Position numbers and translations under genes: made by a program
The notes under the pieces: generated by a model
The model's input: only the letters and a program-made list of their open reading frames with translations
Told to the model about the DNA's origin: nothing
The model's database searches: none
Assembly (NCBI GenBank): GCA_013285465.1
Contig: CP053449.1
Span: forward strand, 1,509,540-1,573,539
Source of the DNA: Pseudomonadota bacterium
GTDB lineage: Bacteria; Pseudomonadota; Alphaproteobacteria; Micavibrionales; CSBR16-224
DNA length: 64,000 bases
Direction: 5' to 3'
Shown here: positions 1 through 64,000 of the stretch, piece by piece
How positions within the stretch are numbered: position 1 is the stretch's first letter
Layout: the number at the start of each line of letters is the position of its first letter

Positions 1-366
1 CGCCTGCAGGAAGAAAAAACCGCCAATGGCACGGAAGACCCGCAAGCCGCCGATTTTTCACAAAGACTGTTTGATCACATGTTTCTTGATATGGACCACT
101 CGCTGCGGGAACAGGGTGTCGGCGACCTGGGCGTCCCCAAACGCATCCGCAAAATGGCCAAAGCCTTTTACGGGCGCGTTTTCGCTTATGAGAACGGGTT
201 GAAAGACGGCACACTGGCCGCGGCCTTGCACCGCAACGTCTATGACGGCGTCGATGTGGAAAAAAAATCTTCTGCCGCCCTCGCCCGTTATGCCGAAAAG
301 CAGTACCGGCACATCATGGCGCAATCCGCACAGGATCTGATGCAAGGTAAAATCGACTGGCTTTAA
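1..366 (+). CDS. Ubiquinol-cytochrome c chaperone family protein (partial, 5' end missing)
   Basis: The reading frame is open from base 1 to the TAA at 364-366, so the gene begins outside the window and 121 residues are visible. The visible C-terminal part (LGVPKRIRKMAKAFYGRV, then YAEKQYRHIMAQ) resembles the alphaproteobacterial/mitochondrial Cbp3-type chaperone family, which helps assemble cytochrome b into the bc1 complex. The ATG at 79 is internal: coding continues in frame upstream of it without a stop. It converges with the next gene, leaving only 2 bp between them. Family assignment rests on recognising the pattern in a fragment. Confidence 0.7.
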   Translation, partial: RLQEEKTANGTEDPQAADFSQRLFDHMFLDMDHSLREQGVGDLGVPKRIRKMAKAFYGRVFAYENGLKDGTLAAALHRNVYDGVDVEKKSSAALARYAEKQYRHIMAQSAQDLMQGKIDWL

Positions 367-368
367 TT

Positions 369-1091
369 TTAAGGATAGTCGCAGTGATCCGCCGTCACGG
401 TGACAAAGCCGCGCGGCCCTTTTGCCACGGTAAAGCGGTGTTCCCGCCCATCTACAATCATGGAGTGATGAATCGGTAGCAGCTGCTCTTTGACCGTATC
501 CGCCCCGCCTAAAATCGTGAATTTTATTGTGACGGATTTTCCGGGATCGAACCATGCCTCAGGCTGGCCGTTTTCTGCAATCGCTGAAACACCCTCTCCC
601 GTAATCGTGATCGCCCCTTCTGCAAAAGAAACCACGGTATCCGCCCCTTTATAGGCCGGTGTCGGGAGAATAAAGCGTTTGGTTACAGGAGATGCACAAT
701 TACGCGGCGGCCGCGCCGAAGTAATCACAAAAGCCAGACGATCCTTATCGATACCGTCCGTCAATTGCTGTTCAACCAGCTTTGTCAGACTGCTTAAATC
801 ACCTGTCGGCACTTCCGTCTGGAAGCGTTCTTCCAGCTGCTGATAACGCATCTGGGTTTCCTGCACTTTTGTGCGGAGTTCCGTGACCAGCATATCCAGA
901 GAGTCTTTTTCTTCCTGCAATTTCAGGGCGCGCTGTTTGAAGGCAATCTCGCTGCTGCGCACAACCTCACCGCCCAGCCAATAGCCCAACGCAAAAATTC
1001 CCGCAAACAGCGCCATGATAAACATCATGCGGCGGCGGCGTTCCTGCGCCTTGCGGCGGTAACGGCGGCTGGAATCATAAGACAAGATCAT
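369..1091 (-). CDS. Membrane-anchored coiled-coil protein, function unknown
   Basis: 240 residues. A very basic N-terminus (residues 9-21 rich in Arg) precedes one membrane segment (about 22-42, ending in GYWLGGEVV). A predicted coiled coil follows (about 48-92, rich in Q, E and L), then a soluble domain of about 130 residues. The topology is N-in, with most of the protein in the periplasm. The tail contains two Cys (in RNCAS and DHCDY). No family recognised. It lies downstream of lptD on the same strand with a 95-bp gap and could be co-transcribed, which would place it in envelope biology; that is inference only. Confidence 0.7.
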   Translation of the reverse strand: MILSYDSSRRYRRKAQERRRRMMFIMALFAGIFALGYWLGGEVVRSSEIAFKQRALKLQEEKDSLDMLVTELRTKVQETQMRYQQLEERFQTEVPTGDLSSLTKLVEQQLTDGIDKDRLAFVITSARPPRNCASPVTKRFILPTPAYKGADTVVSFAEGAITITGEGVSAIAENGQPEAWFDPGKSVTIKFTILGGADTVKEQLLPIHHSMIVDGREHRFTVAKGPRGFVTVTADHCDYP

Positions 1092-1186
1092 TTAAAAACT
1101 TCTGCGCAAAAATTCTGTATTATTTCATAAGCTTCGGAACATTATCTAACACATGGGGAGCTGTTTGGGAAGGCCAAAATAAGGTC

Positions 1187-3403
1187 TTAATTACTACCGT
1201 CCTGCGGTGCTTTTTCCAGCAGAATTTCCGGTGTGCTGAATTCTCCCAGATGTTTCAAGCCGATGCGAAACAGGATCGTGGTATCGTTTTCACCGCTGGC
1301 GCGGTCAATCAGGTTTTTCTGGCCGATGATGGAGAAGGAGAAACATTCATCCGTATAATGTAGTCCCAGCGTACCGCGGCGGAAGCCCGGCTCGGTTCCC
1401 AGATCGGTCAAAGAGCTCATATCCGTACGCCATGTATCATTGATCTGATACCCCGCACCAAACTGCACCTGCTCCCGCGATTCCAGAAAGCCCGTCCCCG
1501 CAACCGGCGTCGCAAAGACATAGCGGGCATCATAATCCAGCGCACCGTTATTGCCCAGATTACCGGACATCTGCACCTCATGGCGGCGCGGCTTCAGATT
1601 GCTGTCATCAAATTGCGCCTTGTAGTTCACAATAAAATGCTGCCCCAGATCAACATTCACCGCACTCACCAGATCGGAATACTCATCTTCCAGACCCGAC
1701 CCCGTCGGAAACAACATCGGGTCATGGTCAAGCTGGACACTTTGCCCGACGAAGACTTCTGCCTTGCGCCCTTTATGACCATGTATGCCCGTTTTGATCC
1801 CGTAAGCTGCATGGCTGCGGTCCTCGACACGGTCCAGTCCGGGGAAACGCACCGCATCAAACAGATTACCGCTGTCCAGCTGTACATCAATGCTGTCCTC
1901 ATTGGGCACAATCGGATCATCATTCACCTCATGCGCCAGCGTCAGTGATGCCATCGGCTCAATAATCAGGCTGCTGCGTTTCAGAGGTTTCACCAGCGGG
2001 TAACTCGTTTTGGTATGCAGATAAGGAAAAAAGCGGTAATCAGATCCTGTTGTTTCGCCCGGCACAACGCTGTCACGTATATGGTAGGCATCACCGCGGA
2101 TATGCGCATCCACAACAGTTTTCAGCCCGCCCCTGCTGACAAATTGCCGCTCCCATCCGGTATCAATGGAACCGCGCAGCGTGTCCTGCTGTGATGTCTG
2201 CCGGTGCAGCCCCGCCGCGTTCAGGCCCAGCGTCCAGCGCCCGCCCAGCAAACTTCCCGGCGCGCCATACACACGGTGCTGCACCAGCGGCAGAATTTCC
2301 GGCTGTTTCAAACGGTTGCCAAGACGCACATCCTGAAAGCTGACCGCTTCAATCCGCGTGTAATTACGGTTTGAAAAACGCTCCGCAAATATCTGACTTT
2401 CAAGAACATTTTCTTTGCTGATATCATAAAGACGCAAATACCCTTTATCACTGGTCCGGTTCAGATCAAAACCGCTGCGCCATGTCCGGCTGTGGTCAAA
2501 GCGTCCATTGGCAAAGACATAGGCGCGCTCCTTTCCAGGCTCAACAATACCGCTTTCCTCCGTGCGGTCGGAATTTACCGCCACACCGCCATTCAGCTCG
2601 ATAAAGCCGTTGTGAAAATGCTGGCGGTATTGCGCTTCGGTCAAGACCCCGTTCAGACTTGTCGGCTGGACAGACAAGGTTGCATCCTTGTTCCGCGAAA
2701 ATCCCCAGTAATAACTGCCGCGCATAAAAACACCCAGATCGGATGTCCAGCCGAGTTTCGGACGCAGAAATCCTGACTTCTGCTTTTGGCGCGGATCGGG
2801 ATGAGAGAAAATCGGCGTATACATGATCGGCAGCCCCAGAATTTCCAATCGCGCATTACGGTAGGAAATATCCTTTTCCGCTTCATCATAGACAACTTTA
2901 TCGGCACGAATCTGCCACAGCGGGTCTTTATCCGGATCATCCGCGCATAATTTACAGGGCGTGTAAAAAGCGTTTTCCATGCTGATCTTGCGGGAATCAA
3001 CACGTTGCGCCTTTTCAGCACGGAAATTCGAGCCATCCGACAACATCGCGCGCAGCCCTTTCACAAAGCCTTCACGCAAATCACCTTTCAGCTCCATTTC
3101 CTCGGCAAAATACACATCGCCGTTTTTATCCAAAAGTACGACATTCCCCATCGCATAGGCCAGATCTTCATGCAGATCAAAAATAATCCGGTCGGCACGC
3201 AAAATGCGCCCGTCCTGCACCATTTCGACGGCACCGTCAGCCACGATCTGCTGGGTGTTGTTATTGTGCACAAGGGTTTTGGCAGACAGATTGACGGGAT
3301 CATCAACCTCGGACGGTGCCGCACGCGCCAGAGCCGGCCAGACAGCAACCGCCAGACAGGCCAGAAAAAATACACCGATATTCAACAGGTTTTTCAGATG
3401 CAT
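1187..3403 (-). CDS. lptD: LPS-assembly outer membrane protein LptD
   Basis: 738 residues. A signal peptide (about 1-28, ending ALARA) is followed by an OstA/LptA-like periplasmic domain (about 38-140), a CKLC motif near residue 150, then a long beta-barrel rich in alternating aromatic strands to the C-terminus. The motif ILGLPIMYTPIFSHPDP is typical of proteobacterial LptD. The protein, with LptE, inserts lipopolysaccharide into the outer leaflet of the outer membrane. Length fits the family. Disulfide candidates are the CKLC pair and a single Cys near the C-terminus (DECFS); this differs from the four-Cys E. coli arrangement. The glycyl-tRNA synthetase gene ends 33 bp upstream on the same strand. 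Confidence 0.93.
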   Translation of the reverse strand: MHLKNLLNIGVFFLACLAVAVWPALARAAPSEVDDPVNLSAKTLVHNNNTQQIVADGAVEMVQDGRILRADRIIFDLHEDLAYAMGNVVLLDKNGDVYFAEEMELKGDLREGFVKGLRAMLSDGSNFRAEKAQRVDSRKISMENAFYTPCKLCADDPDKDPLWQIRADKVVYDEAEKDISYRNARLEILGLPIMYTPIFSHPDPRQKQKSGFLRPKLGWTSDLGVFMRGSYYWGFSRNKDATLSVQPTSLNGVLTEAQYRQHFHNGFIELNGGVAVNSDRTEESGIVEPGKERAYVFANGRFDHSRTWRSGFDLNRTSDKGYLRLYDISKENVLESQIFAERFSNRNYTRIEAVSFQDVRLGNRLKQPEILPLVQHRVYGAPGSLLGGRWTLGLNAAGLHRQTSQQDTLRGSIDTGWERQFVSRGGLKTVVDAHIRGDAYHIRDSVVPGETTGSDYRFFPYLHTKTSYPLVKPLKRSSLIIEPMASLTLAHEVNDDPIVPNEDSIDVQLDSGNLFDAVRFPGLDRVEDRSHAAYGIKTGIHGHKGRKAEVFVGQSVQLDHDPMLFPTGSGLEDEYSDLVSAVNVDLGQHFIVNYKAQFDDSNLKPRRHEVQMSGNLGNNGALDYDARYVFATPVAGTGFLESREQVQFGAGYQINDTWRTDMSSLTDLGTEPGFRRGTLGLHYTDECFSFSIIGQKNLIDRASGENDTTILFRIGLKHLGEFSTPEILLEKAPQDGSN

Positions 3404-3436
3404 ACCCGTTCTTCTTAAACAAAAGCCGGAGACGGC

Positions 3437-4975
3437 CTAAAGCAGTTTTTCCGCAAGATATGCCTCCACCTTATCGAGCCCGATGCGGGTTTGTTGCATC
3501 GTGTCGCGGTGGCGCACAGTGACAGCCTGATCGTCATGCGTTTCCGGATCAACGGTCAGGCAGAAAGGTGTTCCGATTTCATCCTGACGCGCATAGCGCT
3601 TGCCGATATTCTGCTTGATATCGAGCTCGGTCATGAATTTCCCGCGCAGCGACATATAAAGCTTTTCAGCAATTTCAGGAAGCCCGTCTTTACTCAGCAG
3701 CGGCAGAACCGCCGCTTTGACAGGCGCAAGTTTCGGATTAAATTTCATAAACATTTTGCTGGGCCGCGACGGGTCAGCGGTATAGGCATCCGCCAGCACG
3801 GCCAGAACGCCGCGCGTCAGACCGGCCGCAGGCTCGATCACATGCGGGATAAAGCGCTTGTCAGGCTCCTGCGGATCAACATATTCCATCTTCGTGCCGG
3901 AATGTTTCTGATGTTCCGTCAGGTCAAAATTACAGCGGTGCGCAACACCTTCCAGCTCGCCAAATCCCGGTGCCGTAAAGGGGAAACGGTATTCCACATC
4001 CACCGTACCGTAACCTTCTTTCGCGTAATGCGACAATTCATCCGACTCATGCGGACGGATCAGCAGATTTTCATCGCGCAAGCCGACTTTTTTCCACCAT
4101 GCCTTGCGCTGCTCCATCCAGAAATCAAACCACATTTTCGCATCATCCGGATGGCAGAACCATTCCATTTCCATTTGTTCGAATTCGCGGCTGCGATAGA
4201 TAAAATTGCGCGGCGTGACCTCGTTACGGAAGGCCTTCCCGATCTGCGCAATACCAAAGGGCATTTTCACACGTGAGGAGGACAGCACATTGCGGTAATT
4301 CAAAAAGATACCCTGCGCCGTTTCAGGACGCAGATAGGCAACATCGTCTTCCGTCGCCGTTGCACCGATAAAGGTTTTGAACATCAGGTTAAAGCTGCGC
4401 GGTTCGGTCAGTGTGCCGGGCTCTTTCGCATCAGGTCCCTGCACTTTGGACAGGTTCTCGGAAACCGTCTTGTCCGTAAACGGCAAACGTGTGAATTCGC
4501 CATGCAGTTTCAGCTTATGAATGCGTTTTTGTACCGCCGCTTCGCTTTCACCTTCCATAAAGGCGGGCCAGACATCGCCCTCTTCAAAAACGCAGACAAA
4601 CAGATGGTCGGCGCGGTAACGCAGCTTCGTTTCCTTACAATCCGCCATCGGGTCATTAAAACCTGCGACATGCCCCGAGGCTTCCCAGGCTTTCGGGTTT
4701 TGAATGATGGAACTGTCAAGGCCGACTATATCCAGCACTTTGCCGTCAGGACCGATCGGCGGCGCGATGACCATATCCTGCCACCACAAATCACGCAGAT
4801 TGTTCTTCAGCGCCACGCCCAGCGGACCGTAATCCCAAAAACCGTTGATACCGTCATAAATTTCGGATGCCCGAAAAACAAAGCCGCGCCGTTTACACAG
4901 TGCGACCAGATCATCCATATCAACAATACCGCTTTGTGCGGGGGCTGCGGTCTCCGCCGTTTGTGCCTTTGTCAT
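3437..4975 (-). CDS. glyS: Glycine--tRNA ligase, single-chain homodimeric type
   Basis: 512 residues. This is the alpha2-type class II glycyl-tRNA synthetase, not the alpha2beta2 (GlyQ + GlyS) form. It begins with a short low-complexity tail, then the catalytic domain: FWDYGPLGVALKNNL near residue 46, then PFGIAQIGKAFRNEVTPR (motif 2), REFEQMEMEWF, and GELEGVAHRCNFDL (motif 3 area). The C-terminal anticodon-binding domain covers about 395-510. The ATG at 4975 has AAAGAACAGGAC upstream. It charges tRNA-Gly in the cytoplasm. Most alphaproteobacteria are expected to carry the tetrameric enzyme, so this form is a point of taxonomic interest. Confidence 0.93.
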   Translation of the reverse strand: MTKAQTAETAAPAQSGIVDMDDLVALCKRRGFVFRASEIYDGINGFWDYGPLGVALKNNLRDLWWQDMVIAPPIGPDGKVLDIVGLDSSIIQNPKAWEASGHVAGFNDPMADCKETKLRYRADHLFVCVFEEGDVWPAFMEGESEAAVQKRIHKLKLHGEFTRLPFTDKTVSENLSKVQGPDAKEPGTLTEPRSFNLMFKTFIGATATEDDVAYLRPETAQGIFLNYRNVLSSSRVKMPFGIAQIGKAFRNEVTPRNFIYRSREFEQMEMEWFCHPDDAKMWFDFWMEQRKAWWKKVGLRDENLLIRPHESDELSHYAKEGYGTVDVEYRFPFTAPGFGELEGVAHRCNFDLTEHQKHSGTKMEYVDPQEPDKRFIPHVIEPAAGLTRGVLAVLADAYTADPSRPSKMFMKFNPKLAPVKAAVLPLLSKDGLPEIAEKLYMSLRGKFMTELDIKQNIGKRYARQDEIGTPFCLTVDPETHDDQAVTVRHRDTMQQTRIGLDKVEAYLAEKLL

Positions 4976-5117
4976 TTTTTTTAAGTCCTGTTCTTTTTAA
5001 GTACGTCTTTGGAAAGCCGTTTTCCGCACAGGAAAACATGCTTTTTTAACTGTACTGTATCTTACAGACAGGCACAAATATAAATCGGGTAAAAAACGGG
5101 AGAAATGCGGAGAAAAA

Positions 5118-5609
5118 TCAGCGCTTCGGCTTGCGTTTTGCAGCCGCTTTTTCCGCCTTCACGGCTTTGCGCTCGTCATAAGCCGCCATCATCACCGCAT
5201 AATGGCGGTCATGCGGTTTGGCTTTGATTTCCTGTAAAAATGCGGCATTTTGCGCGTCGGCATCATATTCTTTCAGGATAGCAACGGCATCTTTAAAAAC
5301 CATGTCCGTTGCACGGTTGCCCGTCAGATGGCCGTAATATTGTTCGGTTTTTTCCGGCCCCGTCTGCACCTGATAAGTGTCGGGAATCGCCTCACCCATA
5401 CCCAGAACGACATAGCGGTCTGCAGGCTCATAAGCAAAACCGTCCACACGCCATTTACCGTTCCATTGCCGACGCATGACAAGACTTTGGAATTCACGTT
5501 CACTGTCTTCCACAGGCGTACGATGGCTTTCCAGCCAGTCTTCGCGCAAATGCGAAAAACCGTTAAAAACGGATGTGATGGAATTTTTTATGTTTTTCAG
5601 AAACTTCAT
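5118..5609 (-). CDS. Hypothetical protein with basic C-terminal tail
   Basis: 163 residues, no recognised family. No signal peptide or membrane segment is visible. The N-terminus has an amphipathic stretch (MKFLKNIKNSITSVFNGF), the centre is mixed alpha/beta (RRQWNGKWRVDGFAYEPADR), and the last 20 residues are Lys/Arg/Ala-rich. A good ribosome site (AGAGATGAAAG) precedes the ATG at 5609. It stands alone between the divergent ppdK gene and the glycyl-tRNA synthetase gene. Confidence 0.65.
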   Translation of the reverse strand: MKFLKNIKNSITSVFNGFSHLREDWLESHRTPVEDSEREFQSLVMRRQWNGKWRVDGFAYEPADRYVVLGMGEAIPDTYQVQTGPEKTEQYYGHLTGNRATDMVFKDAVAILKEYDADAQNAAFLQEIKAKPHDRHYAVMMAAYDERKAVKAEKAAAKRKPKR

Positions 5610-5724
5610 CTTTCATCTCTTTAAATCTTACACGCCAAGAATACTGGCATCATAATGCAAATTATGACAAGAAGTCAAGGGAAAACGGCGGTAAGACACA
5701 AGGCAAAAACAGGCTTGTTTGAAC

Positions 5725-5753
5725 TTGACGAAAACACGGCTTTTGCCTAGTCT
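5725..5753 (+). promoter_or_regulatory. Candidate sigma70 promoter for ppdK
   Basis: TTGACG (5725-5730), 17-bp spacer, TAGTCT (5748-5753), 56 bp ahead of the ppdK start. Spacing is ideal; the -10 matches only moderately. Inference from sequence alone. Confidence 0.4.
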
Positions 5754-5808
5754 CAGGTGACATTCACCAACGGTATTCGCCAGAGCAACCAGACAGGAGC
5801 CGGAGACG

Positions 5809-8547
5809 ATGACAGCACAACCCCTCACCGCACACCCCCCCACCAAGGAACACAGCGCAAAAACGGACACCGCCACGCAGAAATGGGTTTACAGTTTCGG
5901 CGCAGACGGCACCGATGGTGACGCCGCCCAGCGCGACCTTCTCGGCGGCAAAGGGGCTAATCTAGCGGAAATGTGCCTTTTAGGCCTTCCCGTTCCGCCC
6001 GGCTTTACGATTACGACAGAGATGTGCACTTATTTTTACAGCAACGGCAATACCTATCCGGACACATTAAAGGCGCAAATTAAAACAGCCATTGAAGCTA
6101 TTGAAAAAGAAATGAATTGCCGCTTTGGTGATGAAACAAATCCACTGCTGCTTTCGGTCCGTTCCGGCGCGCGTGTTTCCATGCCGGGCATGATGGATAC
6201 CGTCCTGAATCTGGGGCTGAATGACAAAACCGTTGCCGGTTTGGCCAAGCGCAGCGGCGATGCCCGTTTCGCATGGGACAGCTACCGCCGTTTTATCCAG
6301 ATGTATGGCGATGTCGTCCTCGGCGTTGATCATGACATGTTCGAAGACATTCTCGATACGGTCAAGCGCCGTGAAAATATCTCCCACGATACCGCAATCA
6401 GTGCTGAAGGCTGGCAGGATATTGTTGCGCAGTTCAAAAAACTGGTTGCCGATGAAACCGGCCACCCTTTCCCCGATGATCCGGAGCAGCAGCTTTGGGG
6501 TGCGGTCGGTGCCGTGTTCCAGTCATGGATGGTGCCGCGTGCCATCACCTATCGCCGCCTGAACAACATTCCCGAAGACTGGGGCACCGCCGTCAATGTA
6601 CAGGCGATGGTTTTCGGCAATATGGGCGACAACTGTGCAACGGGCGTTGCTTTCACGCGCGACCCCAGCACCGGAGAAAACCGCTTTTACGGGGAATATC
6701 TGATGAATGCGCAGGGTGAGGACGTTGTTGCCGGTATCCGCACGCCGCAGCATCTGACTATCAAAGGCAAGGAAGCCAACCATTCCGACCTGCCCGCCAT
6801 GGAGGAAACCCTGCCGGAAATGTTCCACGAGCTGATGCGTATCCGCGACATTCTGGAAGAACATTACCGCGACATGCAGGATATTGAATTTACGATCCAA
6901 AGCGGCAAGCTTTACATGCTGCAAACCCGCACAGGGAAACGTACGGCAGCCGCTGCACTGAAAATCGCCGTTGATATGGCTGCCGAAAAACTGATTACAA
7001 AGGAAGAAGCCGTATTGCGGATCGCGCCGGAGGCGATTGACCAGCTGCTGCATCCGATGCTGGACCCTGCCGCAGAAAAAGACACGCTGACAAAAGGGCT
7101 TCCGGCCTCTCCCGGCGCCGCATCAGGAATCTTGTCTTTCCATGCCGATGATGCCGAGCAAAAAGCCAAGCTGGGCCACCATGTCATTCTATGCCGTATT
7201 GAAACCAGCCCTGAAGACATTCACGGCATGCATGCCGCAGAAGGTATTCTGACGGCGCGCGGCGGTATGACCAGCCATGCGGCGGTTGTCGCACGCGGTA
7301 TGGGGCGGCCTTGCGTTGCCGGTGCAAGTGCGCTGAATATCAATTATCAGGACAAAACCCTGACCATTGGCGGCACGGTTCTGAATGCGGGAGATACCGT
7401 CACGATTGACGGCGCGACCGGCGAAGTTTTCGCAGGCAGCGTTTCCACAATCCAGCCTGATCTGTCCGGTGATTTTGAAACATTGATGGAATGGGCGGAT
7501 GATGTCCGCACACTGGGCGTTCGCGCCAATGCCGACACCCCCGATGATGCCACTGCCGCACGTCAATTCGGTGCGGAAGGTATTGGACTGTGCCGTACCG
7601 AGCATATGTTCTTTGACACTGACCGTATTCTGAATGTCCGCCGTATGATTTTGGCTGAGAATGACGAGGAGCGTAACGCCGCTCTCGCCGCATTGGAGCC
7701 GGAACAGCAAAAAGACTTCGCCGCTCTGTTTCGCGTGATGGCAGGACTGCCGGTCACGATCCGCCTGCTGGATCCGCCGCTGCATGAATTCCTGCCGCAT
7801 GAAACGCCCGAGATCACAAAACTTGCGGAGGCCATCAACCTGCCGGAAGAAACTGTCAAAACCCGCATCGCCCGTCTGCATGAAGCAAACCCGATGCTGG
7901 GGCATCGCGGCTGCCGCCTTGGCATCGTTTACCCCGAAATCTATGCCATGCAGGCACGTGCGATTTTTGATGCCGCGCTGACCACCCGCAAAGAAGGTCT
8001 GGATGTACCGACGCTGGAAATCATGGTGCCGCTGGTTGCCACCGCGCGCGAATTGGCGATTGTGAAAGACATCATTGACGGCGAAGCCAAAAAGCTGATG
8101 GAGAAACACGGTATCAGCGATCTTGATTATATTGTCGGCACGATGATCGAACTGCCGCGCGCCGCGCTGAAAGCGGATGATATCGCACAAAGCGCCGCTT
8201 TCTTCAGCTTCGGCACAAATGACCTGACGCAAACCGCGCTGGGGCTCAGCCGTGATGATGCGGGAAGCTTCCTGCCCTATTACCATGATGTCGGTATCTG
8301 GGCGCGCGACCCGTTCATGACCATCGACAGCGAAGGTGTCGGCGAATTGGTCAAGATCGGCGTGGAACGCGGCCGCAAAACCCGTGCCGATTTAAAAATC
8401 GGCATCTGCGGCGAACATGGCGGCGATCCGCTATCCATCGACTTCTTTCAGGATGCCGGGCTGGATTACGTTTCCTGCTCGCCCTATCGCGTGCCGATTG
8501 CCCGTCTGGCGGCGGCACAATCCGCCTTAAAGCAGAAAAAAGGTTAA
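5809..8547 (+). CDS. ppdK: Pyruvate, phosphate dikinase
   Basis: 912 residues, close to the usual length of about 880. It interconverts pyruvate + ATP + Pi and PEP + AMP + PPi. Three regions are clear: an ATP-grasp nucleotide-binding domain (about 25-370, with GGKGANLAEM), the swivelling phosphohistidine domain (about 415-530, GGMTSHAAVVARGMGRPC with the phospho-acceptor His490), and the PEP/pyruvate TIM barrel (about 545-905, FFSFGTNDLTQTALGLSRDD). A low-complexity N-terminal extension of about 25 residues precedes the conserved part. The following PP2C-like gene starts 5 bp after its stop, so the two are almost surely one transcript. Confidence 0.95.
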   Translation: MTAQPLTAHPPTKEHSAKTDTATQKWVYSFGADGTDGDAAQRDLLGGKGANLAEMCLLGLPVPPGFTITTEMCTYFYSNGNTYPDTLKAQIKTAIEAIEKEMNCRFGDETNPLLLSVRSGARVSMPGMMDTVLNLGLNDKTVAGLAKRSGDARFAWDSYRRFIQMYGDVVLGVDHDMFEDILDTVKRRENISHDTAISAEGWQDIVAQFKKLVADETGHPFPDDPEQQLWGAVGAVFQSWMVPRAITYRRLNNIPEDWGTAVNVQAMVFGNMGDNCATGVAFTRDPSTGENRFYGEYLMNAQGEDVVAGIRTPQHLTIKGKEANHSDLPAMEETLPEMFHELMRIRDILEEHYRDMQDIEFTIQSGKLYMLQTRTGKRTAAAALKIAVDMAAEKLITKEEAVLRIAPEAIDQLLHPMLDPAAEKDTLTKGLPASPGAASGILSFHADDAEQKAKLGHHVILCRIETSPEDIHGMHAAEGILTARGGMTSHAAVVARGMGRPCVAGASALNINYQDKTLTIGGTVLNAGDTVTIDGATGEVFAGSVSTIQPDLSGDFETLMEWADDVRTLGVRANADTPDDATAARQFGAEGIGLCRTEHMFFDTDRILNVRRMILAENDEERNAALAALEPEQQKDFAALFRVMAGLPVTIRLLDPPLHEFLPHETPEITKLAEAINLPEETVKTRIARLHEANPMLGHRGCRLGIVYPEIYAMQARAIFDAALTTRKEGLDVPTLEIMVPLVATARELAIVKDIIDGEAKKLMEKHGISDLDYIVGTMIELPRAALKADDIAQSAAFFSFGTNDLTQTALGLSRDDAGSFLPYYHDVGIWARDPFMTIDSEGVGELVKIGVERGRKTRADLKIGICGEHGGDPLSIDFFQDAGLDYVSCSPYRVPIARLAAAQSALKQKKG

Positions 8548-8552
8548 GCCGT

Positions 8553-9440
8553 ATGATTATCCGCGACATGCTGTCCGCCCCCGGCGCACCCGCCCGTCCG
8601 AATGAGGATGTCTGCGGCGGCGTTGCCGAACGCGGCGCAGCATGGGTGATTGACGGCGCAACCGGTCTTGCGAAAATGCCGCTCATTGCCGGTGAAGACA
8701 TGACGGATGCGGCATGGTTCTCCCATGCGGCGCATGCTTTGCTGATGCATAATTTCAAAAAATTCGACGACTCCCATGCGGAAACGGCTGTCGATTACGT
8801 GCAGGATATTCTGGACAAAACCGTCACGGAAATCCGCGCTGAATTCGACCGCAGCAAGCACCGCGACCCTGTAGACGGCTCGGAAATGCCCTGCGCCAGC
8901 CTTGCAATTGCCTATGCGCCGCCCAGTGGCCCGGATGTCTATTGTTTCAGCCTCGGTGACTGCCCGATCGTGCTGGAAACGCCGGAAGGCGTTGTCATGC
9001 ATGCGCCCGACCCAATGCTGGTCGAGCTGGATCGCGCCTCCATCGCTGCGGCCGCGCCGCTACTGCAGGCCGGTTTTGATTTCCCCGGTGTCCGGCAAAA
9101 GCTGCTGCCGCATCTTGCAAACCAGCGCCGGAAAATCAACACGGAAGACGGCTATCCGATTTTCTCTCTCGATGCCGCGGCTCTCAAAGGTGTACGGCAT
9201 GAGAAATTTCCGCGTAAACAGGGCGGTCACGCATTGATTATGTCAGACGGCTTTTCCGCGCTGGTTGATAAATACGGGCATTACAATAATGAAACGCTGA
9301 TTGCCAAGGCAAAATCCGCCGGACTGCCGGCGCTGTATGACGAGCTGCGCTTTATCGAGAATGAGGAAGACCCGCAGGGCAAAAACTTCCCGCGCCTGAA
9401 AAAATCGGACGACGCAAGCGCCGTCCTGATTCAGCTTTAA
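8553..9440 (+). CDS. PP2C-like protein serine/threonine phosphatase
   Basis: 295 residues. PP2C-type metal-binding motifs appear in order: NEDVCGG near the N-terminus, WVIDGATGL (the DG pair), CFSLGDCP, LIMSDGFSAL, and KKSDDASAVLI at the C-terminus. All the acidic positions expected to bind the two metal ions seem present. No membrane segment, so cytosolic. The gene is translationally close to ppdK (5-bp gap), suggesting functional coupling. Plant dikinase is reversibly phosphorylated by an unrelated DUF299 protein, so a PP2C acting on PpdK would be new; the coupling is all that is seen here. Confidence 0.8.
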   Translation: MIIRDMLSAPGAPARPNEDVCGGVAERGAAWVIDGATGLAKMPLIAGEDMTDAAWFSHAAHALLMHNFKKFDDSHAETAVDYVQDILDKTVTEIRAEFDRSKHRDPVDGSEMPCASLAIAYAPPSGPDVYCFSLGDCPIVLETPEGVVMHAPDPMLVELDRASIAAAAPLLQAGFDFPGVRQKLLPHLANQRRKINTEDGYPIFSLDAAALKGVRHEKFPRKQGGHALIMSDGFSALVDKYGHYNNETLIAKAKSAGLPALYDELRFIENEEDPQGKNFPRLKKSDDASAVLIQL

Positions 9441-9457
9441 ACATCCGCCGACTACTC

Positions 9458-9961
9458 TTAGACGGGCTGGCGGACTTTACCGTCCAGCATGCCGCGCACA
9501 TAGTTGGAGAGAAATGTCATGCGCGATTCATCCACATCTTCATATTCGATTTCTTCAAAACGCTCGGCAAAATTGAAAAAATCAGCCGGAACCGATGTGG
9601 AGACCTTGGCCAGATGCGCCAGCAATTTGGCTTCCAGCTCACCCAGATCATCATCCTCGCCGATCATGGCTTTCAGCCAATCCCATTCGGTATCATCCAT
9701 AACGCCCCAGGAAATTTCATCCGCCAGCAGGAAGGCCGTAATCGCCTCGATAAACAGCTGGTCATATTCGCGGCATTTGCTGCCGCCGTCAGACACGGCA
9801 TCATTAATGGCAAACAGCATTTCCGCCTCTTCCTGATCAATCGCGCCGTCAGCGACAATGCTGGCGCGCATCATTTCGACTTCATCTACGCTGATATGAT
9901 GGTCTTCCAGAATTTGATGGGCAATATCGAGCAAATCCATCGTCTCGTTTTCATCTGCCAT
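9458..9961 (-). CDS. Acidic TerB-like protein
   Basis: 167 residues, strongly acidic and all-helical in appearance. The segment MMRASIVADGAIDQEEAEML resembles the TerB/DjlA-N helical domain, in which acidic loops can bind divalent metal. No signal or membrane segment. A strong ribosome site (AAGGAGGAAAATC) precedes the ATG at 9961. It converges with the phosphatase gene and lies in the same orientation as the gene at 10001. The precise role is unknown; the TerB link is a pattern impression. Confidence 0.6.
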   Translation of the reverse strand: MADENETMDLLDIAHQILEDHHISVDEVEMMRASIVADGAIDQEEAEMLFAINDAVSDGGSKCREYDQLFIEAITAFLLADEISWGVMDDTEWDWLKAMIGEDDDLGELEAKLLAHLAKVSTSVPADFFNFAERFEEIEYEDVDESRMTFLSNYVRGMLDGKVRQPV

Positions 9962-10000
9962 GATTTTCCTCCTTATAGTCCTTTAAAAAATAATACGATC

Positions 10001-10927
10001 TTACCAAAGATTCGGCTTGTCGGGGCGGTAATTCACCGTAAAGCGGTTTTCAAAGCTGTTGACCGCATGTTTGATCTGGATATGTCTTTGGCGCGCCGCC
10101 TCCAGTTTTTCTGCCCTTCCAGAATGCGCACCTATCGCGTCGCTGGCAAGTGCTGTTTCCGGATTGGCGAGTAAAATATTGAGCTCAATCGCCTCCAGGA
10201 AAGCACCGGCAATGGCAAAACAATCGGCAATCCGTTCAATTCTGCCCGCCTCGCCGCCTTCCGCCGTGAAGTGAAAAGTGTGATGACGCGTCCCCCCCCG
10301 ATGCATCAATGAGGTGCGCGTAATCTCCCCGCTATCGCGGAAAATTGCGGCGATATTCGCGCTATGCTTAACCTGGACAGGCTTTTCCAGCTTATCCATG
10401 ACGGTCTCGACCGTTTTTAAGGTCTCATCATAATTATACAATGTCGCCAGCGCACAACGTTCGACCACATCGGTAAAGGGGGATTTCGTTGTTTCATAAA
10501 CGTTTTTACCGTCGATATAAACAGCCACCCAGTTATTTTCGGTGTTGAAATGTGCGCCATAGAGAGAAACAGCCTGCTGCCACATCGACCGCCATGGCGG
10601 TTTGCGCGTACTCAGCGCCCCTTTCCACATATGGTCTTCCACAACCCGCGCCGCCATGCGCAGCGTGTCACCCATATTTTGTGCACGGATGACGACATTA
10701 TCCGTGACATCCCCTTTCACCAGCCGCAAATAAATGCGGTTGCTGCGGATCACCGTTGGCTCCTCATCACCGCCCTCGGCATCTTGCGGCAGAAAGACGA
10801 TTTTTTCACGCACCAGCGATGTCACAAAATCATTCATATAAGAAAGAACCAAAACAGGTTTGTGCTTGCAGAAAACAGCATGCCACGGCTTTTGAACGGC
10901 GGCAAGAGTTTCCTCTTGATTTTGCAA
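10001..10927 (-). CDS. Conserved-looking hypothetical protein
   Basis: 308 residues from a TTG codon at 10927; the next in-frame ATG is at 10837 (278 residues), and neither has a convincing ribosome site, so the start is uncertain. No membrane segment. A His-rich patch (RGGTRHHTFHF) lies near residue 220. The C-terminal half is helical and charged. No family recognised. It is 39 bp from the next gene on the same strand and diverges from the tRNA-Thr gene, leaving only about 28 bp between the two 5' ends. Confidence 0.6.
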   Translation of the reverse strand: MQNQEETLAAVQKPWHAVFCKHKPVLVLSYMNDFVTSLVREKIVFLPQDAEGGDEEPTVIRSNRIYLRLVKGDVTDNVVIRAQNMGDTLRMAARVVEDHMWKGALSTRKPPWRSMWQQAVSLYGAHFNTENNWVAVYIDGKNVYETTKSPFTDVVERCALATLYNYDETLKTVETVMDKLEKPVQVKHSANIAAIFRDSGEITRTSLMHRGGTRHHTFHFTAEGGEAGRIERIADCFAIAGAFLEAIELNILLANPETALASDAIGAHSGRAEKLEAARQRHIQIKHAVNSFENRFTVNYRPDKPNLW

Positions 10928-10955
10928 AAACTTCCGTATAATCTGCCCATGGTTT

Positions 10956-11030
10956 GCCGCAGTAGCTCAGGGGTAGAGCAACGCATTCGTAATGCGTGGG
11001 TCGGGAGTTCAAATCTCTTCTGCGGCACCA
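10956..11030 (+). tRNA. tRNA-Thr (anticodon CGT)
   Basis: A full cloverleaf can be drawn. The acceptor stem is GCCGCAG/CTGCGGC and the D arm GCTC/GAGC. The anticodon arm is ACGCA/TGCGT with loop TTCGTAA, giving anticodon CGT, which reads ACG. The T arm is GGGAG/CTCTT with loop TTCAAAT. The discriminator is A, followed by an encoded CCA at 11028-11030. It is the left boundary of an accessory region: its 3' half is duplicated at 12786-12831. Confidence 0.95.
10985..11030 (+). repeat. Left copy of 46-bp direct repeat (attL-like, inside tRNA-Thr)
   Basis: This copy runs from the anticodon loop through the T arm to the encoded CCA. It matches 12786-12831 at 45 of 46 positions; the one difference is T at 11008 against C at 12809. 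Confidence 0.9.
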
Positions 11031-11247
11031 TTTCCACATTTCCACCAAAGCCACACCACTCTACTCGCCAATATTTCACTTTAAGATTGAGTCCTGTTGT
11101 AAAATTACAGACTGCTTATTAGGTAATTACTCATATTTACTGATCTTTTATAAAAGAATGATATGCTAATTTAAGCTCGTGCATTTACATGAAATTATAT
11201 GATTGGCTGCCGAGAAATATTTGCACTTACAACTTTCAGGCTCGCGC

Positions 11248-11628
11248 ATGAAGAATTTAATGCCGCTCATAAGGTTAACCGTCCTTTTCGCATCTTACTC
11301 TTTTTCCATTTGGGCAAGCTGGCAATGGATATGTGCGACTTACTTACGCCTTCCGGCAGAAGCGCCTGTTCCTTTGCATTATGGCCTTGTTCTACTGTTA
11401 TTTCTCTTGCCCTTTTTTGTGGCCAATTACTATCTTTGGATGCTTAGCACCGTCCATAGGGAAGTCATTCCCAAACTGTTCCCATGGTTTAAACCTACCT
11501 ATTACAGAATAAGGAATTGTATTGAAAAGAATTTTCCTCGTTTGGGTAAAAATCTGTTCTGGGGACATGAAGATCCTCCCGATAATCTAAATCCAACGCA
11601 AAAACACAACGACAAAAAACCGGAATAA
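11248..11628 (+). CDS. Small membrane protein of the tRNA-Thr element
   Basis: 126 residues from the ATG at 11248; a TTG at 11203 would add 15 residues. Two hydrophobic helices are visible: about 6-25 (with FASYSFSIWASW) and about 40-60 (YGLVLLLFLLPFFVANYYLW). A basic, soluble tail of about 60 residues follows and ends in DDKK-like charge. No family recognised. Base composition is lower in GC than the core genes. It is the only plus-strand gene inside the 46-bp repeats. Confidence 0.5.
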   Translation: MKNLMPLIRLTVLFASYSFSIWASWQWICATYLRLPAEAPVPLHYGLVLLLFLLPFFVANYYLWMLSTVHREVIPKLFPWFKPTYYRIRNCIEKNFPRLGKNLFWGHEDPPDNLNPTQKHNDKKPE

Positions 11629-11704
11629 TGAGCGCTAACAAAAAAGAATATAGTCTAGCAGGACCTTAATAATCCGGTGTTTTTTCCGTCATCGAGAAAC
11701 TGCG

Positions 11705-12337
11705 CTATGTCGCACCAAGCATTGCCGCAAATTCATCTGCACGCGGATTTTTTTCGTGATAACTCTCGAGAAGTTCTCTAATGCGGCGGATCGGGCGCTC
11801 TGTAGCCGGAATATCAAAAAGAAAGAATTCCTTGTTAGGATTAAGCGTACCGCACATTAATTTCCGCATTTCCGGAGTGTGAATGCTAACATGAATATCT
11901 ACAAATTTATCATCTGATGACGGTGGACGCGGCGCCAATTCCACACCTCTAATTTCAAAATAAGGAAGGGATATGGAGCGCTTCTTTGGAGCTGTTTTGC
12001 CATCCAAGCCATACTCCATATAGTTATACTTTAACACGCGCTCATAAAATTCGTAGGAAATATCATAACCACCGCGGCCAGAAACATAACGGTGTGCGAT
12101 AAGCAATGATGCCGCAACCACAGCCACTACAATATAAGCAAAGTTCTCGTCCAGATCGATGCGCAAGAAAAACATTAATAGAACAATCAAGACAATAGAT
12201 GCGGCAGGCCAAACGGCTCCTATGATAAACACGCTTCGGGGACTCCGTCTTCTCGGACTATCCGGACTGGGCTTCAGAATAAAAAGCGGTTGATCATGTC
12301 CCCCCTCTGACTCTAAATTTCTATTGTTGATCATCAC
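11705..12337 (-). CDS. Two-helix membrane protein with cytoplasmic C-domain
   Basis: 210 residues. A Pro/Arg/Ser-rich N-terminus is followed by two adjacent membrane helices (about 38-60 and 68-84) and a C-terminal domain of about 120 residues. That domain holds beta-like strands (ISYEFYERVLKYNYMEYGL, then ISLPYFEIRGVELAP), similar in layout to bacterial PH-domain membrane proteins. Not assigned. Its start overlaps the 3' end of the gene at 12321-12530 by 17 bp, so the two are translationally coupled. Confidence 0.6.
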   Translation of the reverse strand: MMINNRNLESEGGHDQPLFILKPSPDSPRRRSPRSVFIIGAVWPAASIVLIVLLMFFLRIDLDENFAYIVVAVVAASLLIAHRYVSGRGGYDISYEFYERVLKYNYMEYGLDGKTAPKKRSISLPYFEIRGVELAPRPPSSDDKFVDIHVSIHTPEMRKLMCGTLNPNKEFFLFDIPATERPIRRIRELLESYHEKNPRADEFAAMLGAT

Positions 12338-12530
12338 GCCCTCCTGCCTCTGAATTTCTGGCCTTGCTCTGCAAAATCAAACGCAGAATTACAAGCACCA
12401 CAGAACCGAGAATAAGAACAACTACCAATGTAGGCTGTTGTCTGGATGGTATATAACCAAAAGCAAATAACCCGCCGAATACAAAAATAATTATAAATAT
12501 ATCAATGAATGTAAGTAATGTTTTACGCAT
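12321..12530 (-). CDS. Small two-helix membrane protein
   Basis: 69 residues. Two hydrophobic stretches (about 7-25 and 34-52) are separated by a short loop (GYIPSRQQPT), with a charged tail (SKARNSEAGGRDDQQ). It is the first gene of a coupled pair with the protein at 11705-12337, overlapping it by 17 bp. A purine-rich GGAGGG ribosome site lies upstream of the ATG at 12530. No family recognised. Confidence 0.55.
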   Translation of the reverse strand: MRKTLLTFIDIFIIIFVFGGLFAFGYIPSRQQPTLVVVLILGSVVLVILRLILQSKARNSEAGGRDDQQ

Positions 12531-12860
12531 TTATGTCCCTCCACACGACGATTATAAGCTCAATAATACAGTTCATAAAGCCTCTATATCAAAGTCATAA
12601 TGCTACACATTACGATTTATTGTAATAAGGCAGTAATAAGGTTGGAAGGTATTGTCTGGTATAAATAGATATTTAAACAGCCGCTCAGGTGACGCGCTAA
12701 GAAGCCAAATAACACAAGAAACAGCGTGATTTTTTATTACTGCATCTTAATAGGTATTTGCCAATATTGCATTAGCCATAAAATAATTCGTAATGCGTGG
12801 GTCGGGAGCTCAAATCTCTTCTGCGGCACCACTTCTTTTATCTTTAAATCATCGCACAGG
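12531..12860. other. 330-bp AT-rich gap at the right end of the tRNA element
   Basis: No gene seen. It holds the upstream region of the small membrane-protein pair (to about 12700), the right 46-bp repeat (12786-12831), and 29 bp to the stop of the FecR gene. Apparent reading frames across 12726-13055 only translate the tRNA copy. Confidence 0.7.
12786..12831 (+). repeat. Right copy of 46-bp direct repeat (attR-like tRNA-Thr 3' fragment)
   Basis: A 3'-half tRNA-Thr duplicate with anticodon loop, T arm and CCA but no acceptor 5' strand or D arm, so it is not a functional tRNA. One mismatch to 10985-11030. It marks the right edge of the small element. Confidence 0.9.
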
Positions 12861-14678
12861 TTACTGATAGCAAAAAGCCGGTTTCAATCTGAAAGCCGTG
12901 ATGCGCTTTTTCTCGACATGCGTCGCGGTAACACGCCATGTATCCGGCATCTCATCCGCATATGTGGAGACAAAAATTGTATCTTTCCCCGCCCCCGGCA
13001 AATCAGCTTCCGTTTCCAGATAAGCCAGAACTTCACAGCTATTGCCTTCGCATAAAGTGCATTTAATGTCAAAACGTGTTGGTCGTTGTTTGTTGCCGTC
13101 AAGCCACTCTTTCAAAGGTCTGTTCTGACGATTTTTTTCAAGCATGCTTTTTTGAACGCCACCGACAGCCGCATTCAAAAGCGTTTCATCATTCCATTGC
13201 AGTGCTTTAATAAATTTCTCGGCAGCCGCTTCAGCCGCTTTCATTTTAACCTTATCATTCGTTACAATCTGTGCCTTGGTAACGCCACCGGAAGCTTTGA
13301 GTGGCAACAACAGCTCACTATAGGAGGCGTTTGCAGTCGCCAGCGTTTCAGCAAGACCATCGCCTGTAGAGGCCAGAATTTTGCTCCAATCAGATTTTTC
13401 TAAAGGCCACTCGGCACTCAGAATACCATTCGAAAATCTCCGTGATGTGCGCGGGGTTAGCGTGGTCTGTTGGCCGCCGGCATCCACAAAAGCATCGCCA
13501 TGATCAAGGTGATAATCTGTTGTGGCGGTATCAGGATTATAAGTGATGGCGACTTCCGTGCCACGAATACCGCATAATGAAGTGCCGGTTCTAACATTAA
13601 AAGAACTGCGGTAGCCCCAATTTCTGACAAAGCCCCGAACCGTTCCCCTGATTAAATCCAGAGTGCTTTGAGGTGGTCTTTGCATGCCTTTTATAAAGCG
13701 GGTCATTTTCACCTGAGAATCGCTACCGATATTAATGATGGCGCGTCCGGCCTGTCCCTCACTATAAGCCGTATCAAAAACAATACGGGCACGCCCTTCC
13801 GATCCCGTGCGTAGCTCATCACTCATGCGCAACTGGTATCCTCTTTTCACCTGCTTCCAGCGATTGCCTCGGCCACCCGGAAGAACCTCAACACTTTTGT
13901 GTGTGCGTGATACGACCGCAACCACATCAGTGGATGCCCGCTCTGTGCCTATCGCAAGATTATCAAGGTCACGATCAGCTTGCCGCTTTTTCTCAAGCTC
14001 TGCCTCTAGCTCTGCTATGTGGACGCCTAGACTTGGAATACTGTCATAGAAATCCACCAGATTATTATAAGCATTCGTATGTGCATCATAGGTTAAAATA
14101 CCATGCGCCTTTAATATCGGATATCCGGGAAGATAGCGGGCATAGCAAGTCTCAAGATCTTTAATCGCATTTGTGTTCTCATCCTTTAGCTCTTGCGCTT
14201 GCCGACCATAATTACCTGTCGTTTTATTTTGCACTCGGCTGTTCAGCTCATCCAGCGCATCACGCGACTCTATGGCTTTTTTCCGGTATGTACCGCAAGT
14301 TGAAGTGCTTTTAAGGCCGTTCTGTGCCTGATCCAGCTCACGAAAAAACTTGGCTTCTTCAATCTCTTTGATCAGATCCGCTATAGAGGTTTTTCCGGAT
14401 TGCGCTGCGCTTTCAGCATCTTTTGTGACCACAAGCTCTTCGCTATATTGTAAACGGTCCGTGTTGCCACGCAAGAAATCCTGCGTCTCTTTGCGTTTCG
14501 CGCGCGCTGCTTTTTCTGCTTTTTTAAGGCATGCCTCATCTTTTCCACATTCTTTAATGATTTTAATGCGCTGATTATAGTAATCTTCGCCGCTTTGCGC
14601 CTGCACAACAGAGGGCATAAGCATGACGCATAGCGCAATTATGCTTACAAAAATCGAAAGGATATAATCCTGCTTCAT
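12861..14678 (-). CDS. Exported FecR-domain protein
   Basis: 605 residues. A signal peptide (about 1-27, ending VVQAQ) is followed by a Lys/Glu-rich helical region (30-250) with paired Cys (ECGKDEACLKKAEK). A FecR-type domain follows at about 255-415: LRMSDELRTGSEGRARIVF, DLIRGTVRGFV, then the signature FNVRTGTSLCGIRGTEV. The 190-residue C-terminal region holds more Cys (CTLCEGNSC). Stand-alone exported FecR proteins are thought to be envelope sensors or scaffolds, not the sigma regulator FecR itself. It lies in the accessory region and is followed on the same strand 36 bp upstream by another exported protein, so the two probably form one operon. Confidence 0.75.
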   Translation of the reverse strand: MKQDYILSIFVSIIALCVMLMPSVVQAQSGEDYYNQRIKIIKECGKDEACLKKAEKAARAKRKETQDFLRGNTDRLQYSEELVVTKDAESAAQSGKTSIADLIKEIEEAKFFRELDQAQNGLKSTSTCGTYRKKAIESRDALDELNSRVQNKTTGNYGRQAQELKDENTNAIKDLETCYARYLPGYPILKAHGILTYDAHTNAYNNLVDFYDSIPSLGVHIAELEAELEKKRQADRDLDNLAIGTERASTDVVAVVSRTHKSVEVLPGGRGNRWKQVKRGYQLRMSDELRTGSEGRARIVFDTAYSEGQAGRAIINIGSDSQVKMTRFIKGMQRPPQSTLDLIRGTVRGFVRNWGYRSSFNVRTGTSLCGIRGTEVAITYNPDTATTDYHLDHGDAFVDAGGQQTTLTPRTSRRFSNGILSAEWPLEKSDWSKILASTGDGLAETLATANASYSELLLPLKASGGVTKAQIVTNDKVKMKAAEAAAEKFIKALQWNDETLLNAAVGGVQKSMLEKNRQNRPLKEWLDGNKQRPTRFDIKCTLCEGNSCEVLAYLETEADLPGAGKDTIFVSTYADEMPDTWRVTATHVEKKRITAFRLKPAFCYQ

Positions 14679-14714
14679 AATATACTCACAAATTTAATAC
14701 TGGTTGGTCGCCCG

Positions 14715-15452
14715 TTATTGGCATGCAAATTGTCCCGGCATATAAATCAAGCCGCTCTTCCAATCTTCATCACGCCCCATCGTCATTGGGTACATATAAT
14801 TCTGCGGAGCGCAATAAGTGCCGAGTATCACTTTATCATTCCCTCGACACTCACAAGTTCTTACTGCCGGAGCAGCTTTCTGTGTCGCTTCCACTTTTCC
14901 GGTCAAAGCATCTCTACCTTCTGCGCGGGAGCGATTGACAGTCAAGCCTGACGGTTTCTGTTTTGAATGACTTTGTTGCTGGCTTCCACTGTTGCCCGCG
15001 CTCCCCTGATTTCTTCCAATCAACTGATCCTGATAAGCCTCCTGCGCAGCATCTTGTTTTGCACGTTGCTGCGCCTCTTGTCGTTGACGTATTTGCATCT
15101 GGCGTTGCATGTCTGCATAGGGGTCATTTTGCGGCTGCGCTACAGGCTGCGCGGGTTGTGAATTAAACGGTTTATATTTCTGCTCAAAATTCTTATTATT
15201 TGCTTCAATCTCTTGCAAGAGCTGTTTTGTTTCCTGATTTTTACGCAGCCGCTCGTTTTCAGCATCTCTTTGTGCTTTTTTTTGAAGTTCTTCTTTATAG
15301 CTCTTATCGACGCTTTCAAAAACAGCATCCCATCTCGGATCATCCAAGCCCACTTTACCGTCTGCGCTTTGCGCGTAAACGGCTTGTGGAAAAGAGACTG
15401 TATTCATTGAGAGAAGGCTCAAAAAAAGCACCAAGAAAAAAGTCTGTTTCAC
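14715..15452 (-). CDS. Secreted Gln-rich protein with Cys C-terminal domain
   Basis: 245 residues. A signal peptide (about 1-27, ending VYAQS) is followed by a helical, charged region (35-95), a Gln-rich low-complexity stretch (about 96-165, with MQRQMQIRQRQEAQQRAKQD), and a C-terminal segment with four Cys (CEC, YCAP, FACQ). It precedes the FecR-domain gene in the same direction and ends 36 bp before it. No family recognised. The two exported proteins together suggest an envelope function; that is inference. Confidence 0.6.
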   Translation of the reverse strand: MKQTFFLVLFLSLLSMNTVSFPQAVYAQSADGKVGLDDPRWDAVFESVDKSYKEELQKKAQRDAENERLRKNQETKQLLQEIEANNKNFEQKYKPFNSQPAQPVAQPQNDPYADMQRQMQIRQRQEAQQRAKQDAAQEAYQDQLIGRNQGSAGNSGSQQQSHSKQKPSGLTVNRSRAEGRDALTGKVEATQKAAPAVRTCECRGNDKVILGTYCAPQNYMYPMTMGRDEDWKSGLIYMPGQFACQ

Positions 15453-15576
15453 AACGGAAATTCCTTATAATTATAAAATCAATGACAAACAGATTGTTTT
15501 TATACCATAACTAATTTATTGATGTCACGAATGTTTTCTGGCTTTATGCAACCTCCCCCAAGTGAGGAAAGGAAAG

Positions 15577-15774
15577 ATGATGAAGACAAAGATAATAGCC
15601 TTAGCGCTTATTGTCATTGCATTGGGTTTGGCGCTCTTCCTGTTTCGCAATGCCGCACATCAAACGCAAAACAGCAATTCCATTGAACGCGGATTAAATG
15701 CGAAAAACGCCGCTGCGGAAAGACAAAACGCTGTTCCCGTCAGACCTGCCCAGCCCGGTAACAGGGCAAGGTAG
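15577..15774 (+). CDS. Small single-helix membrane protein
   Basis: 65 residues from the ATG at 15577, preceded by a purine-rich site (GAGGAAAGGAAAG); the ATG at 15580 is equally possible. One hydrophobic helix (about 5-23, IIALALIVIALGLALFLF) is followed by a 40-residue polar tail rich in Asn, Arg and Pro. Could equally be a long signal peptide. It diverges from the secreted Gln-rich protein. No family recognised. Confidence 0.5.
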   Translation: MMKTKIIALALIVIALGLALFLFRNAAHQTQNSNSIERGLNAKNAAAERQNAVPVRPAQPGNRAR

Positions 15775-15881
15775 TCAACAGCATAAATTCCTACTGCACA
15801 TTTTTTATTGCTGAATATTGCAGCATAGGACAATTTATAGTATGTTAAATGCTAAAATCGTAACAATGGATTACAGTCACT

Positions 15882-16340
15882 ATGTCCGACACGGATTGGA
15901 ATTATCGCGTCATTTGGGCCTCCACCAAAGGCGATGTTGAAAAATTGCGGGAGGCTCTGGAGAACGGCGCCGACTGCGATGCCCAAGATTATCTGGGCAC
16001 AACAGCCATCATATGGGCGGCCTATAACGGCCATGCCGATTGCGTCAAAATTCTTATCGAAGCCAATGCCGACATCAACGGGAAAGACAGTCTGGGCAGA
16101 ACAGCCTCATTCTGGGCGGCAAGCGAAGGGCATAAGGATTGCCTGCGGCATCTTGTTGCCGCACATGCGGATATTACTATCGCCGATTCAGGCGGTAATA
16201 CCGCCTTATCCAGCGCCTTAAAACAAGAACACGCCGATTGCGCCGCGCTTTTACGACACGCTTTAGACATCTCCGGCATCAAATCAGACCAACATCAAAA
16301 CTTGCGCCGTTATATAAAGTCAAACAAGCCCGCACCTTAA
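15882..16340 (+). CDS. Ankyrin repeat protein
   Basis: 152 residues with about four ankyrin repeats. Helix-loop signatures recur: GDVEKLREALENGAD, GTTAIIWAAYNGHADCVKIL, GRTASFWAASEGHKDCLRHL, GNTALSSALKQEHADCAALL. No signal or membrane segment, so it is probably a cytosolic protein-binding scaffold. No good ribosome site is visible ahead of the ATG. It is 209 bp upstream of the MNIO operon on the same strand, but a candidate promoter lies between them, so co-transcription is doubtful. Confidence 0.8.
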   Translation: MSDTDWNYRVIWASTKGDVEKLREALENGADCDAQDYLGTTAIIWAAYNGHADCVKILIEANADINGKDSLGRTASFWAASEGHKDCLRHLVAAHADITIADSGGNTALSSALKQEHADCAALLRHALDISGIKSDQHQNLRRYIKSNKPAP

Positions 16341-16421
16341 GTTCTCTTATACAACTATTGAATGTCGAACATTTTTTTTACGATGCTTTTAAATGGGCGG
16401 ACTGCGTTCACCGTCGTCCAA

Positions 16422-16450
16422 TTGTTAAATTATGCCAAACATGATAAAAT
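16422..16450 (+). promoter_or_regulatory. Candidate promoter of the MNIO operon
   Basis: TTGTTA (16422-16427), exact 17-bp spacer, TAAAAT (16445-16450), 100 bp before the precursor start. Inference from spacing and match; no other strong candidate was seen in the 209-bp gap. Confidence 0.45.
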
Positions 16451-16517
16451 TAGGATTGTATTGGCAAAATGGTTTCAGCGGTTTTTCTTAAGAGTTTTAC
16501 GCGTTGGATCATCCTAA

Positions 16518-16531
16518 ATTATGCGCATAAT
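16518..16531. promoter_or_regulatory. 14-bp perfect palindrome ahead of the MNIO operon
   Basis: ATTATGCGCATAAT reads the same on both strands. It lies 4 bp upstream of the AGGAG ribosome site of the precursor gene and about 68 bp downstream of the candidate -10 element, so it falls in the leader. It may be an operator for a dimeric regulator. No regulator gene lies in the operon. Confidence 0.35.
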
Positions 16532-16549
16532 GCATAGGAGTGACGGCAA

Positions 16550-16780
16550 ATGAGCGACGAAAAAATGAACCTTGAAGAACAATCTGAACATGAAGAAAAT
16601 ACAGTACCTTCCGAAAGTACTCCATCAAGAAAAAAGAAATGGAAATTCTATATTGCTCTTGCCGTATTCGCAGGGGTATCTCTTGCACTCGCCTATATGA
16701 GTAAAAAATTTTCAACTCCACCTCCTAGCATCCATCATACGACACTAGGGGGTGGCTGCCCCACCTGCGGATTAGGATGA
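16550..16780 (+). CDS. Putative membrane-anchored MNIO substrate peptide (RiPP precursor)
   Basis: 76 residues with three parts: an acidic leader (1-26), a Lys-rich stop (RKKKWK) and one membrane helix (about 32-50), then a short tail ending IHHTTLGGGCPTCGLG with Cys70 and Cys73. The Gly-flanked CxxC at the very C-terminus, together with a DUF692-type enzyme gene 7 bp downstream, marks it as the likely modified peptide. Positive charge before the helix predicts N-in/C-out, so the Cys motif would end up in the periplasm. There is a good ribosome site (AGGAG, 16536-16540). No known precursor family (MbnA, BufA, TglA) is matched in full. The role is inferred from context and motif. Confidence 0.65.
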   Translation: MSDEKMNLEEQSEHEENTVPSESTPSRKKKWKFYIALAVFAGVSLALAYMSKKFSTPPPSIHHTTLGGGCPTCGLG

Positions 16781-16787
16781 AGCTTAA

Positions 16788-17642
16788 ATGACCTATGAAA
16801 CCGTGCGCACGGGAATTGCATTTTTTCCAAATGATGCGGCGCGGCCTGTCTATCAACAACTGATTGATACGGGGCATGTTGCCGCCCTTGAATGGACGGT
16901 AGACACGCAATCAATCACAGCAGCAGACCAGAAAATTCTGCAAAGCTACGCTGAAAAACAATCATTGGTCGGTCACGGCGTACATTACTCTGTTTTATCC
17001 GTAGGAGGAGAAAAACAACGCCGCACATGGCTTGAAAGGTTAAAGACATGCCCATGGACAGCACATTACACACAACTATCTGTGCATTTCGGCTTTTCAA
17101 GCGGCTGGATATTCAAATATGGCGCTCCCTTACCTGTTCCCTATTCACAAGAAGCCGTTGCCATCGGTCATAAAAATATGGCGACGCTTGCCCAAGCACT
17201 ACCATGCCGCATCGGCCTGGAAAACCTTGCGCTAGGCTTCTGCCGGAAAGATGCTGAAAATCAGGGCGCTTTCTTAGAAGAGTTACTAGCACCTTTTCAA
17301 GGGTATTTACTGCTTGATCTGCACAATCTCTATTGTCAGGCAAAGAACTTTACAATAGAACTTCCAGCTCTTCTCAAAACGTATCCGCTAAAGCATGTGG
17401 AAGAAATGCATATCTCCGGCGGTAGCTGGTCACGCGGTAGCCATACAAAAAATATTCGCCGGGATACACATGATCATGCCGTCCCTGATGAAGTCTGGGA
17501 TATATTGCCCACCGCTTTAGAGGCCTGCCCCAATTTAAAATATATCTTTCTGGAACAACTACCGCACACTCTTGGCAACAAAGAGGCCGCCAATGCATAT
17601 ATTACGGATTACAAAAAACTTGTGAAGATCGTGAAAGGTTGA
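16788..17642 (+). CDS. DUF692/MNIO-family iron enzyme (MbnB/TglH/ChrH-like), divergent
   Basis: 284 residues; the DUF692 TIM barrel is usually about 270-300. Candidate metal ligands follow the family order: His66 (GVHYS), His100 (SVHFG), Glu145 (LENLA), Asp177/His179/Asn180 (LLDLHNLY), His208 (MHISGG), Asp226-His228-His230 (RRDTHDH, then VPDEVWDIL) and Glu256 (FLEQ). Members are multinuclear non-haem iron oxygenases that remodel Cys or Asp/Asn residues in peptide substrates (methanobactin, 3-thiaglutamate, bufferins). It lies between a Cys-tailed membrane peptide (7 bp upstream) and a 70-residue protein (3 bp downstream). The usual DUF2063 partner gene is absent. Assignment to the fold is firm; the reaction is unknown. 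Confidence 0.85.
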   Translation: MTYETVRTGIAFFPNDAARPVYQQLIDTGHVAALEWTVDTQSITAADQKILQSYAEKQSLVGHGVHYSVLSVGGEKQRRTWLERLKTCPWTAHYTQLSVHFGFSSGWIFKYGAPLPVPYSQEAVAIGHKNMATLAQALPCRIGLENLALGFCRKDAENQGAFLEELLAPFQGYLLLDLHNLYCQAKNFTIELPALLKTYPLKHVEEMHISGGSWSRGSHTKNIRRDTHDHAVPDEVWDILPTALEACPNLKYIFLEQLPHTLGNKEAANAYITDYKKLVKIVKG

Positions 17643-17645
17643 TGA

Positions 17646-17858
17646 ATGCTGCGCAACCCGTTTAAAAAGAAAACACCGCTGGAGCATTTTCAAACTCGGC
17701 TTTTGCAGATGCTCGCCTTGCAAATGCCCCCCGAGAAAATTACAGAGCAACTTTTGCAAGACAAACAACTTGCCGATTATCACGCCTATATTAAAGAATT
17801 TGATCCCGCCATGATCGAGATTGCAGAAGAGCTCGTCCAAAAATGGAGCGGACGATAA
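17646..17858 (+). CDS. Small helical protein, third gene of the MNIO operon
   Basis: 70 residues, no membrane segment, all-helical and charged (PLEHFQTRLLQMLALQ, PEKITEQLLQDKQL, PAMIEIAEELVQKW). The ATG is 3 bp after the MNIO stop, so expression is coupled. By position it may replace the DUF2063/RRE-type partner that normally presents the peptide to the enzyme, but it shows no sequence likeness that I recognise. A bidirectional terminator follows directly, which ends the operon. Confidence 0.65.
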   Translation: MLRNPFKKKTPLEHFQTRLLQMLALQMPPEKITEQLLQDKQLADYHAYIKEFDPAMIEIAEELVQKWSGR

Positions 17859-17864
17859 AAAAGA

Positions 17865-17890
17865 CCGGAAAATTATTTTCCGGCCTTTTC
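17865..17890. terminator. Bidirectional rho-independent terminator (MNIO operon / pepA)
   Basis: CCGGAAAAT/ATTTTCCGG forms a 9-bp perfect stem (17865-17873 with 17875-17883). It has CCTTTT on the right and, read from the other strand, CTTTTTT on the left. It lies between the convergent 17646 and pepA genes. Confidence 0.8.
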
Positions 17891-17910
17891 GTATGGAATT
17901 TTCTATTAGC

Positions 17911-19422
17911 TTATTTTTTCAGCGAGCTTTGCGCCGTGCGCTTTGGTTTTGCTTTTTGCGTTTCGTAATTTTCCGCAACAAACTGGTCCAGCAAACGCAC
18001 GCCGTAACCTGTGGCTTCGCTGCTGAACGCCGTTCCCGCAATATCCAGATGCGCCCATTCGCGGCCGTCATCAATGAATTTTTCAAGGAAAGACGCGGCA
18101 GAGGAACTGCCGGCCTTGCCGCCCATATGCATCAGATCGGCAATGTTTGATTTCAAACCATCGGCATAAGCACCGCCAACCGGCATGCGCCAAAGCTTTT
18201 CATCGGTTTTTGTGCCGGCCTCGAGCAGCTTGTCGGACAAGCTGTCGCTATTGGTGAACAATCCGGCATGTTCGCTGCCCAGTGCGGAGATAATCGCGCC
18301 GGTCAGCGTGGCAAGATCAACCACAACTTTCGGATCATGTTTTTGCTGTACATAGGTCAGCGCATCAATCAGCACCAAGCGACCTTCCGCATCGGTATTG
18401 ACGATTTCGACCGTTTTGCCGGACATCGAGGTCACAACATCATCCGGACGCTGCGCGGAGCCTGACGGCATATTTTCCGCCAGCGCGATCACGCCGACAA
18501 CATTGGAGCCTGCGCCGCGTTCCGACAGTGTTTTCATTGCACCGACAACAGCCGCCGCACCGCACATATCATATTTCATTGTACGGCCGCCGCCTGATTT
18601 CAGCGAGATCCCGCCGGTATCAAAGGTAATGCCTTTACCGACAAAGGCGACCGGGCGTTTTTCATCATCGGAGGCCGTATCCGGCGCACCGTTATATTCC
18701 ATCACAACCAGACGCGACGGGCGCTCGGAGCCTTGACCAACGCCAAGAAGCGCACCCATACCCAGTTTTTCCATCTCTGCCTCGTCCAACACGCGGACGG
18801 TGACGTTACTGCCTTTAAACTCGTCAACCACGCGGTCGGCAAAGCTTTCGGGATAAAGCACATTCGGCGGTTCATTGCTCAGATCTTTTGTCAGGAAGAC
18901 CCCTTTCGCCGTCGCACTCAGCTTCTCAAAAGCTTTCTCGGCTGCAGCCGGATCATCAACGACAAAATTCAACACGCGCTCATCTTTCTTTTTCGCGCCG
19001 GTTTTATATTTGTCAAAGCTGTAGGATTCCAGCGTGGCACCCAAAGCCATTTCCGCAGCCATATCCGCCGCTTTCGTGCCGCGCACGCTATCCAGCTCGA
19101 CATCGACTTTTTTCACGCCGTTCTGGTTAAAAATCGCCGTCAGGCTTTTACCGTTTGCCTGCAGTTTTTTACCATCCAGTTCTGCGGATTTGCCTAATCC
19201 GGCAATAACGACATGTTTTGCATCTTCATTCGCGGGACCGGAAATGCTGATATTCTGCCCGGCATTGCCTTTAAAGCCCGTGGCCCTGACTGCGCGGGTC
19301 AGCGCACCGCCCGTTTTGGTATCCAGCGCCACTGCCGCATTACGCAGCTTGGCGGAGGATAGTGAAGTGACGACAACGGCATCACGTTTATCTGATTGTG
19401 TGGATGAGAAAGTGACTTTCAT
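17911..19422 (-). CDS. pepA: Leucyl aminopeptidase (M17 family)
   Basis: 503 residues, standard length. It has an N-terminal macro-like domain (about 1-165) and a C-terminal zinc peptidase domain (about 175-490). Catalytic signatures are GKGITFDTGGISLKSGGG (Lys and Asp ligands), KYDMCGAAAV, and the family motif NTDAEGRLVL. It releases N-terminal residues from cytosolic peptides, and some members also bind DNA at recombination sites. The tail is Lys-rich. It is transcribed towards the MNIO operon, separated by the bidirectional terminator. Confidence 0.94.
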   Translation of the reverse strand: MKVTFSSTQSDKRDAVVVTSLSSAKLRNAAVALDTKTGGALTRAVRATGFKGNAGQNISISGPANEDAKHVVIAGLGKSAELDGKKLQANGKSLTAIFNQNGVKKVDVELDSVRGTKAADMAAEMALGATLESYSFDKYKTGAKKKDERVLNFVVDDPAAAEKAFEKLSATAKGVFLTKDLSNEPPNVLYPESFADRVVDEFKGSNVTVRVLDEAEMEKLGMGALLGVGQGSERPSRLVVMEYNGAPDTASDDEKRPVAFVGKGITFDTGGISLKSGGGRTMKYDMCGAAAVVGAMKTLSERGAGSNVVGVIALAENMPSGSAQRPDDVVTSMSGKTVEIVNTDAEGRLVLIDALTYVQQKHDPKVVVDLATLTGAIISALGSEHAGLFTNSDSLSDKLLEAGTKTDEKLWRMPVGGAYADGLKSNIADLMHMGGKAGSSSAASFLEKFIDDGREWAHLDIAGTAFSSEATGYGVRLLDQFVAENYETQKAKPKRTAQSSLKK

Positions 19423-19533
19423 GCGGAATATGCTCCCTGAAATGTTTGATATGTATTTCGATCATAAATAATCGACCATATCATTCAGTAGCAAAGTTGC
19501 AATTATATGTCAATAAATTATTGTTACACGCAT

Positions 19534-20547
19534 TTATCTTAAGGCAGAAAACCCGACCATCTTCTGATTATCCTCATCCCACAGCGCCAGCGTCAGGCAT
19601 TTGGGGATATCCTTGAAGGTACGTTTCGGCACGGTTTGTAGCACCGGCACTGTTTCAAAACATTCGCGTAGTCGGTAAAACGGGATGCGCGAATTCAGGT
19701 GATGGATATGGTGGATATTGATATTGCAGATCAGCCAGCTGGGGAAACGGCCAAATTCAAAATAGGCGCTGCCCTTCCATCCGGCGTTGAAATAACTCCA
19801 GTCCTTATGCTCACGCCAATACATGTCTTCAAACTGGTGCTGGATATAAAAGATCAACACACCCAGAGAGCTGGCAAGCCAGCTGACCGGCAGCGCGACA
19901 AAGAACAACGCCTTCCAGCCGAGGAAATAAACAATCGCCGTAATCACCGCAACCAGCCCCAGATTGCTAAGCATGATATTCTTCCAGCTTTTCCATGAAT
20001 GGAACGGGTTATCCAGCGGCACGCGATGCTTCACAAAAAACAGCGCGATCGGCGCGATAATCAGCATAAAATACGGGTTCCGGTAAAGGCGGTACCATGT
20101 CCGCTTAAAAAACGGCAGCGCTTTATATTCCGCGATTGTCAGCGTGTTGACATCACCGATGCCGCGCCGTTCAAGATTGCCGGAAAAAGCATGATGCACA
20201 TTATGGTTCTTGCGCCAGTAATAATAAGGCGACAGCGTAAACACGCCCAGAATACAGCCGAGAATATCATTGGCCTTGGTCGAGGTAAAAAACGAGCCGT
20301 GACCGCAATCATGCTGCAAGGTAAAAATCCGCACCATCAGCACAGCCGCCGGGAATAATCCCAGAACCGTCATCCAGTACTGCCCTTCCAGCCCGAGAAC
20401 CATCAGGGTAAAAATGGCGGTGAAAGCTGTTATTGTGAATAAAAGTTCCAAAACGGCTCTTTTATTATCGGCAACACAAAATTTATTGAGTTCAGCCATG
20501 ATGGCTTTTTCATCAATCGTCTTCTGGATTGTATCCTTCGGGGCCAT
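19534..20547 (-). CDS. Membrane fatty acid desaturase
   Basis: 337 residues. The three di-iron His boxes of membrane desaturases are present: HDCGH (79-83), HNVHH (115-119) and a third IHHIHH near residue 285, giving HxxxH, HxxHH, HxxHH as in omega-6/delta-12-type acyl-lipid desaturases. Four to six hydrophobic helices lie between them. It introduces a double bond in membrane acyl chains using reduced ferredoxin or cytochrome b5-type donors. The substrate position cannot be read from sequence. It stands alone, divergent from the acyl-CoA dehydrogenase gene. Confidence 0.88.
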   Translation of the reverse strand: MAPKDTIQKTIDEKAIMAELNKFCVADNKRAVLELLFTITAFTAIFTLMVLGLEGQYWMTVLGLFPAAVLMVRIFTLQHDCGHGSFFTSTKANDILGCILGVFTLSPYYYWRKNHNVHHAFSGNLERRGIGDVNTLTIAEYKALPFFKRTWYRLYRNPYFMLIIAPIALFFVKHRVPLDNPFHSWKSWKNIMLSNLGLVAVITAIVYFLGWKALFFVALPVSWLASSLGVLIFYIQHQFEDMYWREHKDWSYFNAGWKGSAYFEFGRFPSWLICNINIHHIHHLNSRIPFYRLRECFETVPVLQTVPKRTFKDIPKCLTLALWDEDNQKMVGFSALR

Positions 20548-20716
20548 TATCCTGCGCTTTTTGTTGTTTTATACTGCTTTGATGTGATTTGCCCGAACAC
20601 TTTACCCTGCAAAATCCGGCAGGACAAGCAAATCTGGCAAAAGCGCCGGATAAAATCTTGCCCGCCCTTGCCGCTTATGATAAGTTCATATCTCAATAAC
20701 CCACAGGAATAGACAG

Positions 20717-22630
20717 ATGTCCGACACGACGAAACTCCCCGAAAAGGAAAAGACGCCGCTTGCCGCGCGTCTGCGCGCCGTTCTGGACGGCGATTACAGC
20801 CAGTCCCGCGATGAAGCGCGCAAATTTATTTCCCGCCCGTCCATGGCGCCGGTTTCACCGGAGACGCCGAAAGAGGAACACCGCGAGCAAACACTCAGCT
20901 GGATCAAAGACATGATCGCCGAAGGCTATACCAAACTGCCTTATGAGAAAAAATACGGCGGCGGCGGTGAGCGCGAGAAATATATGAATATCGTCGAAGT
21001 GATCGCGCATCAGGATATGAGCCTTGCCGTCAAACAGGGTGTCCAATTCGGATTATTCGGCATGAGCGTCGAAACGCTGGGAACCGACAAACATCACGCA
21101 GAATATATCCCCGACATTATGACGGGCGATCTGCTGGGCGGTTTCGCCATGACGGAGGTCGGCGGCGGATCAGATGTGCAAGGCATCACAACTACAGCCG
21201 TCTATGACCACGACACGCGCAGCTTTACCATTAACACCCCCGATGATGATGCCCGCAAAGCCTATATCGGCAATGCCGCCCTGCATGGGGAGATGATGGT
21301 TGTCTTCGCACAGCTGAAAATGGACAAAGACAGTGATGAATCCATGGGCGTTCACGCCTTTATGGTGCCGATCCGCGATAAAAACGGTGACACGAAACCC
21401 GGCGTCAAAATCGAGGATTGCGGCCACAAAATCGGGTTGAACGGCATTGATAACGGCTATCTGGGCTTTGAAAATGTCACGGTTCCCTATGACAGCATGC
21501 TCGACCGTTTCGCACAGATTGATGAAGACGGCAAATACCAAAGCGCCATCGAGAAAAAATCAAAACGCTTTTTCAAAATGATCGGCACATTGGTCACGGG
21601 ACGGATTTTCGTTTCCATGATTTCGCTTAGCGGCACAAAAAACGCCCTGACCGCCGCCATTGACCATGCGGAAGAACGTAAGGTCTTCGGCGATACGCTG
21701 ATGGATAAACAAGCCACGCAAATGCGCATCCTGCCGCATCTGGCCGAAGCCTATGCCATGCATTTCATGACGCGCCATATGATGGAAGAATATCAGAACG
21801 GTAATGAATATCTGGAAACCATGGCGGCTGCCATTAAAGCCAAATCCTCCGATGCCGCACTCAAAGTCGTGGATGAAGCGCGCCTGCTGGGCGGTGCTGC
21901 GGGATATATGTCCGAAACCCGTTTTGGCGCATTGCGCAATGACATGGATGTGTTCCGCACTTTTGAAGGTGACAACACGGTTCTGCGCCTATTGGTTGCC
22001 CGAAACCAGCTGACGCGCTTCTCGAAAAAATTCAACAATCTCTCCGGCATTCAAAAACTCGCCAAAGGTACGGCGCTGCAAATGAAGAGCCTGTTCACGA
22101 AATTCAATGCGGAAAGCGGCAAAACCGACCCGACGCATTTCGGCGACCCCAACTTCCAAAACAAGATTTTCGCCGCACGCGAACGCGCGATGATGTATGC
22201 GCTCAGTTCCAAACTGATGAAAATCGCCAAAGCGGAAAACCCGGAAGTCGCGGCCAATAAATGCCAGACCGATATGCTGGAATATGCCGATGCCTATGCC
22301 GAACGCCTGATGATGCAAAAATTCATCAAGGCTGTCGAGGCGCAGAAAGATCCCGAGGTCAAAGAATTGCTGAAAGATGTCTGCGACCTTTACGCTGTCC
22401 ATACGATGCGTAAAAACGGGCTGTGGTATGTTGAAAACGGCTTGATGAAACCGCAGACAACAAAGGCTCTGCGCCGCGTCGAACGCTATCTGACCGAAAA
22501 AATCCGCCCGCATGCCAAAACTTTGACGGATGCTTTCGGTGTTCCGCCCGCAGTTCTGGGCTGCACATTGGAAACGGATGCGAAACCCGCACAACCGAAA
22601 AAACAGGCTGGCGGCCCGCGTCACGGTTAA
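20717..22630 (+). CDS. Acyl-CoA dehydrogenase, long form, oxidase-like
   Basis: 637 residues, longer than the classic ACAD length of about 380, so it belongs to the extended group with an extra C-terminal helical domain. FAD/substrate motifs are visible: GGFAMTEVGGGSDVQGITTTA (the ACAD signature region) and GLNGIDNGYLGFENVTVPYD. RTFEGDNTVLRLLVARNQ resembles the EGDN motif of acyl-CoA oxidases and related FadE-type enzymes, where the Glu is catalytic. It would oxidise acyl-CoA to enoyl-CoA in beta-oxidation. The tail (after about 620) is Lys/Pro/Gly-rich. It is monocistronic by spacing. Confidence 0.85.
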   Translation: MSDTTKLPEKEKTPLAARLRAVLDGDYSQSRDEARKFISRPSMAPVSPETPKEEHREQTLSWIKDMIAEGYTKLPYEKKYGGGGEREKYMNIVEVIAHQDMSLAVKQGVQFGLFGMSVETLGTDKHHAEYIPDIMTGDLLGGFAMTEVGGGSDVQGITTTAVYDHDTRSFTINTPDDDARKAYIGNAALHGEMMVVFAQLKMDKDSDESMGVHAFMVPIRDKNGDTKPGVKIEDCGHKIGLNGIDNGYLGFENVTVPYDSMLDRFAQIDEDGKYQSAIEKKSKRFFKMIGTLVTGRIFVSMISLSGTKNALTAAIDHAEERKVFGDTLMDKQATQMRILPHLAEAYAMHFMTRHMMEEYQNGNEYLETMAAAIKAKSSDAALKVVDEARLLGGAAGYMSETRFGALRNDMDVFRTFEGDNTVLRLLVARNQLTRFSKKFNNLSGIQKLAKGTALQMKSLFTKFNAESGKTDPTHFGDPNFQNKIFAARERAMMYALSSKLMKIAKAENPEVAANKCQTDMLEYADAYAERLMMQKFIKAVEAQKDPEVKELLKDVCDLYAVHTMRKNGLWYVENGLMKPQTTKALRRVERYLTEKIRPHAKTLTDAFGVPPAVLGCTLETDAKPAQPKKQAGGPRHG

Positions 22631-22728
22631 TCAGTCAAGAAGACCGCTTCAAACTTGTCCGACAGCATGGAAATGCCTAGACTGCGATTTATATGTTATC
22701 GTGGTAATCATGCTTTAAGGAATTTTTC

Positions 22729-23859
22729 ATGCGGTTTTCAACAAGATACACACCACTTCTTCTCGCACTCCTTCTCTGCGTCTTTCCGGCAGCGTGCAAA
22801 GCAGAGCCGTCCGGCGCTTCACAACAAATTGTCGTCAATGTCAAAAACAAGGCGGAGCAATCCCAGCAGCGCCTGAAGTACCATCTGGAACAAGGACATG
22901 ATGTCGGCCACATCATTCATATGATGCAGCAAGTCAAAACGCTCGGCGAAAAGGGGGATCTGACAGAGGCCGAAGCGCTACTGGACAAAATTCATGCCGC
23001 CTTTGATGTGCTGGATAAAACGCCCGAAGTCATTCCCGAAAGTGCGCTGTTCACCCAACCCGTGGAAGTCGCCATCGAAGGATATGATGGCGATGCGATG
23101 GAGCCGTTCATCAGTCGTGACGGAGAGTATCTGTTTTTCAATTCCATGGATGACGATAATGAAAAAGATATGTACTACGCCAAGCGCATCGGTGAAAACC
23201 GCTTCCGTTTTCAGCGCGCCTTCACTGAAATCAACAGCAAGGAAGTCGATGGCGTGCCCGCAATTGACAGGCAGAATAATTTCTATTTTATCTCCACCGC
23301 GCATTACTCCCTGTTCAACAAGGTCTCGGCCTATCAGGCAAAATTCCGGGACGGAAAAATTGAAGATGTCCGCCCGATAAAATCCCTCTCCCTCCGTAAA
23401 GCCGGATGGCTGAATATGGATGTGGAGATCAGCGCCGACGGCAACACCCTGTATTATTCCAATGCCTATTTCGGTGATGGCGCACCACCGACAAAGTCCT
23501 TTCTGTCCTATGCCGTGCGTGACGGTGACAGCTTTAAGCCAGCCGCGGATACTGCTGAAATTTTCAAAAACCTCAACCGCGATGAAATTATCTACGCCCC
23601 CGCGATTTCTCCTGATGAATTAACAATCTCCTACACCCGCCTTAGCAACAGGCACAAACTGGAACAAGCCCTCTTCCATACGCTCATCGCAACACGTTCC
23701 GACAAAAACGCGCCTTTCGGCGTGCCGCAGATTATCCCTGTCATCACAGGCTTTGCCGAAGCGCCGAGTATCTCCGGCGATGGCAAAAAAATCTATTTCC
23801 ACAAAAAGCCGCCGGGGGCCGCGCGTTTTAAAATCTATATGACCCAAAGAAAAGATTAG
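22729..23859 (+). CDS. Exported PD40/TolB-like beta-propeller protein
   Basis: 376 residues. The N-terminal hydrophobic signal (about 1-22) ends in FPAACKAEP: Cys23 could be lipidated, but the -3 residue is not a good lipobox match, so cleavage after CKA is as likely. A short helical segment (30-95) precedes repeated PD40-type blades: PFISRDGEYLFFNSMDD, PAIDRQNNFYFIS, VEISADGNTLYYSNAYF, PAISPDELTISYTR, PSISGDGKKIYFHKK. These propellers usually bind proteins in the periplasm. No partner gene is adjacent. The ATG at 22729 has TAAGGAATTTTTC in front. Confidence 0.75.
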   Translation: MRFSTRYTPLLLALLLCVFPAACKAEPSGASQQIVVNVKNKAEQSQQRLKYHLEQGHDVGHIIHMMQQVKTLGEKGDLTEAEALLDKIHAAFDVLDKTPEVIPESALFTQPVEVAIEGYDGDAMEPFISRDGEYLFFNSMDDDNEKDMYYAKRIGENRFRFQRAFTEINSKEVDGVPAIDRQNNFYFISTAHYSLFNKVSAYQAKFRDGKIEDVRPIKSLSLRKAGWLNMDVEISADGNTLYYSNAYFGDGAPPTKSFLSYAVRDGDSFKPAADTAEIFKNLNRDEIIYAPAISPDELTISYTRLSNRHKLEQALFHTLIATRSDKNAPFGVPQIIPVITGFAEAPSISGDGKKIYFHKKPPGAARFKIYMTQRKD

Positions 23860-23883
23860 CAGCATCACTGCATGCAAATAATC

Positions 23884-23938
23884 TTGACAACATTCGCATA
23901 TTTTAATATATTAGAAATGTTGAATATATTAAAATATG
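23884..23938 (+). promoter_or_regulatory. Promoter overlapped by a 16-bp inverted repeat (ArsR operator)
   Basis: TTGACA (23884-23889), 17-bp spacer, TATATT (23907-23912): a near-consensus promoter. A perfect inverted repeat covers the -10 and start region: CATATTTTAATATATT (23897-23912) and its reverse complement (23923-23938), with a 10-bp spacer. The layout predicts autorepression of the ArsR - carbonic anhydrase - SulP operon by the ArsR protein encoded 27 bp downstream. Confidence 0.8.
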
Positions 23939-23964
23939 AATATATCGAATCAGGGATAGCCCAT

Positions 23965-24327
23965 ATGCCTAACCGTGCCGTTGCCGCAAAAGAACTGGCC
24001 AATATCTTCAAAGTCCTGTCGCATCAGGACCGTATCCGTATTGTGGAAGAGCTGCGTGACGGCGAAAAAGACGTTAATACGCTGTGTCAGCTTTTCGAGC
24101 TATCCCCCTCAAGAGTCTCGCAACATTTAAGTCTTATGCGTGCGCACCGATTAATTGAGGAGCGCCGCGAAGGCCGTCATGTCTTTTATCATCTGGTGCA
24201 GCCCGATATCGCCAAATGGATCGTGGACGGACTCGTCTTTCTGGAAGAACGGCTAAAAACCGAAGGGATCAGCCAATCCGCAATCGAAAAAGCCCGTGAA
24301 TTATGGACAGCTGATCAAAAAAAATAA
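23965..24327 (+). CDS. ArsR-family transcriptional regulator
   Basis: 120 residues from the ATG at 23965; frames starting at 23872 would run back through the promoter and operator, so they are rejected. It has a winged helix-turn-helix: FKVLSHQDRIRIVEEL, NTLCQLFELSPSRVSQHLSLMR (recognition helix), and the wing EERREGRHVFYHL. It has a single Cys (in NTLCQL) and none of the paired-Cys metal sites of classic ArsR/SmtB sensors, so the signal is unlikely to be a thiol-bound metal. It is the first gene of an operon with a carbonic anhydrase and a SulP transporter. Probably an autorepressor acting on the inverted repeat upstream. Confidence 0.88.
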   Translation: MPNRAVAAKELANIFKVLSHQDRIRIVEELRDGEKDVNTLCQLFELSPSRVSQHLSLMRAHRLIEERREGRHVFYHLVQPDIAKWIVDGLVFLEERLKTEGISQSAIEKARELWTADQKK

Positions 24328-24362
24328 TCATCCCATAGCAAAAAAGAAAAGGAATAAAGAAC

Positions 24363-25034
24363 ATGCCGAATATCGTGAACGGTGTCGTTAAGTTCAAACA
24401 ACAGGTTTATCCCGGCAAGCGCGAACTGTATGAAAAACTGGCGACCGGACAATCACCGGAAGCCCTGTTCATTACCTGTTCGGATTCCCGCATTTCCCCG
24501 AATCTTGTCACACAGACGGAACCGGGCGAACTGTTTATCTGCCGCAACGCCGGCAATATCGTGCCGCCGCATACCAAGGCCACAGGCGGTACCACGGCAA
24601 CCATCGAATATGCCGTTGCCGTGCTGGAAGTGCCGCATATCGTCATTTGCGGTCACACCGAATGCGGCGCCATGAAAGGTGCAATGGATCCGGGCAGCCT
24701 GAAAGATCTGCCGCATGTGTCGAAATGGCTGGCCTATAGCAGCGCTGCGGTTGAAATCGTCAAGGAAATCGGCGGCGAATTTGACGAAGCTGCACGTATG
24801 CGCATGCTGATCGAACAGAATGTCTTGCTGCAAATGGTGCATCTGAAAACGCATCCCTATGTTGCCGCCCGCCATGCCGCCGGAAAGCTGCAAATTCACG
24901 GATGGGTCTATGATATCCGATCCGGCAATGTTGTTGCCTATGACGACAAACAGAATAAATTCCTGCCGGTCGAAGAGCGCTATGCGCAGGAAATCGAAAA
25001 ACTTACAAAAAACAACATCATACAAACCTGTTAA
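24363..25034 (+). CDS. Beta-class carbonic anhydrase
   Basis: 223 residues, typical length. The zinc site is complete: Cys39-x-Asp41-x-Arg43 (CSDSRISP), His98 and Cys101 (CGHTECGAM). RNAGNIVPP is also conserved. It hydrates CO2 to bicarbonate in the cytoplasm. It lies between an ArsR regulator and a SulP anion transporter (27 bp from the latter), which points to regulated bicarbonate supply. The ribosome site AAAGGAATAAAGAAC precedes the ATG. Confidence 0.93.
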   Translation: MPNIVNGVVKFKQQVYPGKRELYEKLATGQSPEALFITCSDSRISPNLVTQTEPGELFICRNAGNIVPPHTKATGGTTATIEYAVAVLEVPHIVICGHTECGAMKGAMDPGSLKDLPHVSKWLAYSSAAVEIVKEIGGEFDEAARMRMLIEQNVLLQMVHLKTHPYVAARHAAGKLQIHGWVYDIRSGNVVAYDDKQNKFLPVEERYAQEIEKLTKNNIIQTC

Positions 25035-25060
25035 AACAATAAAAAAAGGGTGTAGAAAAA

Positions 25061-26692
25061 ATGGGTATTTTTAACCGTGAAACCATGCGCGGCGATATTT
25101 TCGGCGGCATCACGGCGGGGGTTGTTGCCCTGCCGCTGGCGCTTGCTTTTGGAGAGGCTTCCGGTGCAGGCCCGATTGCGGGGCTTTGGGGCGCCATCAT
25201 CGTCGGTTTTTTTGCCGCGCTTTTCGGCGGTACCAAAACACAGGTTTCCGGTCCGACCGGACCGATGGTCGTGGTTTTTGCCGGACTTTTCGCCTCGCTT
25301 TCCGGTGACCCGCGTCTGGTCTTTACGGCGGTTATTCTGGCAGGGCTGTTTCAGATATTGTTCGGGTTTTTAAAATTCGGCCAATATATCCGCCTTGTCC
25401 CCTATCCCGTTATTTCCGGCTTTATGAGCGGTATCGGCTGTATCATTATCGCTCTGCAGGTTTCGCGGCTGTTCGGTTACAAGCCGGAGGGCAAAAGCAC
25501 AATCTCCGCCTTAAAAGCCATCCCCGATGCCGTCATGCATATGAACCTTACCGCCGCAGCGCTTGCAGCACTGACATTGCTGATCGTGTTCTTATGGCCG
25601 AAAAATGCGCGTGTTGGGCAGTATATTCCCTCTGCACTTGCCGCACTTGTCATCGGCACCCTTGCCAGCCTCTTTTTCCCCGGCGCGCCGGTTTTGGGCG
25701 ATATTCCCACGGGACTGCCCGAACTCATCATGCCGTCTTTCTCCAAAGACACGGCCTTTATGGTCGTCGAAGCCGCGCTTATTCTTGCCGTTCTCGGTGC
25801 GATTGACAGCTTGCTGACCTCATTGGTCGCCGACAATATGACGCGCAGCCGCCATGATTCCGACAAAGAACTGATCGGTCAGGGTGTCGGCAATACCATT
25901 GCCGGATTTTTCGGCGGTATCCCCGGCGCAGGCGCAACCATGCGTACCGTCATCAATATCCGCTCCGGCGGCACGGGGAAACTCTCAGGCATGACTCATT
26001 CCCTGCTGTTATTGGCTGTTGTTTTGCTGCTTGCACCTTTCGCGCAGCAAATCCCGCATGCGGTGCTGGCCGGTATTCTCGTCAAAGTCGGCTTCGACAT
26101 CGTTGACTGGCAGTATCTGCGCAATGCACATCGCGGCCCGCGCTGGGACTTGGCATTGATGGTGCTCGTACTGAGCCTGACAGTTTTCGTGGATCTCATC
26201 ACAGCCGTCATTGTCGGTGTTGTTCTGGCGGCACTGGCCTTTGTCAAACAGCTGGCGGATGAGCAGCTGGCCACCATCGGCCAGGAATCCACGCACTCCA
26301 TCACCAAAGCCGAAACAAAGCTGCTCAAAACCGTTGAAGGCAAAATCACGATTTTTGACTTTGACGGGCCGCTCAGTTTCGGTGCCGCAGCAGATGCCGG
26401 ACATCATTTTCGTGAAAGAAACCAGGAACACTCTGCCGCGCTGATACTGGATTTCGGGCGCGTTCCCTTCATGGATGTTTCAGCGGCACGCGCTGTCGAG
26501 ACCATCACCTGTGATGCCAAAAAAAGCGGCAAAACCGTCTATATCTGCGGTATGAAACCGAAAGTCGCCAAAATATTACGCGGATTGGAGGCGGATTGCT
26601 GCATGCTGCCGAAATTCAAATTTGAAAAACGCATCGATGCCGTCCGCGCCGCCGTAAAGGAAGTTACCGACGCCGCAAAAAATACAGGCTAG
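25061..26692 (+). CDS. SulP-family anion (probably bicarbonate) transporter with STAS domain
   Basis: 543 residues: a membrane domain of about 400 residues with many hydrophobic helices, then a cytoplasmic STAS domain (about 425-530, ILDFGRVPFMDVSAARAVET). SulP signatures are GEASGAGPIAGLWGAIIVGF, TQVSGPTGPM and GNTIAGFFGGIPGAGATMRT. SulP proteins move sulfate, bicarbonate or other anions with Na+ or H+. Pairing with a carbonic anhydrase and absence of sulfate-assimilation genes favours bicarbonate. Last gene of the ArsR-led operon. Confidence 0.9.
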   Translation: MGIFNRETMRGDIFGGITAGVVALPLALAFGEASGAGPIAGLWGAIIVGFFAALFGGTKTQVSGPTGPMVVVFAGLFASLSGDPRLVFTAVILAGLFQILFGFLKFGQYIRLVPYPVISGFMSGIGCIIIALQVSRLFGYKPEGKSTISALKAIPDAVMHMNLTAAALAALTLLIVFLWPKNARVGQYIPSALAALVIGTLASLFFPGAPVLGDIPTGLPELIMPSFSKDTAFMVVEAALILAVLGAIDSLLTSLVADNMTRSRHDSDKELIGQGVGNTIAGFFGGIPGAGATMRTVINIRSGGTGKLSGMTHSLLLLAVVLLLAPFAQQIPHAVLAGILVKVGFDIVDWQYLRNAHRGPRWDLALMVLVLSLTVFVDLITAVIVGVVLAALAFVKQLADEQLATIGQESTHSITKAETKLLKTVEGKITIFDFDGPLSFGAAADAGHHFRERNQEHSAALILDFGRVPFMDVSAARAVETITCDAKKSGKTVYICGMKPKVAKILRGLEADCCMLPKFKFEKRIDAVRAAVKEVTDAAKNTG

Positions 26693-26768
26693 GTCAGCAC
26701 GTCAATTTCTGCCGTATTTTTCTTCCCCCCGCCGTGATATATTAAGAACAGCGGGGGGAGAAAACAGT

Positions 26769-27041
26769 ATGACGCACACACGCAGAAAAATATCCAAACA
26801 GGAACGCGATGTCTGGCTGAAACGTCCGGCCAATCTGATCGGCCAAGGACTATATACCGGCGGCATGATCGGTTTCCTGATCTTGCTGGCCGGACTTGAA
26901 CTGGAGCTGCGCTTCAAACTGTTCATGGCCGTTTGCTTTTTCGCCTCGACAATCGGCATGGCCCTCATTCAAGGCTGCATTGAAGATCATTATTTAAGAA
27001 AATTGCTTTCCAGCAAAAAGGATAATAACGACCTTCGTTAA
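26769..27041 (+). CDS. Small two-helix membrane protein
   Basis: 90 residues. A charged N-terminus (RRKISKQERDVWLKRP) precedes two hydrophobic segments (about 25-43 and 47-66), then a basic tail ending in SSKKDNND. A strong purine-rich site (GGGGGGAGAAAACAGT) precedes the ATG. It lies between the SulP gene (76-bp gap) and the cytochrome c maturation operon. No family recognised. Confidence 0.6.
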   Translation: MTHTRRKISKQERDVWLKRPANLIGQGLYTGGMIGFLILLAGLELELRFKLFMAVCFFASTIGMALIQGCIEDHYLRKLLSSKKDNNDLR

Positions 27042-27135
27042 CCGGAAAAACCGCTTCTTTTCTTGCCAATAAATTTGAAAAGACTCCCAGCTTGCGCTAT
27101 ACAGGGCGCAAGCAATAATAACGCCTAAAAACGGC

Positions 27136-28293
27136 ATGAAAAGAAGGCAATATCCGTCCATGTTCACGCGCAGGCATATTGAAAGCTGGGCTTTGCTGTT
27201 ATCGCGGCCTGCCGTACTGTTTTACAGCCTGCCCTGGTTGATGGCGCTGCTGATTGCCGGTACGGTCGCACAGAAATATCTTGGCCTTTACGATGCGACA
27301 AAGCTTTACCTGACCGCGCCGATCATCTGGCTGGGCGGTGTTATTCCCCTGCCCGGCGTTCCGCTGATCCTATTTGTGATCTTCCTGAACCTTGTCTTCA
27401 AGCTGTTTTTCAAAAGCCCGTGGAGGCCGGAAAACGCCGGTATTATCATCACCCATTTCGGTGCGGCTTTTCTGTTTCTGGGTATGGCGCTGACTGCAGG
27501 TCTCAGCAATGAGGGCTATATCGCCCTTGCCGAAGGCGAGAGCAGCACAAAAATCAGCGATTATCACCGCCGTGAACTGGTCTTTTTGCAAGACGGCAAT
27601 GATGCCCTGCGTCTGCCCTATCAAACACTTAAAACCGGCATGATTGTGCAGAACCAAAGCCTGCCTTTCAGCGTTGAAATACTGGATGCCTGCCGCAACT
27701 GCACTATGCAGATGAATGATGCCGCAGATGATGACACGCCGCGTCACGGGCTGGCGGAAAAAGTCTCCTTACAAGCTCTGCCGCTTGAAAAAACGGAGGA
27801 AAGCAACCTTTCCGGCGTGATGATCCGTATCCGCGGCGCGGCGGAACAGGCGGACGGCATTTATATCGCTTTCGAACCCGTGAAAAACCTGCCGCAAATC
27901 ACGGCAAAAGACGGACGCGTTTACAGCCTTGCCCTGCGCCGCGCGGAAACCACCCTGCCCTTTGCCGTCGAGCTGCTGGATGTCAAACGCGTACTCTATC
28001 CCGGCACATCCATGCCGCAAAGCTATTATTCCGATCTGCGCGTGCATGACGGCGATATCCTGTGGGAAACCCGCATCGAGATGAACAGCCCGCTGCGCTA
28101 TAAAGGCTACACTTTCTATCAGTCCGGCTATACGCTTGCCGGAGAGACGGAAGTCTCCACCCTTGCTGTTGTAAAAAACGCCGGACGCGCCTTCCCTTAT
28201 ATCGCCGGACTTTTGCTCGGGCTCGGCATGCTGGTTCATGCCGTCATCCGCATCAGTGCAAAATCTGCAGGAGGCAAAAGCAATGCGTCATAA
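27136..28293 (+). CDS. resB: ResB-like cytochrome c biogenesis protein (CcsB)
   Basis: 385 residues from the ATG at 27136; ATG 27160 is an alternative start. It has three N-terminal membrane segments (about 25-48, 62-90, 101-123), a large periplasmic domain (about 125-350, ending LRYKGYTFYQSGYTL, a ResB signature), and a last helix (about 353-372). ResB/CcsB works with CcsA to carry haem across the membrane and attach it to apocytochromes (System II). It overlaps ccsA by 11 bp. A Cys pair is present in DACRNCTMQ near residue 193. Confidence 0.85.
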   Translation: MKRRQYPSMFTRRHIESWALLLSRPAVLFYSLPWLMALLIAGTVAQKYLGLYDATKLYLTAPIIWLGGVIPLPGVPLILFVIFLNLVFKLFFKSPWRPENAGIIITHFGAAFLFLGMALTAGLSNEGYIALAEGESSTKISDYHRRELVFLQDGNDALRLPYQTLKTGMIVQNQSLPFSVEILDACRNCTMQMNDAADDDTPRHGLAEKVSLQALPLEKTEESNLSGVMIRIRGAAEQADGIYIAFEPVKNLPQITAKDGRVYSLALRRAETTLPFAVELLDVKRVLYPGTSMPQSYYSDLRVHDGDILWETRIEMNSPLRYKGYTFYQSGYTLAGETEVSTLAVVKNAGRAFPYIAGLLLGLGMLVHAVIRISAKSAGGKSNAS

Positions 28294-30184
28294 ACTGCTT
28301 TTCCTTGCCTTTGCCGTCCTTTTTCTGCTGACAGCGCTGCTGCCGCGCATGGCAGCAGCAGAAACACCCCCGGCCTTCAACTATCAGGCTTTTGCCGAAA
28401 TTCCCGTCCTGCATGGTGGACGCATCCGCCCGCTGGATAGTTTCGCACGGATCCAGCTGCGCAGCCTGTCAGACCGCGACAAAACCGTTGAGGGCGACAG
28501 TGCCGTGGAATGGCTGGCACAGACAATTTTCACGCCTTATGAGGCCTTACAGAAACGCGTCTTTCTGATCCGCAATCCCGAACTGAAAAATATGCTGAAA
28601 CTGCCGAAACGGCGCGGCCATCTTTACAGCTATGGCGAATTATCACCGGGGCTGGACGCATTGCGTGACACAATTGCCCGTATCGCCGGAACGCCGCAAA
28701 AAGACTGGACGCAGGCGCAGAACGAGCTGATTGAACTGCAGCGCAACAGCCACAGCTTTAAACAGCTGCTCAGCGCCGTATCGCTGTTGCTGCCGCTGGC
28801 CATTGATCTGCCGCAGGATATCCGCGAAAAAACCGGCGCCGCACCGGATGCTGCGCTGACCTATCTTGATGCGGTCAAGGCGGAAGAACATCTGAAACAG
28901 CGCGTCATCGCGCTGCATGCGGATAAAGGCGCGGAAATAGACCGTTATACGGCACAGGAAATCGCCCTTGTCGAAGCCGCTTTTGCACTGGAGCAGATTG
29001 CCCGCGAAGGCGTACAAAGCAAATTGCTGCGCATTATCCCGCCCGCCGCAGGTGAAAGCACCCAAGACTGGCTGTCCCCTTGGGATGCGATGCTGTCGGG
29101 ACATATCTCCCCGCAAAATGCCGGTTTAAACGACGCATGGCGTGCGCTTGCCGCCGCCTATCAGGCCGAAGATACCGCTGCATGGCAAGGTGCTGCGGAA
29201 AAGGCACGCGATACGGGCCGGCAGCTTGCCGCCACGCAAATTTCCACCACCCGCCTTGCGATGGAGCTGTCTTATAACCGTACCGCCCCTTTGAAGAAAA
29301 GCGCCCTGTTTTACGGGCTTGGTTTTTTCCTGCTGATCGGTTTTCTGCTGTTCCCGAAAGTTTTTCCGGCACGCAAAATCGTTATCGCAACGCTGGGGGT
29401 CGGTGCCTTTTATCATTTTTCGGCCATCGTCGTGCGCGTTATTGTGTTGATGCGCCCGCCTGTCGGCACACTTTATGAATCCGTTTTATTTGTCGGGCTG
29501 ATTTGCGTATTGACCGGATTTCTTATTGAGTTCCGCCGCCGCGACAATGCCGGATTACTGCTTGCCGCCATATCCGGCGCGGTGCTGGGACTGGTCAGTC
29601 TGGGGCGGCTGGCAGGGCCGGACGATATGAATGTGCTGGTCGCCGTGCTGAATACGAATTTTTGGCTGACAACCCATGTGCTGATGATTACGGCAGGATA
29701 TGCCTTCGCCATCATCACGGCGCTGATTGCGCATCTGGTGCTGTATCTGCGGCTTTTCGGACGGAAAGAAAAATCCGATCTGCTGCTGCCCGCTCTGCAA
29801 AAATCCGCTTTGATTGCCTTGCTGTTTACCGCGACAGGAACGGTTCTTGGCGGTGTCTGGGCCGACCAGTCATGGGGGCGTTTCTGGGGCTGGGATCCGA
29901 AGGAGAACGGCGCGCTGCTGATCGTGTTGTGGCTGTTATGGATTCTGCACGGGCGGCTGTCGGGGCATATCCGCCGCCTCGGCATGATTGCGGGGATGGC
30001 TTTCTTGAATGTCATTGTCGCGCTGTCATGGTTCGGCGTAAATCTGCTGAATGTCGGCTTACATTCCTACGGCTTTATCGATTCCGTCTTCTGGTCGCTG
30101 ACAGGTTTCTGCACAATTGAAACGCTCATTATCGGCATTCCCTATCTGCGCCTGCTAAAATCAGGAAAAGAGCGCAGCGCATGA
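28283..30184 (+). CDS. ccsA: CcsA/ResC-family cytochrome c biogenesis protein with long N-terminal domain
   Basis: 633 residues from the ATG at 28283, preceded by AGGAGGC. A signal-like helix (about 5-25) is followed by a periplasmic helical domain of about 320 residues. Eight or more helices follow (about 345-625) with the haem-handling WWD motif (SWGRFWGWDPKENGALL) and conserved His in THVLMITAGYA and LNVGLHSYGF. CcsA shuttles and presents haem for ligation to CxxCH. The long N-terminal domain resembles the CcsBA arrangement of epsilonproteobacteria and Bacteroidetes. The start overlaps resB by 11 bp and the stop overlaps the thioredoxin-like gene by 4 bp (ATGA). Confidence 0.9.
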   Translation: MRHKLLFLAFAVLFLLTALLPRMAAAETPPAFNYQAFAEIPVLHGGRIRPLDSFARIQLRSLSDRDKTVEGDSAVEWLAQTIFTPYEALQKRVFLIRNPELKNMLKLPKRRGHLYSYGELSPGLDALRDTIARIAGTPQKDWTQAQNELIELQRNSHSFKQLLSAVSLLLPLAIDLPQDIREKTGAAPDAALTYLDAVKAEEHLKQRVIALHADKGAEIDRYTAQEIALVEAAFALEQIAREGVQSKLLRIIPPAAGESTQDWLSPWDAMLSGHISPQNAGLNDAWRALAAAYQAEDTAAWQGAAEKARDTGRQLAATQISTTRLAMELSYNRTAPLKKSALFYGLGFFLLIGFLLFPKVFPARKIVIATLGVGAFYHFSAIVVRVIVLMRPPVGTLYESVLFVGLICVLTGFLIEFRRRDNAGLLLAAISGAVLGLVSLGRLAGPDDMNVLVAVLNTNFWLTTHVLMITAGYAFAIITALIAHLVLYLRLFGRKEKSDLLLPALQKSALIALLFTATGTVLGGVWADQSWGRFWGWDPKENGALLIVLWLLWILHGRLSGHIRRLGMIAGMAFLNVIVALSWFGVNLLNVGLHSYGFIDSVFWSLTGFCTIETLIIGIPYLRLLKSGKERSA

Positions 30185-30780
30185 AACAGAAAATCATCCT
30201 CATCACCCTGTTCCTGCTGGCAAGCCTCGCGGCCATCATCTATGACCATACCGACCCGCCGAAAATACTCACCCTTCCGCCCACAGAAACGCCTGTCACA
30301 TTGACGAATATGCCGCTATCCGGCGATATTCAACTGACGGATTTCAGCGGCAAAAGCTTTCCGCTGTCCGATCTGTACGGACGCATCATCATTGTCAATT
30401 TCTGGGCATCATGGTGCCTGCCCTGTGCAACGGAACTGCCCGCATTATTGGAAATCGCCGCAAAACAACAGGACAGCCTGACTCTGCTGGCTGTCAGCGT
30501 AGATGATAAGCAAGAGAATGCCGAAAAACTGCTGAAACTGATCAAAACCCGCAAGCCTGATCTGGTCTTTCCCAAAAACGCCCTTTTTGCATGGGACCCG
30601 CAGAAAAAAATCGCACAGGATGTGTTCCAGACCACCCGTTATCCTGAAAGCTATATTCTCGGCACGGATGGCAATATCAAAGTGAAAATTGTCGGTGATG
30701 ATCTGGAAAAACTGCGCGCTGCGCTGGACGCGGTTAATGATGACCAAAGAAATAGTAATAAGCCAGCGGCCCCCAGATAA
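30181..30780 (+). CDS. TlpA/ResA-like thioredoxin, membrane-anchored
   Basis: 199 residues. An N-terminal anchor helix (about 4-20) is followed by a thioredoxin fold with active site WASWCLPC (Cys79, Cys82). It starts at the ATGA overlap with ccsA. In System II cytochrome c maturation such a protein (ResA/CcsX) keeps the apocytochrome CxxCH thiols reduced. The reductant donor (CcdA/DsbD) is not in the window. Its 3' end overlaps the small minus-strand gene at 30734-30901 by 47 bp. Confidence 0.88.
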   Translation: MKQKIILITLFLLASLAAIIYDHTDPPKILTLPPTETPVTLTNMPLSGDIQLTDFSGKSFPLSDLYGRIIIVNFWASWCLPCATELPALLEIAAKQQDSLTLLAVSVDDKQENAEKLLKLIKTRKPDLVFPKNALFAWDPQKKIAQDVFQTTRYPESYILGTDGNIKVKIVGDDLEKLRAALDAVNDDQRNSNKPAAPR

Positions 30781-30901
30781 AAGAAACCGTCAGCGTCCCC
30801 TTCACAGCCTGATAGGTAATCCAGACCCAGAAGATTCTTTTACCGGCCTCTTTCTTGCCGGTAATACCCAGTTTCTCTTTGATGGAAGACAAGATGCGCA
30901 T
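30734..30901 (-). CDS. Small membrane protein, 55 residues, antisense-overlapping
   Basis: Read from the minus strand: ATG at 30901 to TAA at 30734. A basic helix (MRILSSIKEKLGITGKKEAG) is followed by one hydrophobic segment (about 23-50, FWVWITYQAVKGTLTVSFIW, then GPLAYYYFFG). A GGAGAG ribosome site stands 8 bp upstream. It overlaps the end of the thioredoxin-like gene by 47 bp. The clean composition and ribosome site favour a real gene. It ends with His-His. No function known. Confidence 0.6.
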   Translation of the reverse strand: MRILSSIKEKLGITGKKEAGKRIFWVWITYQAVKGTLTVSFIWGPLAYYYFFGHH

Positions 30902-30973
30902 TGACTGCTCTCCGCCGTTTTTTTATGGCGTCAAATTATCAGTTTTGGCGGCAGTTGTCAAAAAACAAGACAT

Positions 30974-31010
30974 AAAAAAACGCCTTGCGTATAAACGGCA
31001 AGGCGCTTTC
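30974..31010 (-). terminator. Rho-independent terminator of the cold-shock gene
   Basis: On the minus strand, CGCCTTGC/GCAAGGCG (30998-31005 with 30981-30988) forms a stem followed by a run of seven T (30974-30980 on the plus strand reads A). It lies 29 bp after the stop of the csp gene. Confidence 0.8.
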
Positions 31011-31033
31011 TTAAGATATGGATGGCGTCAGGC

Positions 31034-31246
31034 TTATGCCGCGTCCGCAGGACGCAGCTCTGCCGCACATGAGCGTCCGTTGCGCTCTTCAATCTCGTAG
31101 GAGATTGCCTGGCCTTCTTGAAGCTCCTCAAGGCCCGCGTCCTTAACCGCGCTGATATGTACAAACACATCTTTGCCGCCGTCTTCGGGTGTAATAAAGC
31201 CATAGCCTTTTGCTGGATTAAACCATTTGACTGTACCGGTAGCCAT
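31034..31246 (-). CDS. Cold-shock domain protein (CspA family)
   Basis: 70 residues from the ATG at 31246 (AAAGGAAC 6 bp upstream; a TTG two codons earlier is rejected). A single cold-shock beta-barrel has RNP1 KGYGFI and RNP2 VFVHIS, and begins [14 protein letters not shown]. It binds single-stranded RNA/DNA and melts RNA structure. The upstream region to 31423 (about 175 bp) has no gene and may hold the long leader typical of csp mRNAs, but no defined element was recognised. Confidence 0.93.
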
Positions 31247-31423
31247 CTTCAAGTTCCTTTCACGTCACGTTTCGTCGTATTTGCCGCAATGCGGCGGATT
31301 CTCGGCCAGACAAGGCCGGAACAGTCACGAAGCGAAATCGATCGGACGAAAGTACCGGTCACTTGATAATCATAACCTTGTTAATGATGCTAAAATCTTG
31401 CGCAGCCTGCGTCAAGCGCTATT

Positions 31424-32251
31424 TTACAGCCCTTGTTTCCGTCCCGATGCGCCCGGATGTGTCCGCCGCGCGGGGCTTTCCTGATGTCGTGATTCATATT
31501 TTTGCAGCACGCCCTGATAGCCCTCACCCAGATGCGTTTCCAGCTCGGCAAGGCTGATAAACATCTCATCCGCCAGTTTCGTGAAATCAACGCGGGCACC
31601 GCCCATCTTTGCGTTCGCCTCTTCCGCCAGCGCGTCAAGATCGGCTTTCATTTCTTTTGCGGCCATCACCCACAACGCAAAATATTCATGCGGATAGTGG
31701 TAATCCTCTTGGCGGGTCAACGCTTCTTTGAAGGTCAGTACCTCGGCCTGATCGGTTTCCTGATAACCGTTATGATTTTCATCACGATGCGAAATTTTGG
31801 CATTACCCGGGAACAACGCCTCCCACAATTCCGGTTCGGCCTCATAGGCATGTAGACGCGCATCCACAGCAAAGCCCTTGCCGTTATTAATCAGAAATTT
31901 ATCGTCTTTTGCCGCATACAGAAATGTGTAACGCTCCTCTTTCAAATCCGGCTGATAGCCGAGAAGCTCTTCCATTTCCTCCTGCCCTTCACGCAGGGCA
32001 TTACGGATCCCTGTTTTCAGATCATCGCCGGGGATGATATCTTCATCCTCGCCCAGTCCGCCGAAATGCGCCAACCCTGCACCGACATTGCCGCTGCGTG
32101 TGCTGACAATAATCTCGACACTATCAACATCGGACAGATCACCGCGCCAATAGATTGACCCCGCGCCGCGTCGCGATAGCGGGTCGCGGTTTTCCGGCTT
32201 TTTCAGCCATTCAATGCGTTCATCTCTTTGCGCGGGAATATTGCTCATCAC
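31424..32251 (-). CDS. Nudix-like protein
   Basis: 275 residues. Residues about 62-98 contain a Nudix-like stretch: HFGGLGEDED, then ALREGQEEMEELLG, where the REGQEEMEE core matches the metal-binding REUxEE element but the glycine/Glu spacing before it is irregular. The region ahead (SVEIIVSTR) fits the beta strand of the fold. The C-terminus (after about 255) is basic and disordered. It lies 15 bp from serS on the same strand, so the two are co-transcribed. Could be a degenerate or specialised Nudix enzyme; substrate unknown. Confidence 0.6.
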   Translation of the reverse strand: MMSNIPAQRDERIEWLKKPENRDPLSRRGAGSIYWRGDLSDVDSVEIIVSTRSGNVGAGLAHFGGLGEDEDIIPGDDLKTGIRNALREGQEEMEELLGYQPDLKEERYTFLYAAKDDKFLINNGKGFAVDARLHAYEAEPELWEALFPGNAKISHRDENHNGYQETDQAEVLTFKEALTRQEDYHYPHEYFALWVMAAKEMKADLDALAEEANAKMGGARVDFTKLADEMFISLAELETHLGEGYQGVLQKYESRHQESPARRTHPGASGRKQGL

Positions 32252-32266
32252 GGTTGCCTTTTCTGT

Positions 32267-33583
32267 TTAGGCGGTTGCCTGTTTGGCATCTTCGTCATCA
32301 CGGGCGGTTTTCGGCATGATTTCATCAACACCCATCACCGGACGCAAGACTTCGGGAACAATCACCGTGCCGCGCTCGGTCTGGAAATTCTCCAGAATGG
32401 CGATCGGCGTGCGGCTCATCGCAATCGCAGTGCCGTTCAGCGTATGAACAAAACGGTTCTGGCCTGTTGCCTTGTCTTTATAGCGGACATTCAGACGGCG
32501 CGCCTGAAAATCGGTGCAGTTACTGGCCGACGTAATCTCGCCATATTCTCCGTTTTCACCTTTGCCCGGCATCCATGCTTCGATATCGTATTTCTTCCAT
32601 GCCGGCGCACCCAGATCTCCTGCGCAAATGCGTACAACGCGGTAGGGAATTTGCAACTCCTGATAAATGCTTTCCTCCAGCGCCAGCAATTCTTCATGCA
32701 CGGCGGCACTTTGCTCCGGCGTTGTGAAAGCGTAAAGCTCAACTTTGCTGAACTGGTGTACGCGATACAGCCCTTTACTGGCTTGTCCTGCCGCGCCCGC
32801 TTCGGTACGGAAACAATGGCTCCACGCGACATAGCGCAGCGGCAACATTTCCTCCGGCAGGATTTCACCCGCATGCAAACCGCCGACAGGGATTTCCGCC
32901 GTCGCGACCAGACTTAAATCCTGATCTTCGATACGGTAGGTATTGCTTTCATTGCCGCGCGGCGCAAAGCCTGCGCCCTGCAAAACCTCGTTACGCGCCA
33001 GATCGGGTGTTTGCAGCGGAATAAATCCGTGTTCAATCGCCTTTTTGAAGGCAAAATGCTGCAACGCCATTTCCAGCATGACCGCTTCGTTTTTCAGGAA
33101 ATAGAATTTCGCACCGGCAACTTTCGCGCCGCCTTCGAAATCGATCAAATCCAGAGATTTTCCGAGCTCGATATGGTCTTTCTGTTTGAAATTGACGCGC
33201 GGCGGCTCCAGAAAGGTTTTGACGGTTTCATTCGCCGTATCGTCTTTGCCTTCAGGCGTATCGCCGGGCAGCGTATTGGGCACGGTCAGCATCAGCTCTT
33301 TCCATTCCGCCTCATGCGCCGCCATTTCCTCCCCGAGTTTCGAGGTCTCGGCCTTCAGCGCGCTGCCGCGTTCGATCAGCGCCGGACGCTCAGACGGGTC
33401 GGCCGTGCTGATGGTTTTTGCGACCGTATTGGCCTCGGCCTGTTTTTCCTCCAGCGCCTGTTTGACACTGCGGAAACGGTCATAGGCGTCAATCACCGCA
33501 TCCAGATCGGTTTTGAAATGACGCAGTTCAATGCTGCGTTCGACTTCCTCGCGGTTCTCGATAATGTATTTGATGTCCAGCAT
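32267..33583 (-). CDS. serS: Serine--tRNA ligase
   Basis: 438 residues, standard length. The N-terminal coiled-coil tRNA-binding arm (about 28-105) is followed by a class II catalytic core (about 120-425): motif 2 around HCFRTEAGAAGQASKGLYRVHQF and motif 3 around LNGTAIAMSRTPIAILENFQ. It charges tRNA-Ser and tRNA-Sec. A short charged C-terminal extension (DEDAKQATA) is seen. The following Nudix-like gene is 15 bp away. Confidence 0.96.
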   Translation of the reverse strand: MLDIKYIIENREEVERSIELRHFKTDLDAVIDAYDRFRSVKQALEEKQAEANTVAKTISTADPSERPALIERGSALKAETSKLGEEMAAHEAEWKELMLTVPNTLPGDTPEGKDDTANETVKTFLEPPRVNFKQKDHIELGKSLDLIDFEGGAKVAGAKFYFLKNEAVMLEMALQHFAFKKAIEHGFIPLQTPDLARNEVLQGAGFAPRGNESNTYRIEDQDLSLVATAEIPVGGLHAGEILPEEMLPLRYVAWSHCFRTEAGAAGQASKGLYRVHQFSKVELYAFTTPEQSAAVHEELLALEESIYQELQIPYRVVRICAGDLGAPAWKKYDIEAWMPGKGENGEYGEITSASNCTDFQARRLNVRYKDKATGQNRFVHTLNGTAIAMSRTPIAILENFQTERGTVIVPEVLRPVMGVDEIMPKTARDDEDAKQATA

Positions 33584-33728
33584 AAGCTTAAATTACCCTC
33601 TTAAAAAAAATGTCCTGACAATCGCCGTCACTATAGCGCGCCTTGCACCTATTATGCAATATCAGGATTGACCTGAAACCATATTTTTTCTATAAATATG
33701 CGGCATATACTCCATGAAAGAATGAAGA

Positions 33729-34088
33729 ATGACAGCGGATATCAAACATTACATCGTCGTCCTGCATCAGGGCTCCCGCCCCGATGATTACAAAACGCCC
33801 GGCAAAGCCCCGCATGCGGAGCTGAACCATGCCAAGGAAGTCCGCGATGACATCCGCCGTACTGCCCGCAATTTCGGCTTTGAAAGCGAATTGAAAGACA
33901 TCAATATCATTCCCGGCGCGCCGGTGATCTATGTCGAATGCAGCGAACGCCTTGCCGAAGAACTGCAAAATATCGCAGGCATCCGCGAGATTACCCGCAA
34001 TACCTCCTTTGACCGCGAACCCGACAACGCCCCGCGCGCCGCCGTAAACCGCAACAACCGCCCCCGCGGCAATATTTTCAAGCGTTAA
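33729..34088 (+). CDS. Small conserved-looking cytosolic protein
   Basis: 119 residues, no membrane segment. A compact alpha/beta core is likely: IKHYIVVLHQG, HAKEVRDDIRRTARNFGF, PVIYVECSERLAEEL, IAGIREITRN. The tail (about 96-119) is Arg/Asn/Pro-rich. The layout (beta-alpha-beta-beta-alpha-beta) resembles ferredoxin-like or inhibitor I9-type folds, but no family is claimed. It diverges from serS. Confidence 0.6.
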   Translation: MTADIKHYIVVLHQGSRPDDYKTPGKAPHAELNHAKEVRDDIRRTARNFGFESELKDINIIPGAPVIYVECSERLAEELQNIAGIREITRNTSFDREPDNAPRAAVNRNNRPRGNIFKR

Positions 34089-34285
34089 TTTTCCGCACAG
34101 CCGTTCTTCCATACGCTCTCGCGGCATTCGTTTTCCCAGAGAGTTGTTTTTGCTTTATTTCGTGATAAAGGGCTTTAGAATGAAAGCCGTTATTTTAGTT
34201 TTAACTAGGAAGGATGGCACGGGATGAGGATTTCAATCTACTCTGCCCCCTTTGCCTAGATTTTGAAATTAAGGAACGAGTGGAG

Positions 34286-35176
34286 ATGAACCGGATGAAA
34301 TTTCAGTATACTTGGCCTCTTTTGTCGCTCTCTGCCGCTTTTAATCTTATAAAAAAAATTAAGTCTACGACCATTACGATATTTGTTGCATGTATTCTTG
34401 GTGCATCGAGTAGTATCGCCTACGCGACAAGCGAATTAGGTGTAACACCTATGGATCCCCCCTCATATGCGTGGCCTTTCACAATGCTGACATATGCGGA
34501 ACGCGTTGCGAGACTTGATTTTTTTATTAACATCAAAGATTTGGCGTTTTACGAACGTTCCAGTACCCAATCAAAAAAAATCTGCGATGATTTACTGCAA
34601 GACTTGAAAGATAAAGAATATAAGATTCTTAAACCGCAATACTCATTCCCTATAAAAAATGATAAGGAAAATATTGCGTTCCCACGCTGTGTTAATCGTA
34701 TAGACACATATTATATTCACGGCAGCGCACAAGACGCGGATCATTTTCAAAGAGCAACATCTCTTTATAATAGAGAATATTACGATTTGTCAGAATTTCT
34801 AGGACAGAACATCTGGGGCTTTTTTGCGGAAGGTGGACGTTTGGAGTGCGGTAAAGAAGTTAAGCAAATATGCCAGCCCTTTAATAAAGGATATGGTGGT
34901 GGCTACGCATCAGGTGCCATTTTCAATTCAAATGATTGTACCACCTTGGTCGGGCAGCCGTTTATTTTCTCTAGGCTGGAACTACTGAATGATGAGCGTA
35001 CTCAATATCGCGAGGCAGCTTCATTTAATGCCTTCATACAACTTAGAGAAAATATTTACAGGCTTGTTTTCGATATTCCTTGGCTTGGAGGATGGTCTGA
35101 GCTTCTGTCTCCTGGATTTGCCACCCTTATTTTGACTTCTTCTAAAGAAGATAAGTGTGTATTTAGCGCCCCCTAA
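34286..35176 (+). CDS. Exported orphan protein, AT-rich
   Basis: 296 residues from the ATG at 34286 (AAGGAACGAGTGGAG in front); an ATG at 34214 would add 24 residues rich in Cys. The hydrophobic segment TTITIFVACILGASSSIAYA (about residues 29-48) looks like a long signal peptide or anchor ending in AYA-T. The exported part has at least five Cys and many Tyr/Phe. Codon use is AT-rich compared with both neighbours, suggesting transfer. No family recognised. Confidence 0.65.
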   Translation: MNRMKFQYTWPLLSLSAAFNLIKKIKSTTITIFVACILGASSSIAYATSELGVTPMDPPSYAWPFTMLTYAERVARLDFFINIKDLAFYERSSTQSKKICDDLLQDLKDKEYKILKPQYSFPIKNDKENIAFPRCVNRIDTYYIHGSAQDADHFQRATSLYNREYYDLSEFLGQNIWGFFAEGGRLECGKEVKQICQPFNKGYGGGYASGAIFNSNDCTTLVGQPFIFSRLELLNDERTQYREAASFNAFIQLRENIYRLVFDIPWLGGWSELLSPGFATLILTSSKEDKCVFSAP

Positions 35177-35237
35177 CTTAATTATTTGACAAAGGGGCAG
35201 GATAAATTGAAAATCCGCGAGGCCTCAGCCTCCCCGC

Positions 35238-35265
35238 TTTACTTGCTACGGCAAATGCTTATAAT
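35238..35265 (+). promoter_or_regulatory. Candidate promoter of hmgA
   Basis: TTTACT (35238-35243), 16-bp spacer, TATAAT (35260-35265), 35 bp before the hmgA start. An alternative TTGACA lies at about 35194 with a weak -10. Confidence 0.45.
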
Positions 35266-35300
35266 TTTGCTTATTCATTTCTTATGCGGGAGAGAGATTC

Positions 35301-36614
35301 ATGACACTGGAATATATGACGGGCTTCGGAAACGAATTTGCGACAGAGGCTGAAAAAGGCGCTTTGCCCGAAGGACAGAATTCTCCGCAAAAACCGCCTT
35401 TCGGGCTTTATGCCGAACAGCTCAGCGGCAGCGCCTTTACAATGCCGCGCGCAGAAAACCAACGCAGCTGGCTGTACCGCATCCGTCCCTCCGTCATGCA
35501 CCGCCCCTTTGTACCGATGGATCCGTCCCGTATGACATGGGGCAGCACCCCTTTTAATACAGAGGATGTCACACCGAACCAGCTGCGCTGGTCTCCCGCG
35601 AAAATCCCGACGGTCGGCACCGATTTTATCGACGGCATCATCACCATGGCAGGCGGCGGCGACAGTTTCTCATGGGCCGGACTTGCGGCACATATCTATA
35701 TCGCCAACCGCCCGATGAAAAAGCGCTATTTCTACAATTCCGACGGTGAGATGCTGGTCCTGCCGCAGGAAGGCGGCTTGACCCTGCGCACGGAAATGGG
35801 CGTTTTGGGTATTGAAACGGGTGAGCTTGCCGTCATTCCGCGCGGCATCAAATTCACCGTTGATCTGCCCGATAAAACCTCACGCGGCTATATCTGCGAG
35901 AATTACGGCGCGCCCTTTATTCTGCCCGATCTGGGGCCGATCGGTGCAAACGGTCTGGCCAATCCCCGCGATTTTGAAACCCCCGTTGCCGCCTATGAAG
36001 ATATCGAAGGCGAATTTGAGTTGATCACAAAATTCGGCGGCAATCTGTGGAGCGCCTATACGCGTCATTCCCCGCTGGATGTCGTAGCATGGCACGGCAA
36101 TTACGCACCTTACAAATATGATCTGTCAAAATTTATGGCCATTAACACGGTCAGTTACGACCATTGCGATCCGTCGATTTTCACAGTGCTGACCTCGCCC
36201 TCCGAACGCCGCGGTCTTGCCAATATTGATTTCGTGATCTTCCCGCAGCGCTGGAATGTTGCGGATCACACTTTCCGTCCGCCCTATTATCACCGCAATG
36301 TGATGAGCGAATTTATGGGACTGATCAAAGGCGAATATGACGCCAAGGGCGGCAAAGACAATAAAGGCTTCCTTCCCGGCGGCGCCAGCCTGCATAACTG
36401 CATGTCCGCGCACGGCCCCGATGCCAATGCCTTCAAAGCCGCCAGCGAAGTTGAGCTGAAACCGGATTATATGGCGGACACATTGGCCTTCATGTTCGAA
36501 AGCCGCTTCATTATGGCACCGACTCATCATGCCATGTCGATGAATACCCTGCAGAAGGATTATTACCATTGCTGGCTTGATCTGCCGAAGAATTTTGCCG
36601 CTCCGGAAAAGTAA
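35301..36614 (+). CDS. hmgA: Homogentisate 1,2-dioxygenase
   Basis: 437 residues, usual length. It begins [19 protein letters not shown], the conserved start of the family, and has the iron-site region [23 protein letters not shown] (His and Glu ligands) and [14 protein letters not shown]. It opens the ring of homogentisate to maleylacetoacetate in tyrosine/phenylalanine breakdown. The usual partners (fumarylacetoacetase, maleylacetoacetate isomerase, hppD) are not beside it in this window. A GGGAGAGAGATTC ribosome site precedes the ATG. Confidence 0.95.
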
Positions 36615-36698
36615 AAACGGCAAACAGGGATTTTTTTTCGCAGGATTCTGACGTTCGCGGACGTATAACTCTTAACGGAACAAAATGCGGACGGAAAA

Positions 36699-38081
36699 AT
36701 GATCTCAAACAGCGCCTATATCGCCATGCACCGCTTCGGCCTCGGGCCGAATGAAAGCGATGCCGCCCGCATCGGCGCCAGCCCGCAAAACTGGCTGCTG
36801 GCGCAGATGCAGAATTTCAATCCCGCCCCCGCCGCTTTTCAGGATTTGCCGACAACCGCCTATATCGCAGAAAACGCACTGGGGAAATTGAAACAGCTAC
36901 GCGACGCCAAAAAGAAAAAAGGGGCCGATCCGGAAGAAAGCCAGAAAGCCGTCAAAGCGATGCTGAAGACTCTGGTGACGGATCTAACGGGCGAGATCAC
37001 CACGCGGCTGAATTATGCCGCAACAACGGAGACACCGTTTATTGAGCGCCTTGTCCATTTCTGGAGCAATCATTTCACCGTTTCCACCACGCGCAAAGAA
37101 GTCATCGGGCTGGTCGGCGCCTATGAACGTGAAGCCATCCGCCCGCATATTTTCGGAAAATTTTCCGGCCTCGTCTTTGCGGTGCTGCGCCATCCGGCCA
37201 TGCTGCTTTATCTGGATAATGTCCGCTCCATCGGCCCGCATTCTCCCGCCGGAAAGCGCGGAAAGAAGGGCCTGAACGAAAATCTTGCCCGTGAATTGCT
37301 GGAACTGCACACGCTGGGCGTTGACGGCGGCTATAGCCAGCAGGACGTGCAGGAAATGGCCAAAATGCTGACAGGCTGGACGGTCAATATCATGAAAGGC
37401 CTGCAAGGCAAAGATGTCGGCGCATTTCATTTCGTTAAACTGATGCATGAGCCGGGATCAAAAACCCTGCTGGGCAAAACCTATCCGGAAAGCGGCGAAA
37501 ACGAAGTACGGCAGGCCGTTTTGGATATTTGCGCCCACCCTTCCACGGCGCGTTTTCTTGCCCGCAAAATGGCGCAGCATTTTATCAGCGATAACCCGCC
37601 GGACAGTGCCGTCAAAAAACTGGAAAGCGCCTATAAGCGCAGCGGCGGCGATTTGACCGCCCTGACCAAAGCGCTGATCGCCCTGCCCGATGCATGGAAG
37701 CTGCCCGCATCCAAAGTCAAAACCCCGCATGAGCTGGTCATCGCCACAATGCGCGGCTTTGGCGGCGATGTGAAACTAAAACCGGCGCTGATTGCCGCAA
37801 CATTGAAACATCTGGGACATGTCCCCTTTTCCGCGCCCTCGCCTGCCGGATGGCCGGAGCGCGCGGAACACTGGATCAGCCCCGAGGCAATGATCCGCCG
37901 CATAGACTGGTGCCGCCTTGTCGCCGCCAAAATGCAGCGCGGTACGGATATCGAGACACTGATGGCGCTTTTACTCGGCGAGGCCGCTTCCCCCGAAACC
38001 CGTTTCGCGATCACCCGCGCACCCAGCAAAAATGATGCGCTGACATTGCTTCTCGCCAGCCCGGAATTCCAGAGGAGATAA
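36699..38081 (+). CDS. DUF1800 family protein
   Basis: 460 residues. DUF1800 signatures are visible: HRFGLGPNESDA at the N-terminus, LVHFWSNHFTVS, LYLDNVRSIGPHSPAGKRGK, then NENLARELLELHTLGVDGGYSQQDV and GWTV. No clear signal peptide. DUF1800 genes are nearly always followed by a DUF1501 gene, as here (3 bp apart), forming a two-gene unit of uncertain function, possibly in envelope or secreted polymer metabolism. Confidence 0.9.
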   Translation: MISNSAYIAMHRFGLGPNESDAARIGASPQNWLLAQMQNFNPAPAAFQDLPTTAYIAENALGKLKQLRDAKKKKGADPEESQKAVKAMLKTLVTDLTGEITTRLNYAATTETPFIERLVHFWSNHFTVSTTRKEVIGLVGAYEREAIRPHIFGKFSGLVFAVLRHPAMLLYLDNVRSIGPHSPAGKRGKKGLNENLARELLELHTLGVDGGYSQQDVQEMAKMLTGWTVNIMKGLQGKDVGAFHFVKLMHEPGSKTLLGKTYPESGENEVRQAVLDICAHPSTARFLARKMAQHFISDNPPDSAVKKLESAYKRSGGDLTALTKALIALPDAWKLPASKVKTPHELVIATMRGFGGDVKLKPALIAATLKHLGHVPFSAPSPAGWPERAEHWISPEAMIRRIDWCRLVAAKMQRGTDIETLMALLLGEAASPETRFAITRAPSKNDALTLLLASPEFQRR

Positions 38082-38084
38082 GCG

Positions 38085-39299
38085 ATGACCATCATGGACC
38101 GCCGTAAATTTCTGTACACTGCCGCAACCGGACTTGCCGGTGCCGCGACACTGACTGCCTTCCCCGGCTTGGCAACCGCCGCACTGCCAACGGATAAGCG
38201 GCTGATTGTCGTATTGTTGCGCGGCGGAATGGACGGGCTTGCCGCCGTGCCGCCGCTGGGTGATAAAGATTATGCCGCCGCACGCGGTAAACTGGCCTTG
38301 ACGGACGGCCTGCCGCTGGACGGTTTTTTCGCCCTGCATCCCGCACTTGCACCACTGCATGCGCTGTACAAAAAGAAGGAGCTCACAGTCTTTCACGGCA
38401 TTGCCAGCCCCTATCGCGAAAGATCACATTTTGACGGGCAGAATTTGCTGGAAAACGGCACTGACCGCCCGAACGGCGCAGATAGCGGCTGGCTGAACCG
38501 CACACTGGCCAGCTTTCCCGATGAGCGCGCCGACCGCGTTAAAGGTCTTGCCATCGGCCAAAATGTACCGCTGATCCTTTACGGCAAACAACCCGTGGCA
38601 TCATGGGCGCCCTCGCGCAGCAAAATGCCGGATTCCGCGCTGCTGGATCAGCTGGAACGCATCTATGATAATGATGCACTGTTCCACAATGCGCTGGCAC
38701 AAGGCCTCGCTATCCACGAAATTGCCGATGAAGCACTTTCCGGCGAGCAAAAGCAACGCATGAAAAACATCAATCGCGGCAATGCGGCAGGTGTGCTTGC
38801 CGCCGCTGCGTCAAAACTGTTGCAGGATAAAAACGGCGCACGGATTGCCACGGTGGATGTCGGCGGCTGGGACAGCCATGCGCGGCAGGGCACATCCGGC
38901 GGCAGCCTTGCCAATAACCTGAAAGGTTTTGCGCAAGGCGTTGAAGCCTTTACAAAAAATCTTGCGCCGATATGGGATAAAACCGCCGTACTGGTCGTAA
39001 CGGAATTCGGGCGGACGGTGCATGAAAACGGCACCGGCGGCACCGATCACGGCACGGCAAGCGCCGCTTTCCTGATGGGCGGTGCGGTCAATGGCGGGCA
39101 GATTTACGCCGACTGGAAAGGGCTGGATAAAAACAGCCTTTACCAAAACCGCGACCTGATGCCGACCACCGATATGCGCGCCTTGTTCAAATCCGTTTTG
39201 CGTGACCATCTCGGCATCCCGCTTTCCACCATCGAAAATGTTATTTTCCCCGGCAGCCGCAGCGCCGGAACGCTTAGCAAGCTGATCCGCAAATCCTGA
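38085..39299 (+). CDS. DUF1501 family protein with Tat signal
   Basis: 404 residues. The N-terminus MDRRKFLYTAATGLAGA is a Tat signal (RR-x-F-L) ending near AATA-LPTD. The body is the DUF1501 alkaline-phosphatase-like fold: LIVVLLRGGMDGLAAVPP, VDVGGWDSHARQG, VVTEFGRTVHENGTGGTDHG. The His/Asp pattern suggests a metal site. Export through Tat in folded form fits a cofactor-containing periplasmic enzyme. It is coupled to the DUF1800 gene (3-bp gap; GAGGAGATAAGCG ribosome site inside the upstream stop region). Confidence 0.92.
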   Translation: MTIMDRRKFLYTAATGLAGAATLTAFPGLATAALPTDKRLIVVLLRGGMDGLAAVPPLGDKDYAAARGKLALTDGLPLDGFFALHPALAPLHALYKKKELTVFHGIASPYRERSHFDGQNLLENGTDRPNGADSGWLNRTLASFPDERADRVKGLAIGQNVPLILYGKQPVASWAPSRSKMPDSALLDQLERIYDNDALFHNALAQGLAIHEIADEALSGEQKQRMKNINRGNAAGVLAAAASKLLQDKNGARIATVDVGGWDSHARQGTSGGSLANNLKGFAQGVEAFTKNLAPIWDKTAVLVVTEFGRTVHENGTGGTDHGTASAAFLMGGAVNGGQIYADWKGLDKNSLYQNRDLMPTTDMRALFKSVLRDHLGIPLSTIENVIFPGSRSAGTLSKLIRKS

Positions 39300-39408
39300 T
39301 TATTCTCACCGGATGTGGATAACACCCGTACAAATCCGGCTTGCCTTTCCGTTCAAAATATGTATAACTCATATCGCAAATATTAGAGTGATTTTGAGCG
39401 AGTCTCCC

Positions 39409-40488
39409 ATGGCCAAATTGTGGCAACGGCAATATAATCCCAACACACGACAAAGCGATCTTTCCGAAATCGCGCTGGACAGCCTGCGCATCAATTCCCC
39501 GAGTGTCGTGTTCTTCTCCGGCTGCACCACCATCAACCGGCATAAACGCCATATCGCCGGCGCAATCAAACGCATCGAAGAAATGCTTGGCATGGAAGGC
39601 CGCACGGAAAAACCTGTCAATATTTTTTCATGGTCATACAAAGGCTTAAAAGACATGTTTAATGTCGTCGCCTATCATTTGCGCCCGCAAAGCTTTGCCT
39701 CCAAAGGCGCGCGCAAAGCCGCCGCACATATTTTGATGCCGTTGCTGGGCAAAGATGTCAGCTGTGATAAAAAATTCCGCATCACCGGCGGCACCCCCCT
39801 GCCCGCGGAACAGGTGAAAGCCAATCTGAAAAACCTGACTCTGTTCGGCTACAGCTCGGGCAGCGCCTTTGTGCAGGAAGTCTATAACGCAACACTACAG
39901 GGCATGACGGCGATCGGCTATGACGAAAAAGCCGCTAAAGAACTGCTGCATGAGGTTGTGTTGATCAGTGCGGGCAGCATTTCGCAGCCGAAAAAGGAAA
40001 CCGACCGTTTTACAACACTGTATCTGGCGGCGGATAACGACCATATCATCCGCGGCAAGGACGTCCTGACCTTTACCAAACCGCTGACAAAAATTTTCAA
40101 TTTCCACGCCAAAAAGCTGAAGGTCAAACCGCTTTCAAAAACCAGCCTGCATGTCAGCGCCCCCGTTCCGGCAGATATGCATGAATGGAAACGTGAAAAG
40201 AACGGCAACTGGTCGCAGGAAAAGATCAAAACATTCTATCCGCGCTGGATGCTGCTGCGCAGCCATCACGAGCTACCGCATTACGTCACCTATGAAGACA
40301 AACAGAATGAATTCTCAAAAATGGCGATTTATGCCCTGACCAATGCACTCAAGCGCAAAGCACGGCCTGAACATGTCACAGAGCTTATCAAACCCGTTGA
40401 TCCGTTCCCCGGCGCGTCCTACCCACCAAGTTTCCAAGAAAACCGTCACCATTACACCACCCGCATCACAGCGGCGATGCACCCTTAA
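39409..40488 (+). CDS. Alpha/beta-hydrolase-like protein, function unknown
   Basis: 359 residues from the ATG at 39409; an upstream ATG at 39313 would add 32 residues of non-conserved look. A nucleophile elbow GYSSGS (147-152, Ser149) is preceded by a strand (LTLFGY). Further features are SVVFFSGCT (strand plus oxyanion-like turn), LYLAADNDHI (possible acid), and HHELPHYV (possible catalytic His). The C-terminal region has many Lys/His. No signal peptide. Probably a hydrolase fold, but the family is not recognised and the activity is inferred. Confidence 0.6.
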   Translation: MAKLWQRQYNPNTRQSDLSEIALDSLRINSPSVVFFSGCTTINRHKRHIAGAIKRIEEMLGMEGRTEKPVNIFSWSYKGLKDMFNVVAYHLRPQSFASKGARKAAAHILMPLLGKDVSCDKKFRITGGTPLPAEQVKANLKNLTLFGYSSGSAFVQEVYNATLQGMTAIGYDEKAAKELLHEVVLISAGSISQPKKETDRFTTLYLAADNDHIIRGKDVLTFTKPLTKIFNFHAKKLKVKPLSKTSLHVSAPVPADMHEWKREKNGNWSQEKIKTFYPRWMLLRSHHELPHYVTYEDKQNEFSKMAIYALTNALKRKARPEHVTELIKPVDPFPGASYPPSFQENRHHYTTRITAAMHP

Positions 40489-40503
40489 GACATGCGGGCA
40501 AGC

Positions 40504-41250
40504 TTATTTCATTTTTAAGAAATGCACTTTAGCGCTTTGTAAATTAACTAAAAATCTCCAGCCCGACCCGTCCGATGGCGGCAACAATTCCTGCTTTAGA
40601 ATTTTCGCCGGAAAATTCAGTGCTACATTCACAGCCTGCCCGTCTCCCGCAGATAAAGCCTTATAAGACGCAATCAAGGGTGAGAATTCCGGTGCCCAGT
40701 CGCGCGGCGCGGTCCAGCCGGTCGCCGGCAGTTTGATATTCAGCATTTTTCCGTCTTTTGACAATTCCGCCGCAGCATTGCTCTTACCCGTCAAATCCAG
40801 AACAATCTGCGTAGATGCCGGACGTTCCTGAATATTGAAAGCGGACACCAGCGCGGCATATTTTGCCGCCTCTGCCGCCGCAGCCTGTTCGGCCTGTTGC
40901 TGCGCCTCCAGCCCGCTTGTCAGTTTTTCCAGATGTTCAACGCGACTGCGCAGATCATGCTGCCCGCCCGACAAATTGGTCACCGCCAGCGCCAAAGTAT
41001 CAGCATCTGTACGGTTTTGCTGCGCCGCTTCTTCCAGTCTCTTCAAGCGTGCGCTCTTACTGCCTCCCGCTTCTGCGAACAGTTCTTCGGTCTGCAATCC
41101 GGCGGCAGGCGCCCAGTCACGCAAAGCCTGCATGGATGTTTTCGGCGCGGCAGGCTGCACTTCTGCCGTCAATGCGGGCGGCGGCGCTTGATCTACAGCA
41201 CAGCCTGCCAGCATCAGGCAGATACCCGTAACAACGGTCTTCAATTTCAT
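40504..41250 (-). CDS. Lipoprotein with coiled coil
   Basis: 248 residues from the ATG at 41250. A lipoprotein signal with lipobox LAGC (Cys about 17) precedes an Ala/Gln-rich helix and coiled coil (about 75-135, with RLKRLEEAAQQ and VEHLEKLTSGLEAQQQAEQ). A C-terminal domain of about 105 residues has beta strands (STQIVLDLTG, MLNIKLPATGW, WRFLVNLQS). It is probably anchored in the outer membrane facing the periplasm. It lies 49 bp from the phaC side without sharing function by any visible feature. Confidence 0.7.
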   Translation of the reverse strand: MKLKTVVTGICLMLAGCAVDQAPPPALTAEVQPAAPKTSMQALRDWAPAAGLQTEELFAEAGGSKSARLKRLEEAAQQNRTDADTLALAVTNLSGGQHDLRSRVEHLEKLTSGLEAQQQAEQAAAAEAAKYAALVSAFNIQERPASTQIVLDLTGKSNAAAELSKDGKMLNIKLPATGWTAPRDWAPEFSPLIASYKALSAGDGQAVNVALNFPAKILKQELLPPSDGSGWRFLVNLQSAKVHFLKMK

Positions 41251-41384
41251 GGAATTCTTCTGTCGCACGGCTTGTCTCCCGTCATACCGCTTCTTACCTT
41301 TCATGCTACGCGAGACGGCAGAAAATCGCAAGCCGCGCTTTTAACGGCGCGGCTTGCTGCATGAGAAAGTCGTAAAATCCAAAA

Positions 41385-42455
41385 TCAGGCGCGCTTATTC
41401 AGCCAGTCACCGACCGAAGGCGGAACAAGACTGCGTGCGGCGCTGCTGACATAAATACCGATATGACCGCCTTTGAAGGACAGCTCGGTATAATCTTTGG
41501 TGCCGACATATTTGCCAAGCGGTTTCGACGCGCTGGGCGGTACCAGATGGTCGTCCTCGGCAAAGATGTTCAGAACCGGCATTTTGACGTTTTTCAGATC
41601 AACCGTCTTCCCGCCGATTTCAACCTTGCCTTTAATCAGCAGGTTCTGCTGGTAAAAATCTTTGATAAACTGGCGATAAGCTTCGCCTGCCTGATCGGGG
41701 CTGTCATAAATCCATTTTTCCATCCGCATGAAATTGTTCAGATATTGCGGATTATCAAGGATGTTGACCATATCGACATATTTCTGCGCCATCAAACGGT
41801 AGGGTTTCAGCGTCAGAAAGGTCCAGTTCAGATAATCACCCGGAATATTACCCAGCGTATCGACAAGCAGATCGACATCAACTTTCTGAATCCATTTGCT
41901 CAGCATGTTTTCCTTGGTGTGATAATCAACCGGTGTAACCATCGTAATCAGGTTCTTGACCTTTTCAGGATGCAGCGATGCGTAGCAAAGGCTGAATGCC
42001 CCGCCCTGACAGATGCCGAGAATATTGACATTGTCTACTTTATGGCGACGGCGCAGCGTATTAACGCAGCGGTCAATATAACCGTTGATGTAATCATCCA
42101 TCGTCGTGAATTTATCGGCACGGTCGGGATAACCCCAGTCAATCAGATAGACTTCCTGTCCGCTTTCGATCAAACCGCGCACGAAAGAGATTTTTTCGTT
42201 CAAATCTGTCATGTACGGACGGTTGACCAGCGCATAGACAATCAGAACCGGTGTCTTGTTAACCTTCTTCGCCTTTACATGCGGCTTGAAGTGATAAAGG
42301 ATCAGCTTATCTTCGGCATAGACCGCTTCTTTTTCGGTCACACCCGTCGGAATTTCTTCAAGATCCATCAGATTTTTAAGCCCGACAGCAAGTTTGCTGT
42401 TAAAGCGGATAATTTCATCCGCGATCTGTTCGGGACGGAATTGCGATGACATCAT
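41385..42455 (-). CDS. phaC: Class III poly(3-hydroxyalkanoate) synthase catalytic subunit PhaC
   Basis: 356 residues, exactly the class III size. Catalytic triad residues are Cys149 (lipase-like box GICQGG), Asp302 (AEDDHLV) and His331 (GGHIGIY), the same numbering as the Allochromatium vinosum enzyme. It polymerises 3-hydroxyacyl-CoA on the granule surface, with PhaE as the partner. It starts 3 bp after phaE (42459), so the two subunits are made together. Confidence 0.96.
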   Translation of the reverse strand: MMSSQFRPEQIADEIIRFNSKLAVGLKNLMDLEEIPTGVTEKEAVYAEDKLILYHFKPHVKAKKVNKTPVLIVYALVNRPYMTDLNEKISFVRGLIESGQEVYLIDWGYPDRADKFTTMDDYINGYIDRCVNTLRRRHKVDNVNILGICQGGAFSLCYASLHPEKVKNLITMVTPVDYHTKENMLSKWIQKVDVDLLVDTLGNIPGDYLNWTFLTLKPYRLMAQKYVDMVNILDNPQYLNNFMRMEKWIYDSPDQAGEAYRQFIKDFYQQNLLIKGKVEIGGKTVDLKNVKMPVLNIFAEDDHLVPPSASKPLGKYVGTKDYTELSFKGGHIGIYVSSAARSLVPPSVGDWLNKRA

Positions 42456-42458
42456 GGC

Positions 42459-43619
42459 TTATTTCCCCTTTTTCCCAGTCGTGTCTGTTTTGACAGGCGT
42501 TTTCAGCGCCTTGATTTCGTTTTTCAATGCGCCGACTTCCTTGCGCAGAGCGTCTACCTCTTTCACAGCGGCTTTCAGTTCTTTCAAAGCCCCCAGTTCG
42601 CTGCGCAGGTCTTCCAGATCTTCCAGCTTGTCCTGCATGCGGCGATGCTCGCGGCGCGCCTCATGGACACGCTGGTGCAATGTATTGACTTCTTTATGTG
42701 TCGGCATATTCATCGCCTCGAACACTTCATCCGACACAACCGCCATCTGTTTTTTCAGCGCCATCAGCGCATTGACCAGATTACCGTACAACGTGGTGTA
42801 TTCATCCGACATCGCGAATTCGGCATAAACCTCTTCGCAGGCATCGACCCACAGGTCATAGATGTCTTTCACACTGGTCAAAGCCTTTTTCGCGGTTTTC
42901 TTTACCGCATCCGCACCGTCTTTGACCGTGCCGATCTGGGAGAGTTCCGTGACTTTCTTCTGGAACAGTTTCAGCGCTTCCTGATTGACCTTTGCAATCT
43001 CTGCACCATAGGCATACATGCTTTGCTGATAATCCAGCCACAGGCTTGAAAGCTTCTGATACTGGCCTTGCGTCTCGCGGCTGTAACCAACGGACGGCGT
43101 TGCCAGAAACTGGCTAAGATGTCCGTGGATATCGCCCGGACCGCGCGTGACCCCTTCAGGGCGTACACCGCGGAAGAAATCACCCGGAAACGGCGACAGG
43201 GAAGATGCCGTCCGCGCCCATGTATCTTGAAATAAATCCCACAATGCGCCGTGGCTGCCAACAGAGTGCTGTTGTGCATTATTATAGCTGCTGCTCATGT
43301 AATTGACCCAGTCCGTCGCCAGTTTCGACAGATTCATACCATCGGCGGATGCGCCGGAGAAATGCTGGATCATGTTGAAATACTGTTCCTGCGCGGCGAG
43401 CATTTTTTGCAGAATATCCTGCGCAGCAGGCGGGGTATTTTGTTGCGGAAAGCTCGTCCAGGGGTAGAATTGCTGCCATAAGGCATCATCATTCGTGCCG
43501 GTACCTGCGGCTGATTCGGGTTTTGCGGCACCTTCGCTGGCGACTTTCATCCAGCCGTCCCAGAATTTCCTTTGCGCCTCAAACCATTCATTATTGGTAA
43601 AGATATTTTCCGCTGTCAT
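42459..43619 (-). CDS. phaE: Class III PHA synthase subunit PhaE
   Basis: 386 residues from the ATG at 43619 (AAGGGGTAGCTTT upstream; a start 27 bp earlier has no ribosome site). The N-terminus is aromatic-rich (NEWFEAQRKFWDGWMKV), the pattern of PhaE and its relatives, with AYGAEIAKVNQEALKLFQK in the middle. The C-terminal 80 residues form a coiled coil (LHQRVHEARREHRRMQDKL onward). PhaE has no catalytic residue; it activates PhaC. The pair is divergent from phaB. Confidence 0.93.
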   Translation of the reverse strand: MTAENIFTNNEWFEAQRKFWDGWMKVASEGAAKPESAAGTGTNDDALWQQFYPWTSFPQQNTPPAAQDILQKMLAAQEQYFNMIQHFSGASADGMNLSKLATDWVNYMSSSYNNAQQHSVGSHGALWDLFQDTWARTASSLSPFPGDFFRGVRPEGVTRGPGDIHGHLSQFLATPSVGYSRETQGQYQKLSSLWLDYQQSMYAYGAEIAKVNQEALKLFQKKVTELSQIGTVKDGADAVKKTAKKALTSVKDIYDLWVDACEEVYAEFAMSDEYTTLYGNLVNALMALKKQMAVVSDEVFEAMNMPTHKEVNTLHQRVHEARREHRRMQDKLEDLEDLRSELGALKELKAAVKEVDALRKEVGALKNEIKALKTPVKTDTTGKKGK

Positions 43620-43869
43620 AAAGCTACCCCTTGGTAAAGCATTCAAATACTATGTGCTATTGTTCCTACACTATATTCTTGTGCGCTGCAACATCTTTAT
43701 TTACCCGCGGATTCCGTAACTTCGCAGCGGGTAAGCATTTTTATTTTCACTTGCTTTTTTTTCCTGAAAATTGCTAAATACTGCTTGACAGGGAAACGGG
43801 CATATGTCCTTTTCCGAAGAAGACGGAATTTTTTATTTATTTTAATTACCACCGGGGAGTAACAACGAA
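43620..43869. promoter_or_regulatory. Divergent control region between phaE and phaB
   Basis: 250 bp without a gene. It contains TTGTGCGCTGCAAC (about 43678-43691), similar to the TGC-rich PhaR sites near the phasin. An 8-bp inverted repeat TTACCCGC/GCGGGTAA (43701-43708, 43727-43734) is followed by T-rich DNA, and a TTGACA lies near 43783 on the phaB side. Likely holds both promoters; details are inference. Confidence 0.45.
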
Positions 43870-44652
43870 ATGGGACAAGCGTTGGAACAAAATTCAGATA
43901 ACCCAAAGGCGGACGCAGCAAATCAGGTCGCCCTTGTCACCGGCGGCACCGGCGGCATCGGAACCGCTATCTGTGAAACACTGGCCGCTCACGGCTATAA
44001 AGTCGCGACAACCTACCGCAATGAAGCCAAAGCCAAAGCATGGCAAAAATCCATGCAGGATAAAGGCTGTGACGTTGCGATCTATCAATGCGATGTCGCG
44101 GATTTCGATGACTGCAAAAAACTGGTGGATGATATCACAAATGATCTCGGCCCCGTTGCCGTGCTGGTAAATAATGCCGGCATCACGCGCGATTCCACTT
44201 TCCGCAAAATGACCCATGACCAATGGCGCGATGTCATCAGCTGCGATCTGGACAGCGTTTTCAACGTCACACGCCCGATTATCGATACGATGCTGGAAAA
44301 AGGGTATGGCCGCATTATCAATATCTCTTCGATCAACGGCCAGAAAGGCCAGTTCGGTCAGTCCAACTACTCCGCCGCTAAGGCCGGCATGCACGGCTTT
44401 ACAAAAGCGCTGGCGCAGGAAGTTGCGCGCAAGGGCATTACCGTCAATACGATTTCTCCGGGCTATATTGCCACCGAAATGGTGATGGCCGTTCCCGAGG
44501 AGGTCCGCAACAGCATTATTGCGCAAATCCCTCTCGGCCGCTTCGGCAAGCCGGAGGAAATCGCCCATATCGTCGGATTTCTGGTTTCGGAAGGCGCAAG
44601 CTTTATCACCGGAGCCAATATCACAGCGAATGGCGGCCATTACATGGAATAA
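43870..44652 (+). CDS. phaB: Acetoacetyl-CoA reductase PhaB (SDR family)
   Basis: 260 residues. Rossmann SDR with TGGTGGIG cofactor motif near residue 25, NNAGITRD, and the catalytic ISS/NYSAAKAG Ser-Tyr-Lys set. It reduces acetoacetyl-CoA to (R)-3-hydroxybutyryl-CoA with NADPH, the monomer for PhaC. The N-terminal 18 residues are a polar extension absent from the second copy. GGGGAGTAACAACGAA ribosome site. First gene of a plus-strand run with phaR, phasin and a second reductase. Confidence 0.93.
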   Translation: MGQALEQNSDNPKADAANQVALVTGGTGGIGTAICETLAAHGYKVATTYRNEAKAKAWQKSMQDKGCDVAIYQCDVADFDDCKKLVDDITNDLGPVAVLVNNAGITRDSTFRKMTHDQWRDVISCDLDSVFNVTRPIIDTMLEKGYGRIINISSINGQKGQFGQSNYSAAKAGMHGFTKALAQEVARKGITVNTISPGYIATEMVMAVPEEVRNSIIAQIPLGRFGKPEEIAHIVGFLVSEGASFITGANITANGGHYME

Positions 44653-44677
44653 CGGATAACGACAGGGGGATAAAACC

Positions 44678-45223
44678 GTGGCAAGCAAAACGACAAAAGC
44701 CGGTAAGAAAGACGACAAAACCGCAAAAAGCGCAAAAGACGAAAATATCCGGATTATCAAAAAATATCCGAACCGCCGTCTTTACGATACGGCGACCAGC
44801 CAGTATATCACGCTGTCGGATGTGCGCGAGATTATCCGTCTTGGTACACCGTTCAAAGTCGTGGACACCAATACCGAGGAAGACATCACCCGCAATATCC
44901 TGATCCAGATCATCACGGAACAGGAAAACAGCGAACATACCGTTTTCACCACCGATATGCTGATGAAGATGATCCGCTTTTATGACGGATCAACCCGTAA
45001 CATGTTCTCCGATTATATGGATCGCAATTTGCAGATTTTCAGCGAACAGCATAAAAACTGGCAGGAACAGGTTGGTCAGTTCATGGGCGCGCATCCGATG
45101 TCCGCCTTTACCAAAATGACCCAGCAGAATCTTGAATTCTGGAAGGAGATGCAGGACAACTTCTTCAAAACCAAAGGCTTTCCCTACCGCGTGCCGGAAA
45201 CGGACGAAAACACCGATCAATAG
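44678..45223 (+). CDS. phaR: Polyhydroxyalkanoate synthesis repressor PhaR
   Basis: 181 residues from a GTG at 44678 (AGGGGGATAAAACC upstream). The Lys-rich N-terminal tail is followed by the PhaR DNA-binding domain IIKKYPNRRLYDTATSQYI, then VREIIRLGTPFKVVDTNTEEDITR, and a second PHB-accumulation domain (about 85-150). PhaR binds both PHA granules and TGC-rich operators, releasing phasin genes as polymer forms. Such sites lie in front of the phasin downstream. Confidence 0.93.
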   Translation: MASKTTKAGKKDDKTAKSAKDENIRIIKKYPNRRLYDTATSQYITLSDVREIIRLGTPFKVVDTNTEEDITRNILIQIITEQENSEHTVFTTDMLMKMIRFYDGSTRNMFSDYMDRNLQIFSEQHKNWQEQVGQFMGAHPMSAFTKMTQQNLEFWKEMQDNFFKTKGFPYRVPETDENTDQ

Positions 45224-45263
45224 GCGGTCCGCGCCATTTGGTGCAGTGCAATATTTTTTTAAA

Positions 45264-45300
45264 TAAAACGGCGATAATGCTTGACATTAACGCCGTTTTA
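45264..45300 (+). terminator. Hairpin after phaR, overlapping the phasin promoter
   Basis: TAAAACGGCG (45264-45273) pairs with CGCCGTTTTA (45291-45300): 10 bp with a 17-nt loop. It may terminate phaR read-through, though the T run is interrupted. Its loop contains TTGACA, the likely phasin -35, so it may also be regulatory. Confidence 0.5.
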
Positions 45301-45337
45301 TTGTTAATGTTGCAGTGCAGCAATTGTTGCGGTGCAA
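45281..45337 (+). promoter_or_regulatory. Phasin promoter with tandem PhaR-like operators
   Basis: TTGACA (45281-45286), 17-bp spacer, TTAATG (45304-45309). Directly downstream are two TGC-rich palindromes: TTGC-N6-GCAA (45310-45323) and TTGC-N3-GCAA (45327-45337), of the type bound by PhaR. Placement over the start site predicts repression relieved when PhaR moves to granules. A further TGCAGTGCAA lies at 45242-45251. Confidence 0.6.
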
Positions 45338-45386
45338 CATTGCATATTTAAACGAATCACTAACCTATAACCAAGGAGTCAATACG

Positions 45387-45758
45387 ATGACAACACCTAA
45401 AGACGTATTTGAAGCATGGGCAGACTGGAACCAGCAAACCTTCGAAGCTGCGAAAAAACTGGCTGAACTCAACCTCGCGCTCAGCGAAAAACTGATCAAA
45501 GAACAGTCTGATCTGGCGAACAACATTGTTGAACTGACAGCGAAAAACGCTGACACATTCAGCAAAGCCAAAGACGTTCAGGAAGTAATCGCAAACCAGA
45601 CGGCAGCCTCGCAGGAATGCAGCAAGCAAGTCCTGAAAAGCTACCGCTCTTGCGCAGACATTCTGGGCGAAGCACGCAAAGCTTACAGCGACCTGTACGA
45701 AAAATCTTGCAAAGCTGCAGGTGACCTGAACGCAACGGCTGCAAAAAAATCAGCTTAA
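45387..45758 (+). CDS. phaP: Phasin (PHA granule coat protein)
   Basis: 123 residues from the ATG at 45387 with AAGGAGTC in front; earlier frames run back through the operators and are rejected. Entirely helical and amphipathic, no membrane segment, with TTPKDVFEAWADWNQQTFEA and repeats of Ala/Lys/Glu, as in the phasin family. It coats polymer granules and sets their size. Three Cys occur (CSK, SCAD, SCKA). Expression is probably set by PhaR at the tandem TGC sites upstream. Confidence 0.85.
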   Translation: MTTPKDVFEAWADWNQQTFEAAKKLAELNLALSEKLIKEQSDLANNIVELTAKNADTFSKAKDVQEVIANQTAASQECSKQVLKSYRSCADILGEARKAYSDLYEKSCKAAGDLNATAAKKSA

Positions 45759-45826
45759 ATTGCGACGGCGCTGTTATAGAAAATAGCGTTATAATAAGTG
45801 TTAAATAACGAATAAAAGAAAATAAA

Positions 45827-46576
45827 ATGACACAAAGAACAGCGTTAATTACGGGTGGAATTGGCGGCATCGGATCAGCACTTTGCGAGGATTTCCTCAA
45901 AAACGGCTATCGTGTTGTCGCCAATTACCCGCCTTTTTTGCAGGAAGAAGCGGAAAAATGGCTTGCCAAACAAAAAGATAACGGCGCAAAAGACGTCTTT
46001 ATCGCTGCAGGCGATGTTGCTTCCTACAAGTCATGTGAAGACATGGCGGCAAAGGTCAAAAGCGAAATCGGGCATATTGACACATTGGTCAATTGCGCCG
46101 GCGTTACGCGGGATAAAACCTTTAAAAGAATGACGGAAGAAATGTGGAACGAGGTCATTGATATCGACCTCAACGGTCTGTTCAACGTCACCCGCCAGTT
46201 TATCGAAGATATGGACGACAAAAACTTCGGTCGCATCGTCAATATCTCCTCGGTTAACGGGCAAAAGGGACAATTCGGACAAACCAACTATTCCGCAGCC
46301 AAGGCCGGCGTTCACGGCTTTACCATGGCGCTTGCGCAGGAGGTTGCGCGCAAAAATATTACGGTGAATACCGTATCGCCGGGTTATGTCGCGACGGAAA
46401 TGACGAAAGTCATGCCGCAGGAAATTCTGGACCAGATTGTGGCCCATATTCCCATCGGCCGCATGGCGGAACCGGAGGAAGTTGCTTTCGCCGTGTCCAT
46501 GCTGTGTGAAGAACGCGCCAGCTATATTTCCGGCACAAATTTGGGTGTGAACGGCGGTTTCTTTATGTCTTTCTAA
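45827..46576 (+). CDS. phaB: Second acetoacetyl-CoA reductase-like SDR
   Basis: 249 residues, clearly a paralogue of the phaB at 43870: TGGIGGIG, NCAGVTRDKTF, then the same catalytic block ISSVNGQKGQFGQTNYSAAKAG. It lacks the N-terminal extension of the first copy and begins MTQRTALITGG. It differs in the substrate loop (YPPFLQEEAEKW instead of TYRNEAKAKAW), so it may prefer another cofactor or chain length. A poor, A-rich ribosome site precedes it. A terminator follows at 46635. Confidence 0.88.
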   Translation: MTQRTALITGGIGGIGSALCEDFLKNGYRVVANYPPFLQEEAEKWLAKQKDNGAKDVFIAAGDVASYKSCEDMAAKVKSEIGHIDTLVNCAGVTRDKTFKRMTEEMWNEVIDIDLNGLFNVTRQFIEDMDDKNFGRIVNISSVNGQKGQFGQTNYSAAKAGVHGFTMALAQEVARKNITVNTVSPGYVATEMTKVMPQEILDQIVAHIPIGRMAEPEEVAFAVSMLCEERASYISGTNLGVNGGFFMSF

Positions 46577-46634
46577 CGGACTCTCTCCCCTGCCGAAAGA
46601 CGCAAAATAAAGAAAGAACGTGAACACCAAAAAG

Positions 46635-46668
46635 CGGCTCTGGAGCAATCCGGAGCCGTTTTTCTTTT
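46635..46668 (+). terminator. Rho-independent terminator after the second phaB
   Basis: CGGCTCTGG/CCGGAGCCG (46635-46643 with 46650-46658, one G-T pair) is followed by TTTTTCTTTT. It ends the plus-strand PHA transcript; its tail touches the stop of the convergent esterase gene. Confidence 0.85.
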
Positions 46669-47398
46669 AAGGATTGAAACGCTGCGGCGGTTTTCTGACT
46701 GGCGGTTTCGGCTTTGCCGCGTCATTGGCGGGCGCTTTTGCGGGGATCAGAATTTCCGCCAGATTGGCCAGTAATTCGACGGCTTTATCGGAAATATCAT
46801 GCCCCTGCCCGTGCAGCATGGCAAAATCGGTGCGGAAGCCGAGCCTGTCGAGATATTCATGCGTGTCCTTGGCTTGCGGCATGCCGGAGTAATCCCCCTG
46901 CTCATACTCGCCCGCCAGCAGCGCCACAGGCGGTTTTGATTTAATCTCGTCAATCTGGCGCAATGCACCGCCCGACAGGCTGTAAACACCCGCCACGGGC
47001 TTGTCGCGCATCAATGCCGCGTAAAAAGCCATGGTCGCACCTTGTGAGAAGCCTGCGATAATCAGGCGGCTTTCATCAATGCCTTCTTCTTTGAGAACCT
47101 CGTCGATATATTTATTGACCTCTTCCGCCGCAGCCGCCGCGCGCGGCGCAACCGCATCAACCGAAGGCGCATCGAGAATATCCTGAATATCGAACCAGCT
47201 GTGATAACTCGCGCCGTCAAATTCCGCCAGTTTTTCCGGCCCTTCGGGACAGCGCAGCACGGCACCGGGAGCCTGCGGCATCAGTTTATTGCCGACATGG
47301 TCCAGCATCTGTGCGCCGCCGCTGCCGTAACCGTGAAAAAAGATGATGACATATTTGTCGCGGCTGTTATCCGCGCTTTCCCGGCGGTGATCTTTCAC
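46667..47398 (-). CDS. Phospholipase/carboxylesterase-type alpha/beta hydrolase
   Basis: 243 residues from a GTG at 47398 (AGGAGG 5 bp upstream). Features are the oxyanion strand IIFFHGYGSGG, the nucleophile elbow IAGFSQGAT (Ser), the acid in LLAGEYEQGDY and His in GQGHDIS. This matches the dienelactone hydrolase/carboxylesterase-2 group. Cytosolic. The tail (after about 220) is Pro/Lys-rich and low complexity. It acts on small esters; no substrate can be read. Confidence 0.85.
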   Translation of the reverse strand: MKDHRRESADNSRDKYVIIFFHGYGSGGAQMLDHVGNKLMPQAPGAVLRCPEGPEKLAEFDGASYHSWFDIQDILDAPSVDAVAPRAAAAAEEVNKYIDEVLKEEGIDESRLIIAGFSQGATMAFYAALMRDKPVAGVYSLSGGALRQIDEIKSKPPVALLAGEYEQGDYSGMPQAKDTHEYLDRLGFRTDFAMLHGQGHDISDKAVELLANLAEILIPAKAPANDAAKPKPPVRKPPQRFNP

Positions 47399-47486
47399 GC
47401 GCGCCTCCTCATAATCAGCTCAAGATAAATCAGTCTAATAAATATTAAACATAAAAAGCAATCTTTATTTCGCAGATGTCGCCTGC

Positions 47487-49316
47487 TTAAGCCGTTTCGG
47501 CGGTACGGCCCGCCTTTTTGCGCTCATGCGGGCACAGGAATTTCTTGCGCAGACGCAGCGATTTCGGTGTCACTTCAACCAATTCATCATCATTGATATA
47601 GGACATCATTTCCTCAAGGCTCATACGGCGCGGCGGTACAAGCACCACAGCCTCGTCAGAGCCGGAGGCGCGCATATTCGTCAGCTTCTTCCCCTTCAGC
47701 AGGTTGATTTCAAGATCATTGTCGCGGTTATGCTCACCAACCACCATGCCCTGATAAATCTGGGTTTGCGGATCGATAAACATGATGCCGCGCTCCTGCA
47801 GGTTAAAGATCGCATAGGCCACCGCTTTCCCGCCTTCCGTCGCAATCAGCGCACCGTTACGGCGCTGCGGAATATCACCCGCATAAGGAACATAGCTGTG
47901 GAACAAGCGGTTCATCACCCCCGTGCCGCGCGTATCGGTCAGAAACTGGCTCTGATAGCCGATCAAGCCGCGTGACGGTGCATGGAACACAACCCGTGTC
48001 TTTCCGCCGCCCGATGGACGCATATCCTGCATCTGTGCCTTACGTGCCGTCATTTTATCAATCACCGTACCGGCATATTCATCATCCACATCAATGATGA
48101 CTTCTTCCATCGGCTCCAGACGTTTGCCGTTTTCATCTTCCTGATACAGCACACGCGGGCGCGATACGGATAATTCAAAGCCTTCGCGACGCATGGTTTC
48201 AATCAAAACGCCCAGCTGCAATTCACCGCGGCCGCCGACTTCAAAAGAGTCACGGTCGCCGCTTTCCTTAAAGGTAATGGCGACATTGGTCTCCGCCTCG
48301 GCTTTCAGCCGTGAGCGCAGCAGCGTCGAAGTGACTTTCTTGCCTTCGGTTCCCGCCAGCGGCGAGGTATTGACCGAAATCGTCACCGCCATGGTCGGCG
48401 GGTCAACCGGCGTTGCCCGCAATGCTTCATTACAGGCAGCATCACAGATCGTATCGGCAACCGAGGCTTCGACCAGCCCTGCGATACAGATAATATCCCC
48501 CGCCTCGACCGTTTCAACGGGAACGCGGTTCGTGCCTTCGAATTTCAGCAGTTTCGTCAAACGGCCTGTTTCGATGGTTTTATTTTCAAGATTAATGACT
48601 TTCACCGGTGAATTGATGCGTGCCTTACCGCTTTCCACGCGGCCTGTCAGGCAGCGTCCCAGATACGGGTCGGAATCCAGCAAAGTCGCCAGCATCGCAA
48701 AAGGCTTATCCAGATCAACCTGCGGCGGCGGTACATGGGAAATAACGGTTTCCATCAGCGGCGCAAGGCTTTCATGCGGGTCTTCCAGTTCACGCGCGGC
48801 CCAGCCGTCACGTCCGGCAGCATACAGGATCGGGAAATCAAGCTGTTTGTCATTCGCATCCAGCGCCACGAACAGGTCAAAAACCTCGTCCAGCACTTCA
48901 GAGGGGCGTCTGTCGGGGCGGTCGATCTTGTTGACCACGACAATCGGGCGCAAGCCCTGCGCCAAAGCCTTGCCCAGAACGAATTTCGTCTGCGGCATCA
49001 CACCTTCCGCCGCATCGACCAGCAGAATAACGCCATCGGCCAGTCCCAGCACGCGCTCCACCTCGCCGCCGAAATCGGCGTGACCGGGCGTGTCAATAAT
49101 ATTGACGCGTGTCCCGTCCCACTGCACAGAGGTACATTTGGCCAGAATGGTAATACCGCGCTCGCGCTCAAGATCATTGCTGTCCATCATGCGTTCAACG
49201 GTCTGCTTATGTTCGTGGAACATACCGCTTTGTTTCAGGATTTCGTCAATCAGGGTTGTTTTGCCGTGATCGACATGCGCGATAATCGCAATATTCCGCA
49301 AAGTTTCTTTTGTCAT
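47487..49316 (-). CDS. typA: Translational GTPase TypA/BipA
   Basis: 609 residues from the ATG at 49316; a longer frame upstream overlaps the MATE gene and is rejected. The GTPase domain has [10 protein letters not shown] (P-loop), [12 protein letters not shown] and VNKIDR. EF-G-like domains II, III and V follow, then the TypA-specific C-terminal domain ([21 protein letters not shown]). It binds the ribosome and helps 50S assembly at low temperature or stress. It lies 8 bp from the MATE gene on the same strand. Confidence 0.96.
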
Positions 49317-49324
49317 TTTTTTTA

Positions 49325-50695
49325 TCAAACCGCCAGATGCTGAGTTTTTCCATTTCTGCGCTGTTCGCCGTCTTTCGGGCGGCACTTATACTGGCACCAG
49401 ATATAACCGCCGATGCCAACCGATATGTTGGCGAGCGCAGTCGCCACATAAAGTCCTTTCAAGCCGAGGAAATGCGACAATAGCAGAGCCGGCGGCAGAT
49501 ACAACAACAAAAGACGCGAAAAGGTTAAAAACAGTGACGCTTTTGGTGAACCAATCCCGTTCATCATACTCCCCGAGATCATTGCAACCCCTAAAAAGCT
49601 GTAAGTAAAAGGCACAATCATCAGATACCAGAAGGCAGAGTCAATCGCCGCCGGATTGTCATCAAACAGCCGGATTAAAGGCAATGCCGCCGCCCACAGG
49701 AAAACCGCAACCGACAATCCCCAGATCATGGAAAACCGCGCACCGCGATACACCACATGCCCGACACGGTCTTTACGCCCCGCACCCCAGTTCTGCCCGA
49801 CAATCGGTCCGGTGACCGAGGACATCGCATAAAGCACAATCAGACACATCGCCTCCAGCCGCGTTGCCACACCGTATCCGGCCACCGCTTCCGTCCCGTA
49901 ACGCGCCACCAGCCAGGTCGTCAGCGCCATGGATAAGGGACTCATCAGATTTGTTCCCAATGCCGGAATACCGACATGCAGAATGGCTTTCCAGCTTTCC
50001 CAAACGCGCCTGAAGCAGCTTTCCAGATTGATAATCCGCATGCGCTGCGCCAGCACGTAAAGCGAGACGCAAAAAGCCACGGAATAGGATATCACCGTTG
50101 CCAAAGCTGCCCCCTGCATTTCCAGTCGCGGAAAGCCAAACAGACCAAAAATAAAGATAGGGTCAAGAACCATATTCACAACAGCGATCAACACCATGAT
50201 ATAACCGGGAAATTTTGTGTTACCCATCGCGCGGATCGAGGCATTGCCGACCATCGGTACAACAACAAGAAAACAGCCGAAATACCAGATCCCCATATAA
50301 TCGCGAATATAGGGCAGCAGTTCCTTTTCCGCCCCCAGCATGGTGAAAATCGGATCCATCAATGTGTAACCGGTCACGGCAAAGGTAACGGAAATCATCA
50401 GCGCCAAAATCAGCGCCTGCGTCGTATAAGCCTTCACTTTCTCGGTATTGCGGCTGCCAAGCGCCCGTGCCACGACGGATGATACGCCGACACCAATCCC
50501 GAAAGCCAATGCGTTCCGTATCATGACAACAGGAAAAATAAAGCTGATTGCCGCCAGATGCGTCGTTCCCAGCTGTCCGACAAAGAAAGTATCCACCACA
50601 TTCATCATAATGACCGCCAGCAACCCCAAAATCATCGGAATTGTCATACGAATCAAATGTCCTTGAATACGTCCTTTTGTCAGATCGACTTGCAT
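49325..50695 (-). CDS. MATE family efflux transporter
   Basis: 456 residues with about 12 hydrophobic helices in two halves, each opening with the MATE pattern (RMTIPMILGLLAVIMMNVVDTFFVGQLG in the first half; HVGIPALGTNLMSPLSMALT in the second). Export of cationic drugs by Na+ or H+ antiport is typical. The C-terminus is basic. It ends 8 bp before typA, likely one transcript. AAGGAAAGAG ribosome site upstream. Confidence 0.9.
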   Translation of the reverse strand: MQVDLTKGRIQGHLIRMTIPMILGLLAVIMMNVVDTFFVGQLGTTHLAAISFIFPVVMIRNALAFGIGVGVSSVVARALGSRNTEKVKAYTTQALILALMISVTFAVTGYTLMDPIFTMLGAEKELLPYIRDYMGIWYFGCFLVVVPMVGNASIRAMGNTKFPGYIMVLIAVVNMVLDPIFIFGLFGFPRLEMQGAALATVISYSVAFCVSLYVLAQRMRIINLESCFRRVWESWKAILHVGIPALGTNLMSPLSMALTTWLVARYGTEAVAGYGVATRLEAMCLIVLYAMSSVTGPIVGQNWGAGRKDRVGHVVYRGARFSMIWGLSVAVFLWAAALPLIRLFDDNPAAIDSAFWYLMIVPFTYSFLGVAMISGSMMNGIGSPKASLFLTFSRLLLLYLPPALLLSHFLGLKGLYVATALANISVGIGGYIWCQYKCRPKDGEQRRNGKTQHLAV

Positions 50696-50817
50696 GGCTA
50701 TACATCTCTTTCCTTATGCTTTTCTTCATGCGCGATACGCCGCCATTTTGCAAGGAATTTATACTATCTTTACCTTTTGCCTGTAGTATATGTTAAAGGC
50801 TGTGGTTGGAGAAAAAC

Positions 50818-51429
50818 ATGAAAAAAGACGCATTTTATAACGCGCATGAAAAAATAGGCCATACGATCCGCGAAACCGCTTTTAAGCGCTTCCGGAAGCA
50901 TAATATGTTCGAATACACGGCGACAACGGATCGCTACGACCCGCTGGCACAGGTACTTGATGCGTATCTGAACCATTTTGAAGCCGCATGGGTCGAATTA
51001 TGGGAGATGCTTGATCTGGGTGATTATGACCCCGCGGATGCAAAAACCGGAAAAGATGAAAGCTGTAAAAACGCGATGGGTTTGGCGGAATATATGCGCG
51101 ACAGCACAACCACTGCCGTCCTTGCCTATGAGGCCGAAGAGCCGGGGCAGGAATTTTTTGCCATGGTTCTGGTGGCACGCGATGCGCCGATGACACCGCT
51201 GACGGATGAATTTCAATGCGTTTTCGAAAACGAAGATGAAAACGACCATATTGAGGACAGCGTCCGCGCCATCGCAAATATTGCCGAAACCGTTAAACAC
51301 GGTATCTGCGATATTCTGCGCAGCACGGCGGAGGATGCCTATATCGCGTTTCACAGCAAAGCGGGACAAGAACCAACCCTGCCAAAACAGCGCAAAGCCG
51401 GTAAACCCAGCCTGACCGTCATCAGCTAA
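50818..51429 (+). CDS. Hypothetical protein, tandem paralogue 1
   Basis: 203 residues from the ATG at 50818, with TTGGAGAAAAAC upstream. No signal or membrane segment. Helical and acidic, with IANIAETVKHGICDILRSTAEDAY near the C-terminus matching the same region of the next gene (FVEMFNKLKNDFCEIIRVTAQEQQ). The pair is a likely tandem duplication. Basic tail (QRKAGKPSLT). Located close to the Icm/Dot genes. No family recognised. Confidence 0.6.
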   Translation: MKKDAFYNAHEKIGHTIRETAFKRFRKHNMFEYTATTDRYDPLAQVLDAYLNHFEAAWVELWEMLDLGDYDPADAKTGKDESCKNAMGLAEYMRDSTTTAVLAYEAEEPGQEFFAMVLVARDAPMTPLTDEFQCVFENEDENDHIEDSVRAIANIAETVKHGICDILRSTAEDAYIAFHSKAGQEPTLPKQRKAGKPSLTVIS

Positions 51430-51531
51430 AACCCGTTGTCAACAGCAAGCGCCGGATTCGCATTCCGGCGCGGTTTATGTTATGGTTTTCCTGATATTCT
51501 TATGAATGAGTCGACAGAAAAGGACATGGAT

Positions 51532-52077
51532 ATGACCGTCGATCTTTATGCACAAGCCTTCGACAAGGCCGGCACGGATGTGGTAAAAAAATCTCTGGAA
51601 CGCCTGATGTGTGGGCATTTGTCCGAATTCGGCGGCAATGCCGATTATACACAGCTGGAAAAAGATTTCGCCCGCGCTCTGGCACCGCATTTCGCCGGAC
51701 TTTACGCTGATTTATGGAACAATGTTGAAATGGATGCCCATGATATTTACGATGCATCCGGCGGGCAGTTCTATGGTTACCGCACGGCATCCGCCCTCGC
51801 CGATTACGTCGCACTCAATGTAGAGGCAACAGATATGGATTTCACAATCCGCCACATCCCTGACGGTCAAAGTGAAACCGATGTCGCGCTTGATTTTGTT
51901 GAAATGTTCAACAAGTTGAAAAATGATTTCTGCGAAATTATCCGGGTCACAGCACAGGAACAACAGGATTCCATGCGCAAGCTTGCCCCGGATGCGCCGA
52001 AACTGGATGCCGCGGCGAAACCGAAACCGTCCGGGCCAAAAGACCCTTATACGGTTTCCGACGATCCTTATGCTTAA
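51532..52077 (+). CDS. Hypothetical protein, tandem paralogue 2
   Basis: 181 residues from the ATG at 51532 (AGGA 7 bp upstream; ATGs at 51502 and 51526 are possible). Overall plan resembles the previous gene: DLYAQAFDKAGTDVVKKSLERL at the start, ALAPHFAGLYADLWNNVEMDAHDIY, then the shared C-terminal helix. Acidic and cytosolic. The tail is Pro/Lys-rich and disordered (AKPKPSGPKDPY). Function unknown. Confidence 0.6.
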   Translation: MTVDLYAQAFDKAGTDVVKKSLERLMCGHLSEFGGNADYTQLEKDFARALAPHFAGLYADLWNNVEMDAHDIYDASGGQFYGYRTASALADYVALNVEATDMDFTIRHIPDGQSETDVALDFVEMFNKLKNDFCEIIRVTAQEQQDSMRKLAPDAPKLDAAAKPKPSGPKDPYTVSDDPYA

Positions 52078-52153
52078 AGGCACGCTCTTCCCATGGAAAA
52101 ACCACAACGTCTCAGCTATAAGAGAGCCGTCAGCCATGCATAGCTGATTAAGA

Positions 52154-52182
52154 TTGCCCTATATGTAAAATATGTGTATACT
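52154..52182 (+). promoter_or_regulatory. Candidate promoter of the HExxH protein gene
   Basis: TTGCCC (52154-52159), 17-bp spacer, TATACT (52177-52182), 33 bp before the start codon of the next gene. Good -10 and spacing. Confidence 0.5.
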
Positions 52183-52214
52183 ATGCACACAAGAAGATTG
52201 ACGACAGGACAAAG

Positions 52215-53381
52215 ATGAAAAACACCAAACAGCCGCCAAAAAAGCGCAAAGGCATGGGATGGAAGGGGAAAACCCTAATCGGGCTCGGCATCACCTTCGG
52301 TGCTGCCGGCGGCGGGTTGTATTATCTCGGTGAAAAAACGCTGGAGATGGAAGCCCGGATTGATCAGAGTAATTTTGACGAAGTCTGCGTTACTGTCGGC
52401 GAAGCTGCCGGTCTTGCCGAAAACCCGCTAATGAATGTCTTTAACAGCGATCTGACAAAAATATTCAATGCTGTGCAGTCCTCCCCGCTTGGTAAACAGC
52501 TTTACGATTATGCCGATGCTGCAGATTTAAAGACCTGCTATCTGGACGATATCGCCCAAGAAATTCATGCGAACGCTTTTCTGGATATGCAGGATCCGCC
52601 CCATATGGGCTACAGCCTCAACATGATTACCAGTTCCACCCATAGCGGTGCGGAAACGACAGGGCACGAATTTTTTCATTTTTACCAGCGCGAAAATGCC
52701 CAGGCCGCACGCTTTGTTCCCGGTAATGCGGGCACAGGCGATCACCTGCTGCGTCTGATGATTATGGAGGCTGCTGCAAAAACCGTTGGCACAATGGTAT
52801 TGTACGAAATTGACGAATCCCCGCAGGAAAGCGTCAGCCGTTACCGCCTGACGGCAGATGACCGCGTCAATTTCGATTGGTATAAAACATTCCTGAAAAA
52901 ATATGATGATAAACCGCGGGAAGAGGCAAAAACCATGGCCGCGCAGGATATGATGCGCCATCTGCTGATTGGTGATGTTCTCAATGACGGCTGGCGTGCC
53001 AGCTACCTGAAACGCCTCTATGTGAATGAACTGACCACAGACGAAAAAACAGATCATAAAATCTCTGATGAAACTGCTTTCCGGGCTCTATATGAAGAAT
53101 TGCGCAAACCGCAAACAATCCATTTCAGCCATTCCACACTCTCCAAACTGGCCGAATTGCCGGATGGCCGCAATATTATGCCGGACAATATCAGTGGCCA
53201 GGATATCATCAATGCAATGGTCAACACCGTAAAAGAAATGGTGGAAACCTATGATCTCTGGCCGGAAGAGAAAAGCAGGCCCGACGGCACACCGAAACTG
53301 ACGCAAACAAGCGATAATGACAATGCCCACAAGACAAAAGCCGCCGCGGCAAATAGCTGGCGCCAACGCCTTTCCCGCTAA
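52215..53381 (+). CDS. Membrane-anchored putative zinc metallopeptidase (HExxH)
   Basis: 388 residues. A basic N-terminus (about 1-18) precedes one membrane helix (about 20-38, TLIGLGITFGAAGGGLYYLG). A mostly helical domain follows with GHEFFHFYQRENAQA: His151-Glu152-His155 form an HExxH zinc motif, with possible third ligands (Glu/Asp) further on (MIMEAAAKTVG). This resembles the DUF6782-type putative metallopeptidases, named from memory. It is convergent with the icm/dot genes and separated by a bidirectional terminator. Substrate unknown. Confidence 0.65.
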   Translation: MKNTKQPPKKRKGMGWKGKTLIGLGITFGAAGGGLYYLGEKTLEMEARIDQSNFDEVCVTVGEAAGLAENPLMNVFNSDLTKIFNAVQSSPLGKQLYDYADAADLKTCYLDDIAQEIHANAFLDMQDPPHMGYSLNMITSSTHSGAETTGHEFFHFYQRENAQAARFVPGNAGTGDHLLRLMIMEAAAKTVGTMVLYEIDESPQESVSRYRLTADDRVNFDWYKTFLKKYDDKPREEAKTMAAQDMMRHLLIGDVLNDGWRASYLKRLYVNELTTDEKTDHKISDETAFRALYEELRKPQTIHFSHSTLSKLAELPDGRNIMPDNISGQDIINAMVNTVKEMVETYDLWPEEKSRPDGTPKLTQTSDNDNAHKTKAAAANSWRQRLSR

Positions 53382-53400
53382 TATTTAACAACATATAAAA

Positions 53401-53425
53401 AAAAGGGGCTGTAACAGCCCCTTTT
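53401..53425. terminator. Bidirectional terminator between the HExxH gene and icmG
   Basis: AAAAGGGGCTG (53401-53411) pairs perfectly with CAGCCCCTTTT (53415-53425) around a 3-nt loop, with A/T runs at both ends. It sits between convergent genes. Confidence 0.88.
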
Positions 53426-53447
53426 ACATCTGTTTTGTTCTGAAAAT

Positions 53448-54704
53448 TTACTGTTGTAACACGCCCTGCGTGCCTTTAACAATCCAGAGGCCTGTTCCAG
53501 CACTCGGCGCAATTGAAGTAATACGCCCCAATCCCGGAACCGTATCACCAACGGACACCTCTCGCTTGCTGGAACTGCCTTTTTCAGAAATCCATGCCGT
53601 TCCAGGCTGTGCCGAAACCATAACCCATTCGCGTTTCGGCGCTGCTTTTACAGCTTTAACAGGACTTGTCGTCGCCGCTGTTGCAGAAGAAGAAACCGCC
53701 GCTTTCGGTGCAGATGCTGCATTACGTGCAACAGATGCCGTCTTTTTCAACTCGCTGCGCAGGGCTTTGATATCCGCCTGCAAAGACGACACATTGCTTT
53801 TCAAACCGGCCATATCTTTCTTGGTCACGACTGTTTTTTCCAGACCGTGCACCGCATTTTCCAGTACCGCCATGCGGTCTTCCAGATCAATCAGTTGTTC
53901 GGTTTTAACCGCAGGCATCTGATTTGTCGCGACATCTAATGACGAAGCGGTATTTTCCGGTGTTTTTCCCGTGTCTTCGGTCAGGCTGCCAGACGTCTCG
54001 TGTTTCTCATCCGCCGCATTTGTTGCCAGAGGTGCAGGATTTTCATCAACAGCCGCCGTCTCGTTATCATCGGCGCTATCAAAAGAAAGCGCTGTTGCAC
54101 TATCTTCAGAAGGCGTCTCGCTTCCCCATGCCGCTGTGCCGGCATCAGCTGTTTCAATTGCATCCACAGCAGAATCATCTTCTTCTGCGCCATCAAATGT
54201 GGCAAAACTTTCCGTGTCTTCACTATCAGCCGTCGCATCATCGGCAGCAGCCGTATCTTCCGCATCTGACAACGACGGCATTGGCGGTGCCTGAAAACCG
54301 AGAGGATCAATATCATCTGCAGCATTCTGTGTTCCGCCTGTATCCACATCGCCATCCAAAACATCAGCAACATGCTGGTCTTTCGGCGTGCCGGCGATTT
54401 TTGGTTTCGGTGCCTCCGCTGCGGGCAAAAAACCTCGTACAGCTTCGGGAAGATAGTCGCGATAAGGCGCACCGGCAGGTGTGGTCAGGTAATAGAATCC
54501 ACCACCGGCACCGCCCAGCAAAATCAGGAGAAACAGAAGAATACCACCGCCGCCTTTTTTCTTAGCAGGTTTCTGCTGCGCAGAGGCTTCTTCAAATCCA
54601 CCGTCATCTTCTTCAGGAAAACCTCCGACATCTGTATCATCCGATGGGAAACCTTCATCTTCCCAATCGTCAAACATTTCTTCTTTTTCATCCGAAATCG
54701 TCAT
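53448..54704 (-). CDS. icmG: IcmG/DotF-like type IVB secretion protein
   Basis: 418 residues from the ATG at 54704 (GTG one codon earlier is possible). The N-terminus is very acidic (about 1-45), then Lys/Gly, then one membrane helix (about 55-75). An Asp/Glu/Ala-rich disordered stretch follows (about 100-255), a coiled coil (about 265-315), and a small beta domain at the C-terminus (WVMVSAQPGTAWISEKGS, then GRITSIAPSAGTGLWIVKG). Topology and the place after icmE match DotF. Assignment rests on synteny and architecture, not on strong sequence likeness. Confidence 0.65.
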   Translation of the reverse strand: MTISDEKEEMFDDWEDEGFPSDDTDVGGFPEEDDGGFEEASAQQKPAKKKGGGGILLFLLILLGGAGGGFYYLTTPAGAPYRDYLPEAVRGFLPAAEAPKPKIAGTPKDQHVADVLDGDVDTGGTQNAADDIDPLGFQAPPMPSLSDAEDTAAADDATADSEDTESFATFDGAEEDDSAVDAIETADAGTAAWGSETPSEDSATALSFDSADDNETAAVDENPAPLATNAADEKHETSGSLTEDTGKTPENTASSLDVATNQMPAVKTEQLIDLEDRMAVLENAVHGLEKTVVTKKDMAGLKSNVSSLQADIKALRSELKKTASVARNAASAPKAAVSSSATAATTSPVKAVKAAPKREWVMVSAQPGTAWISEKGSSSKREVSVGDTVPGLGRITSIAPSAGTGLWIVKGTQGVLQQ

Positions 54705-54730
54705 CACAATACTCTTTCGTTTTATTAAGC

Positions 54731-56083
54731 TTACCTATTCGCGTTTGACTCTCGGATCGACTCAAGCAGCAACAGTCCCATCGGCGTTCCTTGGTGCAGG
54801 TGAACCGTCAGCGGACGGTCAACGCCCTCATCCAGAATTTCCACAATGCCGTCTGCAGCTTCCTTAACACCGGACATCAGCTCTTCACGCGTATCCAAAT
54901 CTTCCTGAGACTGAATCGCCCCGCCACCGCCATCGGCAACCGCAGTTGTCTGCGTCTGTGTTGCCGCATCAGAGAAACCGGCAATGAATTTCGATGCAGC
55001 AGGCAGAACGACACGCGTCCAGTAATGTTTATCCACATGCGACTTCATACCGCCCAGTGTCGTTTCAGGGTCAAGCGCAATTGCATCAATATCATAGGTA
55101 ATATCATCCTTCACAATATAGTTGAAGGTAATCACCAGATACTCGTCCTCTACCGTGAACTCACCCAATGCACGGCCGCCTTTCAGAGGCCCCTGCAATA
55201 CATGCGCCAGAACAGGTGTCGGCACATCCGAGTTCAACTCGTTCAGGAGCTGTGCATAAATCACCTGCCCCATAGCGGTGATAACAGGGTCGTCAGACAC
55301 CTGATCATCCGCTGCAGCAGCCGCAGCACTATCCATAGAGCCCATACCCGCAGTCTCGAAAGTTCCGTTGGGGCTCATTGCCGGAGATCTGCCCTGCTCA
55401 ACCGCTTCGCGATCCTTCAGAACAAGAACATAAGGTTCAGGCATAGATGTTACCTTTTTATGCTCGGCTGATTGCGGCGCTTTGGAGGCAATAATCATTT
55501 GCATTTGCTGCACGAGCCGGCTAACGAGTTCAGGATCCTGCACCACCTCGGTTTGCGGGCGGATAGGCTCGATAATCGGCGTAATCTCCGGAACCGGTGC
55601 CGGTGCCGCTGTCGGATCTTCACTAAAATCAATCTCAAAGCGGCGCGCTTCAGCAGTACGGCGCCATTCCTGAAGCGGATCCGTTCCGACATTTTCCTCT
55701 TCTTCGTTACGGCTCACATCCAGCTGCCCCTGAACCTGCCCGATTGGTGTCGGCAAGGCACTTCCGCCAATTTTCTTAGCGATTTCAGCGCGTTTAACGT
55801 TGGTATCTTCAACGGCTTTTCGGTACTCCTCCGACGTTTCTTCACCGACGGTTCCTTGTGCCGTTGCGTTTGCACGCAGGATGGAATCGTCTTCAGGCTT
55901 ATCACTGCCGCTACTACCAAAAACGGTCATATAGACGAAACCGACAATAATGATACCTACGACAACAGCCCCGATTTTCAGGAACGGGTTGTTATCCCAC
56001 ATATCTTTCAAAGTGGGCTTACTCGCCGATACGTCGTCAGCAAACTCGTCCTCGAGATCCAAATCCATGTTATCGCTACTCAT
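54731..56083 (-). CDS. icmE: IcmE/DotG type IVB secretion core protein, short form
   Basis: 450 residues against about 1050 in Legionella DotG. A cytoplasmic tail precedes a membrane helix (about 35-55), a disordered periplasmic linker (about 60-245), and the conserved VirB10-like C-terminal domain (about 258-400): GQVIYAQLLNELNSDVPTPV, LQGPLKGGRALGEF, DPETTLGGMKSHVDKHY, RVVLPAASKFIAGF. It spans both membranes in the secretion channel. The large pentapeptide-repeat region of Legionella DotG is absent. It overlaps icmK by 8 bp. Confidence 0.85.
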   Translation of the reverse strand: MSSDNMDLDLEDEFADDVSASKPTLKDMWDNNPFLKIGAVVVGIIIVGFVYMTVFGSSGSDKPEDDSILRANATAQGTVGEETSEEYRKAVEDTNVKRAEIAKKIGGSALPTPIGQVQGQLDVSRNEEEENVGTDPLQEWRRTAEARRFEIDFSEDPTAAPAPVPEITPIIEPIRPQTEVVQDPELVSRLVQQMQMIIASKAPQSAEHKKVTSMPEPYVLVLKDREAVEQGRSPAMSPNGTFETAGMGSMDSAAAAAADDQVSDDPVITAMGQVIYAQLLNELNSDVPTPVLAHVLQGPLKGGRALGEFTVEDEYLVITFNYIVKDDITYDIDAIALDPETTLGGMKSHVDKHYWTRVVLPAASKFIAGFSDAATQTQTTAVADGGGGAIQSQEDLDTREELMSGVKEAADGIVEILDEGVDRPLTVHLHQGTPMGLLLLESIRESNANR

Positions 56084-57197
56084 TTGACATCGCTCCCGTG
56101 CTTAAATGTGCCTGTACCATCTGTCCTTTTTCAGACAAGAGGACAATCGGTGTCTCTTTCATGCTGTAAATGCGTGTACCGTCACCGGATGCAATGCTGC
56201 TTTCCCAGCTGGGGGACAGCAGAAGCAGAGGCGTACGAAGAATCATTCGTCCGTCTTCCGTCAACCATGCGCGTGTACGCCCGTCCGTGCCTTCCACATT
56301 CAGCGCTTCCGCAGTACCGGGAACATAGCCATCCATAAACTGCACAAGCTCCTCAGCAGAGGCAACGGTTTCAATACCGCCCTTCTCTACAATCGGTATT
56401 TCCGCCAGCGGCCCCGTGCGCGGCATGCGCGCCTCGAAGCGGTAATGAACAACGTCCAGCTGCGTATTCAGCGTCAAAGTAATCGGTGTACGCAACTCTG
56501 CCAGACGAATGGAAATATTACCGCGGCCATGCGCTGTCATCGGGGTGATGCGGAAGATATGCCCGCCTTTTTCCGGTGAAATAATTTCAAATTCACCGGC
56601 CCAGCTAACATCCTGGATCGGCCAGGGCGCTCCGGTCATATCAACGACCGAGACGGTTGTCACATAACCGGGAGACATCTGGATCACAAGCGGTTCGGCA
56701 CTCGGATCAAGAGAGACATTACCGACATATGTTTTCGGCTCGGGAACTGTCACCGGCTGTTCTGCCGCCTCGCGGTTGATTTTAAAGGCATCCAGCATCG
56801 TGCGGATTTCCTCAGGGGTCAGCGGCATCAAAGATTCCAAAGCCGAATCAAAGGCCAGTTCCCGCAGTTTTTCCTTTTGCTGGGACGCTTCCTCTTCCAT
56901 CTGGCGCTGGATTTCTTCAGGAGACGGCGGATTGAAGTTCATTGCGGGACGACCGCTACCGGGCAAAGCTCCACCTGCACCAAGCGGACTGGGAGCCCCC
57001 TGCTGCATGGCAGGCGCGCCACCTAAAGGAGAGGCCAAAGGAGACGGCGACACAGAGTCTTCCTGAAAACCCGGCGCACTATCTTCCTGCGCATTTTGCC
57101 AGGGAAACTGTTGCGCCTGAACCGTTCCGCCCCCGCTTAAAGCCATAAAACATGTCAGCCCCAGCGCTAGGGTAAAAGTCTTTTTAAACAGCGTCAT
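56076..57197 (-). CDS. icmK: IcmK/DotH type IVB secretion outer-ring protein
   Basis: 373 residues, near the usual 360. A signal peptide (about 1-28, ending TVQAQ) precedes a Pro/Gly-rich linker (30-95) and the DotH/TraN domain (about 110-370): LMPLTPEEIRTMLDAFKINR, VISMSP-like PLVIQMSPGYVTTVSVVDM, then beta-rich sequence to the end. DotH forms part of the outer-membrane ring with DotC and DotD. It lies between icmL and icmE; the ATG of icmE lies inside its last codons. Confidence 0.85.
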   Translation of the reverse strand: MTLFKKTFTLALGLTCFMALSGGGTVQAQQFPWQNAQEDSAPGFQEDSVSPSPLASPLGGAPAMQQGAPSPLGAGGALPGSGRPAMNFNPPSPEEIQRQMEEEASQQKEKLRELAFDSALESLMPLTPEEIRTMLDAFKINREAAEQPVTVPEPKTYVGNVSLDPSAEPLVIQMSPGYVTTVSVVDMTGAPWPIQDVSWAGEFEIISPEKGGHIFRITPMTAHGRGNISIRLAELRTPITLTLNTQLDVVHYRFEARMPRTGPLAEIPIVEKGGIETVASAEELVQFMDGYVPGTAEALNVEGTDGRTRAWLTEDGRMILRTPLLLLSPSWESSIASGDGTRIYSMKETPIVLLSEKGQMVQAHLSTGAMSNE

Positions 57198-57260
57198 TTC
57201 TATCCTCTTGCCTCGCTTCTTCCCGAAAACGGTTCCCCGTTGTCACATACTCTGTATAAA

Positions 57261-58046
57261 TTATAGACCAATCCATTGAGAGATACCAAGCCCATTTGGA
57301 CTATCCACCGTAGAAACCCGCTCAATCGTCAGATATACGGTCATCGTCGTGGTTTTTTTGTCCTGACCTGATTGATACGTCACCAACAAACTTAACTGAA
57401 CAAGCCAGCGATAACGGCCGTTAAAGAGCCCCTCACCGGTTAAAATAGGTGCGCTCCGCGGCACAGCCGTCACAATCTGCTGCGTCCCCTCGACACTCTC
57501 GATAATACGCGAACGTCTCATAGCGCCCAGGAATTTCTCCCAACCCTCCGGTGTAAAGTGACGTGAGGATTTCTGGAAGCGCTGCTGATAATCGTTAAAA
57601 CCGAAAGTCATAATCTCGGATGCAGCCTGCGCAGCCCATGACAACAGAGCCGGCGTCTGCATATTGGGCTGGTTCAACGGCACCAGCGGAATCTGACGGC
57701 CATCATGCGTGGTGGCAAAATAAATATCATGCGGCTTCGACACATTCATGTAAATAATCAGTGCGGCAACAAGTCCCAGAATAGCCAGAGATTCAAAAAC
57801 AACGACGCGCAGCATATTCTTGAAGCCTGCCTGATAATGCGCACTACGCGCCAGAACGATTTCAAGCCCTTGCTGGCTTGTGTTTTGCGCACTTTGCGCC
57901 GGAGCGGCTTTCGCCTGCCCGCCACGCGCCGATGCACCCTGAACGCCTTTTGATTTGACGTTCAGCATCCCACCGCCAGCCGGGGCAGCGGCAGGTGTTT
58001 GAGCAGAGCCCGCGGGGCTTGCGGCATTTTGTTTTTGTTGTTCCAT
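57261..58046 (-). CDS. icmL: IcmL/DotI type IVB secretion inner-membrane protein
   Basis: 261 residues against about 212 in Legionella, with an extra Ala/Gln/Pro-rich N-terminal 60. A membrane helix (about 79-100, LRVVVFESLAILGLVAALI) is followed by the periplasmic DotI domain, an NTF2-like fold (about 125-260: LLSWAAQAASEIMTFGFNDY, FTPEGWEKFLGAMRRSRIIE, YRWLVQLSLLVTYQ, TMTVYLTIERV). It forms a stable inner-membrane complex in the channel. First gene of the icmL-icmK-icmE-icmG run. Confidence 0.85.
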   Translation of the reverse strand: MEQQKQNAASPAGSAQTPAAAPAGGGMLNVKSKGVQGASARGGQAKAAPAQSAQNTSQQGLEIVLARSAHYQAGFKNMLRVVVFESLAILGLVAALIIYMNVSKPHDIYFATTHDGRQIPLVPLNQPNMQTPALLSWAAQAASEIMTFGFNDYQQRFQKSSRHFTPEGWEKFLGAMRRSRIIESVEGTQQIVTAVPRSAPILTGEGLFNGRYRWLVQLSLLVTYQSGQDKKTTTMTVYLTIERVSTVDSPNGLGISQWIGL

Positions 58047-58147
58047 AAGATATTATGTACCGAAAAGCATTAACAAACCTTACTGATGATAGCAAAATCA
58101 CCACACAAGTCTATAGCCGAAATTTCAAAACCGACAAAAACAGCCGA

Positions 58148-59875
58148 TTACGATTTTGTCAGCCCTTCCTGAACGAGCAAATCTTTGCGGGAAAGCTTGC
58201 CGACAGCTGTTTTCGGCAAAGGCTCATCCCGCACGATAATTTTGCGCGGAATTTCGATTGGTGACAATTTGTCTTCCAGAAAAGCCAAAATTTCTTCCGC
58301 CGTCACAACTTTACCGCTTTTTGGCTTCACCCAAGCCCATACGGTTTCGCCGCGTTTATCATCGGCAACACCGGCGACGATGCATTCCTCCACGGCTTCA
58401 TGCAGATAAATTGCTTCCTCCACATGGCGCGGATAAACGTTATAGCCGCGCACAAGGATCAGATCTTTGATACGGTCTACCAGAAACAGATAGCCGTCCT
58501 CATCCAGATAGCCGACATCGCCCGTATGCAGACGACCGTTACGTACGGTTTCCACCGACGCATCCGCAGCTTTGTAATAACCGGGCATCACCTGCGGACC
58601 GCTGATGCAGACCTCGCCCTTTTCACCGACAGGCAGTGCCGTCATGCCGTCATCGCGGTCAATAATTTCAATCAGTGTCCCCGGCAACGGCAGACCGACG
58701 GCACCGGCGCGGTTATTGCCGACAGGGTTGCACGTCGCCACGGGCGAACATTCCGTCAAGCCATAACCTTCACTGATGCATTTGTTCTTAACCTTTGATT
58801 CAAACAGATTGCGCACATCCTCCGGCAAAGGCGCACCGCCTGACAAACAGAATTTGATGGAGGAGAAGTCGTAATCATCGACTTTCGGGTGATTGCCGAT
58901 TGCGTTATAAATCGCCGGGACGGCCGGGAAATAGGTCGGCTTTTTCTTATTGATAACCCCCATCACTTCTTCGACGTCAAATTTCGGCATCATGATGATT
59001 TTCATGCCATACCATGTCGACACATTCATAATGACCGTCATGGCAAAGACATGGAAAAACGGCAGCACCGCCAATTGGCTGCTGTTGCCGGGCTCAACAC
59101 TGTCAATGATCCATGCCGCCGTCTGCTGCGTATTCACATAGAGATTTTTATGCGTCAGCATCGCGCCTTTCGGAACACCGGTCGTACCGCCGGTATATTG
59201 CAGCACGGCAATATCTTTCTCCGAATCAATCTCGATTGTTTCGGGCTGTTTGCCATGACCGCGTAGCGTTTCAAAACGCACAAAGCTTTCATCCTGCGGG
59301 ATTTTGGCAAGATCTTTGCCTTTCAACAACGGAAACAGCAGGTTTTTCGGGAATGGCAATGCCGCCGCCATCGAACAGACAATCACTTTTTTCAAACGCG
59401 TCGATTTCATCACATGCTGCATTTTTTCGATCATCATCTTGAAATCCATCGTCACCATGATATCGGTGTCGCTGTCTTCGATCTGGTTTTCCAGCTCACG
59501 CGCGGCGTAAAGCGGATTGTAATTCACAACCGTACCGCCTGCCTTCAGAATGCCGAAATAAAATACCGGATAATAAGGTGAGTTCGGCAGAAACAAACCG
59601 ACTTGTTTACCTTTTCCGATACCCATTTGCTGCAGGCTGTAGGCAACCTCATTCACCATATGTCCGATTTCGGCATAGCTGTAAGTCTTGCCCAGAAAAT
59701 CAATCGCCGTGCAATCGGCATATTTTTCCACCGCCTGATCCATCAGAGTGTGAAGCGGTTTAATATCCAGCGGCATATGCCAGTCTGCATGTTGCGGATA
59801 ACTCTTTTCCCAAGGGTAAGAAGCGCCTGTGTCTTTTTCCATGATTTTCTCTGCTGTGCTGGTTTGTGCGGACAT
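58148..59875 (-). CDS. fadD: Long-chain fatty acid--CoA ligase
   Basis: 575 residues from the ATG at 59875 (AAAGGTATTGATACG upstream; a start 117 bp earlier lacks one). ANL-superfamily motifs are YTGGTTGVPKGAMLTH (P-loop), YGLTECSP, HTGDVGYLDEDGYL and DRIKDLILVRGYNVYP, then the Lys in PKTAVGKLSRKDL. It activates fatty acids to acyl-CoA for beta-oxidation or PHA. It lies upstream of the icm genes on the same strand, with a 101-bp gap before icmL. Confidence 0.93.
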   Translation of the reverse strand: MSAQTSTAEKIMEKDTGASYPWEKSYPQHADWHMPLDIKPLHTLMDQAVEKYADCTAIDFLGKTYSYAEIGHMVNEVAYSLQQMGIGKGKQVGLFLPNSPYYPVFYFGILKAGGTVVNYNPLYAARELENQIEDSDTDIMVTMDFKMMIEKMQHVMKSTRLKKVIVCSMAAALPFPKNLLFPLLKGKDLAKIPQDESFVRFETLRGHGKQPETIEIDSEKDIAVLQYTGGTTGVPKGAMLTHKNLYVNTQQTAAWIIDSVEPGNSSQLAVLPFFHVFAMTVIMNVSTWYGMKIIMMPKFDVEEVMGVINKKKPTYFPAVPAIYNAIGNHPKVDDYDFSSIKFCLSGGAPLPEDVRNLFESKVKNKCISEGYGLTECSPVATCNPVGNNRAGAVGLPLPGTLIEIIDRDDGMTALPVGEKGEVCISGPQVMPGYYKAADASVETVRNGRLHTGDVGYLDEDGYLFLVDRIKDLILVRGYNVYPRHVEEAIYLHEAVEECIVAGVADDKRGETVWAWVKPKSGKVVTAEEILAFLEDKLSPIEIPRKIIVRDEPLPKTAVGKLSRKDLLVQEGLTKS

Positions 59876-60145
59876 CGTATCAATACCTTTCGTTTTTTCA
59901 AACGTTTTGAATATGTTTTTTATCAATGACAGGCATCTAATATACCCATCTGTGAAATGCTGAAAAGAGTAAAAACGCAAGAAATTTCCCATATGGTGTT
60001 GTTTTCTGCAATTTTCGCAAAAGTTTTCCTTGTCTCGCGCATATAAATCTCATAGCCTTTCATCACGCGCATCAAATGACTGCCGACTCACAGGAGCGGC
60101 CCGATACGCACAAAAATGTAACCCACAAAGACAGGAGCCCACAAA

Positions 60146-60322
60146 ATGAAACATGGTCACGGTAAAAAAATCCTGAAACATATTTTCGAAAACACGAAAT
60201 GCCCGGCAGCCGGCAAATGCCCGAAAAATCCGGCAAATGACAAAAAAGCCGAAGCGCCGAAAAAAGACAAATCCTGCTGCAAGCCGAAAACTTGCGCCCC
60301 GAAAAAAGGCTGCGGCTGCTAA
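60146..60322 (+). CDS. Small cysteine-rich, lysine-rich peptide
   Basis: 58 residues: ATG at 60146, TAA at 60320-60322, with a CAGGAGCCC ribosome site upstream. The first 12 residues have three His (MKHGHGKKILKH). Seven Cys lie at 19, 25, 44, 45, 50, 56 and 58, in CPAAGKC, SCCKPKTC and KKGCGC, separated by Lys/Pro/Ala spacers. No signal or membrane segment. The pattern resembles short metallothionein-like or small metal-binding proteins, but no family is recognised. It is a single-gene unit closed by the terminator at 60386. Confidence 0.7.
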   Translation: MKHGHGKKILKHIFENTKCPAAGKCPKNPANDKKAEAPKKDKSCCKPKTCAPKKGCGC

Positions 60323-60385
60323 GCAGCGGCAAGTGAGGCTTGTCATTTCCGCCAATCGGTGAAAAAATGACAACCAAGGATAAAG

Positions 60386-60418
60386 ATGCCCCGGACATCA
60401 AAAGCCGGGGCATTTTTT
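60386..60418 (+). terminator. Rho-independent terminator after the Cys-rich peptide gene
   Basis: ATGCCCCGG (60386-60394) pairs with CCGGGGCAT (60405-60413), followed by TTTTT. It separates the small peptide gene from aroC. Confidence 0.9.
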
Positions 60419-60453
60419 CGGTCAAAAACAAGAGATGAAAGACGGGCGCGGCA

Positions 60454-61545
60454 ATGGCAGGCAACAGCTTTGGAACGATTTTCCGTTTTACCACATGGGG
60501 CGAAAGCCACGGCAGTGCCATCGGCTGTGTTGTTGAAGGCGTTCCGCCGCTGATCACGCTTTCCGAAAGCGATATCCAGCCTTTTCTGGACAAACGCCGC
60601 CCCGGCCAGTCGCGTCATACCACCCAACGGCAGGAGGCCGATACCGTCAAAATCCTCTCCGGTATTTTCGACGGCAAAACAACCGGTGCCCCGATCAGCC
60701 TGATGATTGACAATACCGATACCCGCTCGAAAGATTACAGCGACATCAAGGATAAATACCGCCCCGGCCATGCCGATTTCACCTATGATAAAAAATACGG
60801 CATCCGTGATTATCGCGGCGGCGGGCGAAGCTCTGCGCGGGAGACTGCCATGCGTGTCGCCGCAGGCGCGATTGCCCGCAAAATTCTGGCACATGAGCTG
60901 AAACAGGAAATTACAATCCGTGCTGCTGTTATCCAGATCGGCCCGCATGAGATCAACCGCAAAAACTGGAACTGGGACGAAATCCACAATAATCCGTTTT
61001 TTACACCGGATAAGGAGATTGTCGCCACATGGGAAGGCTTCCTTGACCAGACCCGTAAAAACGCCTCCAGCGCAGGCGCACTTGTCGAGGTTGTGGCGCA
61101 AGGTGTTCCGGCAGGGCTCGGTGCCCCCTCATACGACAAGCTTGATGCCGATCTTGCCAAGGCAATGATGGGTATCCATGCCGTCAAAGGCGTTGAAATC
61201 GGCCTCGGCTTTGATTGTGTCGCCACACCGGGCGAGAAGAATGTTGATGAAATCCGTATCGGTAAAGACGGGCAGCCGCTGTTTTTATCCAATAATGCCG
61301 GCGGCGTTCTCGGCGGGATTTCCACCGGGCAGGATATTGTGATGCGTGTGGCCTTTAAACCGACCAGCTCGCTGCCGCAGCCGCGCAAAACCATCACCAC
61401 AGACGGCAAGGAAACCGAGATTGTCACCAAAGGCCGCCACGACCCTTGTGTCGGCATTCGCGGCGCACCGGTTGTCGAGGCGATGATGGCCATCACGCTT
61501 GCCGATCACTGGCTGCGCCACAAAGCGCAATGCCTGACGCTTTAG
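60454..61545 (+). CDS. aroC: Chorismate synthase
   Basis: 363 residues, typical length. It begins [18 protein letters not shown], the family's first signature. Further ones are [20 protein letters not shown] and the C-terminal [17 protein letters not shown]. It makes chorismate from EPSP using reduced FMN, the last step of the shikimate pathway in the cytoplasm. Alone in its unit; a 35-bp gap follows the terminator of the small peptide gene. Confidence 0.97.
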
Positions 61546-61549
61546 AAGC

Positions 61550-61915
61550 TCACGCAAATTTATAGTAATAAACCACCAACCCGCCAACGATCAGATAGGC
61601 GATGCCGACCCGTATCATACCATCCGTGATAGGCGTGAAGGTTTTTTGCAGAAAATCACGGTGCAGCGGCGGAAAACACAAGACCAGCGCCAGAAAAATC
61701 ACCAGATAATGCACCAGCACAGGCGTTGGCGGCATCTTCTGTTCCTTCAAAAAATCCAGCACCGGCTCAGGTGCTTTCACAAGCCAGAAACTGACTACTG
61801 CCAGCAGAACAAACAACCCCCACATTAGTTTTTCCGCCAGTTTCCGGCGCTCATAAGCCGATTCATAGCGTTTGCTCTGCCGTTCTTCCGTCGTCAGTAT
61901 TTTACGTTTTTTCAT
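61550..61915 (-). CDS. Small membrane protein with three helices
   Basis: 121 residues. The basic N-terminus (MKKRKILTTEERQSKRYES) precedes about three hydrophobic segments (about 30-48, 62-83, 96-118). Ends with YYYKFA. Convergent with aroC, 4 bp apart. No family recognised. Confidence 0.6.
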   Translation of the reverse strand: MKKRKILTTEERQSKRYESAYERRKLAEKLMWGLFVLLAVVSFWLVKAPEPVLDFLKEQKMPPTPVLVHYLVIFLALVLCFPPLHRDFLQKTFTPITDGMIRVGIAYLIVGGLVVYYYKFA

Positions 61916-62041
61916 GTTTCAAATCCCCATCTTTCCACAACAACCCGCACTCTCTTACAAGAGCTGCGCCGGTAAATCTTTCTTAACGATTATCATGCTA
62001 ATCTTGCCTTAAGGCAAAACATAAAACAGGAGGCATTGCTT

Positions 62042-62137
62042 ATGGATCGGGTCATTTGTATTTCTGTCACGCTCGCAGCCCTGCTCGTTCTGGCCTTTGC
62101 GCCCGATATCCACGCAACGGTCGCCTCCCTTCGATAA
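62042..62137 (+). CDS. Possible 31-residue small hydrophobic peptide
   Basis: ATG at 62042, TAA at 62135-62137, with a strong ribosome site (CAGGAGGCATTGCTT). One hydrophobic helix (about 4-22, VICISVTLAALLVLAFAP), then a short polar tail. The ribosome site and composition favour a translated peptide, but the length is too small to be sure. It lies 66 bp before the next gene. Confidence 0.4.
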   Translation: MDRVICISVTLAALLVLAFAPDIHATVASLR

Positions 62138-62203
62138 TCTCAAATTCGTATGACACAGTCTTGCCGCATTGACGCATGACGGTCAAGACGTTATAACCCG
62201 TGC

Positions 62204-64000
62204 ATGTCTCCTGTCATGCCCCCATCTGTGGCGGACGGCAACATTCCGCCCGTGCCGCTTTACCCCGCAAAATCCTTGCCCTGCGGCTCTGTGACTTTCA
62301 GACATATCGCCCGTTTTCTAAGCCTTTATGCCGCACTGGTACTGACCGGATTTGCGCTGGCATTTTTCAGTCGCTATACCGCCGCGCAGATCTTCGGTCT
62401 GGGTATGATTTTTCCCGGCGGCGGATTTCTGGCTCATGCTGATTTTTCTTCCCTGCAGGGGATTCTGCATTGCGGTTTGGCCGTTTTCAGTCTGGCGGGT
62501 TTTGTGTTTTCTCTGTTTATCTGGTTTGCGACTGGCAACGTCCTTGCACCGCCTGTATTCTGGCTGTTCACCGCGCTGGCAGCCGCCGGTATGAGGCACG
62601 GGCATCTGCACGACTCCGCTCTGCCTGCCACGCTGTATTGTGCCGCCATCCTTTACGGCAGCGGATTACTCTATGCCGTTATTTTATGGCTGTACGGATT
62701 ACGGGCACGGCGCAGGCAGAATGCCTATCTCGGCATGCTCACAACAGCCGCACTTGACCGTATCTTTGCCGCACCGTCCTCGCCCGCCTGTCCTGCTCTT
62801 GATGCCCGCGGCGCAGAGCAAATGCGCTTTCTTCTTGACCGTGCCCTGCAACCCGTCCATGACTTCAACGGCTTTGAATGGCTGGATCAGTTTCAAACCG
62901 CCGCGGTCCGCTATCAGATAAATTTCACCGGCTATGCCCTATCAATGGCGCAAGCGACTTACCTGCCCGCCTTTTCCGGTTATATGCATCAGGCACAGCA
63001 GCGCCTGATTGAAAAACTGACGGATCACCGCGTCTGGAAATATTGGGCGTTAGAAAATTTGTGGGGCAATCTGCAGAACAATACCGACCCTGTCGCACGA
63101 GAAAATATCATGTTTACAGGATTTGGCGCGACACAGATGGTGCTATATCACGCCGCGACCAGACGGATTGATTTCACGGAAAAAGGCAGCTTTGCGCTAA
63201 CTTATCCGAGCGGCGATACGCTCCCCTATGATCTTGACGCCCTGATTTCCGCATTGGATAAAGAAGCCGCCGCTTCCCCCTTTCATCTGATTGCTTGTGA
63301 GCCCAACTGGATTTACCCGTTATGTAACAGTATCGGTGCCGCGGCTCTCAAAGCGCAGGCACCTGCCCTATGGACAAAGCGTGAAGAGAATTTCCGTACC
63401 ATGCTGGAAAATGAATTCATTGATCTGCGCGGACGGCTTGTGCCCTGTAGATCGCGCTATACGGGTTTCGCTCTGCCCGCTATCGGCGGCGTCATGGCGC
63501 AGGCGCTACCCTGTTTTTTCCTGAACGCCAGCCTGCCCGATATTGCACAACGGCAATGGCTGCGCCTGCGGCAGGATATCACTGACGGAACCCGCTTAAA
63601 ACACACAAATTTCTGGCGTATTGATACTGGCAATTACAGATTTTCCCGCGCCGCCGCCTACAGCGCTACAGCACTTGCCGCGCAGGAACTGGGTGACAGC
63701 CACGTAGCTGCACTTTGTTTTGAAGCGCTGGAGCAGGAATGCCCGCCGGCAAAAAATGCTGTACGTTTCTACCGCCCCGCAGCATCCGTCTGGGCACATG
63801 CAACGGAATTTTTAGCACGCAGTACCCGCAAAAACAGCTTGCGCGGTCTGATCGCAACACAGAAAGCGACAGGAGTTTCCCCGTATATCAGTCAAGCCGC
63901 CTATCCCAATATTCTGGTTGCGGGTGCACATTCCGATAGCGAAAACCTGGAAGCCGTTCTTTTTCCCGGCGGTAAAGCCGGACAGCAAACAATCACGGTT
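62204..64000 (+). CDS. Membrane protein with linalool dehydratase/isomerase-like domain (partial, 3' end missing)
   Basis: The frame is open from the ATG at 62204 to the window end (599 residues); the start is uncertain, with no clear ribosome site. Residues 36-165 form about four membrane helices. From about residue 205 the sequence matches linalool dehydratase/isomerase (Ldi), recalled from family knowledge: RENIMFTGFGATQM and IACEPNWIYPLCNS, with Cys365 and Cys374 nine residues apart, as the two catalytic Cys of Ldi. The His that precedes them in Ldi (KGHLNL) is Phe here. Ldi hydrates beta-myrcene and isomerises linalool and geraniol; the actual substrate here is unknown. Confidence 0.75.
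   Translation, partial: MSPVMPPSVADGNIPPVPLYPAKSLPCGSVTFRHIARFLSLYAALVLTGFALAFFSRYTAAQIFGLGMIFPGGGFLAHADFSSLQGILHCGLAVFSLAGFVFSLFIWFATGNVLAPPVFWLFTALAAAGMRHGHLHDSALPATLYCAAILYGSGLLYAVILWLYGLRARRRQNAYLGMLTTAALDRIFAAPSSPACPALDARGAEQMRFLLDRALQPVHDFNGFEWLDQFQTAAVRYQINFTGYALSMAQATYLPAFSGYMHQAQQRLIEKLTDHRVWKYWALENLWGNLQNNTDPVARENIMFTGFGATQMVLYHAATRRIDFTEKGSFALTYPSGDTLPYDLDALISALDKEAAASPFHLIACEPNWIYPLCNSIGAAALKAQAPALWTKREENFRTMLENEFIDLRGRLVPCRSRYTGFALPAIGGVMAQALPCFFLNASLPDIAQRQWLRLRQDITDGTRLKHTNFWRIDTGNYRFSRAAAYSATALAAQELGDSHVAALCFEALEQECPPAKNAVRFYRPAASVWAHATEFLARSTRKNSLRGLIATQKATGVSPYISQAAYPNILVAGAHSDSENLEAVLFPGGKAGQQTITV

Follow-up and report, generated by a model that had tools for sequence, protein, structure and literature searches.

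Background

The ChrH subfamily of MNIO enzymes is defined by precursors that end in CPxCGxG, and its members lead to a macrocycle/hydantoin product (PMC10214503, PMC12636315). ChrH-type enzymes bear an additional C-terminal helical bundle of approximately 7.8 kDa. In Cyanobacteria this bundle is encoded on its own as MelHc; it binds to MelH, and modification depends on it (PMC12636315). The survey text names Bacteroidota, Cyanobacteriota, Myxococcota and Planctomycetota, and describes split enzymes for Cyanobacteria only (PMC12636315). The subfamily, the tail, the product and the split C-terminal domain are therefore already known from these two papers.

The characterised enzymes differ in their products. 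MelH together with MelHc as well as the Dyb, Chs and Hym enzymes were reported to give a loss of 4 Da only, ChrH was found to methylate also in the absence of ChrI, which was later shown to be dispensable, and ArlH yields a mixture of both products (PMC12636315). For DybH the tail CPACGMG suffices as substrate and Pro is tolerated at the third position of the motif. Furthermore, the natural variant HymA (CPGCGLG) was modified experimentally with a shift of -4 Da (both PMC12636315). The authors of the survey likened the macrocycle to nisin's B ring, which binds lipid II (PMC12636315). The subfamily is not known for products that chelate metal.

We analyzed a cluster of three genes within the window, that is, the whole stretch of 64,000 nucleotides of alphaproteobacterial DNA studied here. 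An earlier note on this DNA had presented it as a probable new MNIO RiPP system. By its sequence the cluster falls into the published ChrH/DybH/MelH subfamily (PMC10214503, PMC12636315), and we consider it quite likely that it represents, as a whole, a minimal split-form cluster of this subfamily working as set out below.

Composition of the cluster

The cluster consisted of three ORFs on the plus strand with 76, 284 and 70 codons, separated by gaps of 7 and 3 bp (Table 1). All three ORFs and the C-terminal tail GGGCPTCGLG of the first were found exactly where the earlier note had placed them.

Table 1. Features of the cluster, given as positions within the window
Feature	Position	Strand	Basis
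Shine-Dalgarno-like AGGAG, 5' of the precursor start	16536..16540	+	read from sequence
Precursor gene A, 76 aa	16550..16780	+	only C-terminal CPxCGxG match in the genome
CPTCGLG, predicted modification site (Cys70, Cys73)	16757..16777	+	agrees with the motif CPxCGxG of ChrH-subfamily substrates
Gene of MNIO enzyme H, 284 aa, ChrH-like TIM barrel	16788..17642	+	PF05114, NF050165, fold, ligands
TGA TGA ATG junction: double stop followed, in the enzyme's frame, by the ATG of the third gene	17640..17648	+	
Hc, separate ChrH C-terminal helical domain, 70 aa, four helices	17646..17858	+	profiles, L031 homology, model
Hairpin of 8 bp, T-runs on both strands; likely terminator for both directions	17865..17883	.	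read from sequence

The cluster had also been described as framed by a promoter-like element and a bidirectional terminator. The hairpin fits a terminator that the cluster shares with the aminopeptidase gene convergent to it; the number of terminator-type sites was not above that in shuffles. The case for the promoter-like element is weak, as it is a single weak site (16422-16450, 9-of-12 match) of a kind no commoner in the window than in shuffled sequence.

The neighbouring genes encode an ankyrin protein, an M17 aminopeptidase and a FA desaturase. ChrI (DUF1772), ChrE and ChrP were absent beside the cluster, and genes for DUF2063, MbnC or DoxX proteins were not present at it either. Located 5' of the ankyrin gene, an ORF of 70 aa (15562-15774) comprises a single hydrophobic span followed by a polar tail and had no family match above the cut-off. 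Further upstream, a 605-aa protein on the minus strand (12861-14678) matched FecR weakly with 22 bits (cut-off 24).

Enzyme H

Enzyme H matched the Pfam family PF05114 (DUF692/MNIO) with E = 2.3e-32 and 112.7 bits (cut-off 25). Among the NCBIfam profiles the best score was that of ChrH (NF050165) with 247 bits, followed by BufB (94), HvfB (77), ApyH (33) and MbnB (18.5). The scores for BufB, HvfB and MbnB stayed below the respective cut-offs of 310, 360 and 325 bits. The ChrH score was also far below the equivalog cut-off of 600 bits, even with Hc joined, and we therefore regard H as a ChrH-like relative and not as ChrH itself.

The AlphaFold2 model of the enzyme had a mean pLDDT of 81.5 and a pTM of 0.75. 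It aligned to MbnB, TglH and 3bww with Z scores of 21.8-23.5 over 235-265 residues, compared to approximately 17 for other TIM barrels. Family match and predicted fold together make the assignment of H to the MNIO enzymes a firm one.

The iron ligands of TglH are His71, His107, Glu151, Asp184, Asn187, His216, Asp229, His231 and Glu258 (PMC10880893). When a profile of seven ChrH-like enzymes was aligned to TglH, the equivalent residues of H were H63, H100, E145, D177, N180, H208, D226, H228 and E256, an assignment that derives from the alignment. All nine were invariant in the seven proteins. Six of the ligands read earlier are among them (His100, Glu145, Asp177, His208, His228 and Glu256). However, the proposed His66 has to be replaced by His63, since position 66 is variable in the seven relatives (H/E/F/H/L/E/K). 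His179 is conserved, yet the position aligned to the TglH ligand is Asn180; Asp226 had been missed.

In a maximum-likelihood tree of 36 MNIOs, enzyme H was found in the starred clade (99/97) of nine ChrH-like enzymes, its nearest neighbours being the enzymes of the other two trios in the order (96/93). This clade was apart from the 24 other MNIOs of the order plus G796, including the second MNIO of the same genome. In the tree a Hymenobacter relative served as stand-in for ChrH, DybH and MelH. The earlier note had suggested a comparison with characterised families and a tree as a check: ChrH scored best (247 vs 94 bits for the next family) and the clade is ChrH-like. Judged by profile and tree, enzyme H belongs to the ChrH/DybH/MelH (chryseobasin) subfamily.

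The second MNIO of the genome (L001, G000:C1:556311-557090) combines MNIO and DUF2063 in one chain of approximately 541 aa. Its locus also contains a Lys/Cys-rich ORF (KANSCGAHGCKAKSEKNACKGK..., with many CK repeats), a possible bufferin-like precursor.

Many MNIO products are copper ligands. The earlier note had accordingly considered a copper- or metal-binding peptide, and a bufferin/oxazolin or methanobactin-like copper peptide, on which H would form a thiooxazole or oxazolone-thioamide, has in its favour that H is an MNIO and that the tail of peptide A contains two Cys as well as a His-His pair. However, the scores for BufB (94), HvfB (77) and MbnB (18) are far from the 247 bits for ChrH, neither EGKCG nor the bufferin Cys pattern is present, and the cluster lacks the DUF2063, MbnC or DoxX genes. 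Additionally, the tree excludes H from the other MNIOs of its order, and nothing in the neighbourhood of ankyrin, aminopeptidase and desaturase genes points to copper. The characterised CPxCGxG products are also described without the chromophore of thiooxazole or oxazolone-thioamide groups (PMC12636315). We found no support for metal binding and consider a copper peptide very unlikely. TglHI, MbnBC and BufBC/HvfBC have the MNIO fold and the iron ligands in common with H but differ from the window system in substrates, partners (RRE/DUF2063-like, MbnC) and products.

The third gene

The match of the ChrH profile did not end with H but ran across the two TGA codons into the 70-aa ORF, up to position 361 of 363. 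With H and Hc joined, the score rose from 247 to 257-258 bits and the match spanned 342 of the 363 profile positions. A profile built from two fused C-terminal domains (Hymenobacter volaticus WP_245125988.1 and L042) found Hc with E = 1e-8 and its counterpart in L031 with 5e-8 among 1,059 ORFs. The search in the reverse direction was weaker (Hymenobacter at E = 3.5e-4), so the match of Hc outside the order is modest. Within the order, Hc and the small gene of L031 were 43% identical over 56 aa.

Four helices were predicted in the model of Hc (pLDDT 84). Hc had no Pfam match, and a fold search with Hc alone gave no significant solved structure, a result without bearing on its family because the structures listed include none of ChrH. 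From the profile matches, Hc is the separately encoded C-terminal helical domain of ChrH-type enzymes. The 70-residue partner is thus not of a new kind. A DUF2063-type partner was considered for this gene as well and rejected, since it lacks a Pfam match. In other respects the earlier note was right: the MNIO cluster is self-contained, its membrane peptide has a Cys tail and the partner is not of the DUF2063 type.

The junction between both genes reads GGT TGA TGA ATG in the frame of the enzyme. In L031 and L044, the two nearest relatives, Hc overlaps the enzyme gene in another frame, which favours a genuine split over read-through or recent breakage. A decaying cluster, in which two TGA codons have broken and inactivated a fused enzyme, would explain why H and Hc share a frame and are separated by exactly TGA TGA before the ATG. 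However, the nearest relatives are split as well, in overlapping frames, all ligands and the tail are intact, and Hc keeps its own start codon and conserved residues. We therefore regard decay as highly unlikely.

Read-through of both codons into one fused chain would likewise agree with the common frame, and an artificial read-through model does fold (pTM 0.75). Against this stand the two consecutive stops with an ATG immediately behind them and the different frames in the relatives; moreover, a separate MelHc is described as functional in Cyanobacteria (PMC12636315). Read-through thus appears extremely unlikely, and we treat H and Hc as two chains.

The closest described system in this respect is MelA1/MelH/MelHc of Melainabacteria, to which the window enzyme is likened through the published description. 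It likewise combines a barrel with a separate C-terminal domain and a CPxCGxG substrate, and has no DUF2063 partner (PMC12636315). However, MelA1 is described as a secreted 34 kDa TPR protein with a Sec signal, in contrast to the 76-aa peptide with an internal hydrophobic span in the window.

The precursor peptide

Peptide A starts with 32 mostly polar residues (acidic, then RKKKWK), followed by a hydrophobic span of 18 residues (33-50, mean hydropathy 2.06) and a 26-residue tail. Cys70 and Cys73 are its sole cysteines and both are part of CPTCGLG. A lipobox Cys after an N-terminal hydrophobic stretch, by which DAG-RiPPs are recognised, is absent from peptide A, and since there are no other Cys residues, lipidation of the DybA type is excluded. 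The positive charge of RKKKWK in front of the span suggests that the peptide is probably orientated with its N-terminus inside and its C-terminus outside. Cleavage after Ala48 (A-L-A) is possible.

The genome of 2.67 Mb contained a single instance of the DNA pattern for CPxCGxG followed by a stop, located 7 bp ahead of the enzyme gene, and the reversed control gave none; the arrangement is more than a chance occurrence. Across the 142 genomes of the order 28 matches were found, compared to 7 for the reversed control, and the pattern alone is therefore unspecific. Most of these matches were read, and those formed the ends of short stretches without a plausible gene except beside ChrH-like enzymes.

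DybA/DybH and HymA/HymH of Bacteroidota likewise have a CPxCGxG tail encoded directly upstream of the enzyme, and the end of HymA differs from that in the window by a single residue. In contrast to the split enzyme and non-lipoprotein precursor of the window, these systems are described with a fused C-terminal domain and lipoprotein precursors (PMC12636315). The chryseobasin system ChrA/ChrH/ChrI of Chryseobacterium also carries such a tail (CPACGMG), and H and Hc match the profile of its enzyme; unlike the window, it is described with a fused enzyme, an S-methylated product and a Sec-cleaved precursor (PMC10214503).

Proposed modification

H is the iron-dependent MNIO barrel and Hc the helical bundle, which forms one chain with it in Bacteroidota and also in a single relative from the phylum of L033. 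By analogy with the characterised relatives that act on the same motif, Hc would bind H as a separate chain and activity would depend on it, as with MelHc and MelH. H and Hc together would, in the cytoplasm, recognise the C-terminal CPTCGLG of peptide A and carry out a four-electron oxidation with the loss of four hydrogens (-4.03 Da). In analogy to DybH, HymH and MelH/MelHc, the iron centre would bind the tail through its thiols. The second Cys of CPTC, Cys73, would be activated by hydrogen abstraction from its C-beta; attack by backbone amides, scission and rearrangement of thiol and backbone would then lead to the hydantoin, and Cys70 would close a small macrocycle (steps by analogy to PMC10214503 and PMC12636315). 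Leu at the penultimate position should be acceptable, since HymA is modified, and Thr at the third position of the motif should be tolerated, because DybH accepted Pro there. The peptide would subsequently be inserted by its single hydrophobic span, with the modified tail held at the outer face of the inner membrane.

The -4 Da state is the probable one for the product, although ChrH methylates its substrate and ArlH gives a mixture. The same cluster could also lead to the S-methylated (+10 Da) chryseobasin form or to both forms, the more so as ChrH was reported to methylate without ChrI (PMC12636315). However, the split MelH/MelHc and the Dyb, Chs and Hym enzymes are described with -4 Da as the only outcome (PMC12636315), and the window enzyme has no special closeness to ChrH, as its profile score is far below the cut-off. 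A methylated product or mixture is therefore rather unlikely, and methylation would not be expected as the main outcome.

Distribution of the cluster

ChrH-like enzymes were found in 3 of the 142 genomes of the window's order, each time arranged as precursor(s), then enzyme, then Hc. The trio of G040 (L031) carries a 39-aa signal-less proline-rich peptide ending CPACGRG, that of G1023 (L044) two tandem signal-less proline-rich precursors with the ends CPGCGMG and CPACGRG. The test set by the earlier note, whether a Cys-tailed peptide and the small gene recur beside related enzymes, thus had a positive outcome.

Among 385 genomes sampled evenly from the class and 398 from the phylum, the ChrH profile found only the window's own genome, and hence the cluster is rare. 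A scan of genome contigs with the single enzyme sequence found no relative; with a two-sequence alignment it found three loci, one of which (L033) belongs to another MNIO family. Viral contigs and PHROGs gave no match. In G002, of the same genus, the aminopeptidase gene is 82% identical but a different gene is located beyond its 3' end, and the trio is therefore patchily distributed.

A plasmid of Hymenobacter encodes a fused enzyme of 377 aa, 41% identical to H, with an ORF ending CPACGMG just upstream. This ORF (L034:3731-3898, 55 aa, upstream of WP_245125988.1 of Hymenobacter volaticus) is unannotated and lipoprotein-like, and the plasmid-borne cluster adjoins plasmid replication genes. Three further relatives belong to the phylum of L033: L042 has a fused enzyme and a peptide ending CPACGRG, L041 a split enzyme and a peptide ending CTACGRG, and L040 a split enzyme and a lipoprotein-like CPPCGRG peptide approximately 3 kb upstream. 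No recognisable precursor was present in the DNA read around L043, a divergent member.

L032 and L047 have CLACGLG-tailed peptides with a Sec-like signal, and their enzymes are shortened at the C-terminus. They form a ChrH-like side branch (L032:3854-4774, L047:1321-2265) with Leu instead of Pro in the motif, retain roughly the last helix of the C-terminal domain, and may reveal the essential part of this domain.

According to sequence comparison, the cluster extends the ChrH subfamily to Alphaproteobacteria and the split enzyme beyond Cyanobacteria. Neither Pseudomonadota nor Alphaproteobacteria are mentioned in the text of the 2025 survey, supplementary lists aside (PMC12636315). Precursors with a CPxCGxG tail that are predicted to be membrane-spanning, as in the window, or signal-less, as in the relatives of its order, appear to be new as well; the texts of PMC10214503 and PMC12636315 gave no description of either. 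The split enzyme is thus not peculiar to Cyanobacteria, and a very small system of 76-aa substrate, 284-aa barrel and 70-aa putative activator is at hand for probing the role of the C-terminal domain.

Within one order the tail is conserved and everything before it varies, from membrane-spanning to signal-less and proline-rich, which bears on the purpose of capped tails. A tentative reading, in our view unlikely but worth stating, is that a macrocycle resembling the B ring of nisin on a peptide anchored in the inner membrane would be a fixed structure displayed in the envelope and not a secreted product. Together with the signal-less proline-rich relatives, the modified tail might then serve as a portable C-terminal cap across compartments.

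SbmA/BacA-like transporters are known for the transport of proline-rich peptides. A gene of this ABC transporter family and a GH130 gene were found convergent to the trio (L031:6071-7822, L077:9918-11627), an arrangement that belongs to the two relatives with signal-less proline-rich precursors and could be genus-level synteny alone.

Follow-up and report, generated by a model that had tools for sequence, protein, structure and literature searches.

We have found, in the 64,000-nucleotide stretch analysed here (the window; contig CP053449.1 of an alphaproteobacterium of the Micavibrionales), a locus of the ChrH/DybH/MelH type in which the helical partner, Hc, is encoded separately. The motif, the enzyme subfamily, the partner and the gene order of this unit are established at the level of sequence. 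The explanation that we favour, and hold to be somewhat probable, is that of a minimal three-gene ChrH-type RiPP unit whose product is modified in the cytosol and then anchored in the membrane. Membrane-tethered MNIO products are already known; of a ChrH-type member with a transmembrane helix, we found no example within the open-licence literature. The features of the unit are as follows.

16536–16540, + strand: Shine-Dalgarno sequence AGGAG of the precursor gene, with 9 bases between its end and the ATG
16550–16780, + strand: precursor gene, 76 aa, an ORF with a CPxCGxG end directly upstream of the MNIO gene
16550–16627, + strand: acidic leader, residues 1–26, predicted to be cytosolic
16628–16645, + strand: basic patch RKKKWK, residues 27–32, suggesting a positive-inside orientation
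16646–16699, + strand: hydrophobic segment, residues 33–50, a signal anchor or, less likely, a cleavable signal peptide with a long n-region
16700–16777, + strand: 26-residue tail, residues 51–76, predicted from the charge distribution to be periplasmic
16757–16777, + strand: CPTCGLG, predicted MNIO modification site (Cys70 and Cys73), fitting the CPxCGxG of the ChrH/DybH subfamily (PMC12636315)
16788–17642, + strand: ChrH-type MNIO, 284 aa, catalytic TIM barrel only (Pfam, NCBIfam, trees and fold)
17646–17858, + strand: Hc, a free-standing 70-aa protein like MelHc that represents the C-terminal helical domain, in the MNIO frame behind TGA TGA
17865–17883, + strand: putative terminator hairpin downstream of the three genes, of a kind no more frequent in the region than in shuffles

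The enzyme and its separate helical partner

The MNIO matched Pfam PF05114 (2.3e-32) and the ChrH model NCBIfam NF050165 (2.4e-73, 247.3 bits). This score does not reach the 600-bit equivalog cut-off of NF050165, nor was that cut-off reached in any of 395 genomes sampled at class level around a Pontibacter genome. With other models the MNIO scored 94 bits (BufB), 77 bits (HvfB) and 18.5 bits (MbnB, E 0.0011). When the stops were read through, the NF050165 match extended across the Hc ORF to position 361 of 363, and the helical C-terminal domain of the ChrH/DybH/MelH subfamily is found in that ORF. By BLAST, Hc resembled the separate helical protein of locus L008 (37% of 57 residues, 5e-15), whose genome appears Melainabacteria-like, given that its precursors resemble MelA and its Hc is unfused; it also matched the Hc of the order relatives L022 and L023 (about 1e-14 to 1e-15) and, weakly, the C-terminus of a fused Hymenobacter enzyme (35% of 52, 3e-5). 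A tree built from 22 MNIOs separated 17 rows of ChrH type, the window MNIO among them, from the other five with 100/100 support and, at 100/99, placed the window MNIO together with its two relatives in the order; the window MNIO also shares the 52 columns that are invariant across the 17 rows. By these sequence comparisons, the MNIO belongs to the ChrH/DybH/MelH clade. The predicted fold of the read-through chain of MNIO and Hc had a mean pLDDT of 90.0, and its best PDB matches were TglH and MbnB. Because the ChrH score, the read-through match, the Hc homology, the tree and the fold agree, we assign the locus to the ChrH/DybH/MelH type, with Hc as a protein of its own. At 17640–17648, TGA TGA alone parts the MNIO from Hc in one frame, a layout one step short of the fused architecture of the Bacteroidota enzymes.

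Might the product instead bind copper, as a bufferin- or methanobactin-like peptide would? Membership of the MNIO superfamily, the two His residues in the precursor tail and a bufferin-like locus elsewhere in the genome speak for such a product, but the unit holds no BufC- or MbnC-type partner, its motif and clade are ChrH-type, and the DybA product is without a bufferin-like chromophore (PMC12636315); we consider this reading very improbable. A bufferin as such was rejected, with DUF2063 (BufC) absent from the three genes and a hydrophobic core that starts at residue 35 and is not N-terminal. Methanobactin was likewise rejected on the MbnB score and the lack of an MbnC match among the genes scanned. 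The other locus in the same genome lies on contig G000:C1 at about 555815–557927 (L045, 6816–8928) and comprises a 128-aa ORF that is rich in Cys and Lys and hydrophobic at its N-terminus, followed by a 549-aa fusion of MNIO (PF05114) and DUF2063; by sequence, it looks like a bufferin locus with a fused enzyme and BufC-type partner.

The precursor

The precursor ORF runs from an ATG at 16550 to a TGA at 16778–16780, and the MNIO starts 7 bases past this stop, so that a CPxCGxG-ending precursor adjoins the MNIO as in the subfamily. Residues 1–26 include eight acidic residues and one Lys, residues 33–50 are the sole hydrophobic stretch, and the tail that follows reads SKKFSTPPPSIHHTTLGGG then CPTCGLG. 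The ORF translation thus bears out the anatomy given in the initial annotation, namely an acidic leader, a Lys cluster, one hydrophobic segment and a 26-residue tail. That annotation also had the peptide end in CxxC; Cys70 and Cys73 are indeed present, and are the only Cys residues of the 76, but the ending is better read as the C-terminal CPTCGLG. A DNA pattern for CPxCGxG plus stop occurred once in the 2.67-Mb genome, at the precursor ORF, which exceeds chance; the reversed-pattern control occurred nowhere, and the pattern was absent from six same-family genomes.

The precursor had no above-cut-off family match in Pfam or NCBIfam, and tblastn with it found no homologue on the plasmids searched. 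A contig search with a single protein as query, a scan of viral contigs and an Rfam scan of the region likewise gave no match, and a promoter/terminator scan of the region returned fewer sites than in shuffles. Three other readings of the peptide were considered. First, an internal start that would give a short n-region was rejected, as ATG, GTG and TTG are absent between residue 6 and the helix. Second, a lipoprotein was rejected because the precursor has no third Cys; the lipobox Cys of lipidated DAG-RiPPs is missing behind the hydrophobic core. Third, with regard to Tat export, the RKKKWK patch does not contain the RR pair of the Tat motif.

Anchor or cleavable signal

Is the helix kept, or is it removed? 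As yardsticks, we used E. coli proteins that we take to be 18 cleaved signal peptides and nine type II anchors. The precursor helix (KD19 1.91; core sum 23.7) falls within the range of the signal peptides (KD19 1.17–2.09; core sum 16.6–27.6) and below eight of the nine anchors (KD19 2.40–2.69; core sum 29.9–35.9), TonB (KD19 1.84; core sum 21.6) being the only anchor as weak. The length ahead of the core, 34 residues, is anchor-like (anchors 8–71). The net charge is +4 over the 15 residues before the core and +2 after it, and an N-in/C-out orientation is therefore well supported by the charge rule, with the Cys tail predicted to be periplasmic, as had been proposed. Cleavage sites were scored with a small matrix that found the true site in 14 of the 18 signal peptides when each was left out in turn. 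The best site in the precursor, VSLA46↓LA, scored 7.1, a value inside the span of the true sites; the highest in-helix site among the anchors scored 5.9 (FtsN).

These values bear on the alternative that the helix belongs to a Sec signal peptide, one with a long n-region, which signal peptidase I would cut near residues 46–48 after modification. A ring-bearing peptide of about 28–30 residues would then be set free in the periplasm, the fate put forward for ChrA and MelA1, both of which carry signal peptidase I signals (PMC12636315). The hydrophobicity and the site score are consistent with this alternative. Against it stand the 34 residues ahead of the core, compared with 3–15 in the 18 signal peptides, and the two Lys residues immediately after the hydrophobic segment; moreover, 240 of 2000 shuffles of residues 33–52 reached the site score, and VSLA46↓LA is therefore weak evidence for cleavage. 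We accordingly regard cleavage as doubtful and predict that the helix is likely kept as an anchor, likely and not more because it lies in the signal-peptide range and has a possible cleavage site. The earlier proposal that the product stays tethered to the membrane is thus plausible, tempered by a cleavage-like site that scores as true sites do. Upstream of the unit, on the same strand, a 66-aa ORF (15574–15774) carries a strongly hydrophobic helix at its N-terminus (core sum 43.0, KD19 2.82) and no above-cut-off family match in Pfam or NCBIfam.

Proposed mechanism

The ribosome tunnel conceals roughly 30–40 residues. Since only 26 residues follow the helix, the peptide would be released before the helix is exposed; insertion would therefore be post-translational, and CPTCGLG would first become accessible in the cytosol. 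There, the free motif would be recognised by the MNIO together with Hc and oxidised with the loss of 4 H, giving a Cys70–Cys73 macrocycle beside a hydantoin, with or without S-methylation. We infer this chemistry at CPTCGLG from the subfamily, whose substrate signature is CPxCGxG and whose products carry a macrocycle and hydantoin (−4 Da, or +10 Da with S-methyl); in these systems DybH recognises the C-terminal motif alone, and MelH requires MelHc (PMC12636315). The modified peptide would then insert N-in/C-out, guided by the basic patch, and the helix would most likely be retained as an anchor. That modification in the cytosol precedes insertion, as the initial annotation had reasoned, is well supported by this line of argument and by the published order for DybA, which is modified first, then lipidated and anchored, its modification keeping pace with export (PMC12636315). 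The rearranged ring may thus come to lie on the outer, periplasmic face of the inner membrane, where, as a guess, it could be a tethered binder of a ligand near the outer leaflet, such as a metal or a lipid head group.

Leader loss is common among RiPPs, which counts for a further alternative: that the peptide is anchored first and then freed by an envelope protease, the product being secreted. TMcins, which form another class, undergo cleavage at the membrane (PMC13252029), but neither a protease nor a transporter is present in the three-gene unit, and we consider such later release improbable.

Relation to known systems

The closest layout is that of MelA1/MelH/MelHc of Melainabacteria, which shares the separate small helical protein and a C-terminal Cys-Gly substrate motif; MelA1, however, has a mass of 34 kDa and a signal peptidase I signal, whereas the window precursor has 76 aa and a central helix (PMC12636315). 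DybA/DybH, the DAG-RiPP system of Dyadobacter, is alike in its small CPxCGxG-ending precursor upstream of the MNIO and in its membrane-bound product, as predicted for the window peptide; it differs in that DybA owes its anchoring to lipids attached to a lipobox Cys, a residue missing from the window peptide, and in that DybH is a fused enzyme, whereas MNIO and Hc are separate in the window (PMC12636315). With ChrA/ChrH (chryseobasin) the unit has the motif and the enzyme family in common, but its three genes do not include those for DUF1772 (ChrI), ChrE and ChrP, its hydrophobic segment is central and not N-terminal, and its MNIO is unfused to the helical domain (PMC10214503). TMcins are RiPP precursors with a transmembrane helix, as predicted for the window peptide, that are acted on by other, unrelated enzymes; unlike the window unit, they are Gram-positive, with disulfide chemistry and a secreted pore former (PMC13252029).

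Methanobactin and bufferins had been named as the relatives of the window peptide, and its tethering had been contrasted with soluble or secreted MNIO substrates. The first was a misassignment, the relatives being those of the ChrH/DybH/MelH subfamily; the second is outdated because membrane-tethered products, the lipidated DybA and NedA, are already published, their lipid anchoring having been shown experimentally. Membrane-bound MNIO substrates have also been predicted, namely MerC-bufferin fusions, TIGR04222 proteins and a TM-preceded EGKCG domain (PMC12452194). We therefore see the window unit as a variant of the ChrH kind, for which the anatomy first described is sound and the tethering plausible. 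In the main text of PMC12636315, the word "transmembrane" occurs once, about an unrelated protein, and Pseudomonadota, Alphaproteobacteria and Proteobacteria go unmentioned; the unit is a compact, partner-separate three-gene system in a group for which the cited literature, as far as it was covered, reports none.

Distribution of ChrH-type loci and their precursors

How widespread are such enzymes and such precursors? A ChrH-type MNIO was found in 3/142 genomes of the window's order, in 1/385 of its class sample (E 1e-20) and in 1/398 of its phylum sample (E 1e-35). Around the L008 genome the counts were 2/292 (phylum sample) and 27/174 (class sample), and around the Pontibacter genome 7/395 (class sample) and 9/167 (order sample); these samples overlap, some genomes being common to several. 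In two same-family genomes the aminopeptidase flank is without the three-gene unit, which is therefore patchy. Among plasmids, the window's aminopeptidase found its best hits in Azospirillum, at about 47%, in line with an alphaproteobacterial origin.

We examined 52 loci, one of which (L104) gave no MNIO ORF by the motif rule. Hand labelling of the 52 gave 14 lipobox precursors, 16 large proteins, seven small precursors with an N-terminal secretion-type core, four with a central helix, two with no hydrophobic segment and nine undetermined. Automatic classing of 51 loci gave 14 lipobox, 13 large, eight signal-peptide-like, five with no hydrophobic core, three anchor-like and eight in which no precursor was found (L018, L076, L077, L092, L093, L094, L095 and L096). 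Larger flanks yielded candidate precursors about 3 kb upstream for L018 and L076 and downstream for L094, and none for L077, L092, L093, L095 and L096. The automatic procedure put L085 with the signal-peptide-like class after trimming it to an inner Met; from the first ATG, its core begins at residue 21.

The central helix is thus not unique to the window locus: it recurs in L070 (two peptides), L085 and L091, the four loci falling in two distant groups. In hydrophobicity, the helices of L070a, L085 and L091 nearly match the E. coli signal anchors other than TonB, their core sums (30.4, 31.3 and 30.3) lying inside the range of those anchors and their KD19 (2.29–2.39) just below it; L070b is weak like the window helix (core sum 22.7, KD19 1.93), and a lipobox is absent from the precursors of all three loci. 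The L091 precursor has a net charge of −3 before the core, contrary to the charge rule. The same leader-helix-tail plan, which the initial annotation had suggested looking for in homologues, therefore exists in three other loci, but not among the window's nearest relatives: L022 and L023 have soluble Lys/Pro-rich precursors ending in CPGCGMG or CPACGRG and no membrane segment, so that the helix is not fixed in the window's clade. On a tree of the 52 loci the central-helix label needs three changes, and the plan is therefore not demonstrably one inherited trait; the base uniting the four loci is weakly supported (43/75). As for the conservation of Cys70 and Cys73, 28 of 30 precursors shorter than 150 aa have the Cys pair, a tally that is partly circular because the search itself targeted C-terminal Cys-Gly motifs. 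The pair is missing from L029 and L075, each of which is probably a fragment of a large-protein precursor; the first motif position is without Cys in 12 of 43 loci, all of large-protein types by hand label.

We give even chances to a further ChrH-type delivery route, in which a precursor with an uncleaved central helix would be modified while soluble, inserted in a tail-anchored-like manner and its ring displayed periplasmically. If secretion, a lipid anchor, 30-kDa proteins and a transmembrane helix all deliver the same ring, then it probably acts in the envelope; the remainder of the precursor would then be a delivery device, and the search for a target would be narrowed.

Several loci showed arrangements of their own. 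In L029 (G1239:C41), whose genome comes from the Pontibacter class sample, the unit is split as in Melainabacteria and has a TPR-like precursor, which reflects either transfer or contamination. L109 and L110 (G1625 and G1630) each encode a fused ChrH-type MNIO; the two enzymes are close relatives, and no precursor could be recognised in their vicinity. In L110 the usually kept GGS motif is GGR and a homoserine-kinase-like gene lies upstream, and these enzymes perhaps act on a different substrate. L024 and L025 each have four tandem small precursors before one MNIO, and their last motifs vary (CPPCGMG, CPGCGMG, CEACGRG and CGKCGKG).
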